Shown one piece after another: positions 1 through 64,000 of a stretch of 64,000 bases of DNA; position 1 is the stretch's first letter, and the number at the start of each line of letters is the position of its first letter. The position numbers and the translations under genes are program-made. The notes below the pieces were generated by a model, which did no database searches, was not told the origin of the DNA, and saw only the letters and a program-made list of their open reading frames with translations. Source of the stretch: Vulcanimicrobiota bacterium (GTDB lineage: Bacteria; Vulcanimicrobiota; Xenobia; Xenobiales; JADMJV01). Location: positions 62,001 to 126,000 of the forward strand of contig JAHBVR010000004.1 of NCBI GenBank assembly GCA_019637395.1. Reading direction: 5' to 3'.

Positions 1-1
1 G

Positions 2-991
2 GCCAAGGCCTTGGGTCCGTTCTTTGCCCGCAAGCCCTACTTTGCCAAATATGCGACCACCTTCCAGGTCATCTGTCCGCCGCTGCCTCCTTTTGGCCAG
101 CCCGGACCTCCTATCCCAACTCCCATTCCCTTTCCTATCAAGAACTGCATGGTTCCGGTGGCTCGAGCTTTCGGATTTGTCTACTCGGTCAGTCTGAATC
201 TCGGCCTGGGCGAGAATTTTTATACTCACAGCGACTGGTGGATTTTTGGAGAGGGCGTCGTGCCCATGGTTCCTCAAGCCGATCCGACCAAGTTAGCCGA
301 GAAATTCACCAGTTTTGGCTCGAGCACGTTGGCGGCCCTGGATCCGGCCACTATCGTAGGAAAATTCATCGAATCCGCCGCCAAAGATATGGTGGCCTAC
401 GTCGTCACCGAGGTGTGTAAGCAAATCGTGACCAAAATCGCCTCGGCCGCCATTCCCTATGTCGGTCTGACCGACATCGCCGGCACGCTGCTGGATGAAA
501 TCACGCAAAATCTGAGCAACCGGTTCGGCGCCCAAACCACCGCCGGCGACGCCATGACCTCGGCTTTGACCAGCTCGGTGGCCAACGCCGGTAAAGCCAC
601 GCTGGACAACCTGGCCAGCGTGATCAGCCTCAACCTGCAGGATGAGTTCCTGCGCGAATACAACGGAACTCTGGTCTATGCGGAGGAGACCATTACGGTC
701 GGCGGAAAGAACGCCACCGGCATGTTCGTGGCTGGCGGAGATATTCAGATCAACTCCCTGCAGTGCACAGGCACCTTGCTCTCCCAAAACGGCAACGTCG
801 CCTGCAGCCGCCTGCTCTTCTATCCCTACTTCAACCAGGCTTCGCTCTACGTTCCCAAGGAAGGCCCCAGCGGCTGGCTGAGCCGCGGCAAGGAATTCCT
901 CTACGACAAAGACTATGCCAGTAACAAAGCGGTGGATATCGGACCTCCCGCCATACCGCCGGTCGTGTCCGCGCAGGGATGGTTCCAGTGA
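2..991 (+). CDS. C-terminal part of a large surface/pilus-associated protein (left edge truncated)
   Basis: The frame is open from base 2, so the start lies outside the window and at least 329 residues are seen. The middle is Ala/Thr-rich helical sequence (about residues 95-210). The last 110 residues are beta-rich, with a Gly-spaced segment (GMFVAGGDIQINSLQ, TGTLLSQNGNVACS) that resembles the C-terminal end of the PilX-like protein at 33.0-35.4 kb (GMMYARGSIWIESGD). The stop overlaps the next gene, a prepilin, so the two are translationally coupled. Context suggests a non-pilin component or tip/surface protein of a type IV pilus-like assembly. That role is inferred from neighbours and the weak similarity. 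No catalytic motif is visible. Confidence 0.6.
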   Translation, partial: AKALGPFFARKPYFAKYATTFQVICPPLPPFGQPGPPIPTPIPFPIKNCMVPVARAFGFVYSVSLNLGLGENFYTHSDWWIFGEGVVPMVPQADPTKLAEKFTSFGSSTLAALDPATIVGKFIESAAKDMVAYVVTEVCKQIVTKIASAAIPYVGLTDIAGTLLDEITQNLSNRFGAQTTAGDAMTSALTSSVANAGKATLDNLASVISLNLQDEFLREYNGTLVYAEETITVGGKNATGMFVAGGDIQINSLQCTGTLLSQNGNVACSRLLFYPYFNQASLYVPKEGPSGWLSRGKEFLYDKDYASNKAVDIGPPAIPPVVSAQGWFQ

Positions 992-1437
992 AAAGGCGCG
1001 GCTTCGGCATCGCCGAGGCGCTGCTGTCCATCTGCATCTGCTTTATGGCCTTTGCCGTCTTCATGAGCGTGTTTTCCAGTGCCAACCGCGCCAGCGTGCA
1101 AAGTCGTAACCGCACGGCCGCGATTTTGCTGGCCAACACCTTGATGGACGAGCTGGAAGCTCATCCTTACGGGGAGAAGAGGCCTCGCTCTTGGGACACC
1201 GAGGTGGATCACCCGGTGCGCGTCTGGGTCGAGGGCAACCTGGTGGAAATGGATTTTCACAAGGAGATCAAGTTCGAGACCAAAGGCGCCATCGGGGATT
1301 CGGAGGACTCCAGGGACATGGCCACCATTACCATCAGTTGGCGCGAAAACATGGGCGAAAAGCAGAGTCCGGTGGTCCGCCCTGATGACAACAAATCGCT
1401 GGTGGTGCGCTACCCGTTGTGGAGGGGACAACAATGA
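979..1437 (+). CDS. Type IV prepilin-like protein (152 aa)
   Basis: The short basic leader ends in Gly and is followed by FGIAEALLS, the prepilin peptidase site with Phe at +1 and Glu at +5. About 20 hydrophobic residues follow (ICICFMAFAVFMSVF). The product should be processed by a PilD-type peptidase and inserted in the inner membrane before assembly into a pilus or pseudopilus. The ATG at 979 lies inside the preceding gene. A GTG at 988, in frame, forms a GTGA overlap with that gene's stop and is an equally likely start. The 3' end overlaps the next prepilin gene by ATGA. The globular part is not recognised. It is most like a minor pilin/GspI-PilV class protein by size and position. Confidence 0.8.
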   Translation: MVPVKRRGFGIAEALLSICICFMAFAVFMSVFSSANRASVQSRNRTAAILLANTLMDELEAHPYGEKRPRSWDTEVDHPVRVWVEGNLVEMDFHKEIKFETKGAIGDSEDSRDMATITISWRENMGEKQSPVVRPDDNKSLVVRYPLWRGQQ

Positions 1438-2210
1438 GCAGCCGCCGCGGCATGACCTACATCGAGGTGCTCATCTACGTGGTGCTGGCCGGAATGGCTT
1501 CACTGGCGGTAGGCGCGCTCTTTTCGCTGGGCCGTAAGACCCAAAATACCACCATGTCGGGCTATCTGGTCAGTGGCCAGGCGGATACGGCCCTGCGCTG
1601 GATACGCCGGGATCTGCAAGAGACGGCCATGGTCAGCATCGTCACTTATCCCAACGCCGACAAAACCAACCAGCCGCCCGGGTGTTCTTTCACCAGTGCC
1701 CGCGACCTGGGTAACATTCAGAGCGGAGAAGCCAAGCTCAACGTCAGCCAGTATGCCAAACCGAATTGGCGCAAACATGTCTTCTACAGCCTCAAGGACA
1801 AGGATGGCCGGCGAGGTGACCTGATTCGCTGGGAACTGGGTTTGACCGAGGCGGAGAAGGACTTCGTGCCTCACACCGCGGCCACGCTGCCCAATGCCTT
1901 CAGTGAAAACAAGTATCGGCACGTTCTGCTGCACGATGTGCTGCTGGCCAACCAGAAGGTGCCGAACCTGAAGAGTCTCCCCAACTATCAGACCGATGCG
2001 CACGGCGGCTTTCGGGTCATGTTCGTGAAGCGAGCCGGTGGAGAGTCGGGTGCGGAAACTCTGACGGATGTCAATCCGGGCGATAACAGTAAGCCCCAGG
2101 AAGCCACCGACCACGCCAATCTGGTCAATGTGCGCCTGGAGATCCTGGCTGACGATAAATACAATCCCTCGTTCTATCAGGTGGAGTTCAAAGTTCATCC
2201 CCGTTATTAG
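1434..2210 (+). CDS. Type IV prepilin-like protein, PilW/GspJ-sized (258 aa)
   Basis: Starts at the ATG that overlaps the previous stop (ATGA), with a GGAGGGG ribosome site 7 bases upstream. An upstream GTG in the same frame is less likely. Leader MSSRRG is followed by MTYIEVLIYV, a prepilin cleavage site with Glu at +5, then a hydrophobic helix to about residue 33. The rest is a soluble domain of about 220 residues, a size typical of PilW/GspJ minor pilins, containing the helical stretch ALRWIRRDLQE common after the pilin helix. It is the last gene of the cluster and is followed by a hairpin with a T-rich tail. Role as a minor (pseudo)pilin is from family knowledge; the specific system is unknown. 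Confidence 0.8.
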   Translation: MSSRRGMTYIEVLIYVVLAGMASLAVGALFSLGRKTQNTTMSGYLVSGQADTALRWIRRDLQETAMVSIVTYPNADKTNQPPGCSFTSARDLGNIQSGEAKLNVSQYAKPNWRKHVFYSLKDKDGRRGDLIRWELGLTEAEKDFVPHTAATLPNAFSENKYRHVLLHDVLLANQKVPNLKSLPNYQTDAHGGFRVMFVKRAGGESGAETLTDVNPGDNSKPQEATDHANLVNVRLEILADDKYNPSFYQVEFKVHPRY

Positions 2211-2237
2211 TAGATTCACCTGAAGGATTGCCCGAGG

Positions 2238-2273
2238 ACCATCACGGAATCACTCCGCGATGGTTCTTCTTTT
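2238..2273 (+). terminator. Rho-independent terminator of the first pilin cluster
   Basis: Arms 2238-2248 and 2254-2264 pair over 11 bp with one mismatch and a 5-base loop, followed by tcttctttt. It lies 28 bases after the prepilin stop. The stem overlaps the first annotated ATG (2260) of the following membrane protein, which argues that this protein may start a few codons later. Confidence 0.55.
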
Positions 2274-2733
2274 GCCGCTGGTGCTGGTGCTGGTCGCGGA
2301 ATTGGCGACTTTGGCCGGCATCAGCGCCCTGCGCAAAACGTATGACAGCGATTTCTATTTGCCCGGCGGCGTCGCCTTCGGCCCTCGGGGACAAAACCGC
2401 AAACTGTATCTTGCCTGTCTCTTGCAATTGCTGGCCTGGGCTTGGTACACCGTTTGGGTAGGCCGTCGTCTGGGCCTGGCTGAAATTCTACCCGCCGCCC
2501 TGGCCGCTCCGAAAATTAGCGCGGCGGCCATCGCGGCCCCCTATTTGCTGGCCATGCTGCTGATCGTCAGCGTGGGACGCCACCTGGGCCGCTTCTCCGA
2601 CTTGCGCATGACCCGCCCCGACGGCAGCGAAATCCTTCCCATGGACCTGATGCGCCCTCTCAGCCTGGCCGTCAACGCCTACGGCACCCTGAGCCTGCTC
2701 GTTCCCCTGCTGCTCTATCTCGACCCTGGCTAA
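2260..2733 (+). CDS. Small integral membrane protein of unknown function (157 aa)
   Basis: No family recognised. Hydropathy by eye gives about four membrane segments: residues 1-20, 46-66, 80-108 and 137-155. A charged loop (GRFSDLRMTRPDGSE) lies between the third and fourth. The ATG at 2260 falls within a terminator-like hairpin, and no clear ribosome site precedes it. A GTG at 2281 (residue 8) is an alternative start that still leaves the first segment mostly intact. The gene is alone between the pilin cluster and the convergent chemosensory operon, whose last gene it overlaps by 4 bases at the 3' end. Confidence 0.55.
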   Translation: MVLLLPLVLVLVAELATLAGISALRKTYDSDFYLPGGVAFGPRGQNRKLYLACLLQLLAWAWYTVWVGRRLGLAEILPAALAAPKISAAAIAAPYLLAMLLIVSVGRHLGRFSDLRMTRPDGSEILPMDLMRPLSLAVNAYGTLSLLVPLLLYLDPG

Positions 2734-4637
2734 AGCTGGAAATAGAAGGCGGCGCCCTGACCGGGGGTGGCTTCGGCCCAGATTTTGCCGGCGTGGCGGC
2801 TGACCACGCGCTGGACGGTGGCCAGGCCCACGCCGGTGCCTTCGAATTCGCTGGCCGAGTGCAGCCGTTGGAAGGGGGTGAAGAGTTTTTCCGCCGCGGC
2901 CATGTCGAAACCGGCACCGTTGTCGCGGATGCAGAACTGGCCGGGAGCGGGGCGCCTCAGGCTGATGCGGGCGACTTCGCGCTGGCTGGTGTATTTCCAG
3001 GCATTGCCCAGCAGGTTCTCGAGCAGGATCTTGAGCAGGCGGGCGTCGGCCTTGACTTCCAGGCCCGGCTCGATGTCCACTTCCACCTGACGGTCCGGAT
3101 GGGCCGCCCGCAGGTCTTCGATGACCTGCCGGGCCAAATCGCTGACACTGCAGCGGCGTAAGTCGAGGTGCGCGGTAGAAATGCTGGCCAGGGCCAGCAG
3201 GTCATCAATGAGCAGACCCATGCGCTCGCCGGCTTTGAGTACCCGAGTTAAATAGAAATTCCCTTTTTCACCGATGGTTTCGCGGCAATCCCGTTCCAGG
3301 GCGGCGGAAAAGCCCATGATGGCGCGCAAAGGAGCACGCAGGTCGTGAGAGACCGAATAGCTGAATGCTTCCAGTTCGCGATTCTTGTCCTCCAACTGGG
3401 AAATCAGCACGGCTCTGGCTTCGGCCAGCTCCGAGGCGGCCCGCGCCTGGGCGGCCTCCAGTTCCTTCTGCAGCATCTCTTGCTGGTAACGGCGCCGCTC
3501 ACTTTCCAACTGACGGCGGCGCAACTGGGCTCGCAGACGGGCCCGCAGCAGATCCAGGTCATGACTGCGCACGATGGTGTCATCGGCTCCGGCGGCCAGG
3601 CATTCGACGGTCATATGAGCATCTTCACGCTCGGTGATGATGACCAGGGGGATCTCGCGCATGCCGGGCGTCTCTTTGACCCGCTGGCACAGCTCGAGTT
3701 CGCTGGCCGAAAGCAGGATGCAGTCCACCCCCTGCACGGCCAGAAGCTCCAGTCCCTCCTGGCCGGAGTGAGCCGCGATCAGATCGTAGCCTTCTCCCGC
3801 CAGCGCGCGACTCAGAGCTTGCAGGTAAGCCGGCTCCTGGTCCACCATCAAGACCTTTTTGGGACCCAGCAGACTGGCGGTCAGTTGCGCCGAGACCCCG
3901 GCCCCGCGCACGACCGCCGCCAATCGCGCCAGCACGGTCTCCTGGCTCTCGTTCTTGCTCAGGAAGGCGTCGGCGCCGGCTTCCAGGGCCAGGCCTTCGG
4001 AAGTCCCCGAGCCGGTCAGCAGAATACAGGGAGTGGCCCGGAGCGCGCTGTCCAGGCGCAGGCGTCGAATCACCGTGCAGCCGTCGATACCGGGCAAATG
4101 GCCGTCCACGATCAGGGCGGCCGGCCGGTAGAGAGCGGCCAGGCGTAATCCTTCTTCGCCGGAGGCGGCCGTCAGCACCCGATAATCGTGTTCCTCCATG
4201 GCCCGCTGGTAGGTGCGGCGGACCGTGGAGCTGTCGTCGATCAGCAGCACCAGCGGCTTGTCCTGGTTGTCCTTGGGATTGCGCGCTTCCACCAACTGGC
4301 GGGCGCGGTCCACCACATAGTCGCGATCATAGGGCTTACCCACGTACTCGTCGGCGCCGTTGAGCAGCCCGCGGATGCGGGAGCGCACTTCCGCCTCGGT
4401 GGAGAGCAGCATCACCACGCTCTGCTTGAGCCCTTCACGCACTTCGCCGAGCAGATCGATGCCGTCTCCGTCCGGAAGAATCACGTCCAGCACGATCACG
4501 TCCCAATGTTGCCGGCCCATAGCTTCGCGAGCCTGGGTCAGACTGGCGCACGGGCGCACGGTGAAGCCCGATTCCTCGAAGGCTTCGCCCAGATCCATTC
4601 GCACCGTCAGGCTATCATCAACCAGCAATACGTTCAT
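2730..4637 (-). CDS. Triple-receiver sensor histidine kinase (REC-REC-REC-HisKA-HATPase), 635 aa
   Basis: Last gene of the chemosensory operon; its ATG overlaps the CheB stop (ATGA). Three receiver domains come first. REC1 is residues 1-118 (VDDS, phospho-Asp D51, KP at 101). REC2 is about 127-246 (IDDSS, Asp 178, Lys 228). REC3 is about 260-370, with LLSAS where the Asp should be (Ser 310), so it is probably not phosphorylated. A coiled coil (about 372-425) leads to HisKA with SHDLRAPLR (His 431). The ATPase domain has an N box (LLENLLGNAWKYTS), DNGAGFD and EGTGVGLAT. No membrane segment or output domain. It likely takes phosphate from the CheA upstream onto REC1/REC2 and controls its own kinase. 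In Wsp systems this slot holds the diguanylate cyclase WspR. The open frame extends further upstream inside cheB, but that part is rejected. Confidence 0.88.
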   Translation of the reverse strand: MNVLLVDDSLTVRMDLGEAFEESGFTVRPCASLTQAREAMGRQHWDVIVLDVILPDGDGIDLLGEVREGLKQSVVMLLSTEAEVRSRIRGLLNGADEYVGKPYDRDYVVDRARQLVEARNPKDNQDKPLVLLIDDSSTVRRTYQRAMEEHDYRVLTAASGEEGLRLAALYRPAALIVDGHLPGIDGCTVIRRLRLDSALRATPCILLTGSGTSEGLALEAGADAFLSKNESQETVLARLAAVVRGAGVSAQLTASLLGPKKVLMVDQEPAYLQALSRALAGEGYDLIAAHSGQEGLELLAVQGVDCILLSASELELCQRVKETPGMREIPLVIITEREDAHMTVECLAAGADDTIVRSHDLDLLRARLRAQLRRRQLESERRRYQQEMLQKELEAAQARAASELAEARAVLISQLEDKNRELEAFSYSVSHDLRAPLRAIMGFSAALERDCRETIGEKGNFYLTRVLKAGERMGLLIDDLLALASISTAHLDLRRCSVSDLARQVIEDLRAAHPDRQVEVDIEPGLEVKADARLLKILLENLLGNAWKYTSQREVARISLRRPAPGQFCIRDNGAGFDMAAAEKLFTPFQRLHSASEFEGTGVGLATVQRVVSRHAGKIWAEATPGQGAAFYFQL

Positions 4638-5647
4638 GAAGTCACCTCGCAAGCCTCTTGAATCAACGTGGACACCTGTTGTAGCGGAACGACTTTCTGA
4701 GCCGCCCCCAACTGGACGGCCTCGCGCGGCATTCCATAGACCACCGAGCTGGCCTCGTCCTGGGCCATGGTCAGCCCGCCGGCGCGGTGAATGGCCAATA
4801 GCCCGGCCGCGCCGTCGCGGCCCATCCCGGTCAGCAGGCAGGCCAGCGCCGCCGAGCCCACTTCTTGGGCCACTGACTCGAAAAGCACATCCACCGAAGG
4901 TCGGCAGGAGTGGCGCGGGGGCTGATCGTCGAGCACCAGCCGTGGTCCGGCCAGACGCAGATGGCGATCGGGCGGCGCCAACAACACGCGGCCCCGGCAC
5001 TCCTGCCAGAGCTGGCCACTGCGCGCATAATCCACCGGTCGCGGGACTTTGCTGGCCAGCCACTGAGCAAATCCTCCACCCAGCGGGGGTTGAATGTGAA
5101 TAACGACCAGGATGGGGACCTGCAGAGTCGGCGGGAGCGAGCTCAGGATCTCCACCAGAGCACCCGGTCCGCCGGTGGAGGTGCCCAGGCAAATCAGGCG
5201 CACGCGCGGCAGGCCACCCGGTGGAGGGGGACCGAGATCGGCTCGCTTCAGCCGAGCGCGCGGATGGGTGATGACGGCCACTCGGGAAACCAGCCGGACG
5301 CGGCGGACCAGCCCGTTTTCCCAATCCCTGGAGGAAATACAGTCGACCGCTCCGGCCGCCAACACTTTCTGGCAATTCGGATGGGTGGGCCGATCACTCA
5401 GAACCAGGATGGGAGTAGGGGAGAAGGCCATGATTTGCTCGGTGGCCTCCAGGCCGTTCATTCCTTCCAGGTCGACGGCCATCAACACCAGGTCGGGGCG
5501 CAGCTGCTCGCATAGCTCGACCACCTGCCGGCCCTGCCAGGCTTCTCCGACCACCTCGATACCGCCCCGGTTGAGGATTTCCGCCAGTTTTTGACGCAAG
5601 GCGGGAGATTCTTCGGCTATCAAAACTTTCAGGGAAACCTGGTTCAC
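4634..5647 (-). CDS. cheB: CheB/WspF-like chemoreceptor methylesterase with degenerate receiver (337 aa)
   Basis: N-terminal receiver-like domain (residues 6-120) is followed by a Pro-rich linker and the CheB esterase domain (about 148-335). The catalytic triad is visible: Ser 157 in GTSTGGP, His in VVIHIQP and Asp in TGMGRDGA. The receiver is abnormal. The phospho-acceptor position in PDLVLMAVDLEGMNG is Ala 57 rather than Asp, and the conserved Lys near residue 105 is absent (CISSRDW). Phosphorylation control as in classical CheB is therefore unlikely. It should remove methyl groups from the chemoreceptor encoded divergently at 9.9 kb. It overlaps cheA and the downstream kinase by 4 bases each. 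Position equals WspF in Wsp operons. Confidence 0.9.
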   Translation of the reverse strand: MNQVSLKVLIAEESPALRQKLAEILNRGGIEVVGEAWQGRQVVELCEQLRPDLVLMAVDLEGMNGLEATEQIMAFSPTPILVLSDRPTHPNCQKVLAAGAVDCISSRDWENGLVRRVRLVSRVAVITHPRARLKRADLGPPPPGGLPRVRLICLGTSTGGPGALVEILSSLPPTLQVPILVVIHIQPPLGGGFAQWLASKVPRPVDYARSGQLWQECRGRVLLAPPDRHLRLAGPRLVLDDQPPRHSCRPSVDVLFESVAQEVGSAALACLLTGMGRDGAAGLLAIHRAGGLTMAQDEASSVVYGMPREAVQLGAAQKVVPLQQVSTLIQEACEVTS

Positions 5648-7527
5648 GTCAAGAGTCTTCGAATCTCGCGAACAAGTTCTTCTTGATCAAAGCTGCTTTT
5701 CTCGTGATATCCTTGGGCGCCGGCCTGGCGCGCGGCCGCCTCATACTCAGCCCGCGGCAAAGAGCTGACCATCAAAATGGGAAGGGACTGCTCGCGCGGC
5801 CGGGCGCGCAGGCGCTCGATCAGCTCAAATCCGGTCATCCCGGGCATTTCGGCGTCCACCAGGAAGAGGTCGTAGGCCTGGCTCTCCACTTTTTGCAGGG
5901 CCTCGCTGCCACTGCTGGCCAGGTCTACCGTGAAGCCACGGGACTCCAGGATGCTTTGCTGCATGACCCGGGTGGTCAGTGAGTCGTCCACCACCAGGAT
6001 GCGGGCCGGAGCCCGGGTCGCCACCACCGTCCTGGCTACCACTTCGAAGCGGTCGATGCGGGAGGGATCGAGCACCAGCTCCGGCCTCCCTTCCAGGTCC
6101 AGAGCCGCTCCGCTGATGGCGGGATGGCACGGAGCCAGAGCGGGCAAGGGATAGACCAGGGTCTGCACCATTCCGTCCACCGCTTCCACCTGGAAAACAG
6201 CCGTGCCGCTGGCCGCGGCCACTACTACTCGGATGTCTTCCGCGCGGGCCAGGCCGTCCCAGTGCAGGAAAGCGGCCAGTCCCAGGCAGGGCAGATCCCG
6301 CAGATCGGGGGTTTCTTCGCGGCTGACTTTAAGCACCGACTCCAGCGGAATCAGCAGGCTCTGATCGCGGCTGCGCACGCGCAAAGCCGGCAGGCTGGCG
6401 GCCCGCACCGGGAAGTCCAGGTGCAGCTTGAAGCCCTGGCCCGGTTGGCTCTCCAACCTGACCCGGCCGCCCAGTCGCTGGGCGGCTTCACGAATCACAT
6501 CCATGCCCACGCCGCGGCCGGACATCTGATTGACTTCCTGGCTGGTGGAAACTCCGCCTTCCAGCAGTCGGTCGAGGTTGCCGTCCTCACCCGACCGGCC
6601 GATGGCCAGGGCGGCCGTGTCCACTCCCCGGCCATCGTCGGAAAGAGTCAAGGCCAGCCAGGTCCCGCGCCTTTCCACCTGAAGATGGACCTGGCCGACC
6701 GTTTCCTTACCGGCACGGCGGCGCTGCTCGGGAGTCTCGATGCCGTGAGCGATGGCATTGCGAACTCCCTGGACCAGGGCCGCCCGGAGCAGGCGCAAGA
6801 CGGATTCCTCCAGCTTGACTTCCGGGCCCTGCGCCTGGAATCGGGCCTGCAGTTGCATTTCCTGAGCGGCGTCACGCAGAGTCCGCTGCAGAGTGGTATA
6901 CAGGCTGCTGAGGGGCAGCAGGCGCAACTGTTCCAATGCTTGGTGAAGCTCTTGCAATTCGCGCCGCAAATGATCCAGTTGGGCGGCCAGCTCCCGGCCT
7001 TCGCGGCGCGCAATCTCTTCGATTTCCCCGCCGCCGGCCAGTTCGGCTACCTCCAGCCAGGCCTGCTGGCCGCCGCGTAAATCGTGGAGGCGAGCGTAAG
7101 TCTGACTGACATCGCCGAGCAAGGCCTGGATTTCGTTGGGGTCGACCCGCTGGCCGGCCGGTTCCTCGGGACGCATGACGCGGGTGGAGGCGGCTTTGGG
7201 CGGCTCGGCCGTCTGGCCCAGCCGGGTCAGGGAAAGCTGAATGCGGTCCAGCCAGCGGAAGGCCTGACTGATCAGCCCGCCGGGCTCTTCCGGCCGGGAC
7301 TGGCGGAAATTTTCCAGCAGATCTTCCAGAGAGTGCACTTGTTCGGCCAATTCACTCTGCTTGACCACGCGGGCCGCGCCCTTGAGGGTATGAGCCTGAC
7401 GGAGCAGAGCCCCGGCTGTGGCCGCTGACCATTCCGCTTCCAATTGCAGCAGACCGCCGTTCAGTTGCTCCAACAACTCGGACGCCTCCTGGCGGAAGTA
7501 GCGCAGGGTATCCTTAGACACGTTCAA
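5644..7527 (-). CDS. cheA: CheA-REC hybrid chemosensory kinase (WspE/FrzE-type), 627 aa
   Basis: Hpt domain at residues 1-105 has the phosphorylatable His 46 in RQAHTLKGAAR. A linker/dimerisation region (about 150-210) and a HATPase domain with DDGRGVD and SGRGVGMDVI follow. Next come a CheW-like coupling domain (about 375-490) and a C-terminal receiver (about 507-627) with VVDDS and the acceptor Asp in LFLVDAEMPG. This fused receiver is characteristic of WspE, FrzE and other alternative-function chemosensory kinases rather than flagellar CheA. There is no obvious separate CheY-binding P2 domain. It overlaps the upstream cheW by 14 bases and cheB by 4. Phosphate probably flows from His 46 to its own receiver and to the downstream multi-receiver kinase. 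Confidence 0.92.
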   Translation of the reverse strand: MNVSKDTLRYFRQEASELLEQLNGGLLQLEAEWSAATAGALLRQAHTLKGAARVVKQSELAEQVHSLEDLLENFRQSRPEEPGGLISQAFRWLDRIQLSLTRLGQTAEPPKAASTRVMRPEEPAGQRVDPNEIQALLGDVSQTYARLHDLRGGQQAWLEVAELAGGGEIEEIARREGRELAAQLDHLRRELQELHQALEQLRLLPLSSLYTTLQRTLRDAAQEMQLQARFQAQGPEVKLEESVLRLLRAALVQGVRNAIAHGIETPEQRRRAGKETVGQVHLQVERRGTWLALTLSDDGRGVDTAALAIGRSGEDGNLDRLLEGGVSTSQEVNQMSGRGVGMDVIREAAQRLGGRVRLESQPGQGFKLHLDFPVRAASLPALRVRSRDQSLLIPLESVLKVSREETPDLRDLPCLGLAAFLHWDGLARAEDIRVVVAAASGTAVFQVEAVDGMVQTLVYPLPALAPCHPAISGAALDLEGRPELVLDPSRIDRFEVVARTVVATRAPARILVVDDSLTTRVMQQSILESRGFTVDLASSGSEALQKVESQAYDLFLVDAEMPGMTGFELIERLRARPREQSLPILMVSSLPRAEYEAAARQAGAQGYHEKSSFDQEELVREIRRLLT

Positions 7528-7951
7528 AACGTCTCTGAATTTCTTCTACCAGAGCGAACAGGTCGATTTCTTGGGCTTGCTGGGAGTCTCCAGCCGTCAG
7601 CGAGGCGGTGGTGGCCTCCAGCGCCAGTCCCACTAACTGGGGTTGGGGAACGACCAGGATCCAGAGTGGTCCGGCTGCGGGCGGAGCCGAGATCCCCATC
7701 AGATCGGCCAGCCGGTAGACGGGCACCAGGTTGCCGCGCAGTCCTGCCAGGCCCAGCAATTCAGGCGGGGAGCCCGGTAGGGGAGTGATGGTTCGGGAAC
7801 GCAGCACTTCGCTGACTTGCTCCAGGGGCAGGCTCAGGCTGCGGGAACCTAGCTGGAAGCTCAGCCGGTTGCGGACTTGCTCGCGCAGGTCGGCCGGCGC
7901 CAGGCGGAAGCTCTCGTCAAACTGGCGGCGAATTTGTTCGGCTCGGCTCAT
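7514..7951 (-). CDS. cheW: CheW-like coupling protein (145 aa), second copy
   Basis: A single CheW domain with the usual pattern: LSFQLGSRSLSLPLEQVSEV, then PGSPPELLGLAGLRGNLVPVYRLADLMG and a C-terminal strand-rich half. The N-terminal 25 residues (RRQFDESFRLAPADLREQVR) are charged and helical, as in WspD-like proteins. It couples the chemoreceptor to CheA. It starts 3 bases after the cheR stop and overlaps the start of cheA by 14 bases. The presence of two CheW proteins flanking CheR matches WspB and WspD. Confidence 0.9.
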   Translation of the reverse strand: MSRAEQIRRQFDESFRLAPADLREQVRNRLSFQLGSRSLSLPLEQVSEVLRSRTITPLPGSPPELLGLAGLRGNLVPVYRLADLMGISAPPAAGPLWILVVPQPQLVGLALEATTASLTAGDSQQAQEIDLFALVEEIQRRFERV

Positions 7952-7954
7952 AGC

Positions 7955-9337
7955 TTACTTAGGACACCTTTCCAATTCGCTTTGGCACAAGGCCTGCCAG
8001 GCGGAGCGGCGATAGCCTCCTCCGAAGAGGAGGAAGCGCTGCTCGCTTTCCTTCTCCAGGAGCGTGAGCGCCTGGCGCAGATGAGTGCGGGCCAGGCCGG
8101 CCAGCCCCAGGCGCCGCAGCAGCATCCCCAGGTAGACACGAGCCAGGGCCAGTTGACCGTCCAGCCGGGCGGCCTGTTCGAAATAGGCTCGAGCCGCTCC
8201 CAATTCGCCCAGTTCTCGCCGGCACATTCCCAGCAGCAAGTGAGCCCCGGCCTGGCTTTGGGGCTGGTGCAACAAGGTCTGGCAAACCCGCTCGGCCTCT
8301 TCGAGTTTGCCGCTGTTGACCAACACGGAAGCCTTCCAGAGGGAAAGCTCCGGGCTGGGAGGGAGTCTCTCCAGCAGTTCTAGAGCCTGTCCGTAGCGTT
8401 CGTTGTCCAACAGTTCCCTGAGGAGCTCGGTATTTAAGCCGGGGCGCGGCGGCGCGCTGACGGTCGCGACGGGTCGCCGAGTTCGCGGCACGGGCAGGGG
8501 AAGAGGGGAAATTGCCGGCTGTGGTTCTGGGGCCAGTTGGTAATAGAACGATTCGTCACGATAATAGACGCTGAATTCTTGGGAAATTCCCCGTAGATTC
8601 TCGGCTGGTCCCAAGAATAGGAAGCCGCCGTCAGCCAGGCTACGGGCAAAGTGAGCGACCAGCCGGCTCGCCTTCTCGGGAGCGAAATACATCAGCATGT
8701 TCCGACAGAATATCACGTCCCAACGTCCCGGTAACCATAAATCGCTATTGGGTAGATTGAGGTTGCGTTCCTCAAATTGCACGAGCTCAAGAATATTTTT
8801 GTCTAGAAGAAATTGGTCTCCTTTCGGAAGAAACCAACGCTTCAGGAGATGGTCGGGGGTCTCGCGGATCGACCAGCTCGAATAGAGACCCCGCCGTGCC
8901 ACGGCCAGGGCCTTGCGGTTGACGTCAACCCCTAGAATTTGCACCTTCCAATCCGGCACTGGGAAATTCTGGTGCAGTAGCATGGCCAGAGAATAGGGTT
9001 CCTCACCCGAAGAGCAGCCGACCGAAAGAATGGATAGCCGCCGAAGAGTTTGCCGGGCTTTCTGCCGCTGCGGCAAGGCCCATTGAATAAATGTCTGTAA
9101 TTGCTTCTCATGTCGAAAAAAAAGCGTCTCGCCTACCGTGAGTTCAGCTGCCAGGCGAGAAATTTCCTCCTCGTCATAGGACGTTTCCAATTCGCTCAGA
9201 TAGTCGTCGAGCTTGCGCCGCCCGGCGCGTTTGCGCAGAACCTCCGTGAGCAGCCCGTGGTGACCTTCGGGAAAGACCAGGCCCAGCAGTTGTTCCAGGC
9301 AATTGCGAAACCTTTCCAGAGTTTCCGCGGAGTTCAC
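7955..9337 (-). CDS. cheR: CheR methyltransferase with C-terminal TPR repeats (WspC-like), 460 aa
   Basis: CheR N-terminal helical domain is followed by the SAM-dependent methyltransferase domain, with [17 protein letters not shown]-like motif I (residues about 105-120) and FCRNMLMYF. An Arg/Pro-rich linker (about 285-310) joins this to a C-terminal region of about four TPR-like helix pairs ([58 protein letters not shown]). CheR proteins with TPRs are typical of alternative-function clusters such as WspC. It methylates glutamates on the chemoreceptor and opposes CheB. Overlaps the preceding cheW by 4 bases. The C-terminal end ([16 protein letters not shown]) extends beyond the TPRs and is not recognised. 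Confidence 0.92.
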
Positions 9338-9792
9338 GAGTTAAGCACTTCCCAGTCGGCTTCGCTGAGCAGATTGGTGCGTCGCAGCAGCATGACCAGG
9401 TCTCCGTCGAGACTGCCCAGGGCGGCCAGGTGGTCGCCCTGGAGACCGTCGAGCAGGCTGGGCAGAGCGTGCCAGATCTCGGATTTCAAGGGGAAAATTC
9501 CGGCGACCTCGTCCACCCGCAAGGCCAGTTGGCGGCCCTGGCTGTGAGCAGTGACAAAGCGTTCCTGGGTTCCCTCCGGAGAACGGGAACCGCACAACAG
9601 GCGCGGCAAATTGACGACGGGCAGAGCCTCGCCGCGGATAACCGCCAGTCCGTCGACAAATTCCGGCAGACCGGCTACTCGCTCCACGGGTTGCGGCCGC
9701 ATCACCTCTCCCAAGCCCTGCAGTCCGAGGGCGCACCAACTGGTGGCCAACCGGCACAGCAGAAAACGTTGAATCTCGAGCCCTTCGGACAT
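9334..9792 (-). CDS. cheW: CheW-like coupling protein (152 aa), first gene of the chemosensory operon
   Basis: CheW fold recognisable from [47 protein letters not shown] and [13 protein letters not shown]. The first gene of a six-gene minus-strand operon in which every junction overlaps or is within 3 bases. The start faces that of the chemoreceptor gene, with only 72 bases between, so both promoters must lie there together with the inverted repeat at 9811-9829. Position matches WspB. Confidence 0.88.
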
Positions 9793-9810
9793 GGAAGCAG
9801 AATTCTCAAT

Positions 9811-9829
9811 CCAGGGAATTCATCCCTGG
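9811..9829. promoter_or_regulatory. Inverted repeat in the divergent cheW/chemoreceptor promoter region
   Basis: CCAGGGA-ATTCA-TCCCTGG: a perfect 7+7 bp inverted repeat with a 5-base spacer. It is centred in the 72-bp gap between two divergent start codons. Size and position fit a dimeric regulator site for both the chemosensory operon and the receptor gene. The binding protein is unknown. An RNA hairpin in either leader is also possible. Confidence 0.4.
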
Positions 9830-9864
9830 CAGGCCTGCGGGGAGTCGAAAAAGAAAACGGGCCT

Positions 9865-11319
9865 ATGTGGACATTTGGCAGAAAAATTGGGCTTAGTTTT
9901 ACAATTTGTTTTCTGATGTTGCTCGGCTTCGGGTGGGTCGCCTTTCAGGCCACCGATACGCTGACCCAGTCCAGCTACGCGGTCACCCGCTCACGCCGAA
10001 TTCTCGAGGAATTGGCGGCCTTTCAGAGCACCCTCAAAGATGCTGAAACGGGCCAACGCGGCTATTTGTTGACCGGCAAAGAAGCCTATCTGGAGCCGCA
10101 CCGCAATGCCGTGGCCGTTCTGCCGCGACTGCTGGAGAATTTACGCGAACTGACCAGGGAATCTCCCGATAAACTGCGCCGCATCGACGAAATGGTCCCC
10201 AATGTCCAGGCCAAATTAGCCGAACTGCAGAGAACCATTGAGGCGCGCCAGCGTGGCGATAGTGAAGGCGCCCTGAAAATCGTCAACAGCGATGAAGGTA
10301 AGCGCTACATGGATGAAATCCGCGCCCGCGTGGAGATGTTGGAACGCGAAGAGCGCGTCCAGCTGAAGACCAGCGCCGAGGAAGTGGAGCGGGCCGGGCG
10401 CCAGGCCCGGACCTCCCTGGCCCTGGGCACCCTTGGGGGACTGGCGGTCATCACGTTCCTGGGAATTGCCCTGACTCGCTCGCTGAGCCTCCAGATCGGC
10501 ACGGCCATTCAGCGCGTGCGCACTTCCTCGGCGGAGTTGCAGACGGCCGCCAACCAGCAGGTCATGGGCTCCCGCGAGTCGGCCACTTCCATGGCCGAAA
10601 TCTCCACCACCATGAACGAATTGCTGGTGACTTCCCGTCAGATTGCCGACAGCGCGCAGCATGTTTCCAAAGTGGCTGAACAAACCGCCGTGTCCGCTCG
10701 TCAAGGCGAGAGTACCGTGCTGGTGGCCAGCGAGTCGGTGGAGGGCATCCGCCGCCAGATGGATCAGGTGGTCAGCCACATGCTGGAGCTGGGCAAGAAA
10801 TCGCAGCAGATTGGATCGGTGGTGGACATGGTCGGGGAGCTTTCCGAGCAAACCAATATCCTGGCCATCAACGCCACCATCGAGGCGGCCGGGGCCGGCG
10901 AGGCCGGCAAGCGCTTCGGAGTGGTGGCCGACGAGATCCGTAAGTTGGCCGACCGGGTGGGCTTGTCGGCCAAAGAAATCCGCTCCCTTATCGAGGAGAT
11001 TCGCGGGGCCGTCAGCACTACGGTGATGGCCACCGAAGCCGGCTCCAAAGCCGTCGAGGCCGGTAACCGCCATTTTGCCGAGGTTTCCACCGCCTTCCAA
11101 TCAATCGTCGATACGGTGGGCGGAACGAACGACGCCTCACGGGAGATTGAATTGTCCACCAAGCAGCAGGCCACCGCCGTCGAGCAGGTCAACGTGGCCA
11201 TCGCGGCTGTGGCCCAATCGGCCCGCGAAACCGAAGCCAGTTCCTCCCAGACCCTGCAAACCGCTTCGGAACTCAACAAACTGTCCACCGAGCTGCAACG
11301 CATCGTCACCTCTACCTGA
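9865..11319 (+). CDS. Methyl-accepting chemotaxis protein with CHASE3-like sensor domain (484 aa)
   Basis: The start chosen is the ATG followed by [11 protein letters not shown], directly before the first membrane segment (about residues 8-28). The longer open frame would run antisense through cheW. The periplasmic part (about 30-185) has the CHASE3 hallmark [14 protein letters not shown] second membrane segment is at about 190-210. No HAMP domain is apparent between it and the cytoplasmic signalling coil. The hairpin tip is present ([37 protein letters not shown]), where CheA and CheW bind. It is the only receptor in the window and, placed divergently from the Wsp-like operon, is presumably its input. 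CHASE3 ligands are generally unknown; surface or envelope stress sensing as for WspA is an analogy only. Confidence 0.9.
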
Positions 11320-11370
11320 CCTGACGAATCCACAAAGGTCCCGCTAGGATAGAGGCGAAGGATCAGGACC

Positions 11371-12591
11371 GTGAGTCACTTGGAGCAGTGGATTGCCGAA
11401 TTTGCTCGCCGGGGGGGTGTGAGCCTGGACGCCCCTCTCAAGCTGCTCAAGCAGCATCCCAGCCTGCCCTGGCTGCAGCTCACTCAATACGGGTTTTCCA
11501 CCGGTTGTACCCGAGCCAGTCTGCAAAGCTCGTATCGTCACTTGCGCTTCGACCTCGAGAACTGGCACCCCCAGCCCATCGATCTGGAAGTTCTGCAGAA
11601 TTTCCCCGGGAACTGGGAAGACAGCGCGTTGGGCCGGGCCCTCAAACTCTTGCTTCATTACAAACCGACGGCTTTAAGTCTTTCCTGGCAGGCCGGCGAC
11701 CGGTCGGGAGCCTGGGTGATGCGTGCGGGCGCTCAGCGCCAGACCTTCAGCGCACCGCAGCGACGGGTGGACGCCCTGATGGTGCACGTCAGCTGGAAGC
11801 CAGCGGCGGTTTCGGCCTGGCGCAATCTCGAGAAGCGCCACGCCGCCCTGATGGCCGAATACGTGCGGCGCACCCACTTCGCGCCTCAACCGATCCTGTT
11901 GCAGGGGCGCGCTCAGTCCAGCGATCTGGAACTGAGCATCGTGCAAAGTCGCAACCATCTGGTCACCACCGTGCTGGCCGAGCCCAAGGAGGATTCCATC
12001 GCCTGCGCTCCGCCTATCATCTACAACCCTTACGCGGTGGAGTTGAACGGGCAGACCATCTATAGCAGCGCCCACATCAGCGAAGGCCTGCGCGGGCGTT
12101 CGCGGGTGCCTCGCTACCGGCTGCTTTCCCAGCGTCCCTTCGAAACCGTCCATTATGACTGCACTGAGGTCAATCCATCACGACTGAACCTGGAGCACCC
12201 CGAGCTGCTGGTGGCCTACGACCTGCGGGAGGCCCCTGACTCCTTCAAGCGATTGGCCCTGAAGGGCAGCCAGCCTTATCTCTTACCCCTGCGCCGAGTG
12301 GGTCCGGCCTGGATGGTGCGCTATTCGATCCGGCCCTTCCGGGCTTCCCGAATCTTCTGTGTGCCCGTCGAGGCCCAACCCGGTTCGGGAGTCGGCTACC
12401 TGCTGCCGGTCCACCAGGGCATCTGCCTTGCGCCCCTCGCCCTCAACGGCGTGCCTCAGGGGACCCTGGTGGTAGCCACCTGCCCGCCCGGTTTGAGCTA
12501 TGACGACACCGGCCTGCAGTTGGTCAGCGGCCAGCTCCTGACTGGCTGGCGTGACCAGATCATCCGCGAAGTTTCACTGCATTCCGTCTAA
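11371..12591 (+). CDS. Uncharacterised cytoplasmic protein (406 aa), paralogue of the protein at 44.5-45.8 kb
   Basis: No known family recognised. It has no signal peptide or membrane segment. It shares collinear motifs with the 453-aa protein at 44485-45846. One is WRNLEKRHAALMAEYVRRTHF versus LRNLEAASGNAAVLAELRDRAF. Another is the C-terminal block GTLVVATCPPGLSYDDTGLQ versus CALLVSAEGLGSDLTGLKL. The two look like distant paralogues. GTG start, with ribosome-site-like AAGGA 12 bases upstream. It lies 51 bases downstream of the chemoreceptor gene on the same strand, so it may be co-transcribed. Its 3' end overlaps the convergent acyltransferase by 18 bases. Confidence 0.7.
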   Translation: MSHLEQWIAEFARRGGVSLDAPLKLLKQHPSLPWLQLTQYGFSTGCTRASLQSSYRHLRFDLENWHPQPIDLEVLQNFPGNWEDSALGRALKLLLHYKPTALSLSWQAGDRSGAWVMRAGAQRQTFSAPQRRVDALMVHVSWKPAAVSAWRNLEKRHAALMAEYVRRTHFAPQPILLQGRAQSSDLELSIVQSRNHLVTTVLAEPKEDSIACAPPIIYNPYAVELNGQTIYSSAHISEGLRGRSRVPRYRLLSQRPFETVHYDCTEVNPSRLNLEHPELLVAYDLREAPDSFKRLALKGSQPYLLPLRRVGPAWMVRYSIRPFRASRIFCVPVEAQPGSGVGYLLPVHQGICLAPLALNGVPQGTLVVATCPPGLSYDDTGLQLVSGQLLTGWRDQIIREVSLHSV

Positions 12592-13191
12592 CATTTGTTG
12601 CACTCCAGCTTGAACTTTGTGCAGTCGTTCGCGACTGGTGCCGGTCAGCGCATGAAAGTGCAGAGCGGGGCCAAAGCGCACTCGGATGGGACTTCGGGCC
12701 GGCTTTTGGGCTCGCTCCTCGAGCAGGTTGCGGGTGCCGGTGAGAGCAGCCGGGACAATCGGAACTCCGGCGTGGTTGGCCAGCATGGCCACGCCCACGT
12801 GCCAGGGGCCCATGGGACCGCCGCGGCCGCGCGTGCCTTCAGGAAAGAGACAGACGATGCGGCCCTGGCCCAGCAGGTCCAGGGCCAGCCTCAGGGATTT
12901 GCGATCGGCCTGGCCCCGTTCCACCGGAAAGGCCCCCAGGGCGCGGATGACGCGCCCCAGCAGCGGGCGCTCGAATAACTCTTTCTTGGCCATGAAGTGC
13001 AGTTGGCGATGGGCCAGACTGCAGCCCAGCACTGGCGGGTCCAGCCAGGAACAGTGATTGGAGACAATCAGGCAGGCTCCCTGAGCGGGCACGTTCTCCA
13101 GGCCGTCTACCTGGAGTCCCTGGAGCACGCGAAAAGAGAAGCGCAGAACCCCCTGAGCCACACGGTAGAAGGCAGAGGCATCGCCGGCCAA
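12574..13191 (-). CDS. plsC: 1-acyl-sn-glycerol-3-phosphate acyltransferase family protein (205 aa)
   Basis: The PlsC/LPLAT acyltransferase domain covers most of the protein. The catalytic HX4D motif is at His 46-Asp 51 (NHCSWLD). The glycerol-phosphate-binding motif FPEGTR is at residues 116-121, and GAFPVERG and VPIVPAALTG are also family signatures. It should transfer an acyl chain to lysophosphatidic acid or a related lysolipid at the inner membrane face. No long membrane segment is visible apart from a hydrophobic stretch near residues 12-24. It starts 5 bases after the end of speD on the same strand, so the two are probably one transcript. Assignment to PlsC itself rather than another LPLAT is not certain. 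Confidence 0.85.
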   Translation of the reverse strand: MAGDASAFYRVAQGVLRFSFRVLQGLQVDGLENVPAQGACLIVSNHCSWLDPPVLGCSLAHRQLHFMAKKELFERPLLGRVIRALGAFPVERGQADRKSLRLALDLLGQGRIVCLFPEGTRGRGGPMGPWHVGVAMLANHAGVPIVPAALTGTRNLLEERAQKPARSPIRVRFGPALHFHALTGTSRERLHKVQAGVQQMLDGMQ

Positions 13192-13195
13192 AGCG

Positions 13196-13981
13196 TCAAT
13201 CCACCAGGTTGCGCCCGTGAAACAGTTCCTGGATTTCGCGCTGCAGTTGATTCTCGATGCGCACCCGCTGCTTGGAAGGCAGATTGGCCGCCTTCTCGCC
13301 GAACAGGTAGTTGTCCAGGTCGAACACCTTCAAATGCATTTTGGTGTGAAAGAGGTTCTCTTGATAAACATTGACATCCAGCATCTCGTAGCGCTGGCGG
13401 ATGGTCTTGGAGAGGTATTCCTGGATCGAGTTGATTTTGTGGTCGATATAATGCTTCTTGCCTTTGACGTCGCGGGTAAAGCCGCGCACTCGGTAGTCGG
13501 TAACGACGATATCGGACTCGAAGCTCTCGATCAGATAATTCAGGGCCTTCAGGGGAGAAATAACGCCGCAGGTGGCCACGTCGATGTCGGCGCGAAAGGT
13601 GGCGATGCCGTTGTGTGGATGCGTTTCCGGATAAGTATGGACGGTAATGTGGCTCTTATCGAGATGCCCGACCACGGCTTCGGGATGCAGGCCGTTGGGA
13701 TGCAGCACCGGCTGCTCCGAGATCAGCATGGTCACCGAGGCGCCCTGCGGATCGTAGTCCTGGCGGGCGATGTTGAGAATGTTGGCGCCCACGATATGGG
13801 CCACTTCGGTCAGGATGGAAGTGAGCCGATCGGCGTTGTAGCACTGATTGATGTATTCGATATAGGCGGTGCGTTGCTCCGGCGTGACCGCATAGCAGAT
13901 GTCGTAGATGTTGAAACTGAGGGATTTCGTCAGATTGTTGAAGCCTTGCAGCTTCAACTTGGACAGATGCGAGGAATTCAT
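13196..13981 (-). CDS. speD: S-adenosylmethionine decarboxylase proenzyme, Escherichia coli type (261 aa)
   Basis: Length and sequence match the SpeD class 1 proenzyme (about 264 aa). The self-cleavage site is [13 protein letters not shown], where Ser 110 becomes the pyruvoyl group after cleavage following Lys 109. Other family signatures include [25 protein letters not shown] and [11 protein letters not shown]. The enzyme makes decarboxylated SAM, the aminopropyl donor for spermidine synthesis. No spermidine synthase gene is in the window. It starts 95 bases from the divergent MMPL exporter gene and is followed by the acyltransferase gene 5 bases downstream. Confidence 0.95.
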
Positions 13982-14076
13982 AGGCTGGGAAGCGCTTCAA
14001 GCCCACCCCCCGTAGCCCTGCTAGGCTACATCCCCGCCCAGGACATGGGGTTTGACCGCCGAACCTGTGGGGCCGC

Positions 14077-16512
14077 ATGGCCGACCCGAAAGTAGCTCTA
14101 GATCCGCGCACCTTGGGCCCGCCCGTCTTGAGCGGGCCGGCTAGTCGTTGGCCCGGAACCGTCTGGGGCTTGCACCTGGTGCTCTGGCTGGTGGGCCTGC
14201 TATTATTGCGCCAGGCTCCGGCCGGGCATCTGGAAGAACTGCTTCCGTTGGATACTCAGGCCGACCTGCGCGTCCTGAAAGAGGACCTGCCCTTTCCCGA
14301 TGACCTGTTCCTCTTTGTCCGCGGCGGCAGCGCCAAAACCCGCGAAGTCTTTCTGGACGAACTCGACGCTCAACTGGCTGGCCGGCCTGAATACTTCCCC
14401 GACCGTCTCTTTCGCCTCGACCTCAGGCCGATTCAGCCCTACCTTTTGCTTTACCTCAAGGAAGACCAGGTCAACGGGTTGGCCGGGCTCATGCGTTCGA
14501 TGCAGCCCCAATTCGAGCGCGGCGGTAGCTTATTGGGCTGGGCCAGCGTGCCCTCGGGAAAGCAGCCCGAAGGGCTGCAGGCTTTTTATTTCAAGCAACT
14601 ACAGGCCAGTCTGCGCAGCCGGGGCCGGGCCCCCTGGCAGAACCCGCTCGACAACCTCTTGTCCAAAGAGGAGGCCGACTTGATTCGGCCTTTCTGGAAT
14701 GGCCAACCGGTCCGCTATCTGACGCTGGAGAACGAAACCCACTTGATGTTGGTGCGCCCCGCCAACGACCAGGCGGTGGCCGAGATCCGCAAGATTCTAC
14801 ACGATGTAGCCGGCCGCCATCCCGAGATTGACGTGGAATTGACCGGCAGCCTGGCGGTGGTGGGGGAGCAGCGGCGCGCGGCCACTCAAGAATTGGGTTT
14901 GGTGCTGGGCGCCCTGGGCTGCACCTTGTTTTTCGCCTCTTTGCTGGGGCTGGTGCCTTTGCGACGCTTGTTGCTGGCCTCGGTCTCCGTCACCGCCGGC
15001 TTCGCGGCCAGTTGCGGGGCGGGCGCCTACCTTTTGGGCCTGGGACCCATCTGGCTGACGGCTCAGGCTCTGGTCGGCCTGCTGGCTGGCTACCAGGCAC
15101 TGCACTACGCGGTCGACCGCGACCTGCGCCATGTCTTTCGGCTGGGAGTGGTGTCCGTCTCGGGCTTCCTGGCCATGGCTTTGATTCCCCTGGCTCCGCC
15201 AGCCCAATTGGGAGGGGCCTGCGCTTTGGGCACGGCTCTGTGCACCCTGTGCTTGCTGCTGGCCGTGCCGGCTTCGGACCAGCTCGGTTGGATTCCGCCT
15301 GATCGGAGTGCCACTTCTTTTCTCGACCGCTCCTGGCCCGGCCGGCGTCCCACCCGGGCCATCCTGGCCGTCACCGCCATTCTGGCTTTGGCCTGCCTGA
15401 CGCTGGCCCGCAAGAATCGCTTCTCGGCCGATCCTCTGGCGCCTCTGGATGCCAGCGCCCCCAGCCTGCGCACCGAGCGGGAATTGCAGAACCATGGCAA
15501 GACTTCGCTCTTTGCCCTGGTAGTCGCTCCAGATTCCGCTCGGGCCAGCGCCGTCTGTGAAGCTCTGGAAAGTTTGCCGCATGTGGGGGAGACGTTGTGC
15601 CTGGCCAAATTCTTGCCGCGCGAGCCCGGTCCGGCCAAAGCCCGGGCTATCGAGTCGATCGCCAGGGTAGCGCGGGCGGCCCGCCTCCCTACCGCCATCC
15701 CCGTCGAGACCGCCGAGGATCTGCGCAAGTTGGGCGAGGCTTTTCCGCCCCGGCCGGGCGAACCGGACCTGGCGGCGGGATTGGGCCCGGGCGGTATTCA
15801 GGACGCCTTGCGTTCCTTCCAGATGCATTTGCTGGAGGATTTAAAGCATCTCTTCCGCTTGATGGCCGATCAGAAAGGCCAGGCTTTCCCTATGAAACTC
15901 CTGCCCAGCGGCTTGCAGCAGCGCCTTTTGAGCCAGAAAGGCCACGTGGCCGTGCTGGTGTTTCCCAAGGTGGGGAAGGAGCAGAACCTGGAAGCGTTTG
16001 TGGCCGAGCTGCGCCATTCGGCTGCGCGGGTGGGCGGACCGGCGGTGATGGCGGCTGACCTGGCCTGGCTTACTCGCAGATCCTTGCGCATGGTGCCCTG
16101 GGCTCTGGCCATGGGTATGGTGGTGGGGTTGACGCTGGTTCTGCGCAGTCCCTGGCGAGCGGCCCTGGTGGTGGCCGGCCCCTCGCTGGCGGTCCTTTTT
16201 ACCCAGACCAGCCTGGCCTTCTATCGCGTTCCTTTGAACTTTCTCACCTGGCCGGCTCCGGTGGTAGTGTTGCTGCTGGGGGTTTCCACCGCCATCGGCA
16301 CGCTGCGCCGGCCGCGCGCATCCTTGCGCGCCTTGGGCCCGGCGGTGTGCACGCTGGCGGTGTCTCTGGTCATGATGTGGTCGGTCCATCCCGGTCTGGC
16401 CGGACTGGGTCTGGTCATGTCCCTGGGGATGGGCTTCAACCTGCTTATCGCTGTAGTGGTGCTACCCGCCGCTCAATCTTTCATCCGGGCTTTGAGCGGT
16501 CGCAAGTTATAG
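14077..16512 (+). CDS. MMPL/RND-family membrane exporter, HpnN-like (811 aa)
   Basis: The topology is that of a MMPL/RND lipid exporter. One membrane segment lies near residues 27-47, then a large periplasmic domain to about 270, then a cluster of five or six segments to about 410. A second periplasmic domain follows (about 435-670), then a second cluster at about 670-800. Overall length is close to HpnN-type hopanoid and MmpL-like transporters. No adjacent hopanoid or mycolate genes support a substrate, so the substrate is unknown. GTGs and TTGs abound but the ATG gives a basic N-terminal tail of about 25 residues before the first helix. It is divergent from speD. Confidence 0.75.
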   Translation: MADPKVALDPRTLGPPVLSGPASRWPGTVWGLHLVLWLVGLLLLRQAPAGHLEELLPLDTQADLRVLKEDLPFPDDLFLFVRGGSAKTREVFLDELDAQLAGRPEYFPDRLFRLDLRPIQPYLLLYLKEDQVNGLAGLMRSMQPQFERGGSLLGWASVPSGKQPEGLQAFYFKQLQASLRSRGRAPWQNPLDNLLSKEEADLIRPFWNGQPVRYLTLENETHLMLVRPANDQAVAEIRKILHDVAGRHPEIDVELTGSLAVVGEQRRAATQELGLVLGALGCTLFFASLLGLVPLRRLLLASVSVTAGFAASCGAGAYLLGLGPIWLTAQALVGLLAGYQALHYAVDRDLRHVFRLGVVSVSGFLAMALIPLAPPAQLGGACALGTALCTLCLLLAVPASDQLGWIPPDRSATSFLDRSWPGRRPTRAILAVTAILALACLTLARKNRFSADPLAPLDASAPSLRTERELQNHGKTSLFALVVAPDSARASAVCEALESLPHVGETLCLAKFLPREPGPAKARAIESIARVARAARLPTAIPVETAEDLRKLGEAFPPRPGEPDLAAGLGPGGIQDALRSFQMHLLEDLKHLFRLMADQKGQAFPMKLLPSGLQQRLLSQKGHVAVLVFPKVGKEQNLEAFVAELRHSAARVGGPAVMAADLAWLTRRSLRMVPWALAMGMVVGLTLVLRSPWRAALVVAGPSLAVLFTQTSLAFYRVPLNFLTWPAPVVVLLLGVSTAIGTLRRPRASLRALGPAVCTLAVSLVMMWSVHPGLAGLGLVMSLGMGFNLLIAVVVLPAAQSFIRALSGRKL

Positions 16513-16532
16513 GGAGGCAAGAATAAACCCTT

Positions 16533-16546
16533 TGGGGTATACCCCA
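16533..16546. promoter_or_regulatory. Perfect 14-bp palindrome upstream of a small membrane protein gene
   Basis: TGGGGTATACCCCA, symmetric with no spacer, lies 24 bases before the start codon at 16570 and just ahead of the AAAAGGAG ribosome site. The lack of a loop makes a DNA-binding site for a symmetric regulator likelier than an RNA hairpin. Confidence 0.4.
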
Positions 16547-16569
16547 TTGAAAAAGGAGTGGTTTGGTAG

Positions 16570-17043
16570 ATGTTCTTTTTGGCAACCTGTCTGGGCTCGT
16601 TGGTGTTGGGTCTGATGGTGGCATATCTCTATGCCAAGATGCTGGCTGACCGGGGTGATCCGGGTGCCGATAACGCTCTGAAAAACACCGCCATCAACGC
16701 CACTGTCATCTTTGCCATGGCGATTTTGATGTTGGGTCCCGGAGCCGGCCCGACGCCATGGTTCAAGCAGCCACCGGTCAAGTCCCTATATATGGCCATT
16801 GCCACCAATCTCAAGCCCCGCGATAAAAAAGGTAACGGTTGGCTGGCCCCGCAGGCTTTCGACAAAAAGGAAGCCAAGGCGGCCGCCTGGATGTACGGCC
16901 TCATTCATAAAGGACTGACGGCGGCCATTTGTGCCGGCCTGTTGGGAGTCTGCGCGGCTCTGGTGGCCGGCCCCATCGCCAGTAAGCTGAACAGCGGAGG
17001 CGGCGGTTACATCCCGCCCGGACCGAACCGGAGGCCCTTTTAG
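16570..17043 (+). CDS. Small membrane protein of unknown function (157 aa)
   Basis: Good ribosome site (AAAAGGAG) 11 bases before the ATG. Three hydrophobic segments are visible: residues 2-22, about 40-58 and about 115-138. The first loop carries ADRGDPGADNALKNTA, and between the second and third lies a charged region (NLKPRDKKGNGW, FDKKEAKAAAWMYG). The C-terminus is Gly/Pro-rich (GGGGYIPPGPNRRPF). No family recognised. It is separated from the MMPL gene by 57 bases that include the palindrome at 16533-16546, so it may have its own promoter. Its end is 1 base from that of the convergent kinase gene. Confidence 0.7.
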   Translation: MFFLATCLGSLVLGLMVAYLYAKMLADRGDPGADNALKNTAINATVIFAMAILMLGPGAGPTPWFKQPPVKSLYMAIATNLKPRDKKGNGWLAPQAFDKKEAKAAAWMYGLIHKGLTAAICAGLLGVCAALVAGPIASKLNSGGGGYIPPGPNRRPF

Positions 17044-17044
17044 T

Positions 17045-18811
17045 CTACTTGGGTTTCGCTTTGGGCGCCTTGACCAGTTTGATAGGCACTTTCTGAGGGC
17101 CTTTGGCTTTGATCACGACTTTGGTTTGAAAGGGCATGTAGCCTTTGGCGCTCACCTTGATGCTGTGCTCGCCGACCCGCAAGGGGATGGTGGTTCCGAC
17201 TTTATAGTTTTCGGGAGGCTGGTTGTCCACGCTTACGGTCAGAGCCGCTTTGGCCGGACCACCGGTCAGGACCAGTTCCCCCTTCCGCAATAGCGGCAGC
17301 AAGTAGTAGGCGGCCGCGCCGAAGCCGAGCAGGAGCAGCAATGAGATGATGTTATTCCAATTGAAGGAACTGGGTCTCTTTGGTTTGACGATTTCCATGG
17401 TGCGGCTCTGGCCGCGCAAAGCCGCCGGCACGTGCTCGGCGAATTCCACGGGACGTTTGCGCGTCCCCGACGAACCCAGGCGCTCCTCGAGGCTGGGGGG
17501 AGGCGCCGGAGCGGGCTCGGGCTCGGGTTCCGGCTCGTCTTGCAATTGCATCAGGTCTTCCGCGCCTTCGACCGGAGCGAAACGCATGGAATCCGGCGCG
17601 TAACGGGCGGTTTCGAAATCCACCTGCAGCTTGTTGGGGGGGCAGGCGACCAGCATGCTGTAGAGACGGTCCATGTTGCGGCAGGCCAGGCCGCCCAGTT
17701 CCGGCCGGGTTTCCGCCCAGATCCGATCGAGCTTGAAAACACCCGTGACCACGCAAGCGCTTAAATGGTCCAGGGAAAATTGCTGAATGGCCGCGTTGGC
17801 GGCCTCGACTCCCAACAAAGGTCGGGAGTAGATGGCCAGCACCGAGTCGGCCAGCCATTCCAGGCTGCTGGCCATGGCCGCGTTGAGAAGAGTCTCCAGT
17901 GCCCGCCTGGCTTCCGGTTCGGGAGGAGCCGAACAGAGCACGGCCGTCACCGGATCTACCACTTCTTCCACCACCAGGACCTCGGGTATGGCTTCTTCCA
18001 GAGGGTCTTCCGCAGGCTCCTCGGCGTCTACCGGCATCTCTTCAATCGATTGTTCGCTCAGGAATTCGCCCAACTGGCGAGCAAAAATCCCCGCCGCGGG
18101 GCGTTCTTCGCACTGACGGGAAAGGGCTCGCAGAATCAGATCCGAGAGTTCGATGGGAATTTCCGCGTTGATGTTGTCGGGCCGGGTGATCGAATTCCAA
18201 TTTCCGTTGCGGAAGGGATTGACGCCCGTAAGTAACTCGTAGAGCACGGCCGCCGCCGAGAAGGTATCGGCGCGCCCGTCCACCTGGTCGCGCATGACCA
18301 TTTCCGGGGCCAGATATTCGGGGCTGCGCTCGACCTCTTCGCCCTTCACGTAGGCCATGCCAAAACCGCAAAGGACGGCCTGTTCTTCCGCGTCCAGCAA
18401 GATGTTGGCTGGTTTCACGTCGCAGTGCAGCACGCCGTTGTCGTGGGCGAATTGCAGAGCTTTGCAGGTTTGCATGACCAGGCGTACGCACTGGCGCCAC
18501 TCCGGGACATTGGCCTGGTCTAAGCGTTCTTGCAGGTCTCCGCCCGGCAAGAACTCCATCAATAAGTAGTGTTTGCCTTCATCAAAGCCGTCCTGGAGCA
18601 CTTCCACGATGTTGCGATGGCGTAAGGTGAAGGCCGGCTGCGCTTCGCGCAGGAAGGCTCGGATCAGCTCTTGCTCGGGCCATACGTCGACACTGAAGAC
18701 CTTTAATGCCAGACTGCGTCCAGCCTCACCCTCCCGAGCCAGGTAAACTTTGCCGAGGGAACCGCTGCCCAGCTCTCGCTCTATGTGAAAGGGACCGAGG
18801 CGCTTCAACAC
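17045..18811 (-). CDS. Membrane-anchored Ser/Thr kinase-like protein with PEGA tail; probable pseudokinase (588 aa)
   Basis: A PknB-type kinase fold spans residues 1-255: glycine loop LGSGSLGKV (14-22), ATP Lys 37 (ALKVF), catalytic loop HCDVKPAN (Asp 131, Lys 133, Asn 136), YLAPE (167-170) and DTFSAAAVLYELLTG. Two key positions are unusual. HRD is HCD, and the Mg-binding DFG motif reads GFG (Gly 149; codon at 18365-18367), so catalysis is doubtful. A Pro/Glu-rich linker leads to a membrane segment at about 482-505 and a C-terminal PEGA domain (about 515-580), which should lie outside the cytoplasm. Start is GTG. Likely role: envelope sensing through PEGA and a scaffolding or weakly active kinase domain (inference). 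Confidence 0.85.
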   Translation of the reverse strand: MLKRLGPFHIERELGSGSLGKVYLAREGEAGRSLALKVFSVDVWPEQELIRAFLREAQPAFTLRHRNIVEVLQDGFDEGKHYLLMEFLPGGDLQERLDQANVPEWRQCVRLVMQTCKALQFAHDNGVLHCDVKPANILLDAEEQAVLCGFGMAYVKGEEVERSPEYLAPEMVMRDQVDGRADTFSAAAVLYELLTGVNPFRNGNWNSITRPDNINAEIPIELSDLILRALSRQCEERPAAGIFARQLGEFLSEQSIEEMPVDAEEPAEDPLEEAIPEVLVVEEVVDPVTAVLCSAPPEPEARRALETLLNAAMASSLEWLADSVLAIYSRPLLGVEAANAAIQQFSLDHLSACVVTGVFKLDRIWAETRPELGGLACRNMDRLYSMLVACPPNKLQVDFETARYAPDSMRFAPVEGAEDLMQLQDEPEPEPEPAPAPPPSLEERLGSSGTRKRPVEFAEHVPAALRGQSRTMEIVKPKRPSSFNWNNIISLLLLLGFGAAAYYLLPLLRKGELVLTGGPAKAALTVSVDNQPPENYKVGTTIPLRVGEHSIKVSAKGYMPFQTKVVIKAKGPQKVPIKLVKAPKAKPK

Positions 18812-18868
18812 CGGGCCGTCTTAAACACGCGCGGGCCTTGTCCTGGCTTGGGCGTAAAACAGTTGCTT

Positions 18869-19582
18869 TTACAATTGTTCTTGTTGGTGCATGCTGTTGA
18901 CCAGATCCCTCAGGTTGGAACGGTCGACTCGGACCCAGCCGTGACTGGCGTCGTCCACATCGGCCAGCGTGGCCAGCGCTCCCACCATCAGCGCAATCAG
19001 CGTCAGCCCCAAGAGGGGATGGCGCCCGCCCAGCCCCAGCAGCAAAGACGCCGCCAGGCACTGGGCCAAGAGCAGTGCCACTAGCGGAGTCGGTAGATGT
19101 TCCTCAAGCACGTAAAAGCAACGATAGTGCAGTGAGATCATGCGATCGATGGAGGCGCGCAAGGCCAGCCCTTGGGGCTCGCTGATGACATGATTGGCGG
19201 CTAGTTCGCAACACAGCTTGAATTGCTGGTCCTGTAAACCAGTAATGTCCCCGGCGGGGGCCTGGCCTAGTTTGGCGTCCAGGTAGGCGATGACCAGCAG
19301 ACGCATCTGGGTGCGTTGCGCCGGGGGCAGCGACTCCAAGACTCGGTAGACGTTGGCGATGCTGTCGGCTTCCTCGTGCACCAGGTCGATTCGCTGACGA
19401 TAGACCTGACTGGCTTGTTGCAAGCTGAGCGAGAGAAAGAGCCCGACCCAGACCAACAAGACCGTTTCCAGGCTGGGGACGCCCAGCATTCGGCGGGCCA
19501 GGCGTAGACCCCCGGCGTAGGCCAGGAGCAGGGCCGCCAGTATGCCAAGAAAGGTCGCCGGGCTATCGTAGGTCCATTGCAC
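18869..19582 (-). CDS. DUF4239 (bestrophin-like) membrane protein (237 aa)
   Basis: Chosen start is a GTG at 19582, 1 base after the stop of the upstream DUF4031 gene. The open frame runs further back, but only antisense or out-of-frame through that gene. Two N-terminal membrane segments (about residues 8-28 and 41-60) are followed by a helical loop with HEEADSIANVYRVLESLP, which is typical of DUF4239. Two more segments are near residues 165-212. The C-terminus is soluble. The family resembles bestrophin channels but its function is not established. Co-transcribed with the DUF4031 gene. Confidence 0.72.
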   Translation of the reverse strand: MQWTYDSPATFLGILAALLLAYAGGLRLARRMLGVPSLETVLLVWVGLFLSLSLQQASQVYRQRIDLVHEEADSIANVYRVLESLPPAQRTQMRLLVIAYLDAKLGQAPAGDITGLQDQQFKLCCELAANHVISEPQGLALRASIDRMISLHYRCFYVLEEHLPTPLVALLLAQCLAASLLLGLGGRHPLLGLTLIALMVGALATLADVDDASHGWVRVDRSNLRDLVNSMHQQEQL

Positions 19583-19583
19583 T

Positions 19584-19880
19584 CTAGGGGCTTTCCGCGG
19601 GCAGAACGATTTTACTGCGTCCTCTTTGCAGATATTCCACCAATTGTTGCCGGGTGAGTGGTGAAGCTCCGTGTTCCAGGGCCCTTTCGCGCATTTCGGG
19701 AGTGCAATCGTAGTGAGGGCGAGGTTGGCCGCTCGGGTCGTGAAAGGCCCGCCGCGGCAGGCCGATTTCCGCCGCGAAGCGATGGAGTTGTTCCAGTCCC
19801 TGCTGGCTGAAATCATCGCAAAGGAGATGGCACCACCAGCGCCCCTTGGCCTGAAAAAGTTCGTCTACGCCAATCTGCAT
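19584..19880 (-). CDS. DUF4031 family protein (98 aa)
   Basis: Short soluble protein with the family layout: GRWWCHLLCDD near the N-terminus, LEQLHRFAAEIGLPRRAFH in the middle, and a terminal YDCTPEMRERALEHGASPL (the YDV/P-x-x-R motif of DUF4031). Length is normal for the family. Function is unknown. It is the first gene of a two-gene unit with the DUF4239 membrane protein. The next gene upstream (19980) is divergent, leaving 99 bases for both promoters. Confidence 0.72.
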   Translation of the reverse strand: MQIGVDELFQAKGRWWCHLLCDDFSQQGLEQLHRFAAEIGLPRRAFHDPSGQPRPHYDCTPEMRERALEHGASPLTRQQLVEYLQRGRSKIVLPAESP

Positions 19881-19979
19881 TACGGAGCCTGGACTTCGCG
19901 GTAAGTTTGTTCAGACTTTTTTCAGGGTGATCGCATAGCTTCCGCTCGGACATAAAGAGTAGAGTAGAGGAAGAGCACC

Positions 19980-20867
19980 ATGCAAATCAGTGGTTTGAGG
20001 CAAACGCCCCCACCCCCGCCGCCGCCCAAGAAAGAGCTGGAAGTCAAACCCGAGCTCGATGACATCGCCGACCGTTACAATACTTCGCGCACCGTCGGGA
20101 ACTACACTTCCGGTCTGTTGCTGGGAGCGGCCAAGGAATCCGTCACCACCACCCTGCAGGCCCCCCGCCTGGCCTGGGAAATCACGGAGAACCTCTGGCA
20201 GGCTGAAACTATCGGCCCCAATCTGAAGATTTTAGGCACACTGGCGGCCGTTCCGGCAGCCGTGCTCTCCATCCCCTGTGGCCCTTTCTACGGCGCCTAC
20301 CAGGGAGTCTCGGCCGTGGCCGGCGCCCGTCACAATCTCGACGGCCTTCGCCCTCCGCTCAAGAAAGATACGGCCACCGATTACGCCCGCTCGGTCACAA
20401 CCCAGGTTGGTCCCGAGGACAAAGAGCCCAAGACCATGACGGGCCAGTGGATTCAAAGCCTGGAAGAGTTAGGCGAGCGCAAGCTGGCCGAGGGAGAAAG
20501 GCCTAAGGACGTGCCGCTGCTCAGCCCCGTCTTCTCGATCGCGGGCGGCGTCGCTTCGGGTGCCCTCTCGGGCGTGGCCGGACTGGTTATCGGCCTGGTG
20601 GCCGGCACCCTGACCTGCGGCAAAGAAATGCTTCACTCGGTCACCGACAAGGACAAATCCTTCGGAGCGCGGGCCGGTCAGTTTTTGGCCGCTCCGCTCA
20701 ATGTGGTGGCCATGCCGCTGGCCCTGGGCTGGAACGGCCTCAAGGAAGCCACCCCGCGCGGTTTCGTGGACGGCTGGAAACACGGTCCCATCAAACCCGT
20801 CGTCGACACCGGCAAGGCCGTCGCCGGCCTGGCCGTAAGCGTAGTCAAAGAAGCTTGGGAGCGCTAA
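19980..20867 (+). CDS. Gly/Ala-rich protein of unknown function (295 aa), tandem paralogue A
   Basis: N-terminal tail with seven consecutive prolines, then Lys/Glu-rich sequence. The body is rich in Ala, Gly and Val, with hydrophobic stretches (about residues 80-110 and 185-215) that could insert in or associate with membranes. A 13-residue block, ETIGPNLKI with flanks, is nearly identical to one in the next gene. So are ERKLAEGERPKDVPLL versus NEKLAEGEKPVDIPII. The pair arose by tandem duplication. The family is not recognised. Ribosome-site-like GAGGAAGAG precedes the ATG by about 6 bases. It is 4 bases from its partner. Confidence 0.7.
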   Translation: MQISGLRQTPPPPPPPKKELEVKPELDDIADRYNTSRTVGNYTSGLLLGAAKESVTTTLQAPRLAWEITENLWQAETIGPNLKILGTLAAVPAAVLSIPCGPFYGAYQGVSAVAGARHNLDGLRPPLKKDTATDYARSVTTQVGPEDKEPKTMTGQWIQSLEELGERKLAEGERPKDVPLLSPVFSIAGGVASGALSGVAGLVIGLVAGTLTCGKEMLHSVTDKDKSFGARAGQFLAAPLNVVAMPLALGWNGLKEATPRGFVDGWKHGPIKPVVDTGKAVAGLAVSVVKEAWER

Positions 20868-20871
20868 GACC

Positions 20872-21801
20872 ATGAATGTGATGACCACCAATACCCCCCG
20901 CGTTGGAATGCGCATTCAGTCGCAGCAACCGCAGCAGCCCGACGGACCGGAGAATCAGCCGCCACATCTGCCGACCAGGTTGGTCGACAAGATCATCGAC
21001 AAGACCTATCTGACGGCCAACTTTACCGCCTCCACCCTGAGCGGTGGCGTGGCCGGTCTGGGCGCCTACGCCAGGGCCGCCGCTCCGGCCACCCTGAAGG
21101 CTACCGGTTCGCTCTACAAGAATTTGTGGAAAGCCGAGACCATCGGACCGAACCTGAAGATCATCGGCAGCGTGGTGGCTGCCCCGCTGATGGTGGCCGG
21201 AGCCGTCATCGGCCTGCCCGTTTCCCTGGTGGCCGGAATGTACCAGGGCGGCGATGAAGTGCAGGCGAGCAAACCTCGCCAGTTCACCATCGGCGCCGCC
21301 ACCAGGGAAGGCTACACCAAGACCAAGGATGGCTGGGAGTCGCTCTCCAAGAGCGCCATCGAGAGCTTCACCGAGATGGGTAACGAAAAGTTGGCCGAAG
21401 GCGAGAAGCCCGTCGACATCCCCATCATCAAGAGCGTCAAAGCTCTGGCCATGGGCGTCACCGCCGCCGCCGTCGGCGGCATCGCCGGCGCCGTCAGCAT
21501 GGTGGTCTCGGCCGGACGTCAAATCGGCGCGGGTGTGGTCGACTCCCTGAGCGACTCTTCGCTGGGACTGGGTGGCAAACTGTTGGGCACGGCCGGAGCC
21601 GTCGTCGGCGGCGCTGTTCACGGCGTCGTCTACGGAGCCGGAACCTTCCTGAGCGTGACCGGTCAGGGCTTTGGCGAGACCTGGAAGAAAGACTCGGTTG
21701 CCCAGGGCGGCTCCAAGGTCTTCAAGCAGGCCTGGAGTTCCGTGGCCGCCTCGGCCGCTCCTCAGACGACCTTACTTCGGGAGAAGCCAGAGCAGAAGTA
21801 G
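20872..21801 (+). CDS. Gly/Ala-rich protein of unknown function (309 aa), tandem paralogue B
   Basis: Collinear with the preceding gene: polar, Gln/Pro-rich N-terminal tail (about 35 residues), then LWKAETIGPNLKIIG, a hydrophobic stretch at about 95-120, KLAEGEKPVDIPIIKS and a glycine-rich hydrophobic half (about 185-260; many GG and GAV steps). There is no signal peptide. Glycine-zipper-like content suggests membrane association, as in some colicin-like or Gly-zipper envelope proteins, but this is a compositional impression only. A second ATG 4 codons in (MTTNTP) is an alternative start. A strong terminator follows 8 bases after the stop. Confidence 0.7.
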   Translation: MNVMTTNTPRVGMRIQSQQPQQPDGPENQPPHLPTRLVDKIIDKTYLTANFTASTLSGGVAGLGAYARAAAPATLKATGSLYKNLWKAETIGPNLKIIGSVVAAPLMVAGAVIGLPVSLVAGMYQGGDEVQASKPRQFTIGAATREGYTKTKDGWESLSKSAIESFTEMGNEKLAEGEKPVDIPIIKSVKALAMGVTAAAVGGIAGAVSMVVSAGRQIGAGVVDSLSDSSLGLGGKLLGTAGAVVGGAVHGVVYGAGTFLSVTGQGFGETWKKDSVAQGGSKVFKQAWSSVAASAAPQTTLLREKPEQK

Positions 21802-21809
21802 GTCGTCGA

Positions 21810-21850
21810 AAAAAGGTCCGCAACGTGGTGCCCGCGTTGCGGACCTTTTT
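21810..21850 (+). terminator. Strong intrinsic terminator after the tandem paralogues
   Basis: Perfect 11-bp G+C-rich stem, 21815-21825 with 21835-21845, extended by five A:T pairs on each side and a 9-base loop. It ends in a run of T. The A-tract on the left arm makes it potentially bidirectional. Confidence 0.9.
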
Positions 21851-21956
21851 GATTTTTGGCACCGGCTTCGTCTGGAAAATTTGCCAAGCAAACCCACTCA
21901 TGCGAACGCTTTGTTCGAAAGGAACATGATCCATCCCCAGAAAACCAAGCCCCGTG

Positions 21957-22151
21957 ATGATCGATACACGTACCCGGGAACCGTTAAGCGAGGCCCAGTG
22001 GGCCGAGTTACAGCAAATTGCCGACCAGCGCCGCGGGCAGGCTCAACCCGCGCCCGTGACCGCCCACCTGGATGACCTACTGACGCCCACGATTTCCCAT
22101 CTGCGTCCGGTAGCTGAAGCTCTGCTCCAAGAAATGCGAGGAAACCGCTAA
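21957..22151 (+). CDS. Small acidic protein preceding the ImmA/IrrE gene (64 aa)
   Basis: The ATG gives MIDTRTREPLSEAQWAEL; a GTG one codon earlier is also possible. The stop TAA is immediately followed by the ATG of the peptidase gene, so translation is probably coupled. Predicted helical at both ends (AQWAELQQIADQRR; LRPVAEALLQEM), with no helix-turn-helix that I recognise. No good ribosome site is seen. It may be a partner or inhibitor of the peptidase, by analogy with two-gene ImmA/ImmR and toxin-antitoxin units. This is inference from position only. Confidence 0.5.
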   Translation: MIDTRTREPLSEAQWAELQQIADQRRGQAQPAPVTAHLDDLLTPTISHLRPVAEALLQEMRGNR

Positions 22152-22913
22152 ATGACTTCATTGTTGCAGCGTTGGACGGGCCTGTGCCAGTTGGCCGGCA
22201 AGTATCACATTCCCATCCTGGCCGGCTACGCCCACCCCCAATTGGATTCTCAGAGTTGGGACGGTCTGTGGATTCGCGATCCGCAGGCCGGTTCGGCCAT
22301 CGCCCTCTCGGCCGGGCTGGATATGTTGTCGGCCTGTTGGGTCCTGGCCCACGAATTGGGTCACCATTTCACCAGCGGCCGCCCCGAAGGCGCCGCTGCC
22401 CACCTCACCACCGCCGACAATCAGAAGCGCTGGGGACAGGGACGAGTGCACCAGCCGGAAGAAGAAGCGGCCAATCTGTGGGCCGCTCTGGAACTTATCT
22501 CCGACAAGGAATGGCAGGAACTCGAGGAAACTCACCCGGAAAGCCTGGATGAAATCTCCAAGGCTTTGGAATTGCCGCCGGCCGCCGCCCTCTGGCGTGC
22601 CCGTGCCGAGCAAGGGCGCCTGACCGCCCAACCCCCTGTCAAGCTGCGTCTCGATCGCAAAGCCCAGCAGTTGCTCAGCAAACCGGTCAACGGCCAGGGC
22701 GGGCACCAATCCTTCCTGCGCCACCTGCAGCGCTGCCTATCCGGCTCCACCCTGTATCTGACCCGCAAAGACTTCAACCGCATCCGCGAGTATCTGCTGC
22801 GCACCGGTGGTGGCTACCGTTCCCGCTATCAGGCCATCATGGACTGCGCCCTCAGAGGCATCGAAAGAAGCGGCGGCCTGCGCCGCTTCTTTCACGAACC
22901 CCAGCCCGAGTAA
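22152..22913 (+). CDS. ImmA/IrrE-type zinc metallopeptidase (253 aa)
   Basis: The zinc-binding HEXXH is at His 67-His 71 (VLAHELGHH). A downstream EEEAANLWAALELI at about residue 100 provides the third ligand, Glu, typical of the family. The C-terminal half (RLDRKAQQLLSKPVNGQGG, RIREYLLRTGGGYRSRYQ) is helical and unassigned. Members usually cleave a cognate Xre-type repressor carried by a phage, conjugative element or toxin-antitoxin unit. Here a degraded helix-turn-helix gene lies 2 kb downstream, beyond an RHS relic. A 13-bp hairpin lies inside the last codons. Confidence 0.8.
   Translation: MTSLLQRWTGLCQLAGKYHIPILAGYAHPQLDSQSWDGLWIRDPQAGSAIALSAGLDMLSACWVLAHELGHHFTSGRPEGAAAHLTTADNQKRWGQGRVHQPEEEAANLWAALELISDKEWQELEETHPESLDEISKALELPPAAALWRARAEQGRLTAQPPVKLRLDRKAQQLLSKPVNGQGGHQSFLRHLQRCLSGSTLYLTRKDFNRIREYLLRTGGGYRSRYQAIMDCALRGIERSGGLRRFFHEPQPE
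22863..22893 (+). terminator. Hairpin overlapping the end of the ImmA/IrrE gene
   Basis: Perfect 13-bp stem, 22863-22875 with 22881-22893, and a 5-base loop. The right arm ends cttctttc. It sits 18 bases before the stop codon, so it would end transcription only if formed behind the ribosome. It may equally be a coding coincidence. Confidence 0.4.
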
Positions 22914-22957
22914 GGCGTCATCGGCTTCAACAATCTGACTGGTGTGGCAACCACGAT

Positions 22958-24458
22958 TTAAAAGACCAGGTTGAAAGTGCGGCCCGGATCCCACTCGTAG
23001 TTCAAGGTGATCGGTCACCTGGAGAATGCGATCACGAGCATAGTAAAGAAAACCAACGCTGCGGTAGATCGGAATGAGCAATCGGCGCGGTCGGCCGAAG
23101 CGGTTGCGGACCCCGCATCTGAGCGCCGCCGCTCCCAGGCTACCGGCCGCGTGCTCGACAGTCGCTTCGGCCACGTCAGGGTCCGGCCTGGCTCGCCTAC
23201 AACCCACAAGCATCGTAGTCGAAGGTGGTTGTTCGATTTTCCGCTGTGGTGATGGTTTCTAGCCGATTGTCTCCGCTACGATACTGAAAGTCGTGATCTG
23301 CCCGTTACGGTCCGTGACCGTTTCAACCAGGCCGTCCGGACGTCGGGTTAAAATGATGGGGTTACCCAGCGCATCGATGACACGAAGGAGATTGCCCATC
23401 TCGTCATAGACAAACTCAGTAAGAGGACCGCTGACCAAATGACCCTCCACCGTCACGTCAGGTCCCTGAATGAACGTCGGCAAGTGATCTTCGTAGGTGT
23501 AGACCCAGGTGTTCCCGTGGTCGTCGGTCTGAGAATCCAGAAACCCTCGGAAGAGTAGGTCATTTCCGTGGTCGCTCCGTTAGGATTGATCACTCTCGTC
23601 GGAAGCAGTGGATGGTTGGTATCGTTGTATTCGATGTAGGTGATATTGAAGAGCTGCTCGGTCTCGTCGACCAGTTCCGCGCGTTGGGTGACATTGCCCA
23701 GAAAATCAAACTCCTGGAACACGAGACGGTCGGGAGAAGGGTCAGCGCTTTCGTCGATCTGGCGCACCGCCATCCAGTTGGGACCGTTGCCCAGCCCATA
23801 GCTGTCCGCCAGTTCTCGCGCATCTTTGTCGTAGATGGTTTCCGTGGTCCGTAGCCCATACCAGCTCTCACGGATCACGCGGCCCATCGCGCCGTAGGTG
23901 TAGACGATCGCTTCCTCCTCGCGCGGGTCGATGATCTTCCAAATCAAACCCTCTGCATTATAGACAAAGCTCGTGGTTTCGCCGGCGGGATTGGTTATGG
24001 ATTCCAGACGGTCGTCCAGGTCGTAGGAATAAAGAATCGAACGGGAGCCGCAAAAGACCTCTACAGGTTGACCATCACTGCGGCCTGTATAATCGAAGGT
24101 CACCACCGTGCCGCAAGCGTCCGTCATAGTGGCCAGTTGGCCGCCGCTGTAAGTATAGGTCGCCGCGTTGCCGTTACGGTCCACCTCTTGCAGTAACCGG
24201 CCGACTGGTTTGGTCTAAGAATGTGATGATGTAGGTCGCGTCCGGATCGCTATCCTTGACCAGAGTCGCGAAATTGTCGGTGGTGATCGGCACATAGTCC
24301 GTGCCGTCCAGCTTCCAACGCAGGTAATTGCCGACCTCGTTTCGGTAGGAAATTGCCCCACTGACCGAGTCTTCTATCACCCGAATGCTGCCGTTGGAAC
24401 GCCAGCCGAAGCCGGGTGAGGAAGGTTCGGAGTCCGGGCAAGCGCTGCAATAGGCCAT
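22958..24458 (-). pseudogene. Decayed RHS/YD-repeat protein gene, multiply frameshifted
   Basis: Read on the minus strand, YD-repeat sequence continues across several frames. The first piece (24458 to about 24215) ends in YIITFLDQT. The second (to about 23550) has DRNGNAATYTYSGGQL, FDYTGRSDGQP and TSFVYNAEGL. The third (to about 23280) has GNTWVYTYED and TEFVYDEMGNLLRV. A fourth frame gives YRSGDNRLETITTAENR and TTTFDYDACG followed by a stop. Near 22985 a last piece, YEWDPGRTFNLVF, ends at a TAA (22958-22960). At least four frame changes make it inactive. The N-terminal start resembles the FGxGW region where RHS core sheets begin, so the original 5' end is missing too. Intact RHS proteins are large shells for secreted toxins. 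Confidence 0.85.
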
Positions 24459-24464
24459 TTGTAG

Positions 24465-24776
24465 TTGAACGGCAAAAAACCTACCGGCTATGAAATTCAG
24501 TTACTCAGGGACTCTCTGGGTCGCGATTTCAATCCGACCTCCACCATCCGCAAGCGAATCCTGAATCCACCCATCGATCATGAAGGTATCACCACCGAAG
24601 TCCTGGTGACGGAGACCCTCAAGCAGATCCATCGCCTGGAAGCGCGCCTGGGAGATTTCGAAGTCGAACTCTTGCAAAGGCTCTTCCGCCTGGAAACGTT
24701 CCAGTTGAATCTCTTGCAGAAGGTCGACCAGATCCTGAAACAGGTTTCCCCCGCCACCGAGAAACAGGCAGAGTAA
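24465..24776 (+). CDS. Possible small coiled-coil protein (103 aa)
   Basis: Open frame from a TTG, with an in-frame TAG just before, no ribosome site and no close ATG. The second half is strongly heptad-like (ETLKQIHRLEARLGDFEVELLQRLFRLETFQLNLLQKVDQIL), which favours real coding or a recent relic. It is divergent from the RHS relic and lies in a stretch of lower G+C than its surroundings. It could be the 3' fragment of a larger gene. Confidence 0.35.
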   Translation: MNGKKPTGYEIQLLRDSLGRDFNPTSTIRKRILNPPIDHEGITTEVLVTETLKQIHRLEARLGDFEVELLQRLFRLETFQLNLLQKVDQILKQVSPATEKQAE

Positions 24777-24911
24777 TCGCATAGCTTCTCTTCTCACGCC
24801 AACCTGCTGTCTGACCCATGGCCGCCGAGTTCGTCAATTCTTTCCCGAAGAGTGCCGTAAGATGCTGGAGGAGATTGGCCAGGATTTATGCAGTCGACCA
24901 GAAAGCGCGAG

Positions 24912-25280
24912 ATGAGCTGGGGACCGGCTACTCCTGCAAGAGAACAATGGTCGCGGCAGGACCTGGCCGACAAGCTCGGCGTGCATCGAGTCACCCTGGC
25001 TCGCCGGGAGCTTGGCGAGGCAGAACCACCTGTGGAGTTAGCGGAAAAGCTGGCCGACGTCTTTCAAGTAGACCGTCACTTCTTCTTCCAAGTCGCACCT
25101 TTTCAGACCTTGAAGGCGGGAGGATGCTCACGAAATTACAGACCCTGGCTCAGTCGCTTTCCGCTTGCCAAAAGCTGCAGAAGTTTACCAGGCCGGCGCT
25201 CAAGGTGTTGGGCTTCAATCTGCGCCAATTGGCTCGCATCCTTTCAGATCTCTCGGTCGATCGCATTCAAGAGTTACTAA
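24912..25280 (+). pseudogene. Remnant of a helix-turn-helix (Xre-like) regulator
   Basis: Residues about 12-60 read SRQDLADKLGVHRVTLARRE then PPVELAEKLADVFQVD, a convincing Xre-type helix-turn-helix. After about residue 65 the frame becomes unlike protein, while the next frame (ATG at 25124) gives a sensible helical sequence, MLTKLQTLAQSLSACQKLQK, ending with LSDLSVDRIQELLNG at about 25300. This suggests a frameshift near 25120 or a coupled small gene. Just upstream a third frame gives PEECRKMLEEIGQDLC before a TGA that overlaps this ATG. The whole 24.8-25.3 kb stretch looks like a degraded regulator locus, possibly once linked to the ImmA/IrrE peptidase. Confidence 0.45.
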
Positions 25281-25369
25281 ACGGACAAAGCCGACCGCCT
25301 TGAAATCCAGACTTCAATGCCAACGTCCTCCATCAAGGAACGCATCCTGGCCTCGACATTTTCTTGCCT

Positions 25370-25834
25370 TCAATAGCCGGGAATCTTTTTCGAACTCGCG
25401 CCGCTAGCTGGACCCATCATGGGCAGGCTGATCAACTGGTCTTTCCCGCCCTGGCCTTCCACGGTCAGGTCACAACTGAACTTGAACGAAGAGACGCCTC
25501 CCAGGTAGGTGGCGCGAAGCGGTAGACTGCTTGTCGCTCGGCCCGGGATCAACACGTAAGTTTTGGGATCGATGTCAAAAAGCAGCTTACCATACCCGTC
25601 AAGGACGTGGACGATCGAGCTTTTGACCCGGATGTCGCTGGCGGTTTCGTTCTTCAATTGAATCGAGCCGTTCCACCAGCCGGTGCCGGGGCCTCCACTC
25701 AGGCCGGGCGTGGCCCGGACGCCGGGAAGGGTCAGGTCCGGCATCAGGTAGCAGTCGGCTATCGAGAGTGGCAGCGGGGGTTGAGCGCCCAGCATGGCCG
25801 TCGCGGCCAGAACCACAAAAATCGTCTTTTTCAT
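25370..25834 (-). CDS. Exported protein of unknown function (154 aa)
   Basis: Starts with a clean Sec signal peptide (MKKTIFVVLAATAMLGAQ, likely cleaved after Ala-Gln-Pro or just before). The mature part, of about 135 residues, is beta-rich with alternating polar and hydrophobic residues (IQLKNETASDIRVKSSIVHV, LPLRATYLGGVSSFKFSC) and two Cys. It resembles small periplasmic beta-sandwich proteins but no family is recognised. It is divergent from the ABC exporter operon with 62 bases between the starts. Confidence 0.65.
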   Translation of the reverse strand: MKKTIFVVLAATAMLGAQPPLPLSIADCYLMPDLTLPGVRATPGLSGGPGTGWWNGSIQLKNETASDIRVKSSIVHVLDGYGKLLFDIDPKTYVLIPGRATSSLPLRATYLGGVSSFKFSCDLTVEGQGGKDQLISLPMMGPASGASSKKIPGY

Positions 25835-25896
25835 TCCTGAAGAGTTGGACAGTCCGTAGAGCTGCCCTGCTGCAGGTCGCAGGGGCTGGGGGGGGA

Positions 25897-27633
25897 ATGC
25901 GCCTGGTCATCATGCGGAATCCCGGGCTGTGGCAGCTTCTCGTTCCTTATCGCAAGCAGGTTTTTCTGCTGGTGCTATTGGCCATGGCCGGAAACGGAGC
26001 CCATTTGGTCCTGCCGCGGCTGGTGGGGATGGGCATCAATCGCTATGCGGTCGATCATCGTGTGCCCCTGGACCTGACCGGAGATTTTGCTGCTACCTGT
26101 CTGATTCTCTGGACTTTCTCGGCTCTCCAGACGCTGGTGCAGGTGAGCACGGCCGAGCGAGTGGCCCGGGATTTGCGCAGCCGGCTGGCCGAAAAAATCT
26201 CCCGGCAGAGCTTCCGTTTCGTGCAAGCAATGCAACCTTCGCGCCTGCTCACCAACCTCACCAGCGACGTCGACGCGGTCAAGACTTTTGTTTCGGATGT
26301 CATCGCCGGGTTGCTTTCTTCGGTGTTGATTCTGGTGGGAGCCACCTTGATGTTGCTGAGCATGAACTGGCGTCTGGCGCTGGCGGTGATGGCCGTGGTC
26401 CCGGGGATCGGCCTGGTTTTCGCCCTGGTCCTCCGGCGGGTCCGTCCCTATTTCAAGGAAACGCGCGAAGTGCTCGACCGCCTCAACAAGGTGATCAACG
26501 AAAGCGTCCTGGGCGCGGCCTTGATCCGCGTCGTCGACGGCGCTCGAGCAGAATGCGGCCAGTTCGAGCAAGTCAACGACCGGGCCCGCCAGGTGGGTCT
26601 CATCATCCTGCGCAAATTCGCCCTGATGATCCCGGTGGTCAACCTGATGGCCCAACTGGCCAGCGTCATCATTCTGGCCCAGGGGGGCACCTACGTGATC
26701 GGCGGCGGCATGACGGTAGGCGATCTGGCTACCTTCAACGGCTATCTGGCCATCGTCATTTTCCCGATTTTCGTCATCGGTTTCATGAACAATCTGATCG
26801 CCCAGGCGCAGGCCGCCTTCACCCGTCTGCAGGATGTCCTGGAGGCTCCCGCCGCCGAGGCGGGCGCTCAGATCCAGGCTGAAATTGCGGGAGCTATTGA
26901 GGTGTGCGACTTAGGCCTCGATTTTGGCGAGAAACACGCCTTGAAAAACGTCTCCTTCGAGGTTCGTCCGGGCACGCGCACGGCCATCCTGGGGCCGACG
27001 GCGGCGGGCAAAACCCAGCTCCTCTATCTCCTCATGGGTTTGCTCAAGCCCACTTCCGGTCAGATCTTGCTGGATGGCCGGCCCGTGGCAGACTACGCTA
27101 AACGTAGTTTTCATCGCCAGGTGGCCATGGTTTTCCAGGAAAGCATTCTTTTCCACATGAGCGTGCGGGACAACGTGGCCTTCGCTCAGGAGGTGGAGGA
27201 AGCCGCCTGGAGCCTGGCCGTCGACACGGCCGAGCTGAGCGCCTTCCTGGAGAATCTCCCGGACGGCGATAGGACCGTCGTTTCCGAGCGTGGTACCAGC
27301 CTCTCGGGCGGACAGAAGCAGCGTTTGATGCTGGCCCGAGCGCTGGCTTTACGACCGAAAGTTCTCCTGCTCGACGATTTCACCGCCCGCGTTGATGGGC
27401 CCACGGAACGCAAGATTCTGGCCAACCTCAAGCACAACTACCCCGGTTTGACCCTGCTGGCCGTTACTCAGCGCATCTCCACCATCCAGGACTACGACCA
27501 CATCATTTTGTTGATGGAGGGCGAAGTGGTGGCCCAGGGCACTCACCAACAACTGCTGGTGGGGTCTCCCGAATACCAGCAGATCTTTGAATCGCAGAAG
27601 AGCACTCAGGAATATGAATTACCAGCTGAGTGA
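25897..27633 (+). CDS. ABC exporter half-transporter with degenerate ATP site (subunit A, 578 aa)
   Basis: Six-helix type I exporter domain (about residues 20-310), then the nucleotide-binding domain. Walker A is GPTAAGKT (366-373) and the signature is LSGGQ (469-473). Walker B VLLLDD has Asp 494 where the catalytic Glu should be, and the H-loop His is replaced by Gln 525 (VTQR). These losses are typical of the degenerate site in heterodimeric exporters such as BmrC, TM287 or LmrC. The next gene has the complementary pattern, so the two very likely form one transporter. Start is the ATG after a G-rich run; longer open frame upstream overlaps the divergent secreted-protein gene. Drug or lipid export is likely; the substrate is unknown. 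Confidence 0.9.
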   Translation: MRLVIMRNPGLWQLLVPYRKQVFLLVLLAMAGNGAHLVLPRLVGMGINRYAVDHRVPLDLTGDFAATCLILWTFSALQTLVQVSTAERVARDLRSRLAEKISRQSFRFVQAMQPSRLLTNLTSDVDAVKTFVSDVIAGLLSSVLILVGATLMLLSMNWRLALAVMAVVPGIGLVFALVLRRVRPYFKETREVLDRLNKVINESVLGAALIRVVDGARAECGQFEQVNDRARQVGLIILRKFALMIPVVNLMAQLASVIILAQGGTYVIGGGMTVGDLATFNGYLAIVIFPIFVIGFMNNLIAQAQAAFTRLQDVLEAPAAEAGAQIQAEIAGAIEVCDLGLDFGEKHALKNVSFEVRPGTRTAILGPTAAGKTQLLYLLMGLLKPTSGQILLDGRPVADYAKRSFHRQVAMVFQESILFHMSVRDNVAFAQEVEEAAWSLAVDTAELSAFLENLPDGDRTVVSERGTSLSGGQKQRLMLARALALRPKVLLLDDFTARVDGPTERKILANLKHNYPGLTLLAVTQRISTIQDYDHIILLMEGEVVAQGTHQQLLVGSPEYQQIFESQKSTQEYELPAE

Positions 27634-29332
27634 ATCCCAACCCGTGCCGGCGACCGTGTCGCTGCGCCGGCTCTGGCCGTTGCTGCGCCCGCAACGTGTG
27701 TTGTTGGGCTCGGGCCTGGTGGCGCTGGTCAGCAACACCGTTCTGGCCCTTTCGGCTCCGGCCCTGACCGGCTATGCCATCGACCATTATGTCACCGGGC
27801 AAGACCTGCCCGGCCTGGCGCGCAGTTGCGTGCTGCTGCTGGTTCTTTATGGTCTGGCCGGGGTGGCCGTTTACTTTCAGTCGGTGTGGACCGGCACGGT
27901 CGGCCAACAACTGCTCTTTCAGTTGCGCAAACAGCTTTTCGAGAAACTGCAGGAGTTGCCGCTCGGCTTTTTCCAGGTCAACCAGTCGGGAGACCTGATC
28001 TCCCGTCTCAATAATGACACCGACAAAATCAACATGTTCTTCTCGCAGGCCTTGATGCAGTTCCTGGGCGGCCTGATCACCATGCTGGGTTCCGCTTGCT
28101 TTCTGCTGGGCTTGAATCCGCGGCTGGGGCTGGTGGCTCTGGCCCCGGCCCTGTTCCTGTTGATCTTGACCCGTCTGCTGGCGCCCTTCACCCGGGGCCG
28201 CAACGCGGAAAGTTTGCAAAGCCTGGGGAACCTCTCCGCCGAGAGTTCCGATAGCCTGGAAAATTTCAAGGTAGTGGTGGCCTTCGACCGCCAGGACTAT
28301 TTTCGCCAGCGCTTCGAGCGCGCCAACCAGGCCAACTACCGGAGTGCCTTGCGGGCCGGCATCGCCAACCAGCTCTTCGTCCCCACTTATGCTCTGTGCA
28401 GCAATCTGGCTCAGCTGGTCGTTTTGCTCTACGGATTGGAACAGGTGGCCCGGGGAGAACTTACGGTGGGAATGTTGATCGGTTATCTGGTCTACGTCAT
28501 CCGCTTTTACGATCCGGTTCGCAGTATGGCCAGCCTGTGGGCCACTTTTCAGACGGCCATGGCGGGATGGGACCGCATCCATGCGATTCTCCAGCTGGAA
28601 TCCAGCCTGAAGGTAATTCCCGATACCCAGCCGGTCCCCGCCAACTCGCCGCGCCTGGAGATGCGCGGAGTTCACTTTGGCTACCTTCCCGAGCGTGAGA
28701 TTCTCAGCCAGGTAGAAATGCGGCTGGAAGCCGGTAAGAGCTACGCCCTGGTCGGGCCCACCGGCGGCGGCAAGACCACCACCGCCTCTTTGATGGCCCG
28801 TCTCTACGACCCGGGCCAGGGACAGGTGTTGTTGGATGGACGCGATTTGCGCACCTATCCGGCCGCCCAGCGCAGCCGGAAGATCGGCTTTATCCTGCAA
28901 GAACCGTTTTTACAGGCGGGAACCCTGCGCCAGAATTTTCAATACGCCAATGCCGATTATCGCGATGAATTAATTCCTGAGATGCGGATGGAAACGCTGC
29001 TGGAGAATTTCAGCCAGGGGCTGGACACCCAGGTGGAAGGACTCAGCCTCGGGCAAAAGCAGATCGTGGCTTTTATGCGAGCCGTGCTGCGGCGGCCCGA
29101 ACTGCTCATCCTGGACGAAGCCACCGCCAATATCGACACCGTCACCGAGAACGCCCTGGCGAGCATTCTTGAGAATCTGCCCGAAACCACCACCCGCGTG
29201 ATCATCGCCCACCGCCTCAATACCATTGCCAAAGCCGACCAGATCTACTTTATTAACCAGGGGCGGGTCCAGTTGGCCGGTTCTATGGCGGAGGCGGTCC
29301 AGATGTTGCGCGAAGGCGGTCGCTCCAGTTGA
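27614..29332 (+). CDS. ABC exporter half-transporter with consensus ATP site (subunit B, 572 aa)
   Basis: Overlaps subunit A by 20 bases. Type I exporter membrane domain (about 25-310), then the ATPase domain. Walker A is GPTGGGKTT. Walker B LLILDEATANID has the catalytic Glu, and the H-loop is IIAHRL with His. Its signature is LSLGQ instead of LSGGQ. In a heterodimer this altered signature faces the Walker A/B of subunit A and completes the degenerate site, while the intact LSGGQ of subunit A faces this subunit's working Walker motifs. The stop overlaps the TTG of the RND pump gene. Same family as BmrD/TM288/LmrD. Confidence 0.9.
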   Translation: MNYQLSESQPVPATVSLRRLWPLLRPQRVLLGSGLVALVSNTVLALSAPALTGYAIDHYVTGQDLPGLARSCVLLLVLYGLAGVAVYFQSVWTGTVGQQLLFQLRKQLFEKLQELPLGFFQVNQSGDLISRLNNDTDKINMFFSQALMQFLGGLITMLGSACFLLGLNPRLGLVALAPALFLLILTRLLAPFTRGRNAESLQSLGNLSAESSDSLENFKVVVAFDRQDYFRQRFERANQANYRSALRAGIANQLFVPTYALCSNLAQLVVLLYGLEQVARGELTVGMLIGYLVYVIRFYDPVRSMASLWATFQTAMAGWDRIHAILQLESSLKVIPDTQPVPANSPRLEMRGVHFGYLPEREILSQVEMRLEAGKSYALVGPTGGGKTTTASLMARLYDPGQGQVLLDGRDLRTYPAAQRSRKIGFILQEPFLQAGTLRQNFQYANADYRDELIPEMRMETLLENFSQGLDTQVEGLSLGQKQIVAFMRAVLRRPELLILDEATANIDTVTENALASILENLPETTTRVIIAHRLNTIAKADQIYFINQGRVQLAGSMAEAVQMLREGGRSS

Positions 29333-32300
29333 ATATTTCGGCCTGGGCCATCAAGAACCCCATTCCCTCCATCGTGCTCTTTCTGCTGCTGAGCGTGGCC
29401 GGTATGAGCGCTTTTTTCAGTCTGGGGGTGGATGAGAATCCCAACATCGACCTGCCCATCGTGATCGTGTCCATCGGCGAGGTGGGAGCGGCTCCTTCCG
29501 AGTTGGAAACGCAGGTGACGCGCAAGGTCGAGGATGCCATCAGCGGCATTTCAGGCGTGCGCCACATCAGCTCCACCGTCAACGAAGGTCTGTCGGCCAC
29601 GGCTATCGAGTTCGAGCTGGGAGTGGACAGCGATCGGGCCGTCAACGACGTGCGCGACGCCGTCACGCGCATCCGCCAGCAACTGCCCCAGCAGATTACC
29701 GAACCGCAGGTGTCGCGCGTCGATTTCGTGGGCGGGCCGCTGGCCACTTACGTGGTGGCCTGTGAAGGAGCCACCCTCTCGGAATTGAGCTGGATGGTGG
29801 ACAACTCCATCGCCCGCGCCCTTTTGACGGTACGGGGCGTGGGCCAGGTTCAGCGTTCCGGCGGAGTGGATCGCGAGATCCGCATCCAGCTGGACCCGGT
29901 CAAACTGGATGCCCACGGCGTCAGTGCCGCCGAGGTCAACGCCCAGGTGCGCGCCCTCAATATCGACCTGCCGGGCGGGCGCACCATCACCGGCGGTCAG
30001 GAGCAGTCTTTGCGCACCCTGGGCAGCGCGCCCTCCATCGAACGGCTGCGCCGCACCCGCATCGCTATTCCTATGGGGGGCTGGGTGCAGCTCGACCAGC
30101 TCGGCACCATCGAGAACGGCTTCAACGAACCCCGCCAGAAGGCGCTGCTGGACGGCAAACCGGTGGTGGCCTTTCAGGTGGTGCGCGCCACCGGCGCCAA
30201 TCTGGTGCGGGTGGCCGATGGCATTGATGAAAAGCTCAAGGCCCTGGAGGCTCAGTTGCCGCACGGCACCACCATCCGCAAGGTGCGCACCAACGCCACC
30301 TTCGTGGTGGAATCCTATAATGCCTCCCTGGAGCACCTGGTGCTCGGCTCCAGCCTGGCGGTGGTCGTCATCTACTGGTTTTTGCGCGACGTGCGCGCGG
30401 CCGCCATCTCGGCCCTGGCCATGCCGCTTTCGGTTATTCCCACCTTCGCGGTGATGAAGGCGGTCGGTTTCACGCTCAACAATATGTCCTTGCTGGGGCT
30501 GGCCCTGGTGGTGGGCATTTTGGTGGATGACGCCATCGTGGAAATCGAGAACATCGTGCGCCACACCCAGATGGGCAAAACTCCCTACGATGCCGCCCTG
30601 GAAGCGGCCGACGAGATTGGGCTGGCGGTGGTGGCCACCACCGCCACCATCATTGTGGTGTTCGTGCCGGTGGCTTTCATGGGCGGCATCCCCGGCCAGT
30701 TCTTCCGCCAGTTCGGGTTGACGGTGGCGGTGGCCGTCTTCTTTTCGCTGGTGGTGGCCCGTCTGCTTACCCCCATGATGGCCGCCTACTGGCTCAAGGA
30801 AATGCCCCCGCATGAAAGCAAGTCCGGTTGGCTGACGCGCTTCTACGACCGGGTGCTGGGCTGGGCGCTGGCCTATCGCGGGCCCACGCTGATTTTGGCC
30901 GCCACCTTCTTCCTCTTCAGCCTGGGTTTATTTGCCATGATCCCCACCAACTTGATTGGCCAGGTGGATCGCGGTGAGTTGATCGTGACCGTGACCTTGA
31001 CTCCCGGTTCGAGTCTGGCTCAATCCACTCGGGCCGCCGAGCAATTGACCGAGATTTTGCGCAGACAAAAGGAAGTCACGCAGGTCTTCGCCTCGGTGGG
31101 AACCCCGGCCGACCCGGCCACCGGCAGTATGAGCGGAGGCGCCGTCAACAAGGCGACTCTCTACGTCACCCTGGTGCCGCGCCAGCAGCGCGACGTCTCG
31201 CAAGCTCGCTTCGAGGAAAAAATGGGGGAGGAGCTGATGAAAGTGCCCGGCACGCGCATCAGCTTCAGCAGCGGGGACGGGCTCTCCGGCCGTCTGCAGG
31301 TGGTGCTTTCCGGCGAAAACGGCGCCGAACTGGAGAAAGCCGCCCAGCAGCTGCTGGTGGAAATGCGCCAGATGCCCGAGATCTACGACGTTAATTCCTC
31401 GGAAGGCCAGGAACGCCCGGAAATCATCGTGCGCCCCAACCGGGCCCTGGCGGCTGAGCAGGGCGTCTCGGTCAGCAGCATCTCGCTGCTGGCCATGGTG
31501 GCCACCCTGGGCGACCTGGACCAGAACCTGGCCAAATTCGACCTCAGCGACCGCCAGATCAACATCCGCGTCCAGCTCGCCCCCGAATATCGCGATAATC
31601 TAGAAACCATCCGTAACTTAAAGTTGATAAGCAATAAACGGCAACTCGTTCCCCTGCACAGCGTGGCCACCGTGGAAATGGGGCAAGGCCCGTCTCAAAT
31701 CGACCGTTTTGAACGGAAGCGCAAGGTTCAGCTGGAAGCCAGTCTGCGCCAGGGGGTGTCCCTGGGGGACGCGCTCGCGGCCGTGCACCGCCTGCCCGCT
31801 TACAAGAATATGCCCAAATCGGTCAGTGAGACGCCCTCCGGAGACGTGGAGATCCAGGCCGACATTTTCGGCGGCTTCCTGGGCGCCATGGGGGCGGCGG
31901 TCATGATGATTTACGCGGTCCTGGTGTTGCTCTTTTCGGGCTTCGTGCATCCTCTGACCATTATGGTGGCGCTGCCGTTGTCGATTGGCGGGGCCATCAT
32001 GGGGCTGCTGGTGGCCCGCGAACCGCTGGGAATGTATGCTCTGATTGGCATCGTGATGCTGATGGGACTGACCACCAAGAACTCGATTCTGCTGGTGGAA
32101 TACGTGCTCACCGCCATGGCCAACGGCACTCCCCGGACCCAGGCCATCTTCGAGTCGGGGGAAGCGCGCATGCGCCCGATCTTGATGACCACCGTGGCCA
32201 TGATCGCCGGAATGACCCCGATTGCGCTGGGAATCGGGGCGGGCGCGGAGGTGCGCAAGTCCATGGCCATTGCCGTGATCGGCGGCTTGAGCACTTCGAC

Positions 32301-32388
32301 TTTGCTCACCCTGGTGGTGGTGCCGGTGGTGTTTTCTTACCTGGATCAGCTTTCCGACTGGTTCAGGCGGAGATTTAAGCAAAGATGA
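29329..32388 (+). CDS. AcrB-type (HAE1) RND multidrug efflux pump (1019 aa)
   Basis: Full-length RND inner-membrane pump with 12 segments in two halves and two large periplasmic loops. The proton-relay Asp pair is D400-D401 (VGILVDDAIVEIENI), and the Lys is K917 (MGLTTKNSILLVEY). FQVVRATGANLVRVAD and GIPGQFFRQFGLTVAVAVFFS are family signatures. Start is a TTG in a TTGA overlap with the ABC gene stop; the sequence from there (ISAWAIKNPIPSIVLFLLL) is the standard RND N-terminus. No membrane-fusion protein or TolC gene is nearby, so partners must be encoded elsewhere. The coupling to an ABC heterodimer in one operon is unusual. Confidence 0.9.
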   Translation: MNISAWAIKNPIPSIVLFLLLSVAGMSAFFSLGVDENPNIDLPIVIVSIGEVGAAPSELETQVTRKVEDAISGISGVRHISSTVNEGLSATAIEFELGVDSDRAVNDVRDAVTRIRQQLPQQITEPQVSRVDFVGGPLATYVVACEGATLSELSWMVDNSIARALLTVRGVGQVQRSGGVDREIRIQLDPVKLDAHGVSAAEVNAQVRALNIDLPGGRTITGGQEQSLRTLGSAPSIERLRRTRIAIPMGGWVQLDQLGTIENGFNEPRQKALLDGKPVVAFQVVRATGANLVRVADGIDEKLKALEAQLPHGTTIRKVRTNATFVVESYNASLEHLVLGSSLAVVVIYWFLRDVRAAAISALAMPLSVIPTFAVMKAVGFTLNNMSLLGLALVVGILVDDAIVEIENIVRHTQMGKTPYDAALEAADEIGLAVVATTATIIVVFVPVAFMGGIPGQFFRQFGLTVAVAVFFSLVVARLLTPMMAAYWLKEMPPHESKSGWLTRFYDRVLGWALAYRGPTLILAATFFLFSLGLFAMIPTNLIGQVDRGELIVTVTLTPGSSLAQSTRAAEQLTEILRRQKEVTQVFASVGTPADPATGSMSGGAVNKATLYVTLVPRQQRDVSQARFEEKMGEELMKVPGTRISFSSGDGLSGRLQVVLSGENGAELEKAAQQLLVEMRQMPEIYDVNSSEGQERPEIIVRPNRALAAEQGVSVSSISLLAMVATLGDLDQNLAKFDLSDRQINIRVQLAPEYRDNLETIRNLKLISNKRQLVPLHSVATVEMGQGPSQIDRFERKRKVQLEASLRQGVSLGDALAAVHRLPAYKNMPKSVSETPSGDVEIQADIFGGFLGAMGAAVMMIYAVLVLLFSGFVHPLTIMVALPLSIGGAIMGLLVAREPLGMYALIGIVMLMGLTTKNSILLVEYVLTAMANGTPRTQAIFESGEARMRPILMTTVAMIAGMTPIALGIGAGAEVRKSMAIAVIGGLSTSTLLTLVVVPVVFSYLDQLSDWFRRRFKQR

Positions 32389-33026
32389 AGGTCATTTCCG
32401 TTAACTCAAGCGGCCTCAAGCCGCTCAAGATGGGGCGGCGCACGGCTCAGACGGGGCACTTTAAAGAGCCGGTCGGAGCCGCTCAGGTCGAAGCACTCGG
32501 CCTGGTCGGCGACGCCATCGGTAACGCCAGGCATCACGGCGGGCCCGATCAGGCCGTGTATATCTATAGCGCCGAGGACTACCGCTGGTGGGAGGGCCAC
32601 CTGGGGCGTGAATTGAGCCTCGGGACCTTTGGGGAGAACCTGACCGTCTCCGATTTCGCCGGGCGCCCGCCTCGTATCGGCGATATCTGGAACTGCGGAG
32701 AGGTGCGCCTGCAAATCACCGCCCCCCGCATTCCTTGCGCCACGTTGGCCGCGCGTATGGGCGATCCTCGCTTCGCCAAGGAATTCGCCCGCGTCAATCG
32801 CGGTGGCGCCTACGCCCGCGTCCTGTGCGGCGGCTTGCTGGAGTGCGGCCAGAGTGTGACCGTCGAACCCTATCCTCAACCCTCGCCTGCCGTCGACGAC
32901 CTCTTCGCCCTCTGGCACAACCCTCAGAAAGACCCGCAAATCTTGCGCCAGGCTTTGGCCGCCCCCCTGGCCGTCCGCGCCCGCGCCGCCTTCGAATATT
33001 GGTTAGCCCTTAGCGAAAAACCATGA
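32385..33026 (+). CDS. MOSC-domain protein, YiiM-like (213 aa)
   Basis: Signatures of the YiiM branch of MOSC proteins: HGGPDQAVYIYSAEDY, GTFGENLTV, IGDIW, ITAPRIPCATLAARMGDPRF and GGAYARVL. The Cys in RIPCATL is the conserved sulfur-carrying Cys of the superfamily. YiiM reduces N-hydroxylated bases using a molybdenum cofactor; the family as a whole handles sulfur or molybdopterin ligands. ATGA overlap with the RND pump gene places it in the export operon. It overlaps the convergent PilX-like gene by 17 bases. Confidence 0.85.
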   Translation: MKVISVNSSGLKPLKMGRRTAQTGHFKEPVGAAQVEALGLVGDAIGNARHHGGPDQAVYIYSAEDYRWWEGHLGRELSLGTFGENLTVSDFAGRPPRIGDIWNCGEVRLQITAPRIPCATLAARMGDPRFAKEFARVNRGGAYARVLCGGLLECGQSVTVEPYPQPSPAVDDLFALWHNPQKDPQILRQALAAPLAVRARAAFEYWLALSEKP

Positions 33027-35391
33027 CTTCGACGCGGAGTTTGTTGCCGATGCGCTGGCCGACACGGAACTCAGATAGTTGCCGGAGGTAAGCGGGGTCG
33101 TAAACCGTGTTGATCGCCTTGACCTTAGACACAACCATATCCTGCAAAGCGACCATTCCGCCGCGCAGGTCTAAAGAACCCTTCGCCGACAAGTCGCCGG
33201 ACTCGATCCAGATGGATCCACGCGCATACATCATTCCCGTCCATTTGGAATCTCGTTCGTTCATGGTGCTGGTCAACGGGTTTTGGGTCGGGTTGGAGCC
33301 ATTGTTGGCCATGGCGCGAAAGCTCATCTGAAGTTCTTTCGATTTGCGGTCAAAGAAGCTCAGTTCCGCTTTGAGCTGATCATTGATGACTTCGTTCAGC
33401 TGGCCGAAATCACTCCAGCCGGTATCCTGGGGAGCCGGTAGCGGGCCACCGCCGTTGGCCGCCTTTTGGAGTTCTCGGAGGTACTCGCGGACACGGATAT
33501 AGCGGCCGGCTGACATCCGTGGGGTGGACATCTGCTGAAAAATTTCGTCGTAGTTAGCTCGAGCCTGCATGGCCATGGGATCATCGTCCGGGCCCCCCAG
33601 GACGGGAAATTTTTCCGCCAGCGCCGATTTGAGTTGGCCCAGGTCGGTCTGCGTAATGGCCGATGTCTTGATCGAGTTGGAGTTGACCGAGGCATCCGAG
33701 ACGGCGTTATCGGATCCTTGAGTCAGGCGATTCTGGCGGACGACTCCCAAGTTGGTGAAGGTCTCAATCGGTGCGTCGCCCTGACTCCAGGGATCAAAAT
33801 CGGGATCGGAGGAGGTGTGAGCGGCGGCGTAGGTTTTCAGAGCCGACGAGAGAGGTCCCAAATCGATCGAGAAAAAGTCCGCCTGGGTCGGGTCGGGGGG
33901 GGAGACCTTGATGTTCTTCTCCGCGAACAGAGTGACGGGAGCGTCCGGTGTGGCCGACATCTGGCTGCGGCCTCGCATGATAATGTCGCCCTGTTGGGGT
34001 CCGGTGCCGGTCGCCATAATGCCGCCTTGACCCGCGATGGAGCCGTCTACGTCCAGGCTGCCCTGATTGACCTTGAGGAAGGTACCCTCTCCCTGGGCGG
34101 GCAACCAGGATGTAGACGGTTGCGAATTCTCGTAGCCGATCAGGAGCGATGGTTTGGCTCCGCCGCTCGAGCTGATAGTGGTAGAGCCGTCAAAAGTTAC
34201 CTGGAAGCCTTTGCTGAAGATCAGTTGATGGTCGCGCACGCGGGCCACCACCTGGCCTCCGACCACCAGGGCGTCGCTGAAGCTTCCAGCGGGGCCGTCG
34301 ATGGTGTGATCCGAGGTGAAGCGATATTGGCCACCGGGAAGGGTTACCTGATGGGCGGCACGGGCTGCCATGACGCCTTCTACTTCGGAAGTTCCCAGGT
34401 TGCCGAGGGGAGACACGCCCTCTTCGGGCCGAAAAACTCCCTGGGTGGCGGCCCGGGCCGCCGTGGGATTGACCGGAACCGTCGTCCCGAGGGGAATGTT
34501 CAGTCGCCCGTCACCCAGGTCGGAGACCTGTCCGAGCTGCGTCTGGCTAACCAGAATCTGGTCGGAGGAATTGGCCGCCCCGCCCCTCACGAAAAAAAGG
34601 CCCGGATGGCCGGCGTCGGCTCCCCGAATGGCCATCTGTCCGTTGGCCTCGATCTGGTTCTTGCCCACTCGGGTACTTTCCAGGTTCCAGCGGGCGGAGG
34701 GGTCCTGATCGATAGCCATCGAGCCTCCGGCCGAAAAAACGCTATTGGAGATGGTATCGGGTTCCAGGGTGCAATCGGCAATGGCGGTTTTGCCATGGCA
34801 GTAGCCGCGAACCACCAGGCGGCAATTGGCGCCGGACAGGCCGCGCAGCCCGCTGGCACCGGCCCCGACCAGCAGAGAGGGAGCCCAGGCCGGAGAGTTG
34901 AGATAGTTGATGGAAATATCGCTGGCTTTGAGGGTTGAGCGGGACCAACTTGTATAGGGTCCACTTCGGTTGGAGGCGATGCTCCGGTCCGAGAGGCAGC
35001 CGTTGGAGAGGTCGGCCACCGACCCGCCGGGAGCCATCAAGCTAAGTTGGAAATGGCTGGCGCCATCTTGCAAGAGGCCAACGCAGATAAAAAGGGGCCT
35101 CCCAGCGACCAGTTCCTGGTCGCTTTCGAAGACTCGAAGACCCGCCGTCTGCAGGTTACGACTCAGACCCTGGCCCGGCAAACCCCAGCGCGGTTGCAGT
35201 TCCAGGCGCATGCGAGCATACTCGATGCCGCTCAGGGCGGCTTGCTGAGCCCGCAGTCGTTTTTCGTCGACGGTGCGAAAGTTGACCTGGTCGATGTTGT
35301 TGCTGAAAAACGCGGACAGAAGAGTCAGTAGGAATCCGGTGGCCATCAGGGTCAGAACCAGGGCTATGGCGCGGCGGCGGCGATAATGCAA
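33010..35391 (-). CDS. Large PilX-like pilus-assembly/surface protein (793 aa)
   Basis: A TTG at 35391 is preceded by GGGAAGGA at a good distance and directly precedes the basic HYRRRR tail and the hydrophobic helix AIALVLTLMATGFLLTLLSAF. After the helix, LRAQQAALSGIEYARMRLEL is the PilX N-terminal signature, where the usual prepilin site is reduced. The rest is a long beta-rich region with many Gly, Asn and Ser steps (for example GQMAIRGADAG, SIAGQGGIMATGTG) interrupted by a helical part at about 590-700. It ends with GMMYARGSIWIESGD, which resembles the end of the protein at the left window edge. Third gene of a prepilin operon; about four times longer than typical PilX, so it may be a tip adhesin. 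Confidence 0.72.
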   Translation of the reverse strand: MHYRRRRAIALVLTLMATGFLLTLLSAFFSNNIDQVNFRTVDEKRLRAQQAALSGIEYARMRLELQPRWGLPGQGLSRNLQTAGLRVFESDQELVAGRPLFICVGLLQDGASHFQLSLMAPGGSVADLSNGCLSDRSIASNRSGPYTSWSRSTLKASDISINYLNSPAWAPSLLVGAGASGLRGLSGANCRLVVRGYCHGKTAIADCTLEPDTISNSVFSAGGSMAIDQDPSARWNLESTRVGKNQIEANGQMAIRGADAGHPGLFFVRGGAANSSDQILVSQTQLGQVSDLGDGRLNIPLGTTVPVNPTAARAATQGVFRPEEGVSPLGNLGTSEVEGVMAARAAHQVTLPGGQYRFTSDHTIDGPAGSFSDALVVGGQVVARVRDHQLIFSKGFQVTFDGSTTISSSGGAKPSLLIGYENSQPSTSWLPAQGEGTFLKVNQGSLDVDGSIAGQGGIMATGTGPQQGDIIMRGRSQMSATPDAPVTLFAEKNIKVSPPDPTQADFFSIDLGPLSSALKTYAAAHTSSDPDFDPWSQGDAPIETFTNLGVVRQNRLTQGSDNAVSDASVNSNSIKTSAITQTDLGQLKSALAEKFPVLGGPDDDPMAMQARANYDEIFQQMSTPRMSAGRYIRVREYLRELQKAANGGGPLPAPQDTGWSDFGQLNEVINDQLKAELSFFDRKSKELQMSFRAMANNGSNPTQNPLTSTMNERDSKWTGMMYARGSIWIESGDLSAKGSLDLRGGMVALQDMVVSKVKAINTVYDPAYLRQLSEFRVGQRIGNKLRVEVMVFR

Positions 35392-35407
35392 GCGTTCATC
35401 CTTCCCG

Positions 35408-36121
35408 TCAGAGCATTCGGTTGCGCGGGGGAACCCGCAGATAGATTTCTTGCACCTCGGTGCGTTTTCCCGCCTCGGGAGATTTCCGTCCATCCCAAAG
35501 CAAGCGCAGGCGGACGGTTACGGCGGCGGTTGTTCGGGTTACTTCCAAGCCAAGCAATTGGGATGTCAGCCGTCTGGTTCTCAAGACCTGGGAGGTATAG
35601 AGGGGCCCCGTAGCGGGGGGCGTCAAAGCGTAGTCGGTCAGGTAGTCCGTCCAATTTTTCCAACCGCTGCCCCGATTGGAGCCCACGTTCGCGGGTTCAA
35701 TTTCCAACCGGTAAAGAGAGCCTTTGGGGACGCCCAGATCGCTATGGTAAAGCCAGTAGCGGTTCCATTCGGGAGCTCCGTCCTGAGGCTGAAATGCCTG
35801 GGGTTGACCCCACTCGCTCATTCCCACCATGCACAGGATGTGTCGAACTTCATCGCGGGGGCCGGCACTGGTGGAGACCGTGACTCTTCGGGAATTGTCG
35901 TTCTGGATTTTGATGCTGCTGAAGGTGCTGGATTCGATGTCCCGCCGCAGGCGCGCCACCAGGCTTTCGATTTCGCCCAAGATGCCCATGCGCGTGGTGC
36001 CGACCCCGAATGCTTGAAAGCCAAAGTTCAGCACGACAAAGAGCGTAACCAGCAAAAGGCCCAACATTCCGGTGCACAGGAGCGCCTCGGCCAGGCTGAA
36101 GGCCTGGCGCTTTCTGCTCAT
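35408..36121 (-). CDS. Type IV prepilin-like protein, PilW/GspJ-sized (237 aa)
   Basis: ATG at 36121 overlaps the previous stop (ATGA). MSRKRQA is followed by FSLAEALLCTGMLGLLLVTLFVVL: prepilin cleavage after Ala, with Phe at +1 and Glu at +5, then the hydrophobic helix. ESLVARLRRDIESS resembles the post-helix segment of PilW-like proteins and of the prepilin at 1434-2210. The globular part of about 180 residues is unassigned. The gap to the next gene is 16 bases. Cleavage after Ala rather than Gly is known but less common. Confidence 0.8.
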   Translation of the reverse strand: MSRKRQAFSLAEALLCTGMLGLLLVTLFVVLNFGFQAFGVGTTRMGILGEIESLVARLRRDIESSTFSSIKIQNDNSRRVTVSTSAGPRDEVRHILCMVGMSEWGQPQAFQPQDGAPEWNRYWLYHSDLGVPKGSLYRLEIEPANVGSNRGSGWKNWTDYLTDYALTPPATGPLYTSQVLRTRRLTSQLLGLEVTRTTAAVTVRLRLLWDGRKSPEAGKRTEVQEIYLRVPPRNRML

Positions 36122-36579
36122 CAAGGCACCACCGCACGCGAATAAAGGAATCTCGATACGCTGACCTGTTGCAAGCCTATGCCGGCCTTGGGCCTGCCGG
36201 GCTGGTCCTGGTTCCACCACACCCGAACGGTGAAAAGGTAACCTCCAGAATAGGGACTGGCCAGGTCCAGCGGGTCTCCGGCTACGGATTCACGGGTAAC
36301 CTCGACATAATATTGGGTGCTGAGGGAGGAATCACTGAGATAGAGAGCCTGCTGGCTGAGGCCGGTGGTGAAATTGGCTTGCTCGGTTACTTCCTCGAGC
36401 TTGCTGGTGGCTAGATTCATAGCCACTACATTGGCGCGATTTTTGGTGTTGACCAGCAGCATCGAGGCGAAAACCTGAACCGTGGCTACAATGAGCAAGG
36501 CCAGCAGAGCAGTGGCCACGACCATCTCTGCGACGGTAAGACCTTGTTTGGCTCGTGTCCACGAGCGGAGTCTTTTCAT
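36121..36579 (-). CDS. Type IV prepilin-like protein (152 aa)
   Basis: Leader MKRLRSWTRAKQG is followed by LTVAEMVVATALLALLIVATVQVF: cleavage after Gly, Glu at +5, then the pilin helix. NLATSKLEEVTEQ is the usual downstream helix of PilV/GspI-like minor pilins. It is the same length as the prepilin at 979-1437 and, like it, is followed by a longer PilW-sized prepilin. The two clusters probably share origin and role. First gene of a three-gene operon whose last member is the 793-aa PilX-like protein. Confidence 0.8.
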   Translation of the reverse strand: MKRLRSWTRAKQGLTVAEMVVATALLALLIVATVQVFASMLLVNTKNRANVVAMNLATSKLEEVTEQANFTTGLSQQALYLSDSSLSTQYYVEVTRESVAGDPLDLASPYSGGYLFTVRVWWNQDQPGRPKAGIGLQQVSVSRFLYSRAVVP

Positions 36580-36630
36580 CGCCTCCAGATGATTCGAGAT
36601 CCGCCTATGGATGCCTCGTGCAAGGAAGCT

Positions 36631-36663
36631 GCTGAAGAACTCGGCAAAGCCGGGTTCTTCAGT
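36631..36663 (-). terminator. Long hairpin between a 79-aa orphan gene and the second pilin operon
   Basis: Stem of 15 pairs (two G-U type in the RNA) with a 3-base AAA loop: 36631-36645 with 36649-36663. It lies 67 bases after the orphan gene's stop, before the pilin operon start. The T-tail on the minus strand is poor (cttcctt), so it may terminate weakly or stabilise a 3' end. Confidence 0.45.
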
Positions 36664-36729
36664 CAGCGACGATCAACAGGTTGTGCTAGGGGTTCCCCCG
36701 GACGCCACAAAGGAGTTTTCAGCGCCCAT

Positions 36730-36969
36730 CTAACCTACGAAGTCGAAGGAGCCGCCAGCTGTAGGGGCGGCCTGAGGAGGCGGGATGTAAGGCGCGCTTT
36801 CGCTACTTTGGAAAGTGTCCATCATGGGCTGGGCCGACGGCATCATCATCGAGGAGTCCATCGGTGCCGCCGCCCCGGCGTCGGAGTTGCCGGAACTAAA
36901 GTCGAGAAGACGGGAGCCGCCTGCTTCGGAATCGGTGTTGGAGTAACTGCGGATCATACTGACAGCCAT
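36730..36969 (-). CDS. Small Met/Ser/Pro-rich protein of unknown function (79 aa)
   Basis: An AGGAGA ribosome site 6 bases before the ATG at 36969 supports this start over the longer open frame. Sequence: short basic N-terminus (MAVSMIRSYSN), then Asp/Gly/Ser-rich sequence, a Met cluster (SSMMMPSAQPMM), a Pro run and a C-terminal GGSFDFVG. There is no membrane segment, signal peptide or known family; probably disordered. It is divergent from the giant sensor kinase and may share its regulatory region. Confidence 0.6.
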   Translation of the reverse strand: MAVSMIRSYSNTDSEAGGSRLLDFSSGNSDAGAAAPMDSSMMMPSAQPMMDTFQSSESAPYIPPPQAAPTAGGSFDFVG

Positions 36970-37197
36970 GCGTTGTTCTCCTAAGGTGTGTGTTTGATCA
37001 GGATAGCATTGCGCCAAGTTAACATCCAGGCCGATTGTGTCAGCAATGTACAACCGCTCGGGTGGCTGTTTTAACGCTTGTTTAACGCTGCTTTTGAGTA
37101 CTCCGCTCCCTACGTGAAGGCGCTGCCGCCAGCGTATTCTGGAGCAATCTCCGTAGGGAAATCCAGATTGCTTACGAATCGCGGCACATATCAGTAT

Positions 37198-40100
37198 ATG
37201 GGTTCCAGCTTGAAGTCCCCGGAGCGCGCCAGTTTTGTGCTCGCCGTCCACGGTAGTAGCCCAACTTTCCGGGAAGAACTGCGCTATTTGGCGCGCGTCC
37301 CGGGGGGGCGCCTGGCCGATACGCAGGGTGACGGAAGCCTGCACGTGCGCGCCGGGGGAGCTCGCCTCAGTTGGGACGATCTTGGCTACACTTCTATCCC
37401 TACCGTGCTGGTGCTGCTCCAAGATGACGAGCAGGCGGAAAAGCTTTACGAGCAACTCGCTCGCGTCAATGGCAAGCTGGTGGTGCCGCCTGGTCTGGCT
37501 TTGACCTGGGGTGACCGGGCCGCCCTGATCTGCGAACCCAGAGAATGGACCGCGCGCATTCCTTTGCTATTCCAAATCGCCGTCGACGCCGAGAGCCGGC
37601 GCCTGATCGAGGAGCGCCTCCCGGAGATCTGCGACCTTTTGCAACAGGCCACCGGCCACGACTTCCGCCATTATCGACAGGCGTTTGTGGCCCGCCGGGT
37701 GGAGCGGCGCATGGGCTTTACCCACCTGTTGAACCTGGACGATTACCTGGAGCTGATTCGCTCGCACCACGAGGAACTGCAGTTGCTTTTTCAGGATCTG
37801 CTGGTGGGAGTGACCCAGTTCTTTCGCGATCCCGATTCCTGGGAAGCGCTCGGCGGGCCCTTGCTGGAAATGTTGCGCAGCGGCGGCGGCTTGCGCATCT
37901 GGTCGGCCGGTTGCGCCACCGGCGAGGAAGCTTATAGCGTGGCCATGCTGGTGCTGGAGCTGTTGGAGGCTCACGATCTGAAGGCTGACGTGAAAGTGCT
38001 GGCCACCGACATTGATGAAGAAGCGTTGGCCGTGGCTCGCAGCGGAACCTACGGGATACACCTGAAAAATCACCTCTCTCCCGAACGTCTGTCGCGATTT
38101 TTCACCAGCACCGGAGAGGGTTATCGTATCTCCCGGGAGGTCCGCCAGATCTGTCAGTTTTCCCAGCACAACCTGGTTACCGACCCCCCTTTCGTGGAAA
38201 TCGATCTGGTGTTGTGCCGCAATGTCTTGATTTATCTCTCGCCGGCTCTGCAACAAAAACTGGTGCCGCTCTTTCACTACGCCTTGCGCGGCGGCGGCTA
38301 TCTGCTGCTGGGTAGCTCGGAAACGCTGGGAGACTCCTCGGCGCTCTACCAATTGGCCAGCGAGCAGGCGCGCCTCTATCGCCGCCTGGAGGCCGCCACC
38401 TCGGTGAGTCTGGGCAGCCCCGATCTGTTCCTGCGCAGCATGTTGCGCAATTCCAACCGCGACGTGGACCTGACCCAACTGGTGGGGGGCATCCTGGCCG
38501 ACGAATTCACCCCGCGCGCCCTGGTGGTTAACCGCGAAGGCGCCATTCTCTGGTCTTCCGGACGGCTCGAGCATCTTTTTCGCCTGGGCGAAGGAAATTT
38601 TCAGAACCAGGTTGTCCAGCTGGCTCGCAAAGGCCTGCGTAACCTCCTGCGCAGCGCCCTGCTGCAAGCCACTCGCGAGCAACGTACGATTTTACAGAGC
38701 GGCATCCGCATCGAGGCCAATGAGGAAGGACCGGCATGTTTGCTGGATCTGACCGTGCAGCCCATGCCCGAAATGGGCTCGCATACCGGTCTTTACCTGT
38801 TGGTTCTGCAAGACCGTCCGGTGACTTTAGCGCCGGCCCATGAGGATTCCGGCGGTGACGGGCGTCTCTTTGAAGTGGAGCGAGAATTGGCGCGCGTCAC
38901 CGACGAGCTGGATCGGGTCGTGCAAGAGCTGGAGTCGGCCAACGAAGAGTTGAAAAGCTCCAATGAAGAGCTCTGGGCCATGAACGAAGAGCTGCGCGTG
39001 ACCAACGAGGAACTGGAAAAGTCCCGGGCCGACGTGGAACTTAAAAATAAGCAATTAAGCCGGGCAAACCTCGACCTCAGCCATCTGCTCACGGCTACCA
39101 ACATTCCCACCGTTTTTCTCGATTTCGACCAGCGCGTCTTGCGCTACACACCCTCGTCCCGCCGCTTCTATCCTTTCCAGGACTCGGATCTGGGCCGGCC
39201 CATCCACGAGATCCGTGACCTGGCCCTCAACATGCCGCCCATTCCCGCCCATCCGGAGCAGGATCAGGAGGTGGAAGTAGAGATGCCGGACGGCTCCAGT
39301 TTCGTGCGCAAGGTCCTGCCTTACCGGGACTATTCCGGCCAGGAACTGGGAACGGTGGTCACTTTTGCCGATGTCACCGAGTTGCGCCGCAGCCGCGCTC
39401 GCCTTGACGATAGCCTGAAAGAGCTGGAAGCCGTCTACGAGTATGCTCCCATCGCCCTGGCCGTGGTCGACAGCGAGATGCAGGTTACCAAAAGCAATCG
39501 CCTCTTTGAGCAGATGGGGATCACTCGCTTGCCCTTCGAGCTGAGAGAGGCGATAAAACGGGCCTGGGAAACTGCGGTTCCGGTGCACGATGTCGAGTTT
39601 TCCCAGAAAAGTCGCTATTACCGGGCGGGACTCTATCCGCAAAGCCAGACGGCCAATCTGGTGGTGCGCGATGTCACCGAATCCAAGCAACGCGAACAGG
39701 AAGCTCTGCGCAAGGACTCCTTGCTGCAGGCCAGCGGCGAATTCCTGGCCATTGCCGATCCCGAAGGGCCCCTGCTCTACCTCAACGAGGCCGGACAAAA
39801 GCTCTGCGGCGTCTCAGGCTTTCGCCTGCCCGGCCTGGAACAGTGCTTTTTTGCCGAGGAGCAAGAACGTCTGCGTGTGGAAGTTTTGCCGGCCCTGGAG
39901 AGCGGCTCGGGCTGGAGCGGGTCCTGGCGCCTGCGCCATCGCATCAGCGGTCAGGCCGTTCCGGTCAGGGTTTCTTTCTCACTGCTCGATTCCGGGCTGA
40001 TCCACGTGGTGGCCCGGGACCGCAGGCCCGAGCAGCAGTTGGAAGAGCTGCTGGCTCAAGAGCGCGAGGCGGCCCAGGGCATGCTCGACCAGATGCCCGT

Positions 40101-43100
40101 CGGCATTCTTTTTATCGATGCCAACTACCGCTACCTGGCTGCCAATACCGAGGCCTGCCGTATTCTGGAGCGCTCGCCAGAGGATTTGCTGAGTCGCACG
40201 ATACTGGAACTCACCCCGGAGTTCCAGGGCAGCCCCTTCCAAGAAGCCTTCGATCGGGCTCTGCGGGGCGAACCTCAGGTTCTGAGTCGCTACTGGGAGC
40301 CGCACGGTCGCTATTACAATGTTCGTTACCTTCCTCACCCTTCGGGAGTCATGAGCATTTTCGAAGACATTACCGAGGCCAAGCGCACCGAGGCGGTGGC
40401 CCAGGAGATGATTCTAGCCGTCTCGGGTAGCAGCGATTTCATCGCCACCCTGGATAGTTCGCTCAAGATCCGCTTCGTCAATCAAGCCGGATTGCGTTTG
40501 CTGGGGCGGGAACAGGCGGTGGGGCTGGAGTTGAACCAGCTTTATCCGGAGTGGGCCCGCGCCGACGTGCGCACCGGCCTGGCTCACCTGCAGCATGATA
40601 CTCATTTCACGGTGGAGACGGCTTTGCTCCGCCAGAACGGTGAGGAGTTGCCGGTCTCTCAGGTCTTCCAACGCGTTTTCGACGACGAAGGGCGAGCGCT
40701 GGGATACTGCACCATCGCTCGCGATATCACTGAACTCCGCCGTCGTGAAGCCTATCTGCGCGAAAGCGAGGGGCGTTTTCGCCGGGCTATTTCGCAAGCT
40801 CCGATCCCCGTGCTGATCTTCACCGAAGATGGAGAAGTTCTCTCGGTCAGCGACTCTTTGGTGGAGATGACCGGTTACGAACTGTCGGAAGTCGCCCGCC
40901 TGCAGCACTGGGTGCTCATCGCCCATCGTGAAAAGGCCGATTGGGTTCGCGAACAGCTGGTCGGCTGGTTTCAGAAGGAACGGCAGCAGAGCTTTGAGGC
41001 CAATGTCTATACCCGCCGGGGAGACGCCCTGTTCTGGCGCTTTACGGGATCCCCGGTGGGCATCCTGGAGGATGGCCGCCGTTACCTCGTGATGATGGCG
41101 GTGGATCTGTCCGAGCGCCTGGAGAAAGAGCGAGCTCTGCAGGAGGGCAGCAACTTTCTGCGGCGGACCCTGGATAGTCTGCAACTCTTCGCTGGCGTCT
41201 GTACTCCCGACGGGATTCTGGTCGAGGTCAACCGGACCGCTCTGGAGTTGGCTCATTTGCAGCCCGAGCAGGTGCTGGGTAAGCCTCTGGCTCAAACCTA
41301 TTGGTGGTCTCACGACGCCACCCTGCGGCACGAGTTGCGCACCGCTTTGGAAACAGCTGCTACTGGAGAGTCCGTGCGTTTTGATACCCAGGTGTTGGTG
41401 TCCGACGGGCAGACCATGGCGCTGGATTTCCAGGTGGTGCCTATGCGCGATGCCGCCGGCCGCATCACTCACCTGGTGCCCTCCGGCCTGGATATTACCC
41501 AGCGTCTGGCCACCGAGCGCGCTCGCCAGGCCGATCAGGATCGCTTTCGAGCTCTGCTCAATTCCACGGCCGAGGCCATCTATGGTCTGGATTTGCAAGG
41601 GCGCTTTACCTTCGCCAACCACTCCTGCCTGGAGATGCTCGGCTACGACAGCGATACCGAACTGCTCGGCTGTGACGCCCACCAGAAAATTCACTATCTG
41701 CATCTCGACGGTTCGCCCTATCCGGCTTCCGAGTGCCCGATCCAACGGGCCCTGCGGAATTCTCAGCCGGTCTATGCTCCCAAGGAGTATTTGATCCGCA
41801 AAGACGGCAGCTTCATGCCGGTGGAGATGTGGGCCCACCCGAAACGTATCGCCGGCAGGATCACCGGTTGCGTGGTTACCTACTTTGACATCTCGGAGCG
41901 CCTGCGCATCGCCGAGGAACTCTCGCAGGCCAAAGCCGCGGCGGAATCGGCCAGTCAGGCCAAGTCCGACTTTCTGGCCAACATGAGTCACGAGATTCGC
42001 ACTCCCATGGCGGCGATTCTGGGTTATGTCGATATCTTGCTGCGCCAGGTCAGCGAGCCCGACGACGTCGAGTGTTTGCGAGTGATCCAGCGCAACGGCG
42101 TACACCTGCTCGAGATCATCAACGACATCCTCGACCTTTCCAAGATCGAGGCCGGGCGTCTGCAACTGGAGACCGTGCCGCTTTCCTTGGAGGTGGTGCT
42201 GGGTGAGGTCATGTCGCTCATGAACGTGCGGGCGGTTGAGAAGAACCTGCAATTGAGCCTGGACTTCGAAGGCGCCGTGCCGCGTACCATCACCAGCGAC
42301 CCCACCCGCCTGCGCCAGGTTTTGATGAATTTGCTGGGCAACGCCATCAAGTTCACCGAGGAGGGTTCGGTGGCCCTGCGCGTGCGCATGCGCGACCAAC
42401 ATCTGTTGGAGATCAGCGTCCGCGACACCGGCATCGGCATCTCTGAGGAGCAATTGGACCAGTTGTTCCAGCCCTTTACCCAGGCGGACACTTCGGTGAC
42501 CCGGCGTTTTGGCGGCACCGGCCTGGGGCTGGTCATCAGCCGGAAACTGATCGAGATGCTGGGGGGAACCATCGAAGTCAGCAGTCAGCCTGGCAGGGGG
42601 TCGATATTCCGCTTCACGTTGGCCACCGGCGATCTGGCCGGCGTCGAGTCGGTTCAGGAAGGTCCGATGGAGTTGCGCTCCTCCGCCAGCGAGGCGATTT
42701 CCGGTAATCTGCCGGACTTGAGCGGTTTGCGCGTGTTGGTGGTGGATGACCGCCGGGATATCCGCTATCTGGTGCAGAGTTATTTGGAAGAAGCGGGTGC
42801 GGCCGTGGAAACCGGCGGGGACGGCCAAGCGGCGCTCGACTACCTGGAGCACACCGCTCCCGACATCCTGGTGCTGGACATGCAGATGCCCCGATTGGAC
42901 GGCTACTCGACCGCTCGGGAATTGCGCCAGCGGGGCTGTAAAATTCCTATTCTGGCCTTGACCGCCTCGGCCATGAAATATGACCGTGAATTATGCCTGC
43001 AGGCCGGCTGTGACAGCTATCTGAGCAAGCCGGTGCAGCGCGCCGCGCTCTTGCGCCAGGTGGAAGTGCTGGTGCGGCGCGGCCAGGCTCTGCGCGTGCT

Positions 43101-43434
43101 GGTGGTGGAAGACAATCCCATGGCCGGAGTGGCTTTGCGGGCCACTTTGCAAAGTCTGGGGTGCGAAGCGACGCTGGTGGCCGATGGAGAAGGGGCTCTG
43201 GAGAAGGCCGCCGCCGAAGCCCCCGATTTTGCTTTCATCGATCTCGGCCTGCCCGGCATGGACGGCTGGGAATTGTTGCGCCTTTTGCGCCAGCAAAATC
43301 CTGGCTGTCGCTGCGTGCTGCACAGTGGCCGGGCCGCCGACGAAGTGGTCAGTCCTCAACCCGGACTGGCCTTTGATGAAATCGTGCAAAAGCCGGCCAG
43401 CCGCGATCAGCTTAACGCGATTCTCTTTCCTTGA
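37198..43434 (+). CDS. Giant soluble signalling protein: CheR - coiled coil - about 8 PAS - histidine kinase - 2 receivers (2078 aa)
   Basis: N-terminal region 1-140 is unassigned. CheR-type methyltransferase is at about 140-390 (WSAGCATGEEAYSVA, CRNVLIYLS). A coiled coil with NEELKSSNEELWAMNEELRV is at about 558-634. About eight PAS-like units follow to about 1575, separated by linkers such as DVTELRRSRARL and DITEAKRTEA. HisKA has SHEIRTPMA (His 1598). HATPase has LLGNAIKFTEEG, DTGIGISEE and GGTGLGLVIS. Two intact receivers have Asp 1894 and Asp 2015. Relatives usually begin with a CheB domain, but no Ser/His/Asp triad is visible here. ATG at 37198 is preferred; a TTG 40 codons upstream is open too. 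No membrane segments, so it senses cytoplasmic signals. Confidence 0.88.
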   Translation: MGSSLKSPERASFVLAVHGSSPTFREELRYLARVPGGRLADTQGDGSLHVRAGGARLSWDDLGYTSIPTVLVLLQDDEQAEKLYEQLARVNGKLVVPPGLALTWGDRAALICEPREWTARIPLLFQIAVDAESRRLIEERLPEICDLLQQATGHDFRHYRQAFVARRVERRMGFTHLLNLDDYLELIRSHHEELQLLFQDLLVGVTQFFRDPDSWEALGGPLLEMLRSGGGLRIWSAGCATGEEAYSVAMLVLELLEAHDLKADVKVLATDIDEEALAVARSGTYGIHLKNHLSPERLSRFFTSTGEGYRISREVRQICQFSQHNLVTDPPFVEIDLVLCRNVLIYLSPALQQKLVPLFHYALRGGGYLLLGSSETLGDSSALYQLASEQARLYRRLEAATSVSLGSPDLFLRSMLRNSNRDVDLTQLVGGILADEFTPRALVVNREGAILWSSGRLEHLFRLGEGNFQNQVVQLARKGLRNLLRSALLQATREQRTILQSGIRIEANEEGPACLLDLTVQPMPEMGSHTGLYLLVLQDRPVTLAPAHEDSGGDGRLFEVERELARVTDELDRVVQELESANEELKSSNEELWAMNEELRVTNEELEKSRADVELKNKQLSRANLDLSHLLTATNIPTVFLDFDQRVLRYTPSSRRFYPFQDSDLGRPIHEIRDLALNMPPIPAHPEQDQEVEVEMPDGSSFVRKVLPYRDYSGQELGTVVTFADVTELRRSRARLDDSLKELEAVYEYAPIALAVVDSEMQVTKSNRLFEQMGITRLPFELREAIKRAWETAVPVHDVEFSQKSRYYRAGLYPQSQTANLVVRDVTESKQREQEALRKDSLLQASGEFLAIADPEGPLLYLNEAGQKLCGVSGFRLPGLEQCFFAEEQERLRVEVLPALESGSGWSGSWRLRHRISGQAVPVRVSFSLLDSGLIHVVARDRRPEQQLEELLAQEREAAQGMLDQMPVGILFIDANYRYLAANTEACRILERSPEDLLSRTILELTPEFQGSPFQEAFDRALRGEPQVLSRYWEPHGRYYNVRYLPHPSGVMSIFEDITEAKRTEAVAQEMILAVSGSSDFIATLDSSLKIRFVNQAGLRLLGREQAVGLELNQLYPEWARADVRTGLAHLQHDTHFTVETALLRQNGEELPVSQVFQRVFDDEGRALGYCTIARDITELRRREAYLRESEGRFRRAISQAPIPVLIFTEDGEVLSVSDSLVEMTGYELSEVARLQHWVLIAHREKADWVREQLVGWFQKERQQSFEANVYTRRGDALFWRFTGSPVGILEDGRRYLVMMAVDLSERLEKERALQEGSNFLRRTLDSLQLFAGVCTPDGILVEVNRTALELAHLQPEQVLGKPLAQTYWWSHDATLRHELRTALETAATGESVRFDTQVLVSDGQTMALDFQVVPMRDAAGRITHLVPSGLDITQRLATERARQADQDRFRALLNSTAEAIYGLDLQGRFTFANHSCLEMLGYDSDTELLGCDAHQKIHYLHLDGSPYPASECPIQRALRNSQPVYAPKEYLIRKDGSFMPVEMWAHPKRIAGRITGCVVTYFDISERLRIAEELSQAKAAAESASQAKSDFLANMSHEIRTPMAAILGYVDILLRQVSEPDDVECLRVIQRNGVHLLEIINDILDLSKIEAGRLQLETVPLSLEVVLGEVMSLMNVRAVEKNLQLSLDFEGAVPRTITSDPTRLRQVLMNLLGNAIKFTEEGSVALRVRMRDQHLLEISVRDTGIGISEEQLDQLFQPFTQADTSVTRRFGGTGLGLVISRKLIEMLGGTIEVSSQPGRGSIFRFTLATGDLAGVESVQEGPMELRSSASEAISGNLPDLSGLRVLVVDDRRDIRYLVQSYLEEAGAAVETGGDGQAALDYLEHTAPDILVLDMQMPRLDGYSTARELRQRGCKIPILALTASAMKYDRELCLQAGCDSYLSKPVQRAALLRQVEVLVRRGQALRVLVVEDNPMAGVALRATLQSLGCEATLVADGEGALEKAAAEAPDFAFIDLGLPGMDGWELLRLLRQQNPGCRCVLHSGRAADEVVSPQPGLAFDEIVQKPASRDQLNAILFP

Positions 43435-44116
43435 GGAAATCCGCCAGCTCTCTGGGGTGATCGGTATTGATGCGATCGACGCCGGCCCGGTAAAACTCCG
43501 CCCAGGCTTCGGGCTCGTCGGGAGTCCCCCAGAGGCGCAGCAGCAGCCCTTTCTCGTGGACTTGTTTGACCAGGTCTTGCAGGCGCGCGCGAGTGCCCGA
43601 GGGCATGGGGCCTTCGCCCCTCCAGGAAGATTCCGGCCACCACGGCCCACTGACGTAGCGGCAATGGGCGGGTAACGTTTGGGCCCGCAATTCGGCCACG
43701 CTACCTTCCAGGGTGAGGTAGGGGAGGCGGGAAACGCGCTTGGGACGCAAGCCGCTGAGGATCACCACCGTTTGCTTGGGCGGGGGATTGGCCGTGAGTT
43801 CTTGTTCCAGCAGGGTCAGGGCCAGGTCGGGCTCGGCCTTGATGTCGATCAGCAGTTCCAGCGGCCTGCCCTGCCAGCGCTGCAGCGGTTCCAGGTAGAG
43901 TTCTCTGAGGGTGTTGTCCGGGTCCAGATCGGCGCGCGAATGAGCGACCAGCAGGCGCCCCTCGGAGGGGAACACATCCGCTTCGAGGCTCAGCATGCCA
44001 CAGCGGACGGCCAGTTCAAAGGGCTTTTCTTGTTCATAATCGTTGTGCGAATGGCCGCCCGGAGCGGCCAGCGCGAGCAGCGGGAAAAGTAGGCCCAGCC
44101 AGAGTTTCCTGAACAT
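43412..44116 (-). CDS. Exported PI-PLC/GDPD-like phosphodiesterase (234 aa)
   Basis: A signal peptide (MFRKLWLGLLFPLLALAAPGG) is followed by HSHNDYEQEKPFELAV, then SLEADVFPSEGRLLVAHSR. The two His and Glu-Ala-Asp are the metal/catalytic residues of the PI-PLC/GDPD-like TIM barrel. LLIDIKAE and DRINTDHPRELADFL close the barrel. It should hydrolyse a glycerophosphodiester or phosphoinositide-like substrate in the periplasm. The barrel is on the short side (usual 240-260). The last 23 bases overlap the end of the convergent sensor kinase gene. Confidence 0.82.
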   Translation of the reverse strand: MFRKLWLGLLFPLLALAAPGGHSHNDYEQEKPFELAVRCGMLSLEADVFPSEGRLLVAHSRADLDPDNTLRELYLEPLQRWQGRPLELLIDIKAEPDLALTLLEQELTANPPPKQTVVILSGLRPKRVSRLPYLTLEGSVAELRAQTLPAHCRYVSGPWWPESSWRGEGPMPSGTRARLQDLVKQVHEKGLLLRLWGTPDEPEAWAEFYRAGVDRINTDHPRELADFLKERESR

Positions 44117-44208
44117 TCCATGGCCTTCCGCCCGCGTCTGGGACTTCCCTATATCAGTTCACAACTTGGTAATAACCTGAGGGCCGAGTGTGGGATATAC
44201 ACGATCTG

Positions 44209-44484
44209 ATGATTACCCTTGCCACGCGCCCCCAAATGGTCATGGAAGTTTCCCCCGCCAGCGATTCCTGGCAGGCCAGTTGGTCAGCCTGGCGCTACCC
44301 CGAGGAGGAGCGTGGCCAGGGTCAGGGGCGGTCGGGCGGCACCGCTGCTCAGACTGGCTGCACCAATCTGCGCACCCTGCTCTCGAGCGAATCTTTGGGT
44401 GAAGTCTGGGAGGCGATGCTGGGTCAGACCAGTTCCCAGGACCTGGTCATCGACAGCTGGACTCAGTTGCTGCGACTGAATTAA
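44209..44484 (+). CDS. Small protein directly upstream of the orphan paralogue gene (91 aa)
   Basis: ATG at 44209 (MITLATRPQMVMEV); a GTG 7 codons earlier is also in frame. The middle is Gly/Gln/Arg-rich (ERGQGQGRSGGTAAQ) and the C-terminal half helical (NLRTLLSSESLGEVWEAMLG). The stop TAA is immediately followed by the GTG of the next gene, which implies coupling. No family recognised. A minus-strand frame also runs through here, but the coupling and the codon pattern favour this strand. Confidence 0.55.
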   Translation: MITLATRPQMVMEVSPASDSWQASWSAWRYPEEERGQGQGRSGGTAAQTGCTNLRTLLSSESLGEVWEAMLGQTSSQDLVIDSWTQLLRLN

Positions 44485-45846
44485 GTGTCTCGCCCTTCCG
44501 AACTCGAGGAGTTCCTGCGCGCGCAGGTGGACGAAGGGGCTAAGGATTCTTCCGGCCAGTTCACCCTGTCCCGCGAAAAAGCCCTGGAAAAGCTGGCCGC
44601 CTATCAGTTGCAAGGCGGCCATGCCTGGGTTCTGAAGATCGTCCAGGCGGTGGTAGCCTCGGGCGCCAGCCAGCTGGCCGTGCGCCAGACGGGCACTGAT
44701 ACCGAGTTTCACTTTGCCCTCCAGGAGCCCTGGACGCCGGAGCTGGTGGAAGAAGCCTTTTATAATCCGGAAGTCTCGGCCGATCGAGCGCTGGACCATC
44801 TCAAGCGCGGTCTCTGGAGTGTCTCTCTCCATAACATGCGCCCTTTTCTTTTGGCTGCTCCGGGCTGGGGAGAGGCCCTGGTGTGGACCGGCAAGACCCT
44901 GAAGCGCGGGCCGGTGGCTGCGCGCCAAACGGTCCTGCTGGCCGTTTCCCATCGCACCATTTATGAGGGTAAAGGCATCCCTTTGTTGCGCAACCTGGAA
45001 GCGGCCTCGGGCAACGCGGCCGTGCTGGCCGAGCTGCGCGACCGGGCCTTCACCTGTTCCATTCCTCTGAAAGTGGACAACCGCCGGATGGATGCCTTGC
45101 AAGCCTGTCCCAATTTCGGCATCAGCAAGACCAGCTTCCCCATTTACCTCGGCTTTCTTCCGGGAGACCTGCCGGGATTGCCGATCCCGCCCGCTACTCT
45201 CGGGGATTACCGGCCGGTGGCGGCGGGAGACTCCACCGTTTCCAAGGTCTTTCACCCTACCACTCATCTGCCTCCCAAGGTGGCCGTGGCCTGTCTCATT
45301 ACCGCCCATCTGCGTGAGATCAAACGGGGCAAGACGCTGGTCTGGGAGACATACACTCACCACAGTACACTCTATTGGGTGCGCGACGGAGTGGTGGTGG
45401 ATTGGGAGATCCTGAATACTTCGCCGGGCTGCGTGTCCTGCGCCCTGCTGGTTTCCGCTGAGGGCCTGGGCAGCGATTTGACCGGCCTGAAATTGTCGCG
45501 CGGCGAACTCTATCAGCAGCGCTTCCAGGCCGCCCTGGAGACCTTCCGGCCCTTCTTGGGCCAGGCGGAAGTCTCGTTGGAGGCGATGGTGCGCAGCCAG
45601 CAACTATCCGGCCGTGTGGCCGGGGGCGTCATGCTGGTGGGCGCCGTGGCCCTGGCTTTCATGGTGCCGATCTGGGGCCTGTTTCTGGCGGGCGGGGCAG
45701 TGGCCACCATGTCGCAATCGGGCGCCGCGGCCCGTGCTCTGGAAGTCGATCTCAAGCGCGGGCTGGAACGCTTGCAGTCGGAAGTGCGCCGTCTGCAGCC
45801 GAAACTGGTCGCACGGCCTTACGAGACTCAAAAGGACGGCCCTTAG
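44485..45846 (+). CDS. Uncharacterised protein with C-terminal membrane hairpin (453 aa), paralogue of the 11.4-kb protein
   Basis: Residues 1-370 are soluble; a hydrophobic hairpin (VAGGVMLVGAVALAFMVPIWGLFLAGGAVATM) lies at about 373-408, then a charged helical tail. The N-terminal block KALEKLAAYQLQGGHAWVLKIVQAVVASGASQLAV looks like the start of a GHKL-type ATPase fold, but I see no nucleotide motifs further on. Collinear motifs are shared with 11371-12591 (RNLE...AE.R..F; LLVSAEGLGSDLTGLKLSRGEL). GTG start abuts the stop of the small upstream gene. The 3' end overlaps the convergent phosphoesterase gene by 95 bases, which is unusually long. Confidence 0.72.
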   Translation: MSRPSELEEFLRAQVDEGAKDSSGQFTLSREKALEKLAAYQLQGGHAWVLKIVQAVVASGASQLAVRQTGTDTEFHFALQEPWTPELVEEAFYNPEVSADRALDHLKRGLWSVSLHNMRPFLLAAPGWGEALVWTGKTLKRGPVAARQTVLLAVSHRTIYEGKGIPLLRNLEAASGNAAVLAELRDRAFTCSIPLKVDNRRMDALQACPNFGISKTSFPIYLGFLPGDLPGLPIPPATLGDYRPVAAGDSTVSKVFHPTTHLPPKVAVACLITAHLREIKRGKTLVWETYTHHSTLYWVRDGVVVDWEILNTSPGCVSCALLVSAEGLGSDLTGLKLSRGELYQQRFQAALETFRPFLGQAEVSLEAMVRSQQLSGRVAGGVMLVGAVALAFMVPIWGLFLAGGAVATMSQSGAAARALEVDLKRGLERLQSEVRRLQPKLVARPYETQKDGP

Positions 45847-46801
45847 CCGGCGCCACTATCATGACCCGGCCCTCGATCGGGTTGATCTGGATGATTTTTC
45901 CGCCCAACTGGCTGCGGTAGAGACCCTCCGTGACCTTGCGGTGGCCGGCCACCCAGGGTCTGGTTGGCGAGATTTGAAAGCGCCGGCAATTGGCTAGAAA
46001 AGCTCTTTCCTCGGAGCTGCCGGGCTTCCATTGGGTGTTGTCCGACCAGCACAGCGCGCGAAAGGCCTCGGGAGTGCGCTTGTGCACTTCTTCGGCGGTC
46101 ACTTCCCGTTCGGGCGGAGCGTGCGAGCCCACGAAACTGCCGCCGCTGGCCATCAGCGGCAGGCTGCGTTCAGTGGCCGCCCACTGTCGCAGAAATTTGT
46201 CCCCCCAATTGCGGCGGACCCAAGACTTGACCAGATTGGACTCACCCACCCGGGTGAACTTGCTGTAGGCCCGCTCCGGGTCCATGTCCTCGTGATTGCC
46301 GCGCACGAAGTAGAAATGTCCCGGATAACTGGTTTTTAACTCGAAAATCATGACCATCAGGCCGAGGCTTTCCGTAATCTCCGCCTCCAGGGAAAGGGAC
46401 TGGCGGCCCTCCAGATAGTCCTGCTCCGCCTGCATCCAGCGCATTTGCCGGCGCTGCTCGGAATGCATGGCGTCGCCCAGACAGAGCACGTTGAGTTTGC
46501 CTTTCCGGAGTAGCTCGAAAGCCACTTTGCCTTCGATTTTTTGCGCCAGGGCGGCCACCAGGTAGTCTCGCTGAGCGTGCAGATCCGGCAAGATAAGCGT
46601 AGGCACGTCTCCGGGGATGGTTACGAGGCCGCCCTGCTTTTGGAAGATCGGCCTGGCTTTGGCGGCCGACTGCAGGTAGTAGGCTGGCTTCTGCAGACGT
46701 GTTTCGGCCGCCAACTGGCGGAGCCGCGCCAAATTCGGCTCCGCCCCGGCCAGCGGAGAGAGGGCGAGCAGCAGCGCCATTCGGGTGGGAGAGATCAGCA
46801 C
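45752..46801 (-). CDS. Exported calcineurin-like metallophosphoesterase (349 aa)
   Basis: Signal peptide (about residues 1-20, LLLALSPLAGAEP). The metal ligands of the superfamily are in order: PDLHAQ (Asp, His), LGDAMH (Asp), RGNHED (Asn, His), GSHAPP (His) and VAGHRK (Gly-His). It should hydrolyse a phosphoester in the periplasm. About 60 residues between GDAMH and GNHED (helical, EQDYLEGRQSLSLEAEI) are longer than in small phosphatases. The C-terminal 30 residues (SRKAVRPVSAADGALPT) look disordered and are read from DNA that also encodes the end of the convergent gene. Next to the lytic transglycosylase gene with 28 bases between. Confidence 0.82.
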   Translation of the reverse strand: MLISPTRMALLLALSPLAGAEPNLARLRQLAAETRLQKPAYYLQSAAKARPIFQKQGGLVTIPGDVPTLILPDLHAQRDYLVAALAQKIEGKVAFELLRKGKLNVLCLGDAMHSEQRRQMRWMQAEQDYLEGRQSLSLEAEITESLGLMVMIFELKTSYPGHFYFVRGNHEDMDPERAYSKFTRVGESNLVKSWVRRNWGDKFLRQWAATERSLPLMASGGSFVGSHAPPEREVTAEEVHKRTPEAFRALCWSDNTQWKPGSSEERAFLANCRRFQISPTRPWVAGHRKVTEGLYRSQLGGKIIQINPIEGRVMIVAPAKGRPFESRKAVRPVSAADGALPTASVPARA

Positions 46802-46829
46802 GCGGCCTCCTTCTCCCCCCGGGGAGGAT

Positions 46830-47588
46830 TTACTTGCCGCCGGCGGCTTTGTAGGTGGCCCAGGCGCTGCCTTTGCCGTGGGTGATGGCCCAGGCGCAGG
46901 CCAGGGCCTGTTGGCGCCAATCCAGCCAGTTGAGCTCGCCCAGGCCGGCCCAGGCGCCGGGATTGGCCTTCTTGGCTTCGGTAGCGTAGCTCTTGAAGGT
47001 GGATTCGATGAACTGGAACATGCCTTTGGAGGGAGTGCCTTTTTTGGCGTTCGAATCCCAGTTGTTGACGGCGTTGGCCTTGAAACCTGACTCTTTCTCG
47101 GCGATCTTGGTCAAGACGTCGGCGTCGGCACCGTAGGCCGCGGCTGCTTGTTTGATATAAGACTTGATTTCGCCCTGGTCGGAGGTGTCGTTGGCCGGGG
47201 CCTTGCCATTGGCGGCGCTGGCGTCCATGGCGCCGGTCGAGCCGCCGCCACCGCCTCCGCCTCCGACGCTGGAGACTCCGCCGGAGTCCGCGCCGCCGGC
47301 AGCCGCTGCATTGGCGGTGTCGCCGCCGAGTTTATTGCCCATCAACCCTAGTAAAAGTTGCATCATTTGCAGCATCAGGCCGTTCATCTGCATCGACTGC
47401 TGCAGCAGGGCCTGGGTGGCCGGGTCACTGCCCGTCAATCCGCTCGCGCCCGGCAGGAGAGAATTCAGACCGCCCAGGCGATTGAGAGAGGCCAGGCCAA
47501 GGTTGGGGTCGAGAGTGGGAACCCCCGAAGAAAATCCTGAGAGGGCCGGGTTCTGGCCCAGGGGGTTCATTCCGCAAATTCCGTCCAT
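46830..47588 (-). CDS. Lytic transglycosylase (SLT domain) without signal peptide (252 aa)
   Basis: An AGGAGG ribosome site 7 bases before the ATG at 47588 fixes the start. The N-terminal 150 residues are Gly/Leu/Asn/Met-rich and end in a run of nine glycines. The SLT domain (about 150-245) has the catalytic Glu in IAEKESGFKANA, then KGMFQFIESTF and a terminal ACAWAITHGKGSAWATYK. It cleaves peptidoglycan glycan strands. No Sec signal peptide is present, which is unusual for an enzyme that must reach the wall. The Gly-rich N-terminal part may serve a different export route. A 320-base non-coding stretch lies upstream. Confidence 0.85.
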   Translation of the reverse strand: MDGICGMNPLGQNPALSGFSSGVPTLDPNLGLASLNRLGGLNSLLPGASGLTGSDPATQALLQQSMQMNGLMLQMMQLLLGLMGNKLGGDTANAAAAGGADSGGVSSVGGGGGGGGSTGAMDASAANGKAPANDTSDQGEIKSYIKQAAAAYGADADVLTKIAEKESGFKANAVNNWDSNAKKGTPSKGMFQFIESTFKSYATEAKKANPGAWAGLGELNWLDWRQQALACAWAITHGKGSAWATYKAAGGK

Positions 47589-47908
47589 CGTTATCCTCCT
47601 GTGGCCCTTATGTTGGCACATTCGCGGACGTTTGCGGCGGGCCGATTGTAAATTGCTTGATCCTTTTGTTGCCGGGAGGTTAAAGCTTGCGCGGATTTCG
47701 TTAGCAAACACCCTTCCCGTGTCAGTTTAGCATCTTTGCAACGGTCGTTCGAGCAGGCTTTGGTTAAGAGAATGTTGCGCGTGTTTCCGGCGAGTTAACT
47801 CTTGTTGCCGACTGTTCATGGATCTGCGGCCGATTTATCCTTTCCTTATTCACCGCGGGCAAGCGCGGGGCGGGGGCTCGCGTGGCTACGGGCAGCGCGC
47901 GGACCAGC
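47589..47908. other. Non-coding stretch between the protease and the transglycosylase genes
   Basis: 320 bases. It must hold the promoter of the transglycosylase gene (ribosome site at 47595-47600 on the minus strand). I see AT-richer sequence around 47640-47790 that would suit a promoter but no convincing -35/-10 pair, no clear terminator for the protease gene, and no open frame with coding character. Confidence 0.5.
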
Positions 47909-49441
47909 TCAGTCTTTCCAGACGGGCAGGGGTTGGTATTCGGGGGGGCCGTCACGGCGGGGGACGAGGCGGGCGGGGCCAATGCCGTCCTCGCCGACCA
48001 GCTGGCCCGAATCGGCCAGCGCCCGGGCTTCGCGGTTGAGGTCGGCGCGGTCGTCGGCGTCCAGTGGCGTGGCCGTCTCGGAAACGAGCTGGCCGGCGGC
48101 GTCAAAAACCAGCGTCAGGCCGGCTTCGGCCTGCATAAAGGCGGCGCCGCGCGAGCCCAGGTCGAGCTCGACCCGCTCGGGGGCGCGGAAGGTGTAGACC
48201 CGGCGGCCGTCGGCCCCGGCCAGAGCCTGGTCGGCCCGCCACGGGTGGTTGTTCAGGCCCAGGCGCGAGAGCATGTCCTCGGCTCCGCCACGGGTTTGGG
48301 GGAATTGCTCCAGGCGGAAAGAGCGCACCGGCTTGTGCAGCTCGTCGATCTGCTGCTGGGTGAGCAGATTGCGGTCCAACATCACCGCCGCCAGGCTGTC
48401 GAAATACTTGCCGCCCTCCAACTGGTTGGCTTCGCGCAAAACGGCGCTGGCCACGTGGCGAAACTTGAGGTTGGCCGCCGGAATGTGGTCCAGCGACTTG
48501 CCCCAAATGGTGCCCAGCACATCGCGGGCCTGGCGCAAGGCGTCCAGCTGCGAAGGAGCGTCGGCGGCGCACTGGTTATACAGCGAACCCAGCATAGAGT
48601 AAAACGAACCCGACCAGATGCGCGAGAACGAGTGGGGCTCGCTGGTCAGCACTTCCTCCGGCTGCGAAGGCGGATAGCTGTCCGAGGGCAGCGTTTTCGG
48701 GTCCGCATATTTGAACTCGTTGAGAGCCGTCCGATAATAAGGATGGTCGTCGTTGTTCGGATTGTCGTCTTCCTTGTTGAAGGCGGTGCCGAATTCTTCG
48801 GCCAAGCGCGTGACCAGGCTGGGTTGGGAAAAATCTCCCCCGTTGTCGGCCAGAATCTGCCGCAGGTTGCTGTCGTACTGCAGCGCATGCAGAATGGCCG
48901 AGCTGTCGCCGAAGCCCTCGTGAAAAGCTTTGCCTTCGGTGCCGCTGAGCAAGCCGGGGCGCAGGCCGTCCAGGATGGCGTGGCCAATCTCGTGGGAGCC
49001 GACGTCAAAAGACTGAGAGGTCTTGACGATTTTGCCCAGCGAGGGGGAATCCCACTGGAAGAAATTGATGGACTGGTCCCACCTCGAGTAATAGGCGGTC
49101 TTGCCCTCGCCGGCGTGGGGATTGACTTCCAGCGGCCCTTTGAAGGACCAGGGCACGGTGTGGCCCATATAGTGCTCATAGGTGGCCAGCGCGCCGGCCA
49201 CGATGCCGTGGGTATTGACCTGGTCGAATTGGGGCGAGCCGATTTCGTAGAGATAGTTGCCGTCGGCGTCGGCCTGGGCCACCGCCACCGAATCCTGGGT
49301 GTGCAGCCGCGGTCCGCTGAGCTGGCTGCCGAACTGCACTTTGTCGAACTGCACCAGCTCGGCTTTCGAGATCATGGGATCTTGGGGGAGCATGTTGATG
49401 GAGACCAGGTCTCGGACGGTGGGGGACTTCGAGATAACCAT
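47909..49441 (-). CDS. Thermolysin-like zinc metalloprotease without signal peptide (510 aa)
   Basis: Zinc motif HEIGH (His 150, Glu 151, His 154), with third ligand in FHEGFGDSSA (Glu 175) 20 residues later, the gluzincin (M4/M36) pattern. IVAGALATYEHYMGHTVPW and SINFFQWDSPSLGKI upstream resemble the strand and loop before HEXXH in M4-like enzymes. Residues 280-420 are helical (C-terminal M4-like lobe), followed by a beta/Ala-Asp-rich tail. There is no signal peptide or classical propeptide, so it acts inside the cell or leaves by a specialised route. It is likely a lone gene; the divergent receiver gene begins 94 bases away. Confidence 0.8.
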   Translation of the reverse strand: MVISKSPTVRDLVSINMLPQDPMISKAELVQFDKVQFGSQLSGPRLHTQDSVAVAQADADGNYLYEIGSPQFDQVNTHGIVAGALATYEHYMGHTVPWSFKGPLEVNPHAGEGKTAYYSRWDQSINFFQWDSPSLGKIVKTSQSFDVGSHEIGHAILDGLRPGLLSGTEGKAFHEGFGDSSAILHALQYDSNLRQILADNGGDFSQPSLVTRLAEEFGTAFNKEDDNPNNDDHPYYRTALNEFKYADPKTLPSDSYPPSQPEEVLTSEPHSFSRIWSGSFYSMLGSLYNQCAADAPSQLDALRQARDVLGTIWGKSLDHIPAANLKFRHVASAVLREANQLEGGKYFDSLAAVMLDRNLLTQQQIDELHKPVRSFRLEQFPQTRGGAEDMLSRLGLNNHPWRADQALAGADGRRVYTFRAPERVELDLGSRGAAFMQAEAGLTLVFDAAGQLVSETATPLDADDRADLNREARALADSGQLVGEDGIGPARLVPRRDGPPEYQPLPVWKD

Positions 49442-49535
49442 GCACCCAGCTTAGGCCAGCCGAAGGCCGGGCGCTTGAACAGCGAGTTACAAGTTTCCCG
49501 CAGGGGAGGGTCGCGCGCCCCGGGAAGGCCCCGCC

Positions 49536-49877
49536 ATGAAGATACTGATCGTGGACGATGCCCCCGATATTCGCGAGATTCTGGAAATCGTGCTGGCCCA
49601 GGACGGTTGGGAAGTCAGCACCTCCGACTGCCTGGCTCAGGCCAACGGGGAGCTGGCCAGGAGCACTCCCGAGATCATTTTGCTCGACTTTCAGCTTCCC
49701 GATGGGGACGGAGTGAGCGCCGCCCGCGAGTGGAAGAGCCGGCCGGAATTAGCCGCCGTTCCCATCGTTCTCTATACCGGTGCGGAAGGCCATCAGGGAG
49801 ACCCCAGCCTGGCCGGCGTCATCGTCAAGACCATTGATCCGTTCGAACTTTCGGGGCGACTGAAAGCCTTCCAATAG
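49536..49877 (+). CDS. Stand-alone response receiver (CheY-like, 113 aa)
   Basis: Single receiver domain: Asp 7-Asp 8 (LIVDDAPD), phospho-acceptor Asp 51 in ILLDFQLPDGDG, Thr in VLYTGAEG and Lys in IVKTIDPFEL. There is no output domain, so it acts by protein contact. It is shorter than most CheY (about 120), with a trimmed helix 4-strand 5 region. No kinase gene adjoins. The multi-receiver or giant kinases in this window are possible phosphate sources. A long frame on the same strand through the protease is a shadow. Confidence 0.88.
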   Translation: MKILIVDDAPDIREILEIVLAQDGWEVSTSDCLAQANGELARSTPEIILLDFQLPDGDGVSAAREWKSRPELAAVPIVLYTGAEGHQGDPSLAGVIVKTIDPFELSGRLKAFQ

Positions 49878-49938
49878 ATCCGTTTTGTAACTTCAGGGCA
49901 ACCTCTTGGCCGGGAGGGAAGGCTACCCTGAGGGAACG

Positions 49939-51345
49939 ATGATTACCCGGCTGCAAAGTTCCCCTCTCCCGCCCGCCAAACGGCTGGAATATCCCCAGGC
50001 GGGTATTCCCGAGGCTCGCCATGAACGCCCCGTGGTCATCGTCCATGGAACTCTGGTTGATAAGCAATCCATCGAGGCCTACCGCGATTACGCCATTCAG
50101 AAAGGCCACCCGGTCGACTGGCAAAACTATCAGGGAATCACCGACGGTGCCTTGCTCCAGGAATCGGCCCGGCAGGTTTCCCAGAATATCAATCAGGCTC
50201 GCCAGGAGTTGGCCCGCACCCATCTGGCCGAACTGCAGGGCGCCGACTCCGAACAGTTGGCCAAGTTCTTCCACACCGACGACTCGTTGCGAGGCCGCAA
50301 AGTCAAAGAGAACCTGGAGTGGTTCGTGAAACGAGCGGCCAGCGAAGTCACCGCGCCCAACCTCGATACCCTCAGCTCCCGCCTGAAAAAGCTGGAAGGT
50401 CAGTTGGAAAAGCGCCTGGGCGGCGAGGAATGGACGGCCAGGGCGGCCGCCCACGTGGTCGACTGCCTGGCCCCCAAAGCCACCGTGGTGGGTCACAGCG
50501 CTGGGGGCTACATCGCCTACGCCCTGGCCCTCAACCCGGAGGACGGCCAGAAATCCAAATTTCCCAAGTACGACGGCGGCCTGGGCATCGGTGAAGTGGT
50601 GGTGCTTTCTTCGCCCATCGGCAAAGGCATGAACTTTCCCGCTCCTCCCGGCCTGGCCGAGCTGCCCTACTACCAGATGGTGGAAAAGCCGATTTTGCAG
50701 CCGCTGGAAGCCTCGCCCCTGATGAAGCTGGCCGAACTCAATCCCTTCTTCAAAATGGGTTATGCTCTCAGCAAGACAGCCACCAAGACGGCCTGGGCCA
50801 TGGCCACGCAGATGAATACCGGCCTGATGAGCCCGGTGATTTTCGCCCAGAAGCCCGGCTATGAACAGGTCACCGGCTTCTCGTCCTTTTTCAAGGAGTG
50901 CCTGCAGGACAAAACGGTGCCCGAGGGCGTCACCGTGGTGGCGGTCACCTCCAAGGATGACCGCATGGCCTTGCCCAGCCACTCGCGCCTCGAGGCTGCC
51001 CGGCCCAACGCCCACAACTTCGAGGTTGACCAGCAGATCAGCCAGGCCGAACTGGAGCGCGAGCGCCCTACCTGGGGCCACGTACAGATGAGCATGAAGC
51101 CGGAGCTTTTCGAGCAACAGTTCGAACAGTCGCTACTGGATCATCCGGCCGAGGCCATCCGCTTTTTAGACCCCAGCAACGATGACGGGGCTCGTTACGA
51201 TGTCCTCCAGACCCTGCAAAATCAAGGACCCGAGTGGTTGGCCGGGCAGCCCGATCTGAAACAGGCGGTGGCCCGGGTGGCGGCCGAGAACCAGCCTTTC
51301 CGGGATAGCCCTTCGGCTCTGGCTCAGTTGCTTTTGCGCCCGTAG
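49939..51345 (+). CDS. Alpha/beta-hydrolase (lipase-like), 468 aa
   Basis: ATG at 49939 after GAGGGAACG. Oxyanion-loop VIVHGTL is at 33-39 and the nucleophile elbow GHSAGG has Ser 187. Between them lies a helical insert of about 140 residues (cap). EVVVLSSPIGKGMNF follows the elbow. VTVVAVTSKDDRMALPSHS near 340-360 supplies the acid (Asp), and a following GHVQMS may hold the His. Resembles lipases with a large lid. No signal peptide. The Pro-rich N-terminal 25 residues (SSPLPPAKRLEYPQ) are likely disordered. It is 61 bases after the receiver gene on the same strand. Confidence 0.75.
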   Translation: MITRLQSSPLPPAKRLEYPQAGIPEARHERPVVIVHGTLVDKQSIEAYRDYAIQKGHPVDWQNYQGITDGALLQESARQVSQNINQARQELARTHLAELQGADSEQLAKFFHTDDSLRGRKVKENLEWFVKRAASEVTAPNLDTLSSRLKKLEGQLEKRLGGEEWTARAAAHVVDCLAPKATVVGHSAGGYIAYALALNPEDGQKSKFPKYDGGLGIGEVVVLSSPIGKGMNFPAPPGLAELPYYQMVEKPILQPLEASPLMKLAELNPFFKMGYALSKTATKTAWAMATQMNTGLMSPVIFAQKPGYEQVTGFSSFFKECLQDKTVPEGVTVVAVTSKDDRMALPSHSRLEAARPNAHNFEVDQQISQAELERERPTWGHVQMSMKPELFEQQFEQSLLDHPAEAIRFLDPSNDDGARYDVLQTLQNQGPEWLAGQPDLKQAVARVAAENQPFRDSPSALAQLLLRP

Positions 51346-51746
51346 CCTCTCAGCACTTCGGTCACCTTTTCCTGGCGCGTGGCTCCAGGCGCCGCCCCAT
51401 AACCGTGAACATAGTCATAGATTTTGGCCAATTCTCCATCGTCCAGCCAGATGCCGTGCCCGGTGGCGCAAGCATCCACGGCCACTCCGCTATCGGTGCT
51501 ATAAATGTAGCGGCGCATGGGCTGGCGGCATACCGGGCAGGCGGCCACGGGGGTGAGATCGACGTGAGGGTGGTCGGCAAAGAGCGTCTCGTTGGCGGGC
51601 GACTGGCGCAGTTGTTCTTCGCTCAGCTCCATCATATGATCCAGTTTGCGCAGCATCACACCCTCGCAACGCTGGCACATGAGCACTCGTTCCCCGTCCA
51701 CTTCGATCAGATCTAGGGCGATATGACAGCGCGGGCATAGATTCAT
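51324..51746 (-). CDS. Double zinc-ribbon protein (TFIIB-type zinc finger), 140 aa
   Basis: Two Cys clusters: CPRCHIAL...CQRCEGVML at residues 4-31 and CPVCRQPM...DACATGHGIWLD at about 77-103. These are the pattern of zf-TFIIB family proteins. The linker is acidic and helical. The family is widespread in bacteria, and function is unknown (possibly rubredoxin-like or regulatory). ATG at 51746 is preferred to a TTG 6 codons earlier. The 3' end overlaps the convergent hydrolase by 22 bases. Confidence 0.75.
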   Translation of the reverse strand: MNLCPRCHIALDLIEVDGERVLMCQRCEGVMLRKLDHMMELSEEQLRQSPANETLFADHPHVDLTPVAACPVCRQPMRRYIYSTDSGVAVDACATGHGIWLDDGELAKIYDYVHGYGAAPGATRQEKVTEVLRGYGRKSN

Positions 51747-51839
51747 AGATGTCCAGCAGTTCAAGGGTACCCCGATACGCCCCTTTGTAGTACCAGGCCT
51801 GTGACAGGACCGAGCCGAGCGGACGAGGAACCGGGCCCC

Positions 51840-54095
51840 ATGCGGTCATACATTGCTCAGGGATTGATCCTAACGTGCCTGGCGGCGCCGGTGCTGGCGC
51901 AGGATACTTCTTCGGGAGCGCAAGCCCCCTCGACCACCAACCAGGCACAACTGGCCTCCCAGCAAGCCGGGTTGCTGCGCTACGGTACCCGGCTCAGCGA
52001 GGCCGCTCAGAAGTACCATCTTTTCGACAAGCTGACGGCTCTGGCTACGCCCGACCAATTGGACACCATCCAGAAACTGCGGATTTCTCCCTCTCAGGCC
52101 ATGCAGTTGCTCCAGGCCGTCCAGGAAAATCTGCCGCAGGGTAACCTGGACAAAGAGGCCATGGCCACCCTCCGCCGCAATATTACGCCTAAAGCCGAGC
52201 AAATCTTGGGGGCGGACCAGTTTGACCTGTTCATCGGACTGGTCCCCTCGCCTCAGCAGACCGAGCAGGCCAGGGCCATCCTCAAGTCGGTGGCCGCCAC
52301 CCCGGAAGGCATTGCCGCCCTGCAAGCTTCTGAGGATTTAGCCAGGACTCTGAGCGACGAGCAACGCCGCTTTCTCGGACCGTTCCTGGATTTAATGAAA
52401 GACCCGGGCGCTCCGGCCAAGGCGCCTCCCGCTCTCAAGAAACCCGTCAAAGCGCCGCCCGGCAGTCGGATGCTGGTCTTCCTCAAGAAAACCAGCCTGG
52501 GGGACAGCTATGCGGAGGTCTATCCCGAGAGCAATTATTCCGAGTACTTTGCTCATCGCTATCGCCTGGATGGTGCCGACCCGGCGGTGGTCTCCAACCT
52601 TTCCAACGCCGATGGCCTGCCGGTGCGCGTGCTGGGCACGGTCAAAGACGACCTGCTCAGCCTCTCGAGAAATAGCCTGGCCGGACCGCCCTCACTGCTG
52701 GCTATCTCGGGAGACGCCACCGCCTGGCGCGGCCAGATGCCGGCCAGGGTGGCCGCCGCCAGCCCTCCCACGGTGACGCTGAACCTGGGGCGGGGCCAGG
52801 CTGTCAACGCCACCCTGGATCTCCAGACCGAGGCCGAGCGCCAGGGCTTCGCCCGGCATTCCAACGGCGGCGACTTCATGCTGACGGGCACGGCTTTGAC
52901 CGGCTCCGGCGGCAACATCACCCTGTGTGACATGGAGTTCGGCGATTGGCGTCCGGCCAGTTCGCAGGTGGCTGCCGCCGCCGTGCTGCAGACCTCGGAA
53001 GACTTCCTGGAACACGCCGCCAATTCGTTTCTCAACGGTCACTCCGATATGTTCAGCGGCGGTGATGGCAAGGTGCGCTTTTTCGTCAGCGATATCGGCA
53101 CCACCCTGATCGGTTGCCAGCCGGGACAGGTCCGCCTCTACGGGCGTCTGGCCGTCACTCATACCGGCCTGGATGTGCTGGGAGCGAATGCCGAGGTGGT
53201 ATGCACCGCCTCGATGGCCAAAGGCCGTCTGCAGCTCACCCCGGTGCCCGGCAGCCTGCAGGTGCGCGTCGATTATCCGCTCTACGGAGCTATGCCGGCC
53301 AGTTGGACGAGCAACCTGGAGCGCATCGCCGGTAGCGAATACAGCGGGGGCGTGTCCTTGCCCGTCACCGACGCCTTCAGCCAGCAGATTCTGCAGAGCG
53401 GCGTGGTGGTCCAGTCTCAGTTGGACGGCCTGCAGTTGGCCACTCAGCCGACCGGGGACCGGCGCACCGCCCTGGTCAGCCTGGCCATTCCCGCCGCCGC
53501 CGGAGCCGCCGCTCCCCCGATCGACATCCTCAGGAACCGGGTAGCCGCCCCTGGCGAGTTCACCCTGGCCGTCTCCGAGGATACCATCAACAGCACCATC
53601 AAGCAGAAGCTGCCTCCCATGCTCCCGATTCTGCGCCCGGTGCCGGAGGAATATCGAAAGCAGGGGGGAGCCTCGCTGGACCAAGTCGAGATTCCCCAGC
53701 TCGACTTGAGTTTCAGGCAGGGGCAGTTTGTCATCAGCAATTGCGTCCTCAACGTGCATTGGAGCTTCGGTCCCTTTTCGGGCGTGGAGCCGGGAGTACG
53801 TTTCCAGGGCACTGCCTCCGTCTCCGGCAGCGGCAACCCGGCCAAGATCGGCCTGCATCTGCATATCGATCAGCTGGAGTTTCTCTCCACCCGCATCACC
53901 GGTCTGCCCCCAAACGAGCAACAGGAACTTAAGGATAAACTGATCAAGGGAATGCAGGAGTTTACTTTGGAATTACCCCCGCCGCCGGACATTATGGTCA
54001 AGCTGCTCAGCCCTCAGACTCGTCTGGTGCTGACCGGAGCTAGCGGCAGCCCCGACCCATCCGAACTGCTGCTTCACGGCAGACTCGACCCCTAG
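51840..54095 (+). CDS. Large exported protein, possibly TULIP-like (751 aa)
   Basis: The ATG at 51840 starts a signal peptide (MRSYIAQGLILTCLAAPVLAQ); a GTG 13 codons earlier would mask it. Residues 30-180 are helical (LTALATPDQLDTIQKLRISPSQAMQLL). From about 250 on the sequence is beta-rich. The last third (VSEDTINSTIKQKLPPMLPIL, LDLSFRQGQFVISNCVLNVHWSFGPF, RFQGTASVSG) resembles lipid-carrying BPI/TULIP or AsmA-like sheets, but the similarity is by impression only. It should sit in the periplasm or outer surface. It is 9 bases upstream of another exported protein and probably in the same operon. Confidence 0.65.
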   Translation: MRSYIAQGLILTCLAAPVLAQDTSSGAQAPSTTNQAQLASQQAGLLRYGTRLSEAAQKYHLFDKLTALATPDQLDTIQKLRISPSQAMQLLQAVQENLPQGNLDKEAMATLRRNITPKAEQILGADQFDLFIGLVPSPQQTEQARAILKSVAATPEGIAALQASEDLARTLSDEQRRFLGPFLDLMKDPGAPAKAPPALKKPVKAPPGSRMLVFLKKTSLGDSYAEVYPESNYSEYFAHRYRLDGADPAVVSNLSNADGLPVRVLGTVKDDLLSLSRNSLAGPPSLLAISGDATAWRGQMPARVAAASPPTVTLNLGRGQAVNATLDLQTEAERQGFARHSNGGDFMLTGTALTGSGGNITLCDMEFGDWRPASSQVAAAAVLQTSEDFLEHAANSFLNGHSDMFSGGDGKVRFFVSDIGTTLIGCQPGQVRLYGRLAVTHTGLDVLGANAEVVCTASMAKGRLQLTPVPGSLQVRVDYPLYGAMPASWTSNLERIAGSEYSGGVSLPVTDAFSQQILQSGVVVQSQLDGLQLATQPTGDRRTALVSLAIPAAAGAAAPPIDILRNRVAAPGEFTLAVSEDTINSTIKQKLPPMLPILRPVPEEYRKQGGASLDQVEIPQLDLSFRQGQFVISNCVLNVHWSFGPFSGVEPGVRFQGTASVSGSGNPAKIGLHLHIDQLEFLSTRITGLPPNEQQELKDKLIKGMQEFTLELPPPPDIMVKLLSPQTRLVLTGASGSPDPSELLLHGRLDP

Positions 54096-54104
54096 GAGGA
54101 ACCG

Positions 54105-55097
54105 ATGCTAAAACGAATTTTGCTATTCATCACCCTGCTGACCTGTATGGTGATGGCCGCCTCGGAGCGCAATGAAATGCCCAACCCGGAGTTGATTCCC
54201 GAAGGGGATGTGTACTCCATTGCGGTGGTCCAGTTGCGCGAAAACGATGAGCCAATCAAGGCACTGCTGGAAGCCGCTCTCAAGAGCATCAGCTCGGGTG
54301 AAACCAAGCTACCCGACTCAATGGCCGACGTTTCGGCCTATCTGAGTGGCAACAACCGCGCCGACATGCTCTTTGCCGGTCTGCCTTTTCAAACGGTGCG
54401 CTGCGACCGTATGGTCAACGGCCAGACCCAGGGAACCACCGCCGTTACGCTGGCAGGCTGGAAAGGCCTGCAGGTCAACGTCCGCAACAGCCTCTCGGCG
54501 GGCCCCGACGGCAAAGCCTTCCCCACCACCCGCTACCGAGTGACCGACCTGGTCCAGCGCGACGTCAACGTGATGTGCCAGGTCAACGGCACTTTCCTCT
54601 TCACGCCTGACGCCGACTCCGCCAAGAAAGTGGTCGACCGCCTGGCTCCCAAAGACAAACCCGTTCCCCCGGTGGCCAGCCCCACCTTGACGGCCTTCAA
54701 GGCTCTGCCCAAGACCAGCGACGCCTACGGAGTGGTCATCAATCAGAAGGGCGCCTTCTCCCAGTTGCTCAAGTCCTTGAACAACGACCAGATTCAGAAG
54801 ATTCGCGAAAAAGTGGGCAATGACCGGCTGGAGAAGGCCGTCGCCAACACCAAGAGCGCCACCTGGAGCATCGACATCACCAGCGCCGATCGGGCCGACC
54901 TGCAAGCGGTGCTGGTCTGCGACCAGAAAGACGTGGCCGACATCGCCGCTCTTTTCGAAGAAGGCAAGGCCAACCTGGACGCCACCAAAGTGACCGATGT
55001 GGTCATCACGCCCGGCCAGGGAAGCATCACCGTCAAGGGCGCCATTATCAACCTCAAGCAATTGATGCTGGACGGAATGGTCAAAGGTAAGGTCTGA
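54105..55097 (+). CDS. Exported protein of unknown function (330 aa)
   Basis: Strong ribosome site (AGGAGG) 6 bases before the ATG. Signal peptide MLKRILLFITLLTCMVMAASE. The mature protein alternates short helices and strands (YSIAVVQLRENDEPIKALLEAAL; VVITPGQGSITVKGAIINL) without Cys. It looks like a repeat of two similar halves of about 150 residues (each ends with a beta motif), but this is weak. No family recognised. It follows the 751-aa exported protein closely and precedes a small gene with its own ribosome site. Confidence 0.65.
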   Translation: MLKRILLFITLLTCMVMAASERNEMPNPELIPEGDVYSIAVVQLRENDEPIKALLEAALKSISSGETKLPDSMADVSAYLSGNNRADMLFAGLPFQTVRCDRMVNGQTQGTTAVTLAGWKGLQVNVRNSLSAGPDGKAFPTTRYRVTDLVQRDVNVMCQVNGTFLFTPDADSAKKVVDRLAPKDKPVPPVASPTLTAFKALPKTSDAYGVVINQKGAFSQLLKSLNNDQIQKIREKVGNDRLEKAVANTKSATWSIDITSADRADLQAVLVCDQKDVADIAALFEEGKANLDATKVTDVVITPGQGSITVKGAIINLKQLMLDGMVKGKV

Positions 55098-55160
55098 AGC
55101 CGGGAACTTTCTGGCTTGAAAGGCGTTCAACCTTTTATCGCTTATAGGAGGAACGCCCGA

Positions 55161-55328
55161 ATGATGAGCCCCCAACGTGTCCAGCAAATGCAGTTGAGCC
55201 GCTACGACCACGCCTGGCGTCAGCCCAGGCCCTATATGCCGGCCGCTCCGGTGCAACCACGCCCATCCCGCTCGCTCAAAGAACGATTGCAGCGCTGGTT
55301 TTGGCGCGCCCTTTACCGCCGGCTATAG
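55161..55328 (+). CDS. Small basic protein (55 aa)
   Basis: Starts at an ATG with AGGAGG 9 bases upstream. MMSPQRVQQMQLSRYDHAWRQPRP is followed by a Pro-rich centre and a basic, amphipathic C-terminal helix (LKERLQRWFWRALYRRL). The tail could bind membranes or nucleic acid. No family recognised. The stop overlaps the end of the convergent acyl-CoA synthetase gene by 16 bases. Good ribosome site is the main reason for annotating it. Confidence 0.6.
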   Translation: MMSPQRVQQMQLSRYDHAWRQPRPYMPAAPVQPRPSRSLKERLQRWFWRALYRRL

Positions 55329-57157
55329 CTCTTGAGCCTTTCGCGCAATTCGTCGAGCACTGACGCATCCTCGATGGTTGGAGGAATCGGGAATTCGACG
55401 CCATCCGCCAGCTTGCGTAGAGCGGCCCGCAGGATCTTGCCGGAACGGGTCTTGGGAAGGCGCTCCACCACCACCACTTGCTTGAGACAGGCGATGGCGC
55501 CCACTCCGTCCCGGACTCGTTGAACCAACTCTTGATGGAGTTGCGGAGTCTCTGGTTGGCCCGCTTTCAGCACCACCATACCCAAGGGCAATTGGCCCTT
55601 GAAATCGTCTTTGACGGCGAAGACGGCGCATTCGGCCACGGCCGGGTGGCCCGCCAGCGCTTCTTCCAGGCTGCCGGTTGAGAGGTTGTGGCCGGCCACG
55701 ATGATGACGTCGTCCAGGCGGCCCATGATGAAGAGGTGCCCGTCCTCACCCAGGTAGCCGCCGTCACCGGTGTTGTAATAGCCGGGAAACTGGCTGAGGT
55801 AGACTTGGTGGTATTTCTCGTCCTGATTCCAGAGGGTGGGGGAATTCCCGGGAGGTAACGGGAGCTTCAGAGCCACCGCTCCCTCCTGGCCGGCAGGTAG
55901 AGCCTGGCCTCGCTCATCCAGGATTTCCACCCGGTAGCCCGGGACGGTTTTTCCAGGTGACCCTGGTTGTCCGGGCTCTTCGTCCAGGCCCAGGCAGGTG
56001 GAGGCCACCGGCCAGCCCGTTTCCGTCTGCCACCAGTGGTCCACCACGGGCTTCTCCAGCAGCTGGCTGGCCCAGTGGTAGGTATCCGGGTCGAGGCGCT
56101 CTCCGGCCAGAAAAAGAGCTCGGAAGTTGGTGAGATCTCGCCGTTTCAGAAAGGTTCCTTGAGGATCTTCTTTTTTGATGGCGCGGAAAGCCGTGGGCGC
56201 GGTGAACAGGCTGACCACCCGGTGTTCCTCGATGACCCGCCAAAATTCACCCGCATCGGGCGTTCCCACCGGTTTGCCTTCGAAAAGGACGGTGGTGCAG
56301 CCATGCAGCAGCGGCCCGTAGACGATGTAGGAGTGGCCCACCGCCCAGCCCATATCCGAGGCCGCCCAGAAGACTTCTCCCGGAGAGATGTTGTAAATGT
56401 GCTGCATGGACCATTTCAGGGCCACCGCGTGGCCGCCGTGGTCGCGCACGATGCCTTTGGGAATGCCCGTCGTTCCTGAGGTGTAGAGGATATAGAGCGG
56501 GTCGGTGGCCAGGGTCCTGGCGGGGGCCACGGCCCGGCCTTCGCCCCAGCGGTGATGATTTTCCCGGTAGTGCCAGGCGCACTGCGGACGATCCAATACC
56601 ATGATAGGGATGTTAGTTTCGAGGGCCCGTTCCAATAAGGGTTGGTATTCGACGATGCGGCGCGGCTCCAGGCCACAGGAGGCGGTCAGAATCAGTTTCG
56701 GCTGAGCGTCATGGATGCGGGCAGCCAGTTCTTGGGATGCGAACCCTCCGAAAACCACCGAGTGAACGGCTCCCAGGCGGGCGCAGGCCAGCATGGCCAT
56801 GAGGGTCTCCGGCACCATGGGCATGTAGATGAGCACCCGGTCCCCCTGGCGTACGCCCAGTTCCTGAAGCTTGCCGGCCAGGCAGGCCACCTTGATAAGC
56901 AATTCCCGGTAGGTGAATTTCTGCTGCTTATGGTCGAGCGGGCTATCATAGATCAGCGCGATCTGCTCGGCCCGGCCGTTTTCCACGTGGCGGTCCAGGG
57001 CGTTATAACAGGTGTTGAAGTGGCCGCCCGGAAACCAGCGGTTGCCTTCTCTGGCCTGGTGGAAAGGGGAGTCCCAGTGGAGAGCGGCGGCCGCTTCCAT
57101 CCAGAAGGCCTCGGGGTCTTGCTGCCAACGCTGGTAGGTCTGCTGGTAAAGGCTCAC
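55313..57157 (-). CDS. prpE: Propionyl-CoA synthetase-like acyl-CoA ligase (614 aa)
   Basis: AMP-forming acyl-CoA synthetase of the acetyl/propionyl-CoA synthetase family. The N-terminal cap has WQQDPEAFW and NTCYNALDRHV. The P-loop is YTSGTTGIPKG. DMGWAVGHSYIVYGPLL and WWQTETGWPV are typical of the PrpE/ACSS3 branch. The adenylation Lys lies in LPKTRSGKILR near the C-terminus. Activates propionate or a related short acid with CoA and ATP. Length is close to PrpE (about 628). The assignment to propionate rather than acetate rests on the WWQTETGWP motif. Its start overlaps the methyltransferase stop by 4 bases. Confidence 0.85.
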   Translation of the reverse strand: MSLYQQTYQRWQQDPEAFWMEAAAALHWDSPFHQAREGNRWFPGGHFNTCYNALDRHVENGRAEQIALIYDSPLDHKQQKFTYRELLIKVACLAGKLQELGVRQGDRVLIYMPMVPETLMAMLACARLGAVHSVVFGGFASQELAARIHDAQPKLILTASCGLEPRRIVEYQPLLERALETNIPIMVLDRPQCAWHYRENHHRWGEGRAVAPARTLATDPLYILYTSGTTGIPKGIVRDHGGHAVALKWSMQHIYNISPGEVFWAASDMGWAVGHSYIVYGPLLHGCTTVLFEGKPVGTPDAGEFWRVIEEHRVVSLFTAPTAFRAIKKEDPQGTFLKRRDLTNFRALFLAGERLDPDTYHWASQLLEKPVVDHWWQTETGWPVASTCLGLDEEPGQPGSPGKTVPGYRVEILDERGQALPAGQEGAVALKLPLPPGNSPTLWNQDEKYHQVYLSQFPGYYNTGDGGYLGEDGHLFIMGRLDDVIIVAGHNLSTGSLEEALAGHPAVAECAVFAVKDDFKGQLPLGMVVLKAGQPETPQLHQELVQRVRDGVGAIACLKQVVVVERLPKTRSGKILRAALRKLADGVEFPIPPTIEDASVLDELRERLKSYSRR

Positions 57158-57945
57158 GGGCGGGTCATCCTCAGAGAATACAGCAAGGGAATCTTGTCCT
57201 CCAGTCCTTGAATGCGATAAAGCCCGTCCTCACCCCGCACGCTCTTGCGAAAGCAGGCATAGGGGCTGCCGGTATATTCCTTAAAGGATTCGAGCTGTAA
57301 GCCCGCCTGCAGCAAGCTTTCGAGCACTTCCGCCAGACCGTGATTCCATCCATAGTCCCGATAGCGAATGGGCGCCTCCCGGTCCGTGTATGTGCCTTGA
57401 TTGTCGGTAACAATCGGCCCCGTATTCTGATAAGCAATTTCGATCTTTTCGAATTCGCCGTCGAACATCCATACGATGGGATGAAATTCCACCAGCACGA
57501 ACCGTCCTTTGCGTTTGAGGAAGTGGTGCACCACGCGGGCCCAGGCTTCCAGGTCGGGCAGCCAGCCCAGGCAGCCATAGCTGCTGATGATGCGGTCAAA
57601 CTTACCCTTTAGCATACCGGGCAGATCATAGACGTTGCAGCGCAGAAATTTGGCCTTGAGGCCCCGGGCTAACCGTCGCGCTTCCTCGATGGCCTCATCG
57701 GACAGGTCGCAACCGGTGACCCGGGCCCCCAGGCGGGCCCAGGAGAGCGTGTCCTGGCCGAAGTGGCACTGCAGGTGCAGTAATTTCAATCCGTCCACCA
57801 CGCCCATCTCCGCGAGTTCGATAGGATTCAGGCTGGACTTGCCGGCGCGCCATCCTTCCACGTCGTAGAACTCGGATTGGCGATGCACGGAGGTGCGCAA
57901 ATTCCATCCCTGCCGATTGGCCTCGAACATCTCTTGCATAGACAT
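57154..57945 (-). CDS. SAM-dependent methyltransferase (263 aa)
   Basis: Class I Rossmann methyltransferase with motif I LLHLQCHFGQDT (about residues 54-65), an acidic VTGCDLSDEAI and SYGCLGWLPDLEAWA at the post-II region. Similar to the methyltransferases of the UbiE/type-11 class. The C-terminal part (EFHPIVWMFDGEFEKIEIAYQ, YRDYGWNHGLAEVLESL) is specific to a small-molecule family. The substrate is unknown. It overlaps the acyl-CoA synthetase and follows the amine oxidase by 6 bases, so a three-gene operon is likely. Confidence 0.82.
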   Translation of the reverse strand: MSMQEMFEANRQGWNLRTSVHRQSEFYDVEGWRAGKSSLNPIELAEMGVVDGLKLLHLQCHFGQDTLSWARLGARVTGCDLSDEAIEEARRLARGLKAKFLRCNVYDLPGMLKGKFDRIISSYGCLGWLPDLEAWARVVHHFLKRKGRFVLVEFHPIVWMFDGEFEKIEIAYQNTGPIVTDNQGTYTDREAPIRYRDYGWNHGLAEVLESLLQAGLQLESFKEYTGSPYACFRKSVRGEDGLYRIQGLEDKIPLLYSLRMTRP

Positions 57946-57951
57946 CGTCGA

Positions 57952-59130
57952 TCAGGAGCTTATCAGGATATCCTGGGCGGCTTTTTGGCCGCTGAGGAAG
58001 GCGCCGGCGGCGGTGGTGGCCCATTCTTCCTCACAGGCTTCGCCGGCGAAAAAGAGCCGGCCGCCCACGGGTTTGGCCAGTTCGGCCCGGGCCGCTTGCT
58101 GGCCGGGTTGGGCGGCCGAGTAGGAGCCGCCGCTGAGCGGGTCGCTCTCCCAGTGGGTGACCGCGCCGGCGGTCGGGGTGAGGTTCGCTCCATACACAGA
58201 ACGCAGTTCCGTCAGCACCTTCTGCTGGGCCGCCTCGGGTCCGAGCTTTTCCCATTCTTGAGCAGTCCGGCCGCCCACCAGCGTTACACTCATCTCCGAG
58301 CCCTCAGGCCGGACCAGATGGAACATGGGCGAGTCTTTCACTTGCAGACCGGTATCCGGGGTGGCCGTCAGTTGCCCGGGAGGAAACTCGAAGGCGACCT
58401 TCTTGAGATGGCCCATCTGCAGCGAATGGATGGCTTTGTTTTTCCAGGCGGGCAGGGATGGTTGGAATTTTACCACGTCTTGCTGTAGAACGCCCACAGG
58501 CAGGGTCACGACGACATGCTCCGCCGCCAGTTTTTCCGAGCCGGCCGTGACCCAGCAGCCTTTGTTGGACCATTCCACCAACGAAACCGGAGTGTTCAGG
58601 TGCAGTTCTAAACCCTGAGCCAGTTTGTCGACTACCTGGGCCATGCCGCCAGGAGCCACCAGGTCGGCCTTCTCATCGATCATGGTGCGGAAATCCTTGG
58701 AGGAGGCCTGGTCCAGTTCCACGCCGACCGAGAGCGGGCCGAGCAGGTTGCGCGCTTCGGCGGCCCAGGCTCCCTTTACCGCGGGCAACTCAGAGAGGGG
58801 CCGGTCTCCCTTGGAGCGGCTCCACAGGCCCGCCTGGCGCTGCTGTTGCTCTAGAAATTGCTTATTTTCGTATTGGGTGCGGTCGGGCTGCTGCTGGATG
58901 CCCTGTTGGCGGGCCCAGTTGGCCAGCGGGTTTTGCCCGGGTTCTTCCTGGTGAAACCAGTGGGCGCCCAGGTCAAAGGGGCGGGAAAAGGTGGTCCCGT
59001 CGGTTTCCACCCGGCCGCCGACGCGATCGCGTGCTTCCAGGACGGCGACTTTCTTGCCGTTCTCCTGGAGCTTGCGGGCCGCCGCCAGCCCGGCCACCCC
59101 GGCGCCTATCACGATCGCGTCATACCTCAC
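57952..59130 (-). CDS. Flavin-containing amine oxidase (392 aa)
   Basis: FAD-binding GXGXXG in DAIVIGAGVAGLAAARKL at residues 4-21, then LEARDRVGGRVET and the C-terminal RLFFAGEACEEEWATTAAGAFLSGQKAAQDIL, the signature of the monoamine oxidase/phytoene desaturase-like family. GTG start at 59130 is taken because it directly precedes the FAD motif; a GTG at 59136 is equally possible. The open frame runs on to 59469, but that part passes through a 44-bp repeat and the antisense of an antitoxin gene. Likely oxidises an amine with H2O2 release; substrate unknown. Confidence 0.83.
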   Translation of the reverse strand: MRYDAIVIGAGVAGLAAARKLQENGKKVAVLEARDRVGGRVETDGTTFSRPFDLGAHWFHQEEPGQNPLANWARQQGIQQQPDRTQYENKQFLEQQQRQAGLWSRSKGDRPLSELPAVKGAWAAEARNLLGPLSVGVELDQASSKDFRTMIDEKADLVAPGGMAQVVDKLAQGLELHLNTPVSLVEWSNKGCWVTAGSEKLAAEHVVVTLPVGVLQQDVVKFQPSLPAWKNKAIHSLQMGHLKKVAFEFPPGQLTATPDTGLQVKDSPMFHLVRPEGSEMSVTLVGGRTAQEWEKLGPEAAQQKVLTELRSVYGANLTPTAGAVTHWESDPLSGGSYSAAQPGQQAARAELAKPVGGRLFFAGEACEEEWATTAAGAFLSGQKAAQDILISS

Positions 59131-59146
59131 GCCCTCCACTATAACC

Positions 59147-59190
59147 GGCCGGCGATTCTTTGGTGTGAACAGAAGATGTCGCCTGGTCCA
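59147..59190. repeat. 44-bp direct repeat, left copy
   Basis: Identical to 60031-60074 except at one base (59183 C versus G). The copies are 884 bp apart in the same orientation and enclose the toxin-antitoxin genes. It lies just upstream of the amine oxidase start on the minus strand. Confidence 0.9.
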
Positions 59191-59263
59191 ACCCTCGTGA
59201 ATCAGCTTGTCATTGCAGATTCTCATTGCTCCAACGCATAGGAACTGGTAAACTTGCTTCGCT

Positions 59264-59533
59264 ATGGATCGGAAACGTATCACATTCGATTTAGATGCCA
59301 CCTTGTTGGCGAAACTGGACGATTCCGCTCGACAGCAAAGAGTCTCGCGCAATCGATTCATCCTGGACTCCGTCGTCCGGGCCGTCCAGGATGAGGAGAG
59401 AAGACGAATCGATTGTGAGTTCGCAGCAATGGCTGAGGATGCCGAGTATTGCAGCGGATTACTCTCCATCGACAGAGAGCTGAATGCGGAGTCTCAGCTT
59501 TCCTGGGATCAAATCGACCGAGATGGTCGTTGA
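59264..59533 (+). CDS. Ribbon-helix-helix antitoxin (89 aa)
   Basis: RKRITFDLDATLLAKLDDSARQ, then RVSRNRFILDSVVRAVQDEE: a beta strand and two helices of the MetJ/Arc/CopG fold used to bind operator DNA. The acidic C-terminal tail (AMAEDAEYCSGLL, LSWDQIDRDGR) likely wraps the toxin. The stop overlaps the toxin start by 4 bases. It should repress its own operon. Base composition in the pair is visibly lower in G+C than in neighbouring genes (about 48% over 59641-59700 against about 75% in the amine oxidase). Confidence 0.85.
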   Translation: MDRKRITFDLDATLLAKLDDSARQQRVSRNRFILDSVVRAVQDEERRRIDCEFAAMAEDAEYCSGLLSIDRELNAESQLSWDQIDRDGR

Positions 59534-59880
59534 GTAAGATTCGCCGGGGCGAAGTCTTTTGGTTTGGTCCCGATCCTGCCCACGGTAGCGAGCAATCTGG
59601 ACGTAGGCCGGCGGTGGTTGTATCCCGCGATGCAGTCAATGATTCCAGCCCGGTTATTGTCGTTGTGCCCCTGACTACTTATAAGAAACAGCGGCTGTAT
59701 CCCAGCGATGTGGTCGTGCGACCGCCGGATGGTGGGCTGACAGCGGAATCTGTAGTCCTCGGCTTGCAAATGCGAGCCATTGACAAGTCGAGGTTAGGAA
59801 GCCGCCTTGGGAAGTTGAAGGAGTCTACGCTGACCCAAGTTGAGAATGCTCTTCTGGAGGTCCTGGATATTCGACGCTAG
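59530..59880 (+). CDS. MazF/PemK-type endoribonuclease toxin (116 aa)
   Basis: Starts at a TTG in a TTGA overlap with the antitoxin stop. RRGEVFWFGPDPAHGSEQSGRRPAVVVS is the strand-loop start of MazF/PemK; GRRPAVV is its best-known signature. PVIVVVPLTTYKKQRLYPSDV and RAIDKSRLGSRLGKL follow in the expected order. Length is normal. It cleaves mRNA at specific sites and is neutralised by the upstream protein. Start choice rests on the overlap, as the in-frame extension upstream runs through the antitoxin gene. Confidence 0.9.
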   Translation: MSKIRRGEVFWFGPDPAHGSEQSGRRPAVVVSRDAVNDSSPVIVVVPLTTYKKQRLYPSDVVVRPPDGGLTAESVVLGLQMRAIDKSRLGSRLGKLKESTLTQVENALLEVLDIRR

Positions 59881-59885
59881 AAGTC

Positions 59886-60022
59886 CGGCCGAAACCCCCC
59901 AGTTCCGTCGCGGGCAAGCCGCTCCTCCACTGGATATGGTATAGTCGGCCGGATTCTAGCACAACCCGTTGGGCGTCGCGCACTCCAACCCCCTCTTGAC
60001 GTTGTCAAGGGGGTTTCGGCCG
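59886..60022. repeat. Pair of perfect 14-bp inverted repeats bounding a 137-bp element after the toxin gene
   Basis: CGGCCGAAACCCCC at 59886-59899 and its exact reverse complement at 60009-60022. They enclose 109 bp with no open frame. Inside, 59987-60015 folds into a second hairpin that uses part of the right arm. The element could be a MITE-like unit, a recombination site or a terminator structure. It ends 8 bases before the right 44-bp repeat. Confidence 0.6.
59987..60016 (+). terminator. Hairpin downstream of the toxin gene
   Basis: Left arm 59987-60000 (with a 2-base bulge, TC) pairs with 60004-60015 across a 3-base loop, including five G:C pairs. Only three T follow, so it is a weak terminator candidate. 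It competes with the longer inverted repeat 59886-60022. Confidence 0.4.
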
Positions 60023-60030
60023 CGCTCCTA

Positions 60031-60074
60031 GGCCGGCGATTCTTTGGTGTGAACAGAAGATGTCGCGTGGTCCA
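60031..60074. repeat. 44-bp direct repeat, right copy
   Basis: Same sequence and orientation as 59147-59190, one mismatch. It ends just before the ribosome-site-like AGGTGGAAG of the next gene (GTG at 60092), so both copies touch promoter or leader regions. Confidence 0.9.
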
Positions 60075-60091
60075 GGTGGAAGAAACCGGCA

Positions 60092-60562
60092 GTGGACTAC
60101 TTGGCCAGTCTGGCGGACAGCTTCGGCTCCGCCTACACCCCCGAAGAGAAGCCGCAGCCGTCCGAGGAGCAGGGGACTCCTCCGGTGCCGGCTTTCTACA
60201 TGGCCCTCTATGAGGCCACCGAAGCCGTGGCTATCGGTGATCTGGCGGTGGAAGACTGGATGGCGGTCTGGCATCGGGTGGTGCAGACGCTGGAGGCCAT
60301 GTCGGAGCAAATTGCTTATCAGGTGGAAAAGGTGGGCCGTTCGCTGGGAGAGGAAACCCTGGAGGCGGGCGAGTTACTGCTGGCCGGCGTGGAAGAGGCC
60401 CTGGACGCTCTCGAGGTGATGGGCAACTATCTGGATCCGGAACGGAATACTGAGCATCTGACCAAAGGTTGGGAAGACTTGATGGAGGCCAGTGAAGCCA
60501 TCGCCCGGGCCATGGCCGAGTATCAGCGCTTGCGCAAAATGATCGCCGAAACGACCACCTGA
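60092..60562 (+). CDS. Acidic helical protein of unknown function (156 aa)
   Basis: GTG start with AGGTGGAAG 11 bases upstream. N-terminal 35 residues polar and Pro/Glu-rich, then continuous amphipathic helix (AEDWMAVWHRVVQTLEAMSEQ-like, LEAGELLLAGVEEALDALEVM, ARAMAEYQRLRKM). It resembles in composition the 143-aa protein at 63181-63612 but clear homology is not seen. The Rpn-like gene begins 8 bases after the stop, so the two were probably one operon. No known family. Confidence 0.65.
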   Translation: MDYLASLADSFGSAYTPEEKPQPSEEQGTPPVPAFYMALYEATEAVAIGDLAVEDWMAVWHRVVQTLEAMSEQIAYQVEKVGRSLGEETLEAGELLLAGVEEALDALEVMGNYLDPERNTEHLTKGWEDLMEASEAIARAMAEYQRLRKMIAETTT

Positions 60563-60569
60563 CTTCCGT

Positions 60570-61574
60570 GTGGATCGCAGACGACCGATCAGCTATAGTG
60601 ACCTGGTGAAGCATCCGGGGATTCTCAACGACATTTTATTCAAGATTGTCTTCGGCACGACGTCGGGGGAGCCGACCATGCGGGCGCTGGTGAATGCGCT
60701 GCTGGACTTGAGGGGACCCGATGAGATTGTCGAGCTGATTCTGCTCAATCCGATTTCCGAGAAGGAATACATTGACGATAAAGGCCCGATCTTTGATCTT
60801 AAAGCCCGCGATAGCAAGGGACGGCAATACAACGTTGAGGTGCAGCTCCGTCCTGGGGTGGGGGATTACGTGGAGCGCTCCAACTACTATCTTTCCAAGT
60901 TTTATAGCGAACAGATTCATCGGGGAGACTCCTACCAGGACCTCCTCAAGACGGTTTCCATCAGCCTGGTTGACTTCAACCTGATTCTTGAGACGGAGGA
61001 AGTCCACAGCACTTTCCTTTTGCGTGAGAAAACCACCGGTCTCTTGCTTAGGAGCTGTTGACATTAAGCGAGTATTCGGCGTCATTGCGCCATTTCGTCC
61101 TTCGAAGCAAATGGCGCAGAATCGAGCTTCAGGGGCTAATTGTCAACAGCTCCTAGCGACGCGATTGAGTTGCACTACGTGGAGTTGCGCAAATTCAAAC
61201 CCGCGAAACCCCAGGAGCTGCGGACGCGTTTTGAACGATGGTTGTATTTTTTGAAGTTCGCGGACCTTTACGGTCCTGAAGATAGCGTTCTTCCCGAAAA
61301 TCTAGCCCAGGAGGAGGGTATCGTTATGGCTCTGGAATCTATGCGGCGAGCTTACGCTAAAGACCCCGTCAGGGAACTGATCAAGGCCCGAGAGAAGGCT
61401 GAGCGAGACGAACTCAACAGGCTCTATACCGCCAGACTCGAGGGCAGGCTCGAGGGCAAGCTTGAGGGCAGGCTCGAAGGCAAGCTCGAAATGGCCCGTG
61501 GCTTGCTGGCGGCGGGCGTGGAGCGAGAGACGGTCTTGAAGGCGGCTGGCCTTACAGAGAGCGACCTGGAGTAA
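60570..61574 (+). pseudogene. Rpn-family PD-(D/E)XK nuclease gene interrupted by a MITE
   Basis: The 5' part (60570-61050) encodes KHPGILNDILFKIVFG, GPIFDLKARDSKGRQYNVEVQL (the D-x(n)-E-V-Q nuclease core) and DYVERSNYYLSKFYSEQI, typical of Rpn/PDDEXK_2 proteins. The 3' part (from 61156) continues in the same frame with DAIELHYVELRKF, ERWLYFLKFADLYG, Gly-Lys/Arg-Leu-Glu repeats and an LLAAGVERETVLKAAGL tail. A 103-bp insert at 61051-61153 plus a duplicated TA brings in-frame TGA 61059-61061. Removing 105 bp restores ...TTGLLLSDAIELHY... and a 299-aa protein, the normal length. GTG start. Confidence 0.92.
61049..61155. mobile_element. 103-bp MITE with 13-bp inverted ends and TA target duplication, inserted in the Rpn gene
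   Basis: Ends GGAGCTGTTGACA at 61051-61063 and its exact reverse complement at 61141-61153, flanked on both sides by TA (61049-61050 and 61154-61155). An internal hairpin (GCGCCATTT with AAATGGCGC) sits near 61087-61118. It has no coding capacity. TA duplication is the habit of IS630/Tc1-mariner elements and some IS5-group elements, so a relative elsewhere in the genome would have mobilised it. Confidence 0.9.
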
Positions 61575-61577
61575 TCG

Positions 61578-63116
61578 CTATTTCAGGCGAGCCGCTTCGA
61601 ATTCGTCGCCGGGCCGCCATTGCACCAGCTTGTCCTGGTTGGCCGCCCGCCAGCCCAGGTTGTAGGCGAACCGGGTGAACCGGGCCAGGCCTTGGAAATC
61701 CCAGCTCTCCTGGAATTCGTCGGCCGCCTGGTGGTAGCAGCGCCGGGTGTAATCGTTAGCCAGTTCGATGCCGTAGGCCAGGGGTTGGCCGCGGAACTTC
61801 AGGCCTTCGCCCACCGAGAAGCTGGGCACGCCGCCCTGGGCCAGGCTGAAATGGTCCATCCGATAATACAGCCCGGCTTCGGGAGCGGGGTCAGGGGCAA
61901 GTTTCAGGCCCAGATGGGCGGCTTCCTGAAGCACCTCGCCATGAAAAGTGGTGCGCTCGCAGCCGTTGGCCGTCACTTCCTCGGGCTCGCCCCAGGGGGG
62001 CACCATATCAAAGTTGAGGTCCAGCGAGATCTGCTTCAGGGGTAGGGGAGGGTGCTGGGCGAAATAGGCCGCTCCCAGCAGACCTTGTTCTTCGGCGGTG
62101 GTGGAAACGAAATACAGGCTGCGCTTGGGAGCCGTGGAGGCGAAGACGCGGGCCAGCTCCAGCAGAATCGCGCAGCCGCTGGCGTTATCCAGGGCGCCGT
62201 TGTAAATTCCGTCGGGCTTCTCCTCGGGCCGAATACCCAGATGGTCGTAGTGGGCCGAATACATGACGGCTTCCGGCCCGGCGGCTTTCCTGGCGATGAC
62301 GTTGCGCGAAGAAAACGGCCGTAACCGGCTGTCCAGCCTGACCTGCAGCCGGGAGGTCAACGCCCGGGGCTGAAAATCGCGCAGCTGGGACTCCTGATAG
62401 AGCTGCTCGAGAGTCAGCCCGTCTTTCCCCACCAGCCAGCCGGCCACGTCATAGTGAATCCAGGCGGCCGCCTGCAGGGCCGGCCCGCCTTCTCTCTTCA
62501 AATAAGACTTCTCGGAGTTCCAGGAGTTGCGCACCACCTCCCAGCCATAGGCGGCCAGGTCGGTGCGGTGGATGATCAGGGTGGCCACCGCTCCATGGCG
62601 GGCCGTTTCTTCGAACTTGTAGGTCCAGCGACCGGGATAGGTGAGAGCTCGCCCCTTGAAAAAACCGGGATCTTGAGACTCCGGCTCATTCACGAAAACC
62701 AGGGCGACTTTCCCCTTCAGGTCGAGGCCCTTGTAATCGTCCCAGTCCGGCGTCTGGATGCCGAAGCCGACGAAAACGATGGGTGCGTCGATGGTCACCC
62801 GGGCTTCCTGGCTCTGATTGTTGACCACGTAGTCGTCGCCCGACTTGAGCGGACGGCCGGCCAGGGTGAAGGTGGAGGTGGGCAGGGTGCTCACACCCAC
62901 CAGGGGAACCTCCTGAAAACTCGTTTCCAGCCCGTAGCTGCGAAACTGTTCGGCGATGTAGTCGGCGGCCCGGTCACCTCCGGGTTGGCCGGTGCCCCGG
63001 CCCTCGAATTCGTCACCGGCCAGATGTTTCAGGTGAGCGCGAATGCGCTCACCCTCGATGACGGGTTGAGCCGAAGCGGCCAGCGCCAGGACTGACCAGA
63101 AAATCCAGGTTTTCAT
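61578..63116 (-). CDS. Exported M28-family zinc aminopeptidase with PA domain (512 aa)
   Basis: ATG at 63116 begins a signal peptide (MKTWIFWSVLALAASAQP). LKHLAGDEFEGRGTGQPG is the standard opening of M28 peptidases. A PA-type insert spans about 130-300 (APIVFVGFGI, KGKVALVFVN). The metal site is in order: YSAHYDHLG (His, Asp), GALDNASG (Asp), TAEEQGLLG (Glu-Glu), DLNFDM (Asp) and CYHQAADE (His). Cleaves N-terminal residues from peptides in the periplasm. The frame remains open upstream of 63116, but without signal or start. Next to the small gene at 63181, divergent. Confidence 0.9.
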   Translation of the reverse strand: MKTWIFWSVLALAASAQPVIEGERIRAHLKHLAGDEFEGRGTGQPGGDRAADYIAEQFRSYGLETSFQEVPLVGVSTLPTSTFTLAGRPLKSGDDYVVNNQSQEARVTIDAPIVFVGFGIQTPDWDDYKGLDLKGKVALVFVNEPESQDPGFFKGRALTYPGRWTYKFEETARHGAVATLIIHRTDLAAYGWEVVRNSWNSEKSYLKREGGPALQAAAWIHYDVAGWLVGKDGLTLEQLYQESQLRDFQPRALTSRLQVRLDSRLRPFSSRNVIARKAAGPEAVMYSAHYDHLGIRPEEKPDGIYNGALDNASGCAILLELARVFASTAPKRSLYFVSTTAEEQGLLGAAYFAQHPPLPLKQISLDLNFDMVPPWGEPEEVTANGCERTTFHGEVLQEAAHLGLKLAPDPAPEAGLYYRMDHFSLAQGGVPSFSVGEGLKFRGQPLAYGIELANDYTRRCYHQAADEFQESWDFQGLARFTRFAYNLGWRAANQDKLVQWRPGDEFEAARLK

Positions 63117-63180
63117 ACTCGGGGCCGCCCTTCGCCAGAGGTCGGCAGGACTCCCCGCCGGGCGTGGAAGTGAGCCCTTG

Positions 63181-63612
63181 ATGAGCTGGGAGAAACTGCA
63201 GAAGCTTCTGCAAATGGAAAACCAGTCGCAGTTCGATTTCACTGTCGACGATGAAATTCGCACCACCGGCGCCACGGGCGGACGAGAACGGGTGCAGAAA
63301 CTGCGCGTCTGGATTGAAGCCATGATCGCGGAAACCCGGGGGCTGGAGGGCTTTATCGAGGAACTCGAGCTCTGGCACGCCGAGCTCTGCAAAATCATCG
63401 ACGAACTCGAAGGCTTCGAAGATCGCGAATCGGCCAGCCAGTTTCAGGACGCCTTCGGAGCTATCGCCGACGCCCTGGTTCCGCTCATCGACGCGGTGGA
63501 AGGCGGGGCCGAATCCACCGCCTTGCTCGGCCCCCTGGCCAACCTGGAATCGGCGGTCACCGACTTCGACCGCCAGTTGGCCGCCCAACTCGCTGCCGAA
63601 GAGGGCAACTAG
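63181..63612 (+). CDS. Small helical protein of unknown function (143 aa)
   Basis: ATG at 63181 (MSWEKLQKLLQM), one codon after an in-frame TTG. All-helical by composition: KLRVWIEAMIAETRGLEGFIEEL, FQDAFGAIADALVPLIDAVEGG, LANLESAVTDFDRQLAAQLAAEE. Acidic. No family recognised. It is divergent from the M28 peptidase gene and ends with a 4-base overlap on the convergent dehydrogenase gene. The size and composition are like those of the 156-aa protein at 60.1 kb. Confidence 0.6.
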   Translation: MSWEKLQKLLQMENQSQFDFTVDDEIRTTGATGGRERVQKLRVWIEAMIAETRGLEGFIEELELWHAELCKIIDELEGFEDRESASQFQDAFGAIADALVPLIDAVEGGAESTALLGPLANLESAVTDFDRQLAAQLAAEEGN

Positions 63613-64000
63613 AGATTTTCGATCAGGTTCTGCACGGCCAGCATGGCCATGCGTTCGCGGGTAGCCTGAGTGGCGCTGGCGATGTGCGGGGTAAGCAGCA
63701 CGCGATCCGAGGCCACCAGGTCGGGATGCACCAGGGGCTCGCGTTCGAAGACGTCGAGGGCGGCTCCGGCCAGCTGGCCTGAGGCCAGGCAGGCGGCCAG
63801 CGCCTCTTCGTCCAGCACCGGGCCCCGTGAAGTGTTGACCAGATAGGCACCCGGCTTCATCCGGGCCAATCGCTCCGCGTTCAGCAAGTGGCGTGTCTCG
63901 GCCGTCAGGGGCAGGTGCACCGTGACCACGTCGGAGCCGGCCAGCACCTCCTCCAGCGAAGCCCCGCGCACCCAGGGCAGCACGCGCATTCCAAAGGCCG
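63609..64000 (-). CDS. D-2-hydroxyacid dehydrogenase (SerA-like), C-terminal part; right edge truncated
   Basis: Frame open through the window edge (about 130 residues seen). LNAERLARMKPGAYLVNTSRGPVLDEEAL carries the substrate Arg, ALDVFEREPL the Glu and LTPHIASAT the catalytic His of the D-isomer 2-hydroxyacid dehydrogenase family. The NAD-binding glycine motif lies beyond the edge. Stand-alone phosphoglycerate, glyoxylate or hydroxypyruvate reductase are possible. There is no ACT domain, because the protein ends 15 residues after the LAVQNLIENL helix. Confidence 0.88.
   Translation of the reverse strand, partial: AFGMRVLPWVRGASLEEVLAGSDVVTVHLPLTAETRHLLNAERLARMKPGAYLVNTSRGPVLDEEALAACLASGQLAGAALDVFEREPLVHPDLVASDRVLLTPHIASATQATRERMAMLAVQNLIENL

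What the first reader, a model, noticed from the sequence alone, without database searches (positions are those of the whole stretch)
46830..51345. Three hydrolases without signal peptides in a row: SLT transglycosylase, thermolysin-like protease, lipase-like hydrolase
All three act normally on wall, proteins or lipids outside the cell, but each begins with a polar, Gly/Pro/Ser-rich tail instead of a signal peptide. Their grouping with exported proteins suggests leaderless secretion by a dedicated machine, possibly predatory or antibacterial effectors.
Basis: inference. Interest (0 to 1): 0.6.

Follow-up and report, generated by a model that had tools for sequence, protein, structure and literature searches.

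The report
Leaderless wall-cutting enzymes, shared front module
In a little-studied group of bacteria (Eremiobacterota), many enzymes that cut cell walls, proteins and lipids lack the usual export tag and instead carry one of two recurring front ends, which suggests that they leave the cell by another route, possibly the flagellar export machine.

Summary
The three genes are real and none has a signal peptide, also at alternative starts. They are not one unit: a response-regulator gene separates protease and hydrolase, the order is kept only among close relatives, and the tails differ (SLT ~135 aa, protease ~11, hydrolase ~15).

The window is Eremiobacterota. The SLT protein shares an N-terminal module (Gly/Pro head, Met/Gln/Leu helix, Gly/Ser linker) with about a dozen leaderless proteins of its genome whose C-terminal domains differ: SLT, NlpC/P60, CHAP, GH19, glucosaminidase, SGNH esterase, GDPD, M15-like. 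A profile of the module finds 44 places in 7 genomes and none in 51 others.

The protease has a thermolysin-like fold and about ten leaderless paralogs. Leaderless clostripains of the phylum carry a bipartite N-tail: Ile at position 3/4, then D-x-V-x-[LI]-[GS] near residue 35 (26 of 35 tails; shuffles give 0.7).

This supports Sec-independent export of many hydrolases. T6SS and contractile-sheath genes were not found; a complete flagellar export apparatus was. Flagellar export is the best guess, not shown. No recurrent immunity genes were found, so antibacterial-effector status is not supported. The alpha/beta hydrolase is the weakest member.

The parts
46830..47588 (-). Leaderless SLT transglycosylase with the N-terminal Met/Gln-helix module (252 aa)
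   Evidence: PF01464; AGGAGG before the ATG; module profile E 7.9e-20
47184..47588 (-). N-terminal module, residues 1-135: Gly/Pro/Asn-rich head, helix, Gly/Ser linker
   Evidence: composition; shared with proteins that have other C-terminal domains
47334..47408 (-). Met/Gln/Leu stretch LLQQSMQMNGLMLQMMQLLLGLMGN (residues 61-85), probably an amphipathic helix
   Evidence: alignment A1, coordinates; helix inferred from sequence
46971..47159 (-). SLT catalytic domain as matched by Pfam (residues 144-206); likely catalytic Glu166 at 47091-47093
47909..49441 (-). Thermolysin-like metalloprotease, leaderless, 510 aa, member of an expanded paralog family
48980..48994 (-). HEIGH zinc-binding motif (residues 150-154)
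   Evidence: invariant H150, E151, H154 in 22 homologues, coordinates
48917..48919 (-). third zinc ligand Glu175
   Evidence: invariant, coordinates; role by analogy with thermolysin
48632..48634 (-). His270, probable counterpart of the thermolysin catalytic His
   Evidence: invariant, coordinates; assignment by analogy
49536..49877 (+). Stand-alone response-regulator receiver protein that separates protease and hydrolase; probably not part of the system
   Evidence: PF00072, 54.5 bits
49939..51345 (+). Alpha/beta hydrolase, leaderless, 468 aa; weakest member
   Evidence: Abhydrolase_6; conserved in the genus
50491..50508 (+). nucleophile elbow GHSAGG (residues 185-190)
   Evidence: invariant in 6 homologues, coordinates

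Best explanation
The SLT protein is one of a family of about a dozen leaderless modular hydrolases in this genome, in which one N-terminal module is joined by a Gly/Ser linker to different wall- or lipid-cutting domains. The protease belongs to a second, larger set of leaderless exoenzymes (thermolysin-like, clostripain, subtilase, GHL10, amylase, patatin); many of the clostripains have a bipartite N-tail (Ile at position 3/4, then D-x-V-x-[LI]-[GS] near residue 35). The N-termini most likely act as export signals that bypass Sec and Tat. The likeliest machine is the flagellar-type type III export apparatus, because the tails have the layout of the FlgM N-terminus and the other systems searched were not found. 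Passing straight to the outside would explain why wall-cutting enzymes need no immunity partner. Their role would be digestion of prey, competitors or detritus. Shown: the families, their lack of signal peptides, the shared module and the motif. Inferred: export, the machine, and the ecological role. The three window genes are neighbours by synteny, not one system; membership of the alpha/beta hydrolase is uncertain.
For: Module profile: 44 places in 7 genomes, none in 51. Own-genome matches not used to build it also turned out to be leaderless hydrolases: CHAP-like, GDPD, glucosaminidase. C-terminal domains by Pfam: NlpC/P60, CHAP, SGNH/GDSL, SLT, glucosaminidase, GDPD, Exo_endo_phos; GH19 just under its cut-off. 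Protease: ten matches in the own genome, up to 14 in relatives; thermolysin fold. Clostripain: 17 matches in the own genome; D-x-V-x-[LI]-[GS] in 26 of 35 leaderless tails, always at residues 29-44, shuffle mean 0.68 and maximum 5 in 5000 rounds; Ile at position 3/4 in 80% against 14% of all sampled leaderless proteins of the own genome. The motif is also on a leaderless amylase and a GHL10 protein. A complete flagellar operon contains a leaderless SLT gene. FlgM of E. coli and of a relative (L293) starts M-x-I and has V-x-L-S near residue 40. VipB and sheath absent from the own genome. FlgM has been used as a secretion moiety (PMC3595227); Campylobacter exports non-flagellar proteins by its flagellar system (PMC5223770).
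Against: No secretion data. All 38 genomes tested have FHIPEP, including those without these enzymes, so presence of the apparatus does not discriminate. The Pfam FlgM model does not match the tails, and the FlgM proteins read lack the Asp of the motif. The window protease has an 11-residue tail without the motif, and the hydrolase tail is missing in G003. The module proteins do not carry the D-x-V-x-L motif, so two classes may use two routes. In G024 and G028 the protease lies about 10 kb from flagellar genes but not in an operon with them. Type I, II, IV and VII systems were not searched. Tails of related genes are not independent samples.
Confidence: 0.45

Rival explanations
1. The enzymes leave by another, unidentified or untested machine (type I-like, holin-like or new), which reads the module or the bipartite tail.
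For: The two N-terminal types are not alike; FHIPEP is in every genome tested while the enzymes are not; G006 has the module but only one FliP.
Against: No candidate machine was seen, although several kinds were not searched. Type I signals are normally C-terminal (general knowledge).
Confidence: 0.3
2. The proteins stay in the cytoplasm and are released when the cell lyses, as autolysins or lysis-dependent public goods; the module helix binds membranes or makes assemblies.
For: No signal peptide. Outside the phylum the SLT catalytic domain is closest to SLT domains of phage tape-measure proteins. The helix could be a membrane or oligomer contact (inference).
Against: Several enzyme families share the same front ends, and a motif kept at one position across families of the phylum suggests recognition by a receptor.
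Confidence: 0.2
3. The module proteins are contact-delivered antibacterial effectors with immunity partners.
For: The architecture resembles marker-domain effectors: one front module, many wall- and lipid-cutting domains.
Against: No recurrent neighbour; genes are single and dispersed. T6SS VipB and contractile sheath not found in the own genome. The secreted phosphatase beside the window SLT is kept in G003 but was not seen beside the SLT homologues of G006 and G017.
Confidence: 0.1
4. The three window enzymes are unrelated to each other, and the hydrolase is an ordinary cytoplasmic esterase (compatible with the best explanation for the other two).
For: Protease and hydrolase on separate contigs in G004, protease and SLT in G006; the tail of the hydrolase is dispensable.
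Against: Says nothing about the module on the SLT protein or the lack of a signal on the protease.
Confidence: 0.45

Closest known systems
Marker-domain polymorphic effectors (MIX of T6SS, PMC5666596; LXG of T7SS, from own knowledge)
   Same: one conserved leaderless N-terminal region joined to many different enzymatic domains
   Different: no T6SS found, no immunity partners seen, the module is a short Met/Gln-rich helix; the cognate machine is unknown
Flagellar type III export of non-flagellar proteins (Campylobacter, PMC5223770, PMC2764114)
   Same: proteins without Sec signals, directed by an N-terminal sequence; flagellar apparatus present
   Different: here many degradative enzymes per genome share recurring N-termini; export is not shown
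FlgM (flagellar anti-sigma factor)
   Same: M-x-I start, long polar N-terminus, V-x-L-S near residue 40
   Different: no Asp before the motif in the FlgM sequences read; Pfam FlgM does not match the tails
Thermolysin family M4 / fungalysin M36
   Same: fold and zinc/catalytic residues
   Different: no signal peptide; no Pfam M4 match; TM-scores about 0.6 by target length
Harpin-like type III helper proteins with wall-cutting domains (own knowledge, a lead only)
   Same: Gly-rich, leaderless, amphipathic helix, enzymatic domain
   Different: no sequence match shown

Membership tests
SLT transglycosylase (PF01464) | profile match above cut-off | tested here: met
   36.9 against 21.3 bits, though only profile positions 2-56 of 117 align
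SLT transglycosylase (PF01464) | catalytic Glu in the E-S motif | tested here: met
   Glu166; the E-S is kept in relatives
Thermolysin-like (clan MA) | HExxH, downstream Glu ligand and catalytic His | tested here: met
   invariant in 22 homologues
Thermolysin-like (clan MA) | fold | tested here: met
   Foldseek E 2.2e-7 to thermolysin
Peptidase M4 in Pfam | Pfam match | tested here: not met
   no family at E 0.1; so called thermolysin-like, not filed as M4
Alpha/beta hydrolase | profile match and nucleophile elbow | tested here: met
Alpha/beta hydrolase | fold confirmed by model | tested here: inconclusive
   pLDDT 55
Lipase | activity on lipids | not testable with these tools
   only a weak, short profile match to a secreted lipase, E 0.0055
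Marker-domain effector family | shared N-module with variable C-terminal domains | tested here: met
Marker-domain effector family | adjacent immunity gene | tested here: not met
   no recurrent neighbour in 12 loci of the own genome
T6SS or contractile injection cargo | machine present in the genome | tested here: not met
   VipB and sheath absent from the own genome
Type III export substrate | no Sec signal, aliphatic residue or Pro at position 3/4 | tested here: inconclusive
   94% of clostripain tails against 54% of leaderless proteins; SLT (MDGI) and protease (MVIS) have it, the hydrolase (MITR) does not; the rule comes from P. syringae and is not absolute (PMC3338616)
Type III export substrate | export apparatus present | tested here: met
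   flagellar operon; FHIPEP, FliP, FlhB
Type III export substrate | secretion lost without the export gate | not testable with these tools
   needs an experiment

The most novel reading that the evidence does not exclude
Eremiobacterota export a large leaderless set of proteases, wall hydrolases and lipases with two undescribed N-terminal signals, one of them a FlgM-like bipartite tail read by a flagellar-type export apparatus that serves as a general exoenzyme exporter.
Probability: 0.3. Interest if true: 0.88.

Novelty: new variant of a known kind. Interest (0 to 1): 0.7.

Why it matters
If true, part of an almost uncultured phylum exports degradative enzymes without Sec, and a short N-terminal pattern would let one read its secretome from sequence. 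It would show flagellar-type export used on a large scale for digestion, not only for building flagella or delivering a few effectors, and would give a handle on how these bacteria feed. It also warns that signal-peptide predictors would miss much of the secretome here.

Tried and rejected
Missed signal peptides at other starts: excluded. T6SS and contractile injection: families not found in the own genome. Injectisome next to the second FlhA or FliP: both genes stand alone. Genome-wide excess of Ser/Pro tails: only a weak difference from a control genome (18% against 15%; 5.5% against 2.4% by a stricter rule), so not used as evidence. The D-x-V-x-L motif in the window protease: DLVSIN matches loosely, but the model shows it as the first strand of the fold, so it was not counted. 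Double-glycine leader: most tails have no Gly-Gly at that place, so rejected by inspection. Pfam FlgM on the tails: no match. FHIPEP count against clostripain count: Spearman 0.70, partial 0.45 after genome size, no correction for kinship, so only suggestive. Structure of the hydrolase: poor model, no fold search. PDB sequence search for the SLT protein: nothing useful. First scripts with an error.

Full report
What was checked. The window is G000:C31:62001-126000 of a 7.66 Mb genome. Named near relatives include 'Candidatus Eremiobacterota' MAGs. Gene calls are from a simple home-made caller, so starts of unmatched genes are provisional.

The three genes. SLT gene 46830-47588 (-): PF01464 above cut-off, ATG start behind AGGAGG. 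Protease 47909-49441 (-): no Pfam or NCBIfam match; the AlphaFold model (pLDDT 90.6) matches thermolysin, vibriolysin and M36 proteases, and H150, E151, H154, E175, D179 and H270 are invariant in 22 homologues. Hydrolase 49939-51345 (+): Abhydrolase_6 just above cut-off with invariant GHSAGG; its model is poor, so 'lipase' is not established. A receiver-domain gene (49536-49877 +) lies between the last two. In-frame upstream sequence offers no signal peptide for any of them.

Not one system. The order is kept in G001-G003. In G004 protease and hydrolase are on different contigs (C104, C9), and in G006 protease and SLT are (C473, C393). The neighbourhood is synteny within a genus.

The module. 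A protein search with the SLT gene gave, besides orthologues, matches to its N-terminal half only. Those proteins are leaderless and end in other enzymes. A profile of 15 N-termini finds 44 places in G000-G004, G006 and G017, 11 of them in the own genome, and none in 51 other genomes of the phylum. Own-genome matches that were not in the profile proved to be CHAP-like, GDPD and glucosaminidase proteins of the same build. Pfam assigns NlpC/P60, CHAP, GDSL/SGNH, SLT, glucosaminidase, GDPD and Exo_endo_phos; GH19 is just under its cut-off. The M15-like and 3D-like readings rest on motifs that I read by eye. The SLT domain of the window is closest, outside the phylum, to phage tape-measure SLT domains, but no phage or plasmid match covers 80% of the protein, and the matches listed begin after the module.

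Neighbours. The module genes are single and dispersed, without a recurrent immunity or chaperone gene. The secreted metallophosphatase next to the window SLT is kept in G003 but was not seen beside the SLT homologues of G006 and G017.

A second leaderless class. The protease has ten matches in the own genome and up to 14 in relatives; the paralogs read are leaderless. Clostripain (PF03415) has 17 matches in the own genome and none in the f12 genomes tested; not all were read, and at least one in the own genome has a lipoprotein-like signal (L289). In 35 leaderless clostripain tails from many genera, [DE]-x-[VI]-x-[LIM]-[GSNTD] occurs in 26, always at residues 29-44; shuffled tails give a mean of 0.68 and a maximum of 5. 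Ile at position 3 or 4 occurs in 80%, against 14% of sampled leaderless proteins of the own genome. These tails were collected by enzyme family, not by motif, but I wrote the motif after seeing about half of them; the other 20 stretches, fetched afterwards, show it in most leaderless cases and in none of the three with Sec-type signals. The genes are related, so the counts are not independent draws. Looser searches show the motif on other leaderless enzymes: amylase and GHL10. Three protease homologues from other families of the phylum carry it. The window protease does not.

Machine. VipB and contractile-sheath families are absent from the own genome (a sheath occurs in G001). A complete flagellar operon lies at C34:95.9-113.8 kb and contains a leaderless SLT gene. 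Extra FlhA and FliP genes stand alone on C21 and C10; a second full FlhB was not found in the own genome. FlgM of E. coli and of a relative (L293) begin M-x-I and have a V-x-L-S stretch near residue 40, the layout of the clostripain tails. The Pfam FlgM model does not match the tails, so this is a resemblance of layout and not membership. FlgM has been used as a secretion moiety (PMC3595227), and non-flagellar proteins are exported by the Campylobacter flagellar system (PMC5223770). The type III rule of an aliphatic residue or Pro at position 3/4 was described for P. syringae and is not absolute (PMC3338616).

Reading. Sec-independent export is likely for the SLT family and plausible for the protease; the flagellar apparatus is the leading but unproven candidate. 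If the enzymes cross both membranes at once, lack of immunity genes is expected (inference). Relatives in the phylum have been suggested to be predators (PMC9259500), which fits a digestive role but does not test it. The alpha/beta hydrolase may be unrelated. I found no description of either N-terminus in the papers searched, but that library is not complete.

Noticed in passing
own genome, e.g. C17:9070-10377, C12:512277-514631, C2:299825-301973, C32:179157-180848, C5:67748-68890: The C-terminal domain of FlhA/SctV (FHIPEP) is amplified as stand-alone proteins, 19 FHIPEP matches in all; some have signal peptides, one starts like an HTH protein. Many Eremiobacterota have several.
   Followed up: partly
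L112:9529-10728 (C36:57529-58728): A fusion of the FlhB/SctU C-terminal domain with the FlhA/SctV C-terminal domain in one soluble-looking protein, also in relatives.
   Followed up: partly
L056:13216-15522 (C21:49215-51521): FliG_N joined to a FHIPEP C-terminal domain, near a leaderless SLT gene and a lone full-length FlhA.
   Followed up: partly
L111:3967-5970, L094:8351-9982, L043:1663-4836, L113:14700-16100: Leaderless proteins with calpain plus EF-hand, PTP-like phytase, patatin and UVB_sens_prot domains.
   Followed up: partly
L049:8743-9513 (C31:235742-236512): A second leaderless SLT protein with an extremely Met-rich N-terminus, not found by the module profile.
   Followed up: partly
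window 19980-20867 and 20872-21801 (+): Two tandem related proteins with Pro/Gln-rich starts and Gly/Ala-rich hydrophobic stretches, no Pfam family above cut-off.
   Followed up: no
window 37168-43434 (+): A 2,088-aa signalling protein that reads like CheR, many PAS domains, a histidine kinase and two receiver domains (read by eye).
   Followed up: no
window 23259-24380 (-): Fragments that look like Rhs/YD repeats in broken frames (read by eye).
   Followed up: no
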